Source: a virus. From it: 25,508 nucleotides of DNA. The stretch is from positions 1 through 25,508 of the IMG/VR virus record IMGVR_UViG_3300023500_000025; one strand, given 5' to 3'. The notes beneath the pieces are model-generated. The model saw only the letters and a list, made by a program, of their open reading frames with translations. It was not told where the DNA came from and did no database searches. This document shows positions 1 through 25,508 of the stretch, piece by piece. Position 1 is the first letter of the stretch. Each line of letters opens with the position of its first letter. The position numbers and the translations under genes were made by a program.

Positions 1-18
1 TTTTAATATACGCTTATT

Positions 19-321
19 ATGAATAAAATAGCATTTATTTTAGCCGTTGGCATTTCATCCGTAAGTTTGAATTCACACGCAACTGAATATCAGCATGGCT
101 GGAAAGTTTACGAGAAGCCACAACAAGGCTCTTCCTATGGCAGTGTTGAAACCAATCCATACGGTTCTGAACTCATTGGTATTTATTCTGCATATGATGA
201 TGCATTAAAGATAGGTTACGATAAATTTGGTGTTGATAAGCAGTTTTTAGTTAAAAAAATTATGCAGTCAGAAGAAATTCATTATGTTAATCGTGGTTAT
301 TGCACTGAATGCCCAGCATAA
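19..321 (+). CDS. Small exported protein of unknown function
   Basis: This 100-residue protein starts at the only ATG after an in-frame TAA at bases 4-6. The N-terminus looks like a Sec signal peptide: Lys at residue 3, a hydrophobic core at about residues 4-17, and a likely signal peptidase I site after Ser-His-Ala at residues 19-21. The mature part of about 79 residues is Tyr/Gly-rich and ends in Cys-x-x-Cys-Pro-Ala. It has no other clear membrane segment. No Shine-Dalgarno sequence is visible, although only 18 bases of upstream sequence are available. It is the only gene on the plus strand and converges on the late operon, so it is probably expressed separately, for example as a moron-type or lysis-neighbourhood gene. 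That role is inference; I do not recognise the family. Confidence 0.6.
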   Translation: MNKIAFILAVGISSVSLNSHATEYQHGWKVYEKPQQGSSYGSVETNPYGSELIGIYSAYDDALKIGYDKFGVDKQFLVKKIMQSEEIHYVNRGYCTECPA

Positions 322-346
322 ATTTAACGTTTGATAAAAACATCGG

Positions 347-372
347 CCCCATCATAGAGTTTTATGTTGGGG
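347..372. terminator. Hairpin between convergent genes, possible terminator
   Basis: A 10-bp stem with one T-T mismatch (347-356 with 363-372) encloses a 6-base loop and has four G-C pairs at its base. On the minus strand it is followed, after six bases, by five T residues, so it could end the long late transcript whose last gene stops at 528. On the plus strand the downstream T-tract is weak. The rest of 322-527 shows no gene. Confidence 0.4.
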
Positions 373-527
373 TTTGTGCCCTTGGGTGCTTTTAAGTAAT
401 TACTGAGTTATCTTGCTAATCACTTAAATTTTTTCCCACTGTTATCTAAACGTTAATAACGTCACCCGATGTTCTTAATATTATTGAAAAATAGTTCAAA
501 TTATCAAGGAATAAAGCCACTCGATTA

Positions 528-3500
528 TTAATTAGCAAAATTAAACCTATTCAATAAGTCTCTATTCTGCTTTGTTTGCCTTAAGCCACCAATATATTGT
601 TTTCTAAAGCGCTCTTTGCTTCGGCTTGATCTTGTTAAGGTTCTAGCATTAATTTTATTGCTTGGGTTTTTCATGTTCCAACGGGTTATGTCACGGCGTA
701 ATGCTCGCTGGGTATCGGTGTCACCTTTTTCTCTTGCTTGAATCATGCGATCTATTAAATTACTACGGCGGTCATTACGTTTTTTACTGATATTTCCAAT
801 GGCGTTATTTTGATCATATTGGTCTGATAAGTCGGAGGAGGCAAACCCTATCGCTTTTAAAAATATCTCTGCGCCTGACATTTCTTTTATGTCTAAACCA
901 CTCATGGTTTTAGCATCTTCACGGCGATAACGATTTGCTTTTATGGCATCTTTTATTACTTTTGGCACCATCTGTTCAATGCCTCGCTCTACCTTGCCTT
1001 CTCCTACTAACTCAAACCCTTTCATAAAACCAAGCCCTATTGAAACCATGGGGCCGCCTAAAGCTTTGATGGCATCTATTTCATTTCGCGCTCCTTCTAG
1101 CTCTCGATCACTGGTCCTTATCCATAAATCCCCCATTGTTAAGCGGCCTTGTAACGCTATGGGTGTTAATCCATCGACAAAGCCTTTGGCTACAATTCGA
1201 CCCCCTTTGTTACCAAATTTATCAGCTAGAAAGGCTCTATAATTTGCCTTGGCTTCTTCTGGTTCGTCTTCGTCCCAATCGCTTAACATTTCGGCGATAA
1301 AAATAATGGCAGAAGCCCCAAACAAGCCTAAAGACCCTGCCACACTAAACTGCATGGCATACATAGCCATTAATGCATTTTTTGCCTCTATACGCTCTTC
1401 TTTTGTTGCGCCACTGTTTTTTAACGCTTCTTTAAACATGCTGATATGCAGATAAGATACCTCTTGGCTATATTGCTTAAACTGGGTGACTACCCTCGCC
1501 GTATTGCCCCGCATAAAACGCGCACGGTTATGAGAGCCGTAATCAAAATGGCTTTTCCACGTTAAATATTCCGCAGCTTCCATTGCCTTTTCATGCGTTA
1601 AGCCTTTATTTATGCCTGCTCGATAGGCGGCAATGGCGGTAATTTCACGGTTGGCACTTTCTGCGCGATGAAACATATACGCAAAGGCACCCAATAACTT
1701 ATATTTAAATTGCCCTGTATTAATGCCGTTATCGTTTACGCCTTGTAAATCTTGCACTAGGGTTTTGTCTAATAAACCTACATCATGAAACCACTTAAAT
1801 GCCTTTACCTCACCTTCTGTTTTTAACGCATGTTCAATGCTAAAGCGCCCCGTTTTAACAAACTCTTTAGACATTTTACCGTTACGATAAAAATCAGCCG
1901 TGGCTTTTGCTAATTCTTTAGTTGCATTTTTAAAGCCAAAACGCGCCCCAATTAATGGAAAAGCAATAGTCGGTGTTCCCATCATGTTAACCAATGCAGC
2001 AGCAGGCGTTGCCCCTAAAAAATAAACAAAACCTAATGCATTTAAAAACGCGGCGATAGGTGATGTATTGGGGTTCATTGCAAATTCATGGCTGGCGCGC
2101 AATTCTGCTAATGCATCTGCCGTCACGGTTTGTTTATTTTGATCAATAATTAAATCTGCCGCTTCTAGCTGAGTTTCACGGTATTCAATACGTTTGATAA
2201 TAGACTGAATTTGATCTTTTTCACTCAGTTTTACCTTAGCAGTAGAGCCAGTTTGTTTTTGCAACACACGGTATCTATCCCACCGTTGCGCTTCTTCTTC
2301 GTTTTTAGCTTTTTTAAACGCATTAATTTTTGTACGAATATCTCTAATAGTTAAACCAATCGCGTCTTCTAAAAAGCTTCGATAATCTGCAATCTCTAAT
2401 TCAATTTTTTGATACAGCGGCTTACTCGAAGCCATATCTACCGACTTTTGAGAGTCATCTAAGGTACGGCGTAATTTATGCTCATAGGTTAAACGCCCCA
2501 ATAAATTAGCACCGTGTGAAGCCGCACCCGCAAAGGCGCGTAAATGGTCGTGATGAAAGCCTTTGGTCTTTTTACGATGGATGGTGTGCTTACGTGCAGA
2601 CAAAGCGGGTAGCGCCTGTAAATAAAGCTGATACACCTTATCGGACAATTCTTCTAATTTTGGGTCACCACCTAACTCACTAATTAAACCAACAACCTCA
2701 GACACAAACTCTGCATTCAAGCCCGATTCTTTGCCATTAAATTCATTAGGGGTTTTACCCGCGCCTAGCACCTCACCGCCTTCTGCTTTAACTTTTACCT
2801 GAAACGCCTCCCATTCACCCAGTGTTTCAAACATATCATAAGTGCTGCCACCGTCAATTTTTGCATGAACCCAAAACTCACCAAATCGCGCTAAGGGAAA
2901 GTAAGGCTCTTCTACATTATTAAAACCAAATTGCTTTTCTAACGAATCCATTAACTTTTTACGAACGGCTTCATCTACCTCAGATTCAGCAATGCGGTCA
3001 AGTAATGCCGCCTGTTGAGCATCACGCATACTCACATGAAAATCACGCTCTAATCGATAGATATTTTTTTGCTCTTCATTCAGCTCAGCCCACAAATCAC
3101 TCATACTAGGTGCTGCTTTTTTGCGGTTCATTTCTTGGCCCAATTGCATCTTAATATCAGACACCTCTTGCATCATCTTCGATTTGTTAGCACCAGGTCG
3201 ACCGCGCATTTTTTCATACAACACGTTAATTTGGCGCTGCCCTTCAAGCGGCGCAATAATTGCCAAGTAATCTACATCAGGGTCAACACCGGCTATGGTT
3301 GCCTCATGCTGCATGTAAGACAACGTATCATTATCTTTTTCACTAAGCTTTTTGCGCACCGCCGCAATGTCACCCGCCTCATGTTTATATTGGTTTTTAA
3401 CGGCCTCCATACGGTTAATGTCTTTTAAATACACCGCTTCAATATTGGGTAAGATGCGCTTTAACTGCTCTGCTATTTGGCGTGGCTTTAATAAGCCCCA

Positions 3501-6500
3501 CACATTGCGCTTAACAAAGTTAGAAGCCTTGCCTGTTAGCAAACCATGAATGGCTTTTGATAATTTTGAAGGATTTTTTTCAAGTTTTGGTTTGTTGGGT
3601 GTTTCGCGTGAAAAGAAAATAGCAGAGCCATCTTGCTCAGTGCCGCCTTTGGCACCCGTGCTACGCTTCCATTTTAAACCGACTTTATCACGCCCTTTCC
3701 ATGCCTTAGTTCGTGCATGAACATCGCCTAAAATTTGTATTAACTGTTTTCTAGTTACACCATTTAAACGAGTAAAGCCCTGTAAATCTAAACCACCAAA
3801 AGCAGGCTCACCATTCGCATCTAATGCCTCAGACGCTAATCCTTCTTTTTCTAACCACTTAAATGCATCACTTGAAATAGCAGGCCCATGAATGGTTAGC
3901 TCACCATCTTTTTCAACAATAACGGTTAATGCGGGAGAGTCTGCTTTATCTTCAGCATATTGCTCAGAAGCATAAAACTCAATATGTAATGCCTCGTAGT
4001 CTCCTAAGCTGACTGCTTTCGAAACCGAGATATAAGAGGTAAGCTTCCCAATGGAATTCCGACTCTTTCTCTCATTGCCGCTTGCTTTTCCAAGCTGTTT
4101 GGCTGCCAAATTGGAGGCAGCGCGGATCGCCTGGGCTGTTCTGGTGGTATCGGCCCTATAAACGGTTCCCTTTGGGATAGTGGATAAGAATAAGGATTTC
4201 TCTGCTTCATAATCAATTCCATCATTTTGAGGTGCGTCTCCCTCAAGTATAATAGGTTCTTCTAATTCTGCCAGCTTTTGTAATTCTGCCATCCAAGGTG
4301 ATGGTTCTTTAGAAAAACTCACATCAAACTCAACACCGCCCCTTGTTACCACACTGGCTTTCTTTGGGTTTGCCATTTTTTCAAACATAAAACGAATATC
4401 ATCACGCTTTGCCCCTTTGTTTTTAAGGCCATGTTCTCGAGCACTTTTAGCAATAAAAGACAAATCACTAGCGCCTAATTCTGCCAGTTTAAACAAGCCC
4501 ATTTTGCGTAACCAATTGCGAAGTGCACCTAACAAATCCAATGCTTTTTGCTTTAAGCCTTTACTACCACGCTCACCAATGTGGGCTAATAGCTCTTCTA
4601 TTAAAATCTGCTCACGTTGCGACTTGGTAAATTTATAGCTGCCATCCTCGTGCTTTTGGTTAGTGCCTTCTTCATACGCACTTAAATCAATGCCTAAATC
4701 ATCAGCCAATTGGTTAAAACGTTTGCTACCACCAACGGCCATCATTAGCTTGTTCATGGCATAGGCTGTTTTTTTATCGCCTAAAATCTCTTTTAAACCT
4801 TTATGCGTGGCTTCGTGATACAGTGTTTTCTCTACTGTTTTTCTATTTGCCATTTTGGTTTGAATGAGGTAAATTTTGCCCTTATGGAATACACCCACTA
4901 TATCGCTGCCATCACTACCCTGTTTTTGTGCTTCTTGCTTTATCGCATTAGGCAAAGCCGCAAAATTAGGCACAACCACCACGTCACTAACGCTGCGAGT
5001 ACGCCCGATGTTGCTATTAAGCAAGGGCGCAAGGTCGTCCAAAATGGCATGTGTTTCTACTATGGTGATTGATTTTTTCTGATTATTACCTATACTCTTT
5101 TTTAGTGACAACGTATCGTCTTGGGCGTTGAACTCTGGAGACTCATTGAGGGCATCAGAGGTACGAGGTCGCTGTATTCTTAATGATGAAATATTTAATA
5201 ATTTCTTCTTACCCTTCCCTGTTTTAACTTCTTCTGCATAAATCACCGTGCCATCAGCCAGCTTCTTTTTATACTCGATAACTTGATTATTGTTTTTATT
5301 AATACCACCCAAGAGCTTAACTGAATCGGGGTTTTCAATAACATCAATCGCGAGTGGGAATATCTCAGGTGTTATAGCAACTTGGCCACGCGGATTCTCT
5401 GTCGCTTTGTTACTGTGCATATTCATCGCGTGAATCACGCCATAGTTATCCCATTCACGACGATAGCCTTTTAAGTCAATCTTCCCTTTTGTCTCAGCAG
5501 CAACCATTTTTATTTGCGCTTCAGTGACAATACCAATTGGCAAAGAGATTTTACGATCACGTATCGTTACAGCTTTTTTTACAAAACTAATAATTTTTTC
5601 TTGAAGCTTTAAAGGAGCTAAGCTAAACATAGCCACATTGCCAACATCATCTTCCTTGATTTCAATGGTTTCAAACAACTTATCAAACGCCTTATTAATT
5701 GTCGCTTGCTCTGTCTCAAGCACATAAGGATAGTCTTTTTGCGCTTCTTTATTCTTTGGCTCAGGCACAACATTAGCCAAATAATCGCTTGAATAATCAC
5801 TCTCTTTTAACTTAGAAATAACATAAGTTTCAAAACTACGAGCCGTCATTTCACGCACGGTAGACCAGTAATCTTGGCCTCTTGTGTTATCTAGCTCAAT
5901 TGAGCGGCTAACAATATCCGTTTCTTTTTCAATAACGTGCCTTATCTCCATAAACGCATCATGCACTTCTTGTCTTACACCAAAGTCATCAGATTGTGAT
6001 GCACGATAAGTGGGCATACCGTCTTTCATATCAGATACGCGAGTAGGGCGTTTACGCTCTGTTTGATAAGTACCTTCACCTTCGATGTCACTAAAATAAT
6101 TATCTAACGAATGCCACCATTCATGCGCCAAAGAGCCGCTACCCATTTTTTTAGTTAGGTTAATGTTTTTACTATCAGGTTCATAATGTGCAGACGCAGG
6201 GTTTTTACCACCCCGCCCACGCGCACCAAAGGCTAAACCTAATGTACCGTTTAAAGAGATAGCTTGTGTTGGAACACCAATTATCTGCGCTAAGTCACGC
6301 AAACCATCATAGGCATTGTTTAGGTCTTGCTGTCTGCGCGATCCTTCTACCCAATTACCAAACTGAACACCTCTAAAACCAAAAGCATCTTCAAATAGTT
6401 TTTTAGTCACTAACTTACCTTGGCGATAATCTTCACCCACGCGAGGGTTATTTTCTATGCGTCTAAAGGTTTTCTTTTTACGCTTTTCTTTTAGCTCGGT

Positions 6501-7574
6501 TTCAAGCAACTCAGTGTTGTTTTCTAAATAATCACGTGCCTCTTTACTGGTGTCAAAATGGCGTAATTCTATAAACTTTCGGGCCGCTATTTTCTTGCCT
6601 AAAAAAGTACCTTTTTTGCCGCGTTCTGTCCAAAAATCAAATTTAGTTTTTCGCTTACCTTGTTTGTCAACACCCAAATCAACCTGACTTTTGATAAAAT
6701 CAAGCGCCTCTTGTTCACTATCAAAATGCGTTACATTACCTAAGCGATTATTACCTGACTTTTTGCTGCCATCAGACACATCAAACTTAGTCACATTTTT
6801 TTCACCGTGATAAAGCGAATAATGATTTTTTTGCAACACAAAATCAGTTAGCCTATCAATATCAACCGCATTAATATCATCGGCCAGTGGTAATACGCTC
6901 ATAAATTCTTTTAACGGAAGCTCTTGCCTAATACGCACATCGCCTAATGTATTTCTCACTTCTTTTTTCTCTACTTTCGCTTCGGCGGGTGTTATTTTTT
7001 GATCAATCAAATCAAACGCTAAACCTCTTATCGCCTCCATGCGCTCTACCCATGCTTTAATTTTATATTTAGAGCGAGGTTTAGAGCCTAATGTTTTACG
7101 CAAAAAGTTAACCGCTGCAATAACCTGTTTTGGCACACCTTCTTTTTCAAGCTGTGCATTATCAGGCTTAGGAAACGACTTACTTAAAGGTGATGTTGTG
7201 CTATCAATGTCATCTAACGCCTCTTTAGACAATACATAGCTATGCTTATTTGCGCCATGCAATACATCGCCAAAATCTTCAATTTTCTCACCCATTTCAG
7301 CTTTAGTATCAAGCTCTTTATTCTCCTTAGTTTCAGGTGCTAACAACTGCTCAAGTGAAATATCAGCCAAATAACCACCCGCCTCACGCACATCAGCAGC
7401 CAGCTCATTACGTTCTTCTAAAATTTGCTCCATCATCACTTCAGCAGCTTGCGTAAAAGCATCTTGAGCAGGAATGTCCGCATCAAGAAACTCTTTATAC
7501 TGCTTATCAAAATCAGCCTTATCATCAGCATTGTTTAATTTGTTCTTTTGTTTAATGCACTTAGCAATAGTCAT
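528..7574 (-). CDS. Giant polyvalent ejection-type protein (LPD5, LPD1, PBECR/MuF-C-like, PLxRFG, LPD38-like)
   Basis: This is a 2348-residue 'large polyvalent protein' of the kind found in podoviruses, probably packed in the capsid and injected. Residues about 205-400 look like LPD5. Residues about 395-600 look like LPD1 with a HEWWH zincin-like motif (484-488). Residues about 655-800 resemble the phage Barnase-EndoU-ColicinE5/D-RelE (PBECR/MuF-C) nuclease fold, with H715 and H720. Residues about 835-1045 hold a second peptidase-like module with HEATH at 920-924. Residues 1125-1315 are unassigned. P-L-A-R-F-G at 1560-1565 is the PLxRFG signature. Hydrophobic helices lie at about 1838-1880 and 2070-2096. 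The C-terminus (about 2130-2225) is LPD38-like and the tail is basic. The start is the only ATG after an in-frame TAA, and its Shine-Dalgarno is poor. It is the last gene of the operon. Domain names come from remembered family patterns; the function is inferred. Confidence 0.85.
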   Translation of the reverse strand: MTIAKCIKQKNKLNNADDKADFDKQYKEFLDADIPAQDAFTQAAEVMMEQILEERNELAADVREAGGYLADISLEQLLAPETKENKELDTKAEMGEKIEDFGDVLHGANKHSYVLSKEALDDIDSTTSPLSKSFPKPDNAQLEKEGVPKQVIAAVNFLRKTLGSKPRSKYKIKAWVERMEAIRGLAFDLIDQKITPAEAKVEKKEVRNTLGDVRIRQELPLKEFMSVLPLADDINAVDIDRLTDFVLQKNHYSLYHGEKNVTKFDVSDGSKKSGNNRLGNVTHFDSEQEALDFIKSQVDLGVDKQGKRKTKFDFWTERGKKGTFLGKKIAARKFIELRHFDTSKEARDYLENNTELLETELKEKRKKKTFRRIENNPRVGEDYRQGKLVTKKLFEDAFGFRGVQFGNWVEGSRRQQDLNNAYDGLRDLAQIIGVPTQAISLNGTLGLAFGARGRGGKNPASAHYEPDSKNINLTKKMGSGSLAHEWWHSLDNYFSDIEGEGTYQTERKRPTRVSDMKDGMPTYRASQSDDFGVRQEVHDAFMEIRHVIEKETDIVSRSIELDNTRGQDYWSTVREMTARSFETYVISKLKESDYSSDYLANVVPEPKNKEAQKDYPYVLETEQATINKAFDKLFETIEIKEDDVGNVAMFSLAPLKLQEKIISFVKKAVTIRDRKISLPIGIVTEAQIKMVAAETKGKIDLKGYRREWDNYGVIHAMNMHSNKATENPRGQVAITPEIFPLAIDVIENPDSVKLLGGINKNNNQVIEYKKKLADGTVIYAEEVKTGKGKKKLLNISSLRIQRPRTSDALNESPEFNAQDDTLSLKKSIGNNQKKSITIVETHAILDDLAPLLNSNIGRTRSVSDVVVVPNFAALPNAIKQEAQKQGSDGSDIVGVFHKGKIYLIQTKMANRKTVEKTLYHEATHKGLKEILGDKKTAYAMNKLMMAVGGSKRFNQLADDLGIDLSAYEEGTNQKHEDGSYKFTKSQREQILIEELLAHIGERGSKGLKQKALDLLGALRNWLRKMGLFKLAELGASDLSFIAKSAREHGLKNKGAKRDDIRFMFEKMANPKKASVVTRGGVEFDVSFSKEPSPWMAELQKLAELEEPIILEGDAPQNDGIDYEAEKSLFLSTIPKGTVYRADTTRTAQAIRAASNLAAKQLGKASGNERKSRNSIGKLTSYISVSKAVSLGDYEALHIEFYASEQYAEDKADSPALTVIVEKDGELTIHGPAISSDAFKWLEKEGLASEALDANGEPAFGGLDLQGFTRLNGVTRKQLIQILGDVHARTKAWKGRDKVGLKWKRSTGAKGGTEQDGSAIFFSRETPNKPKLEKNPSKLSKAIHGLLTGKASNFVKRNVWGLLKPRQIAEQLKRILPNIEAVYLKDINRMEAVKNQYKHEAGDIAAVRKKLSEKDNDTLSYMQHEATIAGVDPDVDYLAIIAPLEGQRQINVLYEKMRGRPGANKSKMMQEVSDIKMQLGQEMNRKKAAPSMSDLWAELNEEQKNIYRLERDFHVSMRDAQQAALLDRIAESEVDEAVRKKLMDSLEKQFGFNNVEEPYFPLARFGEFWVHAKIDGGSTYDMFETLGEWEAFQVKVKAEGGEVLGAGKTPNEFNGKESGLNAEFVSEVVGLISELGGDPKLEELSDKVYQLYLQALPALSARKHTIHRKKTKGFHHDHLRAFAGAASHGANLLGRLTYEHKLRRTLDDSQKSVDMASSKPLYQKIELEIADYRSFLEDAIGLTIRDIRTKINAFKKAKNEEEAQRWDRYRVLQKQTGSTAKVKLSEKDQIQSIIKRIEYRETQLEAADLIIDQNKQTVTADALAELRASHEFAMNPNTSPIAAFLNALGFVYFLGATPAAALVNMMGTPTIAFPLIGARFGFKNATKELAKATADFYRNGKMSKEFVKTGRFSIEHALKTEGEVKAFKWFHDVGLLDKTLVQDLQGVNDNGINTGQFKYKLLGAFAYMFHRAESANREITAIAAYRAGINKGLTHEKAMEAAEYLTWKSHFDYGSHNRARFMRGNTARVVTQFKQYSQEVSYLHISMFKEALKNSGATKEERIEAKNALMAMYAMQFSVAGSLGLFGASAIIFIAEMLSDWDEDEPEEAKANYRAFLADKFGNKGGRIVAKGFVDGLTPIALQGRLTMGDLWIRTSDRELEGARNEIDAIKALGGPMVSIGLGFMKGFELVGEGKVERGIEQMVPKVIKDAIKANRYRREDAKTMSGLDIKEMSGAEIFLKAIGFASSDLSDQYDQNNAIGNISKKRNDRRSNLIDRMIQAREKGDTDTQRALRRDITRWNMKNPSNKINARTLTRSSRSKERFRKQYIGGLRQTKQNRDLLNRFNFAN

Positions 7575-7642
7575 AGATAAAATCCATAGGAATTAGTTAC
7601 CGGAGCGAATCCAGTAAAAGAAATTTAAAATGAAGGGATAAC

Positions 7643-7670
7643 ACCATATTGTTGAAGCCAACAAAATGGT
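7643..7670 (-). other. Hairpin in the leader of the giant gene
   Basis: A 12-bp stem with a single A-A mismatch (7643-7654 with 7659-7670) closes a 4-base loop. It lies in the 123-bp gap (7575-7697) between the coiled-coil gene and the giant gene. No T-tract follows on the minus strand, so it does not look like an intrinsic terminator. An RNA-processing or translation-control site is possible. The rest of the gap shows no gene. Confidence 0.45.
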
Positions 7671-7697
7671 CATAGAAGGGAATGGTTGTTTAGCTTT

Positions 7698-8069
7698 TTA
7701 GCTATTTAAATGAGTTTTCTTTTGCAACGGGATAACATCAATATACTCATAACTTCCATCTGCATTTGCCACAGGCTTTAATCTAACAGCACGTTCACGC
7801 AATGCTTTAAGCTCATGCTGCATGACTAAAAAGCCATCTTTTAATATTTTATTTTCTTCCCTTAGTTCAGAGGCTAACTCATCAGATTTTTGTTGCTGTT
7901 GAAACATCATCACAGCTAACTCACTCACCGCATCTTTAACCGTACCCGCCATAATAAGAAAGGCTTCTGCTTGCTGGTCTGGTGCCTGTTTTTTATTAGG
8001 TACTAATTTTTTAACGGTTTTTACATCACCACCATGAGCCGCACCAATAGCTGCTTTAGAATTTTTCAT
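7698..8069 (-). CDS. Predicted coiled-coil phage protein
   Basis: This 123-residue protein has a basic N-terminus and then a long amphipathic helical region (about residues 33-97) rich in Glu, Gln and Leu, typical of a coiled coil. The C-terminus is a short polar tail. The start ATG follows an AAGGG Shine-Dalgarno by about 10 bases, and that site lies inside the previous gene, with which it overlaps by 14 bases. The overlap suggests coupled translation. No signal peptide or membrane segment is seen. Its place between two large ejection-type proteins suggests a small structural, scaffold or chaperone partner, but that is inference. I do not recognise a named family. Confidence 0.7.
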   Translation of the reverse strand: MKNSKAAIGAAHGGDVKTVKKLVPNKKQAPDQQAEAFLIMAGTVKDAVSELAVMMFQQQQKSDELASELREENKILKDGFLVMQHELKALRERAVRLKPVANADGSYEYIDVIPLQKKTHLNS

Positions 8070-8232
8070 GTGTTGGATACCCTTGTTCTAATTTATAAGC
8101 CACTAAATACTCAATAGAATCTTCAATCAACAAACCAAGCTCTGTCGGATCTGGTTGCTTTATATCATCAGATCCTCTTCGCCATGCGTTATAACGTGTT
8201 AAATCATCAATCACACTATTAATATTTTTCAT
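8056..8232 (-). CDS. Small conserved-type phage protein with RYNxWRRG motif
   Basis: This is a 58-residue protein starting at the ATG that overlaps the stop codon of the upstream 1167-aa gene (TAATG). A GAGGG Shine-Dalgarno sits about 11 bases upstream, inside that gene. A longer form from a GTG at 8244 would put the same GAGGG directly against the start codon, so it is less likely. The motif L-T-R-Y-N-A-W-R-R-G near the N-terminus followed by a Q-P-x-P stretch recurs, as I remember it, in small hypothetical proteins of many phages and prophages. The function is unknown. Its position argues that it is made together with the ejection proteins. Confidence 0.7.
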   Translation of the reverse strand: MKNINSVIDDLTRYNAWRRGSDDIKQPDPTELGLLIEDSIEYLVAYKLEQGYPTHEKF

Positions 8233-11200
8233 TAACGCATGCACCCTCTTAATTCATTAATCTGCTCAAGCCGCTCATCGATACGGCTTAACCAATTAGC
8301 CGCACTATCACTCATAACCACATCACCAGCATCCATCTTTATAGTTATGTCGTCGAGATGAATCTTACCGTGTCCGGCATTCTCCCCCATTGATACCCCC
8401 TCAGATCCAGTTCGCTTAGAGGCTTCCAATCGCTGTCTAATGTCGATAGAGGCGGGTTTAGCATCTGCTTTTGATGCTCTCTCATTTTCAGACGTTTTAA
8501 TTGGTTTTGTATTAGTGTTGCTTTCTTTTGCTTTCGCATCATTTGTTTCAGTTTGCCTTTCATTGCTGTTTTCACCTATTTTTTGAATAGGGTTATCCTT
8601 TTCCCACGAAGATAAGTTCTTTTCACTGGGCTGTGTAGAGTGGACTCTACGATGACCTATTTCATTTTCAGAATCATCAACCTGCACCACCTCAACTTCC
8701 CACCCACCAATAAGACTATCAGACAAATGAAATTTAATAACCTTATCGCTACCCATGTAACCGGATACAATACGTCCTTCTCTAAAATAATTCGCCAACC
8801 GGTCTATCATTTTAGGTTGCTTAGCTTTTTTTGCGTGAGGTTTTTGCTTTACTTTTTTTACTGGTTTTTCTTCCGCTGCTTTCGTTTCTGCTAGCGTTTC
8901 TTCTGTTTCGCTTTGCTTCTCATTGCTTTCTTTACCCTCATTCAATTTATCGTTTAATGCTATTTTTTTAGCCCGTTTTAAAGTGTCTTGTGACCGTGGC
9001 TCACCCCATTCATCAACCACCAATTCATTATTATCACCATAAACCATTAACGCTTCATTGTTGGGCAATACATGCGTTGGCTTAAAGTCTGGCACATCAT
9101 CAAGTAAAACACCGTCAGAGTTAACTTGGCCATCTGATTTATTAAGTTCTTTATTATCTGTTTTGGCAAGGGTAACGGCCGGGGTTGGCAAGGGGGTTGC
9201 CTTGTTCTTAACACTATCAACTGGAAGTATGGATTTCTTTATATCCAGTTGAGGGCTTGATTTTGATATAAGCGCCGTAGCAGAGCCATCTTCTATCTCT
9301 TCGCCTTGCTGGTCTTGCCACACGTTTTGTTCATCTGCCACTGCAATAACTGGTGTTCCATCACTTAATTCATGCGCGGGTTTGAAAGCATTGGGCTTTG
9401 GGTCTATACTTTTATTAACTTGTGGAGAATTGCTATCGAGACGGTTTTGGACGTTAGAGGAAGGATGTTCTTTTTGATCAGGCATTTGCTCGCGTGTATG
9501 CGTTTTCCACAAGCTTTTTAATACCAATTCTTTACGTTTGTTACGAATCTCTTCTGTAAAATAAGTCGTTCCGTTATAGGCTTTTTGATAGCGAATAATG
9601 TCTTGCCCTTTTTTATCCTTACCCACATATTTAACATCATCATAATTTTCGACAATATCGGGTATTAAAGCAAAGTCATCATCCGTTACTGCAATTTGCC
9701 CCCTTAGCGCTTCGGCCTTAGTGTCTCCATGTTTCTTAAATGCATGATTAATACCGCTAGAATCTACCGTATGTTTATAACCACTAAGCTCAAACCCTGT
9801 TTTTTCTTTCAGCTTTAACGCTTGCTGCTCATCCACTATATTAAAACGAACCGCTGATTTTTCTGTTTTATTGGCTTTAGCAATGGGCACTAATTGAGCA
9901 ATTTCATTAACACCACCAACAATGGTATTTTTTGGTAGGTTATAATTTAAATCACCTTGCTTTGCTTTAGGCGCTATTTCATCAGCTTCATAAACTGAAG
10001 GCTCAAGGGGTGGTAAATCTACTGGTTGGGTTTGTTCTCTGGCAACGGTTTGTTGTGGTTGCGAAACTTCGGCTTTAGGCCCTGTGCTCTGCGGTTGTTG
10101 AAGTGGGCCATTATTTTGTCCCAGTTGGGTTGTTTGTTCTGTGCTAAACTGAGTTCTTTCATTAATTAGTCCTTCTAGTTTGTTAATTATGTCGGTAGTT
10201 GGTGTGCCGTTAAAAATAGCGGTGTAGTACACTTGGTTAAACTTACCGGCTTCTAATGTTTCTAGGGTTTCACCCAGTTCAAATATACGCGAATCTGTTA
10301 GGTCGTTAATGTCTCCATATTCTTCAACCTCAAGACCAATGCCATCAGTCTCACGGTTGTTGGCTATGTCTTGTGCTTGCTCCATTTGTGCATTATTTAC
10401 GGCAGTATTGGCATATTCGTTGGCTGATTGCTCATCCATGCCATAGTTTTGAGCATCCCTTAAAGCACTATTAAATATCTCACCTGTTTCGGGGTCAAAA
10501 TCTTGGCGTTGTTGTAAGTTGCTTTGTCCTTGTTGTAAGCTGCTTTGCCCTTGTTGAATATCGGCTTGTATTGGCTCATTTACTATTGGTGCTTCAGCTT
10601 GCTTTTTATCAAGCAGTTCACTCACAGCATTGGCGTTTTCTTCGACGCTTTTAACTTCTGATTCAATACGCAGTGGTTTTGATAACGCACCGTTTCCACC
10701 ACCCATTACAGCACTGGCTGCAAATGCTAAACCGGCCGCTTCACCCACGCCTTCGGTTAATACTTGATTTGGGTTAATTTCTTTAACGGCAGCGTTAGAT
10801 AATAACTTACCACCTGCCTCTTCAATCACTTCTTGAGTGCCTTCTGGTAAGGCTGTTTTAGCCGTTCTAGCGACAAAGTTACCTGCTATTTTAGAGCCTT
10901 GGCCAGCTAATGCTTTGTCAAAAGCTGATGCACCTGGCAGTGCTTGCGATGCTAACGATAAACCTGTTGCCAATGCAAACACTTTGCGCGACTGTTCTAA
11001 TGCTATTTCATCTTTTGCTGCGTCTTCGCCCACGCGCTGTTTTAATTCATTAAATTTTGGGTGTGCATTCCACACTTCAATCGGTTGTTGTAAAAGTTGA
11101 CTGTAGGTTTCACCTGAAACACTTGCGCCTTGTATTGCACTCATGCTGCCCATTGTGCCACTAATGGCCGAATACTTTACAACCGACTCAGACCCCTTTA

Positions 11201-11735
11201 AAGCTTTAGCCGCTACACCAATACCCCGACCAACAAAACCGCCAGCCAATAAAGTGGGTGCCGTTGTTACCAATAAATTACTTAATAATCTAGGGTTTTG
11301 AAATGTCTTCCACAATGCTACGCCTGCTTGGTCTAACACTCCATCGGCTTGTTTAATGGCTTCACTGCGCTGTTGTTTTTGTTCTTTTAATCGGTCAGAG
11401 GCTATGTCTGCACCAAATTCTTGGCCGCGCTTGCCTTGCTCGATGGCCCAGTTTTTCATATCACCTGTGGCTAGGCCATACAAAGTACCAACACCTTCTA
11501 ACAACGCATTAGAGCCCGTTACAAAACCACTGGCCACATCTTGAATAATACTGTCCGATTTTATGCCGTATTGATAAGCTTCTTCATCGGTGTATAAATT
11601 AGTAGTCGCAACATTAGGCTGTAAAACCTCCTCTTCATACACATCACCGAAAGGGTCTTGCATTGACACCACGGATGTTTGAGGCACTTCATCCTGTTCA
11701 TATTCGTCACCAAAAGGGTCTATAAAACGCGCCAT
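8232..11735 (-). CDS. Large internal/ejection-type protein with PBECR-like nuclease domain
   Basis: This is an 1167-residue polyvalent-type protein. The N-terminus carries two D-P-F-G-D motifs (residues 6-10 and 27-31). Residues about 55-350 are Ala/Gly-rich with hydrophobic helices (about 150-180, 250-270, 330-346), and L-P-E-G-T-Q-E-V at 296-303 is a motif I associate with phage ejection proteins. A long Gln/Asn-rich linker (360-600) includes a 7-residue repeat near 395-408. Residues about 627-748 match the PBECR/MuF-C nuclease-like pattern (N-H-A-F-K-K-H at 663-669, R-G-Q-I-A-V-T at 678-684). Two F-K-P-x-H-x-L repeats begin at 784 and 884. A compact module (about 974-1035) and an alpha-helical end follow. 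The start overlaps the previous stop (TAATG) with an AGAGG site six bases upstream. A DNA-ejection and effector role is inferred. Confidence 0.75.
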   Translation of the reverse strand: MARFIDPFGDEYEQDEVPQTSVVSMQDPFGDVYEEEVLQPNVATTNLYTDEEAYQYGIKSDSIIQDVASGFVTGSNALLEGVGTLYGLATGDMKNWAIEQGKRGQEFGADIASDRLKEQKQQRSEAIKQADGVLDQAGVALWKTFQNPRLLSNLLVTTAPTLLAGGFVGRGIGVAAKALKGSESVVKYSAISGTMGSMSAIQGASVSGETYSQLLQQPIEVWNAHPKFNELKQRVGEDAAKDEIALEQSRKVFALATGLSLASQALPGASAFDKALAGQGSKIAGNFVARTAKTALPEGTQEVIEEAGGKLLSNAAVKEINPNQVLTEGVGEAAGLAFAASAVMGGGNGALSKPLRIESEVKSVEENANAVSELLDKKQAEAPIVNEPIQADIQQGQSSLQQGQSNLQQRQDFDPETGEIFNSALRDAQNYGMDEQSANEYANTAVNNAQMEQAQDIANNRETDGIGLEVEEYGDINDLTDSRIFELGETLETLEAGKFNQVYYTAIFNGTPTTDIINKLEGLINERTQFSTEQTTQLGQNNGPLQQPQSTGPKAEVSQPQQTVAREQTQPVDLPPLEPSVYEADEIAPKAKQGDLNYNLPKNTIVGGVNEIAQLVPIAKANKTEKSAVRFNIVDEQQALKLKEKTGFELSGYKHTVDSSGINHAFKKHGDTKAEALRGQIAVTDDDFALIPDIVENYDDVKYVGKDKKGQDIIRYQKAYNGTTYFTEEIRNKRKELVLKSLWKTHTREQMPDQKEHPSSNVQNRLDSNSPQVNKSIDPKPNAFKPAHELSDGTPVIAVADEQNVWQDQQGEEIEDGSATALISKSSPQLDIKKSILPVDSVKNKATPLPTPAVTLAKTDNKELNKSDGQVNSDGVLLDDVPDFKPTHVLPNNEALMVYGDNNELVVDEWGEPRSQDTLKRAKKIALNDKLNEGKESNEKQSETEETLAETKAAEEKPVKKVKQKPHAKKAKQPKMIDRLANYFREGRIVSGYMGSDKVIKFHLSDSLIGGWEVEVVQVDDSENEIGHRRVHSTQPSEKNLSSWEKDNPIQKIGENSNERQTETNDAKAKESNTNTKPIKTSENERASKADAKPASIDIRQRLEASKRTGSEGVSMGENAGHGKIHLDDITIKMDAGDVVMSDSAANWLSRIDERLEQINELRGCMR

Positions 11736-12841
11736 TAATAACCTCTACTCTGTTTTATTTTCTGCCTATTTTTGTCTCGTCTTTGTTTCGATTTAAGATT
11801 GGTTAGCTCAGCTTCTAATGCCTTTTTCTGCTCGTACACTCTTTTTTTCTCAGGAGAGCTCATTAATGAACGACCATGACGCTTATCTTTTGGTAAGCTG
11901 CTTAACTTAACGTCAAGCGCTGCAATTTTATCAAGCAACTGCTGCTCGTTAATAGGCGTTGGTTTAGCTTTAGCCTGCACATTTTCGGCGCTGTTTTTGC
12001 TATTGGGTGACGCTGCTTTTGATGCAAAATTCTTAGCCAAACCTGCTTCAATACTAGCTTCGCTAAAACCTTCTTGGATCATAAATTTTTTATACAAATC
12101 AGGTGATGTTTTTGCTTGCTCCGCGCTAATCGCGCCAGCATTATCAAACTGTTTAGGCTCTATTAACCGCCCTCTTTGTTTTAACTGATTCGCCATGTCT
12201 GCCTTATCTTGGGTTTGTTGTTCGCTATCACGCCAAAAATTACTGGGCATTGCATCAACGACTTCTTTAATCTCTTCATCCGTTGCTGTCGGGTTATCAT
12301 CTACAAAATTACGTGCTTCTAACCCTATTGCTGCCTTACCTGCTTGCGGATATTTAAACTCCATTAGCTCGGCTACTGCCGAAAAACGTTGTGCAGAATA
12401 GCTGTTTTCCGAATACGCGTCATACCCTGCCGCTACCCAATCAGTCGGCTTCACACCTTTATTGCCATTGCCCCCCTTACTGGGCTTTAAACCTATGCGC
12501 GTTTTTATCTTATCACCAGCATGATACAAATCTTGAACCGCATTGCCATTTTCATCGTAGCTGGTTTTCCACTCAGGGTTTTTCATTTGTGCGCTTTGAC
12601 GATTGGTTTCTCTTTGATTAGTGACCGCCAGTTTTGCTGCCACTAAACCATCCTTATTTTTGATGCCATAAAGTTTAATTTGAAATTCTTCACCACGTAA
12701 ATCACGGCGCTTCTGCATGGCATCAACCTTGTCCAACTTTCGATTATCAGCGTTTTCTTTACGGCGCTCATCTAGCACTGTCCCTACGGCTTTAGCGCCA
12801 CCGTTTAAACCACCCATTAAAGCCGTTGCAAAACTAGCCAT
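11735..12841 (-). CDS. Putative internal virion protein, helical and basic
   Basis: This 368-residue protein has a short Ala/Gly-rich N-terminus (M-A-S-F-A-T-A-L-M-G-G-L), then charged helices (about residues 22-70), a Gly/Lys-rich loop near 118-132, and a helical middle (about 140-215). The C-terminal coiled coil is strongly basic (about 295-368). No catalytic motif or signal peptide is seen. The start overlaps the stop of the upstream gene in a TAATG junction, and the preceding codons supply a GGGG Shine-Dalgarno. A small Ala/Gly N-terminus plus a charged helical body is usual for capsid core or ejection proteins of podoviruses. That role is inferred from composition and position. Confidence 0.65.
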   Translation of the reverse strand: MASFATALMGGLNGGAKAVGTVLDERRKENADNRKLDKVDAMQKRRDLRGEEFQIKLYGIKNKDGLVAAKLAVTNQRETNRQSAQMKNPEWKTSYDENGNAVQDLYHAGDKIKTRIGLKPSKGGNGNKGVKPTDWVAAGYDAYSENSYSAQRFSAVAELMEFKYPQAGKAAIGLEARNFVDDNPTATDEEIKEVVDAMPSNFWRDSEQQTQDKADMANQLKQRGRLIEPKQFDNAGAISAEQAKTSPDLYKKFMIQEGFSEASIEAGLAKNFASKAASPNSKNSAENVQAKAKPTPINEQQLLDKIAALDVKLSSLPKDKRHGRSLMSSPEKKRVYEQKKALEAELTNLKSKQRRDKNRQKIKQSRGY

Positions 12842-13320
12842 TATATTGCCCCCTGTTCACGTTGGTTTATTTCTGCAAATAATTGCTGCATGTCTTGCTC
12901 TGTTACTGTGTCTGCATGGGTTTTTGCGTACATGGCTAGGGTTTCGCCCAATGCTTGTTTAATGGTTTCTATCGGTAGTTGTGGTAATAAATTTCCTTTT
13001 ACCACATCTTCTAGCAGCATAAAAAACAGCTTCATACCCACCGCTGACGCTACTTCGGGGCTTACGGGTTGCTGCTGCTCTAACGATTGGATGACGGTGT
13101 TTATGGCGGTTGCCATGGCTTTAGGAAATCCCTCTTCGCCACTGGTTTTAAACAGTTCTACCAATCGGTCAAAATGCTCGCCATACAATAAACCAACGGC
13201 TTGCTTTAAAGTGTCGGCTGTTTGTGCTGCTGGGTCTGCTTGCCCTTCATTTTGCGGCATGCTTTCTGCCGGTGGCATTTCACCTTGCTGCTCATTTGGA
13301 TTACTCATTAATGAATTCAT
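12841..13320 (-). CDS. Small acidic helical phage structural-region protein
   Basis: This is a 159-residue acidic protein. The first 35 residues are a low-complexity Gln/Pro/Glu-rich segment. The rest is predicted helical, with hydrophobic stretches around residues 95-110 (F-F-M-L-L-E-D-V-V) that look like the core of a helical bundle. The start ATG overlaps the stop of the upstream gene (ATGA), and a GAGGGG Shine-Dalgarno lies seven bases upstream within that gene's last codons. A second in-frame ATG four codons later is possible. No family is recognised. It sits between two internal-protein candidates, so a virion-assembly role is likely but not shown. Confidence 0.65.
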   Translation of the reverse strand: MNSLMSNPNEQQGEMPPAESMPQNEGQADPAAQTADTLKQAVGLLYGEHFDRLVELFKTSGEEGFPKAMATAINTVIQSLEQQQPVSPEVASAVGMKLFFMLLEDVVKGNLLPQLPIETIKQALGETLAMYAKTHADTVTEQDMQQLFAEINQREQGAI

Positions 13321-14045
13321 GCTGGCACCCCTCTTTGCATTAGCGGTCTGTTAGATCGCTTGACGTATTTAGGCTGATAACCCGAATTTTGACGATAGGC
13401 ACTTAAACCATCAACCGTGACACCTGTTTTCCACTCTTTGCGTTTGTCATCTTCTAATTGGTCTTTTCGCTTTCGGCCATAGGCATCTTCTGCGGCATCG
13501 GCTTGCAATATGGCACCGGTGGCTCCTTGCACAAAGCCTGCCGCTGTTTTAGAGGCCATATCGCCATCCCACATGGTTTTATACCAAGGCTCTTTTGCTG
13601 CTTTATCTATAACGTCACTGCCTACAGAGGCGGATGACGAGGCGGATGACGAGACGGCTTGTGTCGGCATGTTGATTGCCGATGGCTGGTTTATCATAGC
13701 CGTTGGTTTTGCAACATAATTACTCATTAAACTTTTATTGGCCGCACCAGCCGCAGCCGTTGTGCCCGATGTTGTTAGCGCTTCTGACGTTAATGCTTGG
13801 CCTGCTTCACCAAACTCGGCAGTTTGGCTTGCCAATTGCCCTGCTTGGCTACTGGCATTAATTGCATCACCGGCCATGCCATAGGTATAAGCACCGGCGG
13901 CAAGACCTGCAATGCCACCCAACATAGCCGCTGTTTTATCAGACGCACCTAACCCACTGGCAACCTCTGTTATCACCGTACTTGCCACTTTTGATACGAC
14001 TGCCGATACCACAATATCGGCAATTACTGGTATTGCTGCTGCCAT
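13317..14045 (-). CDS. Ala/Gly-rich hydrophobic virion protein, possible ejection protein
   Basis: This 242-residue protein opens with a hydrophobic segment (about residues 3-32) and a second one (about 40-62, rich in Gly and Ala). Both could insert into a membrane or pack as glycine-zipper helices. A Ser/Ala low-complexity linker (about 130-142) comes from a 12-bp tandem repeat near 13624-13653. The C-terminal 60 residues are basic and Lys/Arg-rich. The start follows an AGAGGG Shine-Dalgarno by nine bases. It resembles the small glycine-rich internal proteins that podoviruses inject with their DNA, but that is a judgement from composition and context and no named family is recognised. Confidence 0.6.
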   Translation of the reverse strand: MAAAIPVIADIVVSAVVSKVASTVITEVASGLGASDKTAAMLGGIAGLAAGAYTYGMAGDAINASSQAGQLASQTAEFGEAGQALTSEALTTSGTTAAAGAANKSLMSNYVAKPTAMINQPSAINMPTQAVSSSASSSASVGSDVIDKAAKEPWYKTMWDGDMASKTAAGFVQGATGAILQADAAEDAYGRKRKDQLEDDKRKEWKTGVTVDGLSAYRQNSGYQPKYVKRSNRPLMQRGVPA

Positions 14046-14047
14046 GT

Positions 14048-14467
14048 TTACACCCTCTTTATAAAGTTATTGCCTGCGGGTTCAAACCCAACAGAAAGAA
14101 TTAATTTTTGATACCGACCACGCATGGTTAAATCGGTTATGTTGACGGCTACCGCGCCGCGCGTTTTGGCCCATTCCGAAAAGGAGCGAATTAATGCATC
14201 GGTCTGTCTTTGGGAGAAGGTCAATAAATCTGTTGCGATGCGAATGCCCCATTGGTTTTTAGCCACAAAGCCAATTAAGGCCCCGACTATTTTACCGTTA
14301 TGTTTTACCACTTTGGCAAAGCCATCTTCAAAGGTGATGGCGGTTGCAAAGGTTCGCCTTACTTCGCTTTCGTTAAAGTCTGTGTCTGCAAAAATGGATT
14401 GTGAATGAATAAATTTAGCCAAAGGCAAAAGCTCATCAAAATCAGTGAGATTTGCATCAATAATCAA
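14048..14467 (-). CDS. GNAT-fold-like protein
   Basis: This 139-residue protein has the general layout of a small phage GNAT N-acetyltransferase: an N-terminal helical part, the strand pair K-V-V-K-H-N-G-K-I-V-G-A-L (residues 53-65), and a C-terminal L-S-V-G-F-E-P-A-G-N-N-F (124-135), like the usual 'xxGFxxxxxxF' end of the family. The acetyl-CoA loop expected after strand 4 (Q/R-x-x-G-x-G/A) is not evident; the stretch at 80-96 reads L-L-T-F-S-Q-R-Q-T-D instead. It may therefore be degenerate or a structural use of the fold. The start is TTG, supported by a run of G about nine bases upstream that ends the previous gene. No upstream in-frame ATG is available. Confidence 0.6.
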   Translation of the reverse strand: MIIDANLTDFDELLPLAKFIHSQSIFADTDFNESEVRRTFATAITFEDGFAKVVKHNGKIVGALIGFVAKNQWGIRIATDLLTFSQRQTDALIRSFSEWAKTRGAVAVNITDLTMRGRYQKLILSVGFEPAGNNFIKRV

Positions 14468-14470
14468 GCT

Positions 14471-15616
14471 TTAGAACCCCCCATCATATACTTGTTGTGG
14501 TGGCGGTTGATATTGTGGTGGCGGTTGATATTGTGGTGGCGGATTATCATTATTTTCAATGTCACGCTCATTAATGCGATCATTAGCAGCGTTAGGGTCA
14601 ATACCAAACGCATTAGAAAATGAAAGTGAAACGTTTGTTGATGCAATTAAAGAGTCAATGCGGATTTGCGCCTCTTCTTGAGAGAAGGTATCAGACTTAA
14701 TAATGTCAGAAATACCTAACATTAATTGTTGATAAATGTTGCCTTGTACGGTGTCCATGTTATGAATCATTTTATATTCATTTTTAATGGTTTCAAGTTT
14801 CACAACATATTCTTGATTAATATCTGCCAAATTAACTTTAATCTCGCCTTCTAATTCTTTTAGGTCTTTTTTATACTCAAAATCTTTGCGTAACTCTTCT
14901 GAACGAAATGTTCGATCACGAATATCTGCACTTTTTTCAAAATTTAATTTATCACGCTGAAGGTTTTGCTTTCCGCTTCGCTCTAGCTCTTGATTTATCT
15001 TTTCATTATAAGCACCTTGCTTAAACTCATATTTTTGATTGTCTAATTTTTGATTAAATCGTTGGTCATCATTATAAGCACCTTGCTTAAACTCATATTT
15101 TTGATTGTCTAATTTTTGATTAAATCGTTGGTCAACATTTAACTCATTCACATCAAAAACAGATTCTTTATGTTTAATTTCAGAGTTAAACATTAGTGCT
15201 TTGTTCTTGTTTTCGACATTAAACAATTGGGTGTTATTGTCACTCGCATTGTTATCAAAAGCCGCTTTGTTTTCTGCCGCTTGGTTGGCGCTTTGTTGGT
15301 TAAAATTGGTGCTGGCATCTTGCATAGCAATCGGTGTTGCAGCATCAAGCATTGCTACCTCACTTGCGCCTACCGCCATGCTGCTGTTTAAAGTTCCACG
15401 GCTGTTAGCCTCCTGCAATGCCCGTGTTTTAGCGCGTTTCATCAACGCACTGTTTGGGTCCATTACTTTGTTTAATTGCGTTTGAACTAATGAGTTATCA
15501 TTTACATTAGCTGTTACCGCTTTATAGCCAGTGGTATTAGCAACAACTGGTTTAATGGGCGCTGCGTTTCCATTGTAAGATTTAATGGTGGCTGGTGGTA
15601 CCATAAGTGAAGGCAT
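14471..15616 (-). CDS. Internal/tail-associated protein with coiled coil and repeats
   Basis: This is a 381-residue protein. Residues about 1-112 form a module also present in the gene just upstream (about 53 of 72 aligned residues identical by eye over the core N-D-N-x-L-V-Q to Q-Q-S-A). The rest is a long charged coiled coil (about 113-285) containing a perfect 22-residue tandem duplication (162-183 and 184-205), then a short helical region. The C-terminus holds P-P-P-Q-Y-Q repeats (359-370) and ends Y-D-G-G-F. A clear AAGGA Shine-Dalgarno lies seven bases before the ATG. The shared module suggests that both proteins dock at the same virion site. The function is otherwise unknown. Confidence 0.7.
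   Translation of the reverse strand: MPSLMVPPATIKSYNGNAAPIKPVVANTTGYKAVTANVNDNSLVQTQLNKVMDPNSALMKRAKTRALQEANSRGTLNSSMAVGASEVAMLDAATPIAMQDASTNFNQQSANQAAENKAAFDNNASDNNTQLFNVENKNKALMFNSEIKHKESVFDVNELNVDQRFNQKLDNQKYEFKQGAYNDDQRFNQKLDNQKYEFKQGAYNEKINQELERSGKQNLQRDKLNFEKSADIRDRTFRSEELRKDFEYKKDLKELEGEIKVNLADINQEYVVKLETIKNEYKMIHNMDTVQGNIYQQLMLGISDIIKSDTFSQEEAQIRIDSLIASTNVSLSFSNAFGIDPNAANDRINERDIENNDNPPPQYQPPPQYQPPPQQVYDGGF
14495..14542 (-). repeat. 18-bp tandem repeat coding for PPPQYQ
   Basis: Two full and one partial copies of an 18-bp unit (14495-14512, 14513-14530, 14531-14542) encode the Pro/Gln/Tyr repeats at the C-terminus of the coiled-coil protein. The period keeps the reading frame. Confidence 0.85.
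15003..15134 (-). repeat. Perfect 66-bp tandem duplication
   Basis: Bases 15003-15068 are repeated without change at 15069-15134. The unit codes for 22 residues of coiled coil (D-Q-R-F-N-Q-K-L-D-N then Q-K-Y-E-F-K-Q-G-A-Y-N-D). Perfect identity at the DNA level implies a recent duplication. Confidence 0.9.
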
Positions 15617-15667
15617 AATTTTTCCTTGAAATAATTTAACTGAAAATAAAAATATTAATAAATTTAA

Positions 15668-16444
15668 TTACGTTGTTGAATCAGTGATTAAACCCAAATT
15701 TGCTAATGCTGTTATCAAGCTTGATAAAGCCGCATTACCACCTTTTGAACCAGTAACAGTTTGCTTAGCAACGGGCGTTGAATTTGCATAAAAACCCATT
15801 GTGTTTGCACTTAACCCCAACGATATAAGCGCATTACCCGATGCATTACTGCCTATGTCTAAATTGTCATAAGCACCCACACCATAAGCATGAAAAACCC
15901 CTTTTCCCGATGCAAAGCTTACTTTTGATAACTCTAAATGAAGGGCACTACCATCATCATAAGTTTTTAAATCTGTTGCACTGTTCGACCCATTTTTTAA
16001 ACTTAATTTGGCTTCTGTATTATTTTGAGTTCCCGTATTAATGCTTAAACCATGATTAAGCGCATCTTCTTCGGTGTCGTCACCTAGGGTTATATCTTTT
16101 TTAAATTCACTTACACCAAAATAAACATTCTTAGCCGATGCGCTATCTTGCTGAAAGTGCGTTCCAGCATCTTGCACAGCAATCGGTGTAGCTGCTTCAA
16201 TCATTGCCGACTCTGCCGCACCCACTGCCATGCTAGAATTCACTAAACCACGCGAATTAGCCGTTTGCAAAGCCCGTGTTTTGGCTCGTTGCATTAATGG
16301 ATTAGCGGGATCAATTACCTTATTTAATTGATTTTGCACTAAAGCGTTATCGTTAACCCCTTGCGTCACCGCATTATAATTTTGGGTGTTAACGTTTACA
16401 TTCTCAACCGGTTTAACCGACTCCATAGCCGCAGTAGAAGCCAC
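15668..16444 (-). CDS. Fibre-tip protein body, cut off from its natural start by an amber codon
   Basis: The 258-codon open frame begins at a GTG without a good Shine-Dalgarno; an ATG at 16426 is the next option. Residues about 30-102 are the module shared with the next gene. From about residue 105 the protein changes to a Gly/Ser/Asn-rich beta-type domain. It ends in T-P-V-A-K-Q-T-V-T-G-S followed by a G-N-A-A-L-S-S-L and G-L-I-T-D-S-T-T pattern (223-258), which I recognise as a common C-terminus of phage fibre or appendage proteins. The same frame continues upstream through one TAG (16487-16489) to an ATG at 16531 that has a strong AAGGAG site. The body is therefore reached by readthrough, by reinitiation, or not at all (pseudogene). 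Confidence 0.6.
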   Translation of the reverse strand: MASTAAMESVKPVENVNVNTQNYNAVTQGVNDNALVQNQLNKVIDPANPLMQRAKTRALQTANSRGLVNSSMAVGAAESAMIEAATPIAVQDAGTHFQQDSASAKNVYFGVSEFKKDITLGDDTEEDALNHGLSINTGTQNNTEAKLSLKNGSNSATDLKTYDDGSALHLELSKVSFASGKGVFHAYGVGAYDNLDIGSNASGNALISLGLSANTMGFYANSTPVAKQTVTGSKGGNAALSSLITALANLGLITDSTT

Positions 16445-16485
16445 CGCTGCATTAGGTTGCTTAACCGGTGATGTAAAGTTTTTAG

Positions 16486-16504
16486 CCTAATCAAATTGAT
16501 TAGG
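16486..16504. repeat. Perfect 19-nt palindrome (9-bp arms, 1-base centre)
   Basis: CCTAATCAA, one A, then TTGATTAGG. The amber codon of the leader ORF lies in one arm. It could be an operator-like protein-binding site or an RNA hairpin around the stop codon; with a one-base centre, the RNA loop would need to open some pairs. Confidence 0.8.
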
Positions 16505-16531
16505 CGCAGAGCGTGACATAAGTGCAGACAT
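16487..16531 (-). other. 14-codon leader ORF ending in amber, homologous start of the fibre-tip protein
   Basis: The ATG at 16531 follows an AAGGAG Shine-Dalgarno by eight bases and opens M-S-A-L-M-S-R-S-A-P-N-Q-F-D before TAG. The beginning parallels M-P-S-L-M of the related gene at 15616, and CTT-ATG is conserved at codons 4-5. The frame is the same as the 258-codon body downstream (87 bases, 29 codons apart). It therefore looks like the true N-terminus of that protein rather than an unrelated short gene. Confidence 0.6.
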
Positions 16532-16592
16532 GTAAATGACTCCTTAAAAATGTTGTGTTAGTTTTTAAAAGATATAAAGCGATGTTTTTGTA

Positions 16593-17033
16593 TTAAATAA
16601 CAATCTTAGTATGAACAGGCCATACGATATTTGACTCCAACGTAACGCCATCAGCAACACAGGTACGACTTAAGCCAACCATAGACTTAACCCATGCAAA
16701 GACGGAAGTGAGTTCAGCCTTACGTGGGGCATCTGCCGTGGTAGCGGCCTCTGCTGTCATATTCATCTGATCTTCTGCATCGTACATAGTATAGATTTGA
16801 GAGCGACATGAGTCTTTAATATCCTGCTGACGAGTTGCTTCTGCTTTATCAGTAATTTCTTGAGCTGAAAACTCAGGCTCTAATACTCCACCTGCTTCAA
16901 TAAACTCATTATATAAATCAGTGTGCTGTCTGCGGATGTTATCTCCTATAGATACTTGACCAGTAGAGCCATCATCAAAGGTTAGAGTTACCCAGTTAGA
17001 GTCTTGTGTTTGTTTTGCGCTTGTAATAATCAT
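16593..17033 (-). CDS. Tail-fibre assembly/chaperone-like protein
   Basis: This 146-residue protein lies 9 bp after the tail-fibre gene. It opens with a short beta-hairpin unit (W-V-T-L-T-F-D-D-G-S at residues 14-23) followed by Glu/Ala-rich helices (about 34-110) and a beta-like end. Position right behind a fibre gene and the small beta-then-helical plan fit phage tail-fibre assembly proteins or chaperones, but no signature residue settles it. The start ATG has an AAGAGA Shine-Dalgarno a few bases upstream. An alternative is a small fibre-tip or connector protein. Confidence 0.5.
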   Translation of the reverse strand: MIITSAKQTQDSNWVTLTFDDGSTGQVSIGDNIRRQHTDLYNEFIEAGGVLEPEFSAQEITDKAEATRQQDIKDSCRSQIYTMYDAEDQMNMTAEAATTADAPRKAELTSVFAWVKSMVGLSRTCVADGVTLESNIVWPVHTKIVI

Positions 17034-17042
17034 GTTTTTCTC

Positions 17043-18455
17043 TTAATAAATTTCTGCGTCTACAGATATTGTGGCAGACACTAAGCCCCCGCCATTTGTT
17101 AAGGTACTCGAACCTATAGCGACCTCCTCAAGGCCAGAAACATACACTACAGCCGTATAGGGTGTAGGCGTACCGCTTGAGTAGTACAGAGCATTAGTAA
17201 CTGTCACACTACCCGCTACTCTTTTCACAACGCGGTACGCGTAATTGCGTATTAAGTAAGTCGCACTACCTGGACCTGTAAAGTCTGACTTATGGATAAA
17301 CTTCTCATAATACCTCTGACACAGAGCTAACTCTTCGCCAATAGGCCTATATTCTAAATCTGTGGCAGTTGAACCTTCTTCTAATTGAGCATTAGATAAG
17401 TGCAAAGTTTCACTGTTAACTGATCCACCTACTTGTATTTCTATACTCATAGATAAAGCATTATTAGGTACAGTGAAAGTATGCACATACTTTGCCCAAG
17501 TATCTGTCAAGATAACTTGAGTATCGATTGGTGTTCCTGAAAATAGGGTTTGTACGTCTACTCCTGCGTTATGACGCATACGCATATTACAAGTCTGTAA
17601 CCCTGACCCGTTAGTGGCTTTCATCCATACACTGAATGTAGCTTGCTTATTCCTTAAATGAGCAAAAGACAAAAACTCTATCGGTTGCCCTATTTGTAAA
17701 TATGTATTTGTTCCTGCTGCAGTTGCTTTAAGTGAATAAGCAGAAGACCCTGCAGAATCGGTATAGTCTCTAATTACGTCTCCGGAATTACTATAATGAA
17801 CTGACCAACGATCAAGTGTATATTGGGGAACAGCATTAACTACCTTAGAAACTCCTTCATTCCTTTGATCAATATAAAACTTACCGTTGATAATGAGGTT
17901 TTTTCCAGTAATCTTCAATCCTGTTAAAGAATTAGCCGCAGCATTGGCGATTACCGCACTTCCTGCCGCCGCTATCTCAGAAACACTCGATTCACTAGCT
18001 TTAGTTGTTGCGGTTATAGCCGCTGTTTGAGCCAATGCTGTTAAACTTGGTGTACTTGACGTAATCCTGAATTCAACACCATTATATGATGCCGTTACTA
18101 CTTGACCGGCTGCAATATCATTGGCTGACAACTCAGTACCATCCGCATGTTTTAATGATTTTGCACCTAATCCATTAACATTCAGCGTCGAAGCGCCTGT
18201 ATTCGCATTAGCGGCTTTCAATCGAATAGCCAACCCATCTGATAAAGTTGGTAAATACGTTAGCTCAATAACATAGGCATCTGCCACACCCGTGTCTGCC
18301 GCATAGTTTAAAGTACCTTGTTTTAACTCTGGTTCACTAGGCAGCTTTTCTAATCCCACTGCAATTTCATTGGCTATATTATTGACGTGATCAGCGCGAG
18401 CGCGGGTACCTGACGGTACAATATTCGCACTATGGTTAAAATAATCGTTTGGCAT
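17043..18455 (-). CDS. Tail fibre / receptor-binding protein with carbohydrate-binding-like module
   Basis: This is a 470-residue fibre. The N-terminal part (residues 1-45) probably attaches it to the tail. Residues about 50-132 form a beta-rich repeat unit of a type common in phage fibres (T-G-A-S-T-L-N-V-N-G at 86-95). An Ala/Thr/Ser helical neck (136-176) follows. Residues about 183-380 look like a CBM_4_9-type jelly roll (N-L-I-I-N-G at 186-191, Y-T-L-D-R-W at 212-217, A-Q-L-E-E-G at 356-361, Y-R-P-I-G-E-E-L-A-L-C-Q-R-Y-Y near 369-383), a set often seen in fibres and tailspikes of marine phages. The last 85 residues are beta-rich. The start overlaps the previous stop (TAATG) with an AGAGG about 12 bases upstream. 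Binding a host polysaccharide is inferred. Confidence 0.8.
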   Translation of the reverse strand: MPNDYFNHSANIVPSGTRARADHVNNIANEIAVGLEKLPSEPELKQGTLNYAADTGVADAYVIELTYLPTLSDGLAIRLKAANANTGASTLNVNGLGAKSLKHADGTELSANDIAAGQVVTASYNGVEFRITSSTPSLTALAQTAAITATTKASESSVSEIAAAGSAVIANAAANSLTGLKITGKNLIINGKFYIDQRNEGVSKVVNAVPQYTLDRWSVHYSNSGDVIRDYTDSAGSSAYSLKATAAGTNTYLQIGQPIEFLSFAHLRNKQATFSVWMKATNGSGLQTCNMRMRHNAGVDVQTLFSGTPIDTQVILTDTWAKYVHTFTVPNNALSMSIEIQVGGSVNSETLHLSNAQLEEGSTATDLEYRPIGEELALCQRYYEKFIHKSDFTGPGSATYLIRNYAYRVVKRVAGSVTVTNALYYSSGTPTPYTAVVYVSGLEEVAIGSSTLTNGGGLVSATISVDAEIY

Positions 18456-20281
18456 TAGAGTTCTAAACCTCTTACGTTGTAATGATAAGTAGCACTATAA
18501 ATAGTGTGTGAAGCTTCATAATTTGACTGGCCATGAATTAACAATGAAATATTGATGCCATTGCCATCTAAATAAGATTCAGCAATACCCACGGCTTGAC
18601 CATCCCAGATAAACTCATCCCAATTAATATCCGTATCCCAATAACCTCCACGAGCAAATAACAAAGTGTTGGATACTGGGTTTTGAGCACTCGGTTCATC
18701 CACTCGGCCATACGAATAATCAGGATATAACAAGAGAGGTATCTGATCGACCGAATCAATTTCTATTTGTAATTTATAAAATCGTTTTTTATTTCGCGGA
18801 TAACCCAAAGCGATAAATGGCAGCCTTAAACTGTATGAAATATCTCCCCCATCAAATGAATTGCCTTTTTCCATTTCATACACAAACCCATCATCTGAAC
18901 CAAAATAAATATGCTCCACACCTTCATTCTCAATAGAGCAAATAGCTTCAACCGTGACCGGAAAACTAACCGGTATAAATTGATAACCACGACGGCCTTT
19001 CAGCATTAAAAAACAGGATTTATCTTCAAAAAATAAACGGTATTGGTTTTTGCTGCGGATTAACACAGACGATAAGGGTGTAAATTTTTGCGCACTAAAA
19101 AATGTTTCAATATCACCCGATAAACTACTGGCTTGAAAATCACCAAATGCTTGAGTGGTTGATAAAGACGATAACCCTCGATCATCTAAATATATAGATT
19201 CATTCATGTTTTGAATCGTCCATTCAACCGCACCCTTTTGAGCACTATGCGTCACTAAATTAAGGTCAACTCCTGGTGTGCCATATAACAAGTGAGTTGC
19301 ATTGCGATTAAATATCGCCAATACATCGCCAGGTTGCACATCCATACCAACCACTAATTGACCCGTAGCTATCTCGCCAGCGCCTAACACCGGTGTCCAA
19401 GCGGCCGTTGGATCTGCAATAGGAGAAAATTGCACCGAAGCACCAAACGATAAAAACAAATGTTTTTTATGCGCGGCAATATGTTCGGGAGTATCCACCG
19501 TCATGCCAGAAGTAATTTCAGTGTAAGTTGTGCCGTCAAACTTAAACGCTTTATTTTTACCATCACATCCATACATGGCTTGAGTAGCTACATTACCTCC
19601 AAAATTATGACTCACAAATTCATAACGACCAGCGGGGTTTAAAGCGGGAGTTGTGACTAATTGCCAACCGCTACCACTCGATACATACATCTGACAGGCA
19701 GTACCGCCAACATTGTCTCTAAAAGCATATATTTTGCCATTAAACCCCCAAACACCTCTTATTTTACCCGCGCCGGGTACTTGCCCTATATTGGTTCGCG
19801 TGGCTTCTATTGCCAACCGCATATAATTAATGTGTGTGGCTTCGTCTTGCTCTGTTTTTTCTGTGGAGACACCATCAGCCACGGCAACCGTGACAGCAGA
19901 TACTTGTAAATTTTCATTATCTACAAAAGCGCCACTGGCATTAAACACCAGTAAAAATCCAGCGGCATCGTTAGTTGACCAGTCACCACTCGTTACGGTC
20001 ACTTGCAATACATCGGCAGTGTAAGCCGAGGTCACACCTGTTATCACATCATCGGCATTTATCAGCGTTGTTCCTGCTTTAAAGTTTACAATCCAATAAC
20101 TGGCTTCAGTTGGGCTTGGTAATCCACTATAACGCTCATAACCATCAATCCGACGATAACCACCACCATCAATAGGCTCGTAATTTTGAGCCCCAATTAA
20201 ACGCCCTGGTTTTTTTTGACTTGGCGGTGTCACCACATCAAGCCCACCACCCAAAGGAAATGTATAAGATTTTTGGCTCAT
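18455..20281 (-). CDS. Tail hub / P22 gp10-like tail-stabilisation protein
   Basis: This is a 608-residue protein. The opening segment (L-G-G-G-L-D-V-V-T-P-P at about 10-20, then A-Q-N-Y-E-P-I-D-G-G-G-Y-R-R-I-D-G-Y-E-R at about 36-55) matches the N-terminus typical of podovirus tail hub or 'phage stabilisation' proteins (P22 gp10 family or tail tubular B equivalents). The rest is beta-strand rich with Gly-Asp turns, consistent with a beta-propeller. It would bind the adaptor ring and carry the fibres. I chose the ATG at 20281 because it overlaps the previous stop in an ATGA. A TTG at 20302 would add seven residues and lacks support. It is followed directly by the fibre gene. Confidence 0.8.
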   Translation of the reverse strand: MSQKSYTFPLGGGLDVVTPPSQKKPGRLIGAQNYEPIDGGGYRRIDGYERYSGLPSPTEASYWIVNFKAGTTLINADDVITGVTSAYTADVLQVTVTSGDWSTNDAAGFLLVFNASGAFVDNENLQVSAVTVAVADGVSTEKTEQDEATHINYMRLAIEATRTNIGQVPGAGKIRGVWGFNGKIYAFRDNVGGTACQMYVSSGSGWQLVTTPALNPAGRYEFVSHNFGGNVATQAMYGCDGKNKAFKFDGTTYTEITSGMTVDTPEHIAAHKKHLFLSFGASVQFSPIADPTAAWTPVLGAGEIATGQLVVGMDVQPGDVLAIFNRNATHLLYGTPGVDLNLVTHSAQKGAVEWTIQNMNESIYLDDRGLSSLSTTQAFGDFQASSLSGDIETFFSAQKFTPLSSVLIRSKNQYRLFFEDKSCFLMLKGRRGYQFIPVSFPVTVEAICSIENEGVEHIYFGSDDGFVYEMEKGNSFDGGDISYSLRLPFIALGYPRNKKRFYKLQIEIDSVDQIPLLLYPDYSYGRVDEPSAQNPVSNTLLFARGGYWDTDINWDEFIWDGQAVGIAESYLDGNGINISLLIHGQSNYEASHTIYSATYHYNVRGLEL

Positions 20282-20943
20282 GAGAGAGGCTGATACCCCC
20301 AATCCATTGTTGGTAATTGGTCACGTAATAATTCGTCTTTAATCGATAGATAATTGTTCATCATATCTTGTTGGCGCTGCCCTGCTTCTTGGTCTGCAAA
20401 CCATTTACTGCAAGCAAGCCACATAATCGCTAGGTGATATTCTTCTGGTAATATAGGAATATCAGCGTTATTGATTAATGTCTGTGGCTTTAAATGACCA
20501 TTGCCAATAACGACATATTCACCATCTGGCTTTGGGGTTAAGCGTAACGCACCATTGGGCAACACCGTCCAAACTTGAGGCCGACCAGCAGGCACATGAC
20601 TTGCGCCATATCGTGCATACCAGTCTTTGTATTTTAGATAAGGGATAAAACCCTTATCATCTAAACCTGTGGCCTTGTGGTATATCACCAAAGGCTCACG
20701 AGTAAAGTCTCGAACTGTTAAGCCTGTTGTGGTGGTGTCTGGTGTGTTAATAATGGTATCAAAAGTAAATTCACCCCACATAAAAAGCCATTGCGTTTTA
20801 TCTAGCTGGATCTCACGCCACGCATCATTCACCCAATTGACTAATTTACTATAAACACCTACCTGCCCAGTTACCGCAGCAGGCCCACTACCACTAATCG
20901 CGCATTCCAAACGAACACGCTGACACAATTCGAGATAGTTCAT
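20278..20943 (-). CDS. Phage adaptor / head-tail connector protein
   Basis: This 221-residue protein opens with M-N-Y-L-E-L-C-Q-R-V-R-L-E, then W-V-N-D-A-W-R-E-I-Q (about residues 37-46) and W-L-F-M-W-G-E-F near 52-59. These form the pattern of the phage adaptor protein family that sits under the portal in podoviruses (gp4/gp11-like role). A central beta region carries D-W-Y-A-R-Y-G, and the C-terminal helices contain E-E-Y-H-L-A-I-M-W-L-A. The length is usual for the family. The Shine-Dalgarno is weak; the start is six bases after the previous stop. It precedes the tail hub and overlaps it by four bases, the classical connector-then-hub order. Confidence 0.8.
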   Translation of the reverse strand: MNYLELCQRVRLECAISGSGPAAVTGQVGVYSKLVNWVNDAWREIQLDKTQWLFMWGEFTFDTIINTPDTTTTGLTVRDFTREPLVIYHKATGLDDKGFIPYLKYKDWYARYGASHVPAGRPQVWTVLPNGALRLTPKPDGEYVVIGNGHLKPQTLINNADIPILPEEYHLAIMWLACSKWFADQEAGQRQQDMMNNYLSIKDELLRDQLPTMDWGYQPLS

Positions 20944-20948
20944 TGGAC

Positions 20949-21461
20949 TTAACCAACGATGCTAAAAGGGTATGAAGGCACTTTTCGCTCTTGGTTAATC
21001 GTCACCCCGTCAATTTCAACTTCCTTATATTTCTTTTCAACCGCATTTTTTAATGCATCTACAATAAAATAAGGCACAGGCACATCAACACCCCGTTTAA
21101 TTAAAAATATTTTTCCCTGAATAATTAATTGAACATCTTCAGAGCCGTTCCATTTATCCGACTCTGGGATATTAATGGTAATCTTTTTAATGTTTTTTTG
21201 ATTATGAAGCGGTGCTTTACCTTTTTTTAAATTAGGGTCATAAATGCCTTCGTCTTCAATATAATCAATTCCATCTTCATCCGTTTCATCTTCTGAAGAA
21301 TCAGGAAGTGATGGATCGATACCCAATGATTGGTTAATTTTTACGATGAGTTTTGCCTTACCAATGTTCGATGGAACGGTTAAACCTAATTCGTCTTTTG
21401 CATAAACAAGCAACGCTTCTTGCTCGCTGTTTTCTAAATTTTCTAAATCAATTTCGTTCAT
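20949..21461 (-). CDS. Capsid-adjacent protein with LEM/HeH/SAP-like N-terminus
   Basis: This is a 170-residue protein. Residues about 5-42 (A-L-L-V-Y-A-K-D-E-L-G-L-T-V-P and then K-A-K-L-I-V-K-I-N) resemble the helix-extended loop-helix of LEM/HeH or SAP domains, which phages often place in small capsid-neighbour proteins. An acidic Asp/Glu linker (about 53-75) is followed by a beta-rich C-terminal half (about 90-170). The ATG has a GGAG site seven bases upstream. It is the first gene after the capsid terminator and precedes the adaptor. It may be a head-completion or capsid-decorating protein. Nucleic-acid binding by the N-terminus is possible; both roles are inferred. Confidence 0.65.
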   Translation of the reverse strand: MNEIDLENLENSEQEALLVYAKDELGLTVPSNIGKAKLIVKINQSLGIDPSLPDSSEDETDEDGIDYIEDEGIYDPNLKKGKAPLHNQKNIKKITINIPESDKWNGSEDVQLIIQGKIFLIKRGVDVPVPYFIVDALKNAVEKKYKEVEIDGVTINQERKVPSYPFSIVG

Positions 21462-21566
21462 GGGATTACTCCGATAGAGGGGCCTTTTGGCACCCGTTTA
21501 AATTTTAGTCATGACCTCCAAGGACGGAGGAAATACTCAAAAATGTCAGGAACATTTTTAGTAAAA

Positions 21567-21594
21567 AAAAAGCCCTGCAAATGCAGAGCTTTTT
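21567..21594 (-). terminator. Strong intrinsic terminator behind the capsid gene
   Basis: A 12-pair stem with one C-A mismatch (21567-21578 with 21583-21594) closes an AAAT loop. On the minus strand it runs into nine T residues (A at 21563-21571 on the plus strand), just 24 bases past the capsid stop. It is close to symmetrical and could work in both directions. Partial termination would give more capsid mRNA than tail mRNA. Confidence 0.8.
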
Positions 21595-21617
21595 ATGTTT
21601 TAAACCACTAAGGTTTA

Positions 21618-22622
21618 TTAGATTGGGTTAGCTGTCACACCCACTTCTAAACGAGCCATCCAAGTCTCATTTAAACGAACACCCGCAAAATGCGTTATCC
21701 AACCTACTGTGCCACGTTGACCTAACGCATCAGCGCCACGTGGAATACCAGGGTTAAGAACCTTCGGCGCAATAGCATTCATGCCCTTTAATGCTGACGC
21801 ACCAAACGCATTTTTAGCCAAGAAAATCATAGGATACACATCAACCTTAGTGCCACTTGACAACATGCCATTAACCGTTAAAGAACCGGAGTCAGCAATA
21901 GGCTCTAATAAAGGTGTTGTAATGAAACGAACATTTTCTACAGAACCTAACTCTTCTGGGCATAACACTTTTCGAGAGCCATATTCAGCCGTTGTTTTAA
22001 AGCCCGGTAATGCACGAATATCTGCATCACAATCCGTATGAGCAACACACACATAACCGCCTTCTATGGGCACGGTGCCAATGTTAACTGATGGCGCTAA
22101 CATTTGATTGATAGGCTTACCGCGAGCACTTTTAATCGCACGAGTAATAGAACGAATACGCCCGATAGAAATTGGGTCATTCACATCCGTTCGCGCACCA
22201 TCGCTTGCATTACCATAAAACACCGAAGTTCCCCCTTGAATCACGCCCCAAAGAATCATTTCAAGTGTTTCTGCCGCTTGCTCACCACACAACAAAGTAG
22301 CATCGGCTAACACTGGGTCTTCGTTCATATCGTGAACTTTATCGGTAATACCAACAACATCACCAAATTGCTCTAGCGTGACATTAACATCTGCATAAAC
22401 CATCTTCCGTGCAGTGGGCGACACACCTTCAACTAATGGCGTCGTAGCAGGAGCAAAAGGTACTGGACGACGAAACTTAATGTTATCCGCCGTATTTTTT
22501 GGTAAAGGCTTGTTATCTGCAAATTTAGATAAAATAAGGATGGGTTCTGCATGTTCCAGCATTTTCTTTGAAGCATACCCTGCCGTTCTTTGGGAAATAT
22601 CCCCGTATATTGTTTGAGCCAT
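21618..22622 (-). CDS. Major capsid protein, N4-gp56 family
   Basis: This 334-residue protein shows the N4-gp56 major capsid pattern throughout: a helical N-terminus with A-S-K-K-M-L-E-H-A-E-P (17-27), K-F-R-R-P-V-P (49-55), T-P-L-V-E-G-V-S-P (60-68), and T-L-E-Q-F-G-D-V-V with I-T-D near 82-94. D-P-V-L-A-D-A-T-L-L precedes E-Q-A-A-E-T-L-E in the long helix. The fold is expected to be HK97-like, forming the icosahedral shell. The start follows a full AGGAGG Shine-Dalgarno by about eight bases, the strongest in the window, as expected for the most abundant virion protein. A terminator follows directly. No N-terminal propeptide is apparent. Confidence 0.92.
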   Translation of the reverse strand: MAQTIYGDISQRTAGYASKKMLEHAEPILILSKFADNKPLPKNTADNIKFRRPVPFAPATTPLVEGVSPTARKMVYADVNVTLEQFGDVVGITDKVHDMNEDPVLADATLLCGEQAAETLEMILWGVIQGGTSVFYGNASDGARTDVNDPISIGRIRSITRAIKSARGKPINQMLAPSVNIGTVPIEGGYVCVAHTDCDADIRALPGFKTTAEYGSRKVLCPEELGSVENVRFITTPLLEPIADSGSLTVNGMLSSGTKVDVYPMIFLAKNAFGASALKGMNAIAPKVLNPGIPRGADALGQRGTVGWITHFAGVRLNETWMARLEVGVTANPI

Positions 22623-22895
22623 GATTGGCCTCCTAATTAATTAAATTAAATAAATGGTTAAACCGTCATTCACATAACTCAAAAGGAGCAATTCAAATTC
22701 AAACAAAAGGCTTTGCAGCGTCTTGTTTTAAATAATCGTTATTCGTCTTAGCTTGTTTTTCTGGTGAGCGTTTAAAGCCGCTGTCTCACTTAATCACTTG
22801 GGGTAGGTGTTACACCCTGTTTGTGGTTTTGTTACTGGGCCGACTCTATGAGTGGGTTGCTAACATCGTCACAAACTATTGAGGTGGGTTTATAA
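22623..22895 (-). other. 273-bp gap between scaffold and capsid
   Basis: This is the longest gap in the structural operon. It holds the capsid AGGAGG site at its left end and an AT-rich stretch just upstream of it. At the right end an imperfect hairpin overlaps the scaffold stop codon (about 22882-22913, with wobble and bulges) and has no T-tract. A short 11-nt palindrome lies near 22837-22847. No coding frame was seen. A capsid promoter could be here, but I cannot point to convincing -35 and -10 boxes. Confidence 0.5.
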
Positions 22896-23780
22896 CTAAG
22901 AGTTAAAACCGCCTTCATAATCATCTTTGGCTATGGTCTTTCTGTTGCCACTGCCTTTGGTTGATGCCACGCCGCGCATGTCATCTATTTGTTTTTGGCG
23001 TTTGTTTTGTAAGCTGGCGCTTTTATCTTCTTTCGGCGCATAACCGGTCGAATATTTATATAAATTAAGCGTCTCTATCACATCAATTGATGATGCTGAA
23101 CCAGCCGCTTTCTGCCGTGTTTCCGACTGCTGTGAAACCCAATTCCAATACGCAGGGTCATCATTAATATCCAGATAATCGCGATGAGCATTCGCTAATG
23201 ATTCCGCCTCTATTGACGCTAATCGTTGCTCTTCTGCTTGATGCATCGGCGCCATAGATTCTTGCACTCGTGCATCTATACGCTGGGTTGACTCTGCAAT
23301 GCCTCGGCTAATCTCGCCTTGTATGGCATCTGCAATATCGGGATAGTCTTCTTTTAAAAGCATCATGGCTTCACTATCCACTTTTATATTTTTGGGGTCA
23401 TTACGCTGTTCAGCAGCATATTCCAAGTCATTAATCTTTTTTTGCAGCGCCGCTGTTCGCCCACTATCTGATTGTAAGCGATGATTCAATCGCTTGTTTT
23501 CGGCCAATACTTGATCTAATTCTATCGGTTCAGGCGCATTAGTTTCAGCTGAGTTTTGCTCATCATTAACCGCTTCTTCATCTTCTTCATCATTCGCTTC
23601 AATGGTTTCTAAACGCTGATCATTGTCATCAACATCTTGAGGCACTTCTTCATATTCTTCACCTTCATCTGGCTCATTAAACGCAGCAGCAAAATCATCA
23701 TTTTGCTCATCGTCTAAATTATTTTGCTCATCGTCGTTAGTGCTTTTATCTGCTAGGTCTTGGTTTTCTTCTAGTGACAT
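22896..23780 (-). CDS. Scaffolding-like protein
   Basis: This 294-residue protein is very acidic in its first 95 residues (Asp/Glu/Asn/Gln-rich, probably disordered). Then come helical and coiled-coil segments (about 95-125 and 150-215), a W-N-W region, and a basic C-terminus with K-R-Q-K-Q-I-D-D-M-R-G near 260-270. This plan and its position between portal and major capsid fit an internal scaffolding protein. I chose the second of two close ATGs because the GGAG Shine-Dalgarno is eight bases from it and only two from the ATG at 23786. An imperfect hairpin sits at its stop codon. A head protease is not excluded but no catalytic motif is seen. Confidence 0.8.
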   Translation of the reverse strand: MSLEENQDLADKSTNDDEQNNLDDEQNDDFAAAFNEPDEGEEYEEVPQDVDDNDQRLETIEANDEEDEEAVNDEQNSAETNAPEPIELDQVLAENKRLNHRLQSDSGRTAALQKKINDLEYAAEQRNDPKNIKVDSEAMMLLKEDYPDIADAIQGEISRGIAESTQRIDARVQESMAPMHQAEEQRLASIEAESLANAHRDYLDINDDPAYWNWVSQQSETRQKAAGSASSIDVIETLNLYKYSTGYAPKEDKSASLQNKRQKQIDDMRGVASTKGSGNRKTIAKDDYEGGFNS

Positions 23781-23813
23781 TTTCATTTCTCCGCATTAAC
23801 TGGCAGACATAAA

Positions 23814-23836
23814 AAAACCCGCGTTAAGCAGGTTTT
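23814..23836 (-). terminator. Intrinsic terminator behind the portal pair
   Basis: A stem of eight pairs with one mismatch (23814-23822 with 23828-23836) and a 5-base loop is followed on the minus strand by seven T residues. It lies between the 63-aa gene and the scaffold gene, so it would lower or reset transcription before the head genes. Confidence 0.65.
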
Positions 23837-23862
23837 AAAAAGTTCGGCAGTAAGGCTAATTA

Positions 23863-24053
23863 TTAGGGGTCAATCCCCGTTAGTGATGCTGGTAAATTAA
23901 GCAACGTTTTTAGCTGCAAAATTGCCCCTCTACATTGATTGGCGCGGTTCTCTGAAATAGTGACATACTCCAAGTCTTCACGCTGTCTTTGTAATTCTTT
24001 TTCGACATGGGCTTTAATCACACGCCATGTGGCACTGGTGGTATCAATATTCA

Positions 24054-24054
<1 letters not shown>
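23863..24054 (-). CDS. Small helical protein behind the portal gene
   Basis: This 63-residue protein reads T-W-R-V-I-K-A-H-V-E-K-E-L-x-R-Q-R-E-D-L in its first half, followed by C-R-G-A-I-L-Q-L-K-T-L-L. It is predicted to be two amphipathic helices. I recall similar small proteins next to portal genes of podoviruses, but their role is unknown. Its ATG overlaps the portal stop codon (TAATG), so it is probably translated by coupling. A terminator hairpin follows. No membrane segment or signal peptide is present. Confidence 0.75.

Positions 24055-25508
<1,454 letters not shown>

Follow-up and report, generated by a model that had tools for sequence, protein, structure and literature searches.

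An in-frame amber codon inside a perfect palindrome of a phage fibre gene looks like a recent lesion or a sequencing artefact, not a programmed switch

Introduction

In-frame stop codons in bacterial genes are described as common and short-lived, with the mobilome and phage category over-represented among them (Belinky et al. 2021, PMC7918605). Short inverted repeats are one setting in which mutations concentrate. In E. coli, template switching at quasipalindromes perfects imperfect inverted repeats and thereby creates mutation hotspots. According to the same account (PMC7202029), yeast CYC1 and phage T4 rIIB were the genes in which the association with quasipalindromes first came to light, and the E. 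coli thyA gene holds a natural template-switch hotspot. Amino-acid changes in yeast genes are also reported to arise by template switching (PMC8604942).

Other systems make use of an internal stop. In programmed readthrough, a conserved stop separates two coding parts and a structure lies downstream. In T4 gene 60, as described in PMC11194080, ribosome bypassing begins at a take-off codon that is followed directly by a UAG held in a hairpin, with a structured region beyond it. Some phages read TAG as an amino acid (PMC10607447, PMC11210395). The late genes of a recoded phage would be expected to hold many in-frame TAGs. For comparison, the reported share of E. coli genes that end in UAG is 7.4%, and among 253 highly expressed genes 2 do so (PMC8954436).

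Here we describe a short tail-fibre gene, interrupted by a single TAG, in the IMG/VR virus record IMGVR_UViG_3300023500_000025. All 25,508 bases of the record were analysed and are referred to below as the window; the source virus is an unclassified podovirus-like phage. As in the quasipalindrome template-switch systems (E. coli thyA and lacZ reporters, T4 rIIB), the change lies within a short perfect inverted repeat of a coding region. In contrast to those systems, both the event and the base change are ones that we infer, and no imperfect ancestor was seen. The locus also resembles the stops described by Belinky et al. 2021 (PMC7918605) in having a single TAG, a frame open on both sides and a body with signs of protein constraint. 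Those authors, however, report keeping stops shared by at least two species, whereas the fibre-gene stop has no orthologue among the loci that we searched.

Results

The 17 phage genes examined in the window all lie on the minus strand. Recognised genes include those for portal-like, major capsid, SU10-type adaptor, tail fibre and acetyltransferase proteins; for other genes we presume scaffold and internal virion protein functions, chiefly from gene order. In a comparison of capsid proteins, the nearest phages were 55-56% identical. Close to the record end, the portal-like protein (24054-25502) contains long Asp runs and EACGCE/EACGCEG repeats toward its N-terminus. The gene directly upstream of the fibre gene (16593-17033, 146 residues) had no family match above the cut-off and, among 134 loci, no relative beyond the window's own. 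Features of the fibre locus are collected in Table 1.

Table 1. Positions in the window of the fibre gene, its neighbour and the elements around the internal stop
Feature	Position	Strand	Basis
Short tail-fibre gene, 288 codons including stop, interrupted by TAG as codon 15	15668..16531	-	sequence and frame reading
ATG, ancestral start codon (most likely)	16529..16531	-	AAGGAG at 8-base spacing; codons 2-5 match neighbour at 10/12 bases
Shine-Dalgarno AAGGAG	16540..16545	-	sequence
Leader of 14 codons, MSALMSRSAPNQFD	16490..16531	-	translation
TAG in frame	16487..16489	-	sequence
Perfect 21-bp palindrome, 10-bp arms, 1-base centre, TAG in 3' arm (minus strand)	16485..16505	.	inverted-repeat scan
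Predicted 68-nt stem-loop starting 16 nt past TAG, pairs GTG 16444	16404..16471	-	RNA folding
N-terminal virion domain, conserved, duplicated in next gene	16136..16411	-	alignment, sequence searches
C-terminal fibre-tip module (GFYxxxTPVAKQTVTGSKGGNAALSSLITALANLGLITDSTT)	15668..15811	-	alignment, sequence searches
Related neighbour gene, intact N-terminal domain copy, start MPSLM	14471..15616	-	sequence, alignment

Past the TAG, the fibre frame continues for 272 sense codons up to a TAA ending at 15668. The ATG at 16531 is served by a six-base Shine-Dalgarno match lying 8 bases upstream, which ties with the AGGAGG of the capsid gene as the longest among the 17 gene starts compared. By contrast, no Shine-Dalgarno stretch of at least 3 bases was found for the ATG at 16519 or for the in-frame GTG (16444) and ATG (16426) that begin 43 and 61 nt past the TAG. 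The 12 bases that follow the ATG at 16531 are identical at 10 positions to those that follow the neighbour's start (15616), the best score among 136 pairings of gene starts (mean 3.8, sd 1.8). The resemblance spans the short stretch of the first five codons, and past them the neighbour's leader has no clear match to the palindrome region. An earlier note on this DNA had placed the start of the interrupted frame at this ATG and its AAGGAG site, had likened M-S-A-L-M to the neighbour's M-P-S-L-M and had found the later GTG and ATG to be without a good Shine-Dalgarno; our analysis bears out each of these readings and extends the likeness to the DNA level. Because the ribosome-binding site and the leader match both place the true start upstream of the TAG, the protein most likely began with this leader originally, and the TAG would be a derived change.

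Three minus-strand genes begin with M-x-(S/A)-L-M: MSALMS at 16531, MPSLMV at 15616 and MNSLMS at 13320. Such starts are possibly a common short N-terminal motif or the product of duplication.

The encoded protein appears to be made of two parts with separate distributions. The N-terminal domain (approximately residues 41-132) is 66-68% identical to the copy in the neighbouring gene, and the residues conserved in this domain are retained in the body of the fibre gene. It belongs to a widespread family of virion proteins, being present in 106 other loci among 134 (E 1e-3; some loci share a contig), and its nearest named phage is Pseudoalteromonas phage vB_Pun_Y3 (41% over 75 residues). The window carries the domain as a tandem duplicate (14471-16531), with one copy bearing the fibre-tip module, whereas each of the 106 other loci has a single copy.

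The tip module occupies the last ~45 residues. Its characteristic stretch, GFxGxxPVxxxTVTGSxGGNAALxSLLTxLAxLGLIxDST, stands at the end of the protein and is conserved to the final residues. We found the module in 37 loci among 191 (E 1e-3), counting the window's own two apart. Its matches are annotated as minor tail, tail fibre or tailspike proteins, among them those of Marchesin (62%), KLEP7 (51%) and Kradal (42%); the Marchesin match, to the minor tail protein of that Arthrobacter phage, spans the last 47 residues. None of the 37 other tip-module loci carries the N-terminal virion domain, whereas the protein in the window joins both. Judged from these alignments, it is a virion domain fused to a fibre tip, with a putative fibre function. 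The name "fibre-tip gene" given to it previously seems fair; a module of this kind also closes the tail fibres of other phages.

Structural and family searches add little to this assignment. A model of the read-through protein was weak (mean pLDDT 56.8, pTM 0.26); just two parts of it, the helical N-terminal domain (residues ~61-130) and a short helix at the C-terminus, reached fair confidence. A sequence search returned no solved structure for the C-terminal half, and neither Pfam nor NCBIfam gave a match to the protein. PHROGs yielded a single weak match in the last 30 residues (phrog_36468, E 0.0018), to which no function is assigned there.

Apart from the TAG, the fibre gene shows no sign of decay. 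A stop-free run of 272 codons has a chance of ~5e-9 in random sequence of this base composition, and we therefore regard the body as a real coding frame. Compared with the neighbour over 92 codons, it has 27, 20 and 55 differences at codon positions 1, 2 and 3. The suggestion that the lack of further stops speaks against old decay is thus supported by the open run and by the third-position bias. For the same pair, dN is 0.34-0.37 and dS 1.2-2.2; these values come from one paralogue pair with dS near saturation and are silent on the time since the stop arose. They show constraint across the long period that followed the duplication, and not specifically after the stop arose.

The TAG lies inside a palindrome that the earlier note had overlooked. 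No perfect inverted repeat in the window (spacer up to 8) is longer than this one, which covers nucleotides 27-47 of the ORF, with UAG at 43-45. As RNA, it is predicted to form a hairpin of 9 pairs at -12.1 kcal/mol (z -4.8), a stability matched by none of 200 shuffles and by 17 of the 5096 31-mers obtained by moving along the strand in overlapping steps of 5. The corresponding DNA hairpins score -7.8 and -8.2 on the two strands. The palindrome by itself is not rare: ten of 60 dinucleotide-shuffled windows had a repeat with arms of at least 10 and a spacer of 0-8, and three had one with a spacer of 0-1. What is less expected is that the only premature stop noticed falls within it, a coincidence of ~1 in 1000 by post hoc arithmetic (21-23 of 25508 positions). 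A palindrome around the TAG offers a mutational or artefactual route to exactly this stop. The exact palindrome was absent from viral contigs, and among 147 loci it occurred just in the window's own two. No terminator was found on either strand between 15400 and 17200, and no known RNA family in the window reached the gathering score.

The predicted stem-loop downstream of the TAG (-27.3 kcal/mol, z about -2.7 to -3.0) is weakly unusual. Six of 500 synonymous resamples folded as well, and 8 of 424 windows had as low a z. For the shorter stretch 16478-16420, z is 0.19, so the signal depends on the stretch chosen.

For this window, stop usage all but excludes genome-wide recoding of TAG. The 17 gene ends comprise 14 TAA, 2 TGA and 1 TAG, the last backed by a TAA one codon on, and the fibre-gene TAG is the single internal TAG in the 17 gene frames. 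No tRNA, including a suppressor with a CTA anticodon, was found in the window, which is probably a fragment of a larger genome.

We searched widely for an orthologue with the leader; very near records were possibly excluded from these searches. Leaving aside the window's own two loci, none was found among 134 loci (E 1) or among 191 (E 1e-3). Scanning viral contigs with the body gave one candidate stretch and with the neighbour eight, none of which was confirmed. Megablast of window positions 1-25000 against phage GenBank records produced no match, and a protein search of these records with the body produced two partial ones. Plasmids held no relative of the fibre gene. In bacteria, two families were searched and gave nothing beyond domain matches, in 6 of 395 genomes of one and 2 of 152 of the other, counts that include genomes already found by an earlier search.

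Discussion

The earlier note had put forward five explanations (regulated readthrough, reinitiation, a suppressor or recoded host, recent decay and a sequencing error) and preferred none. Given the intact body and the placement of the stop, the explanation that we favour, with moderate confidence, is a recent single nonsense lesion in an intact fibre gene, likeliest made by a hairpin template switch. As the two alignments suggest, the N-terminal virion domain of the neighbour would have been duplicated and joined to a common fibre-tip module. A short template switch in replication may then have perfected an imperfect palindrome and in doing so written the TAG. In the gene as sequenced, ribosomes entering at the strong site would make a 14-residue peptide and stop, and amber misreading or weak reinitiation at GTG 16444 or ATG 16426 would give little fibre, if any. 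That the remainder of the gene is undamaged leads us to regard the lesion as recent. The imperfect ancestral palindrome was not seen, there being no orthologue with the leader in the loci searched. An ordinary point mutation is a variant of this explanation and would look identical; a single change would turn any of 81 of the 287 codons into a stop, which makes a chance nonsense mutation easy.

The main rival to a true lesion is that sequencing or assembly went wrong at the hairpin, in which case the virus has a sense codon and a fully functional gene. The record probably comes from a metagenome assembly, nothing else in the gene is broken, and the inverted repeat around the TAG has an arm ending in GGC; both inverted repeats and GGC are reported to be motifs at which Illumina errors occur (Nakamura et al. 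2011, cited in PMC4787001). However, the authors of PMC4787001 express doubt about the folding explanation of these motifs, a consensus of several reads usually clears such errors, and we noticed no second broken gene in the window, though the listed ORFs are open by construction. On balance we consider an artefact unlikely. We think it distinctly less probable that the 14-codon ORF is a strongly translated leader peptide, with a few fibres made by reinitiation or from an internal start. Phage fibres are required in few copies, the leader's Shine-Dalgarno match is equalled in length by one other in the window and exceeded by none, and the GTG and ATG past the TAG are in frame. Yet both of these later starts are without a Shine-Dalgarno, and GTG 16444 is paired in the predicted stem. 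Moreover, the leader's start is homologous to that of the full protein next door, and hence was probably once part of a protein.

Programmed or regulated readthrough, yielding a rare full-length fibre, is in our view doubtful. Its appeal is that the UAG, the rarest stop in the window, separates two coding parts and is followed by a predicted stem-loop, an arrangement like that of known cases; being weakly unusual, the stem-loop counts as slight support. But known cases have a conserved stop, whereas here no orthologue with the leader turned up among the loci searched to show such conservation; the spacer is 15 nt, the signal of the stem-loop is lost in the shorter stretch, and no suppressor tRNA was found in the window. 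From geometry, a ribosome decoding the UAG would melt the hairpin in which that codon lies, which disqualifies this hairpin as a 3' stimulator. Bypassing of the gene 60 type, with take-off at the codon preceding the UAG, is extremely improbable. The fibre gene shares with T4 gene 60 a hairpin-borne UAG directly after the (here putative) take-off codon and a structured region downstream. Unlike in gene 60, the nascent peptide is too short, at 14 residues against a first slowdown reported at codon 21. The first matching landing codon, GAU, lies 136 nt past the UAG, whereas processivity in gene 60 is reported to drop beyond 56 nt (PMC11194080). In addition, the stem would be unable to form in the A site, since one of its halves is located upstream of the P-site codon. 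We give equally little credence to a phage that reads TAG as an amino acid across its whole genome. Although TAG-recoded phages exist, the single internal TAG here, the sole terminal TAG backed by a TAA and the lack of any tRNA within the window, which is probably a fragment, all speak against such recoding, which the earlier note had entertained in the form of a suppressor or recoded host.

A more speculative idea, to which we assign a very low probability, is that the UAG, the palindrome and the stem-loop form one control element. The 14-codon leader would be strongly translated and the stop rarely passed, leaving each virion with few copies of the extra fibre or none, and a population in which some particles have it and others lack it. 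Template switching at the palindrome might in addition turn the gene on or off over generations, a phase variation of the fibre driven by the hairpin.

The palindrome predicts that an imperfect repeat with a sense codon should occur in minor reads of the source sample or in a close relative. If the stop is a plain lesion, the gene would be one more accessory fibre gene of a phage to be interrupted by a lone nonsense codon, here in an unusually clear hairpin setting. If the stop is instead kept on purpose, it would serve this DNA phage as a translational switch that sets the amount of a likely host-recognition protein or turns it on and off.
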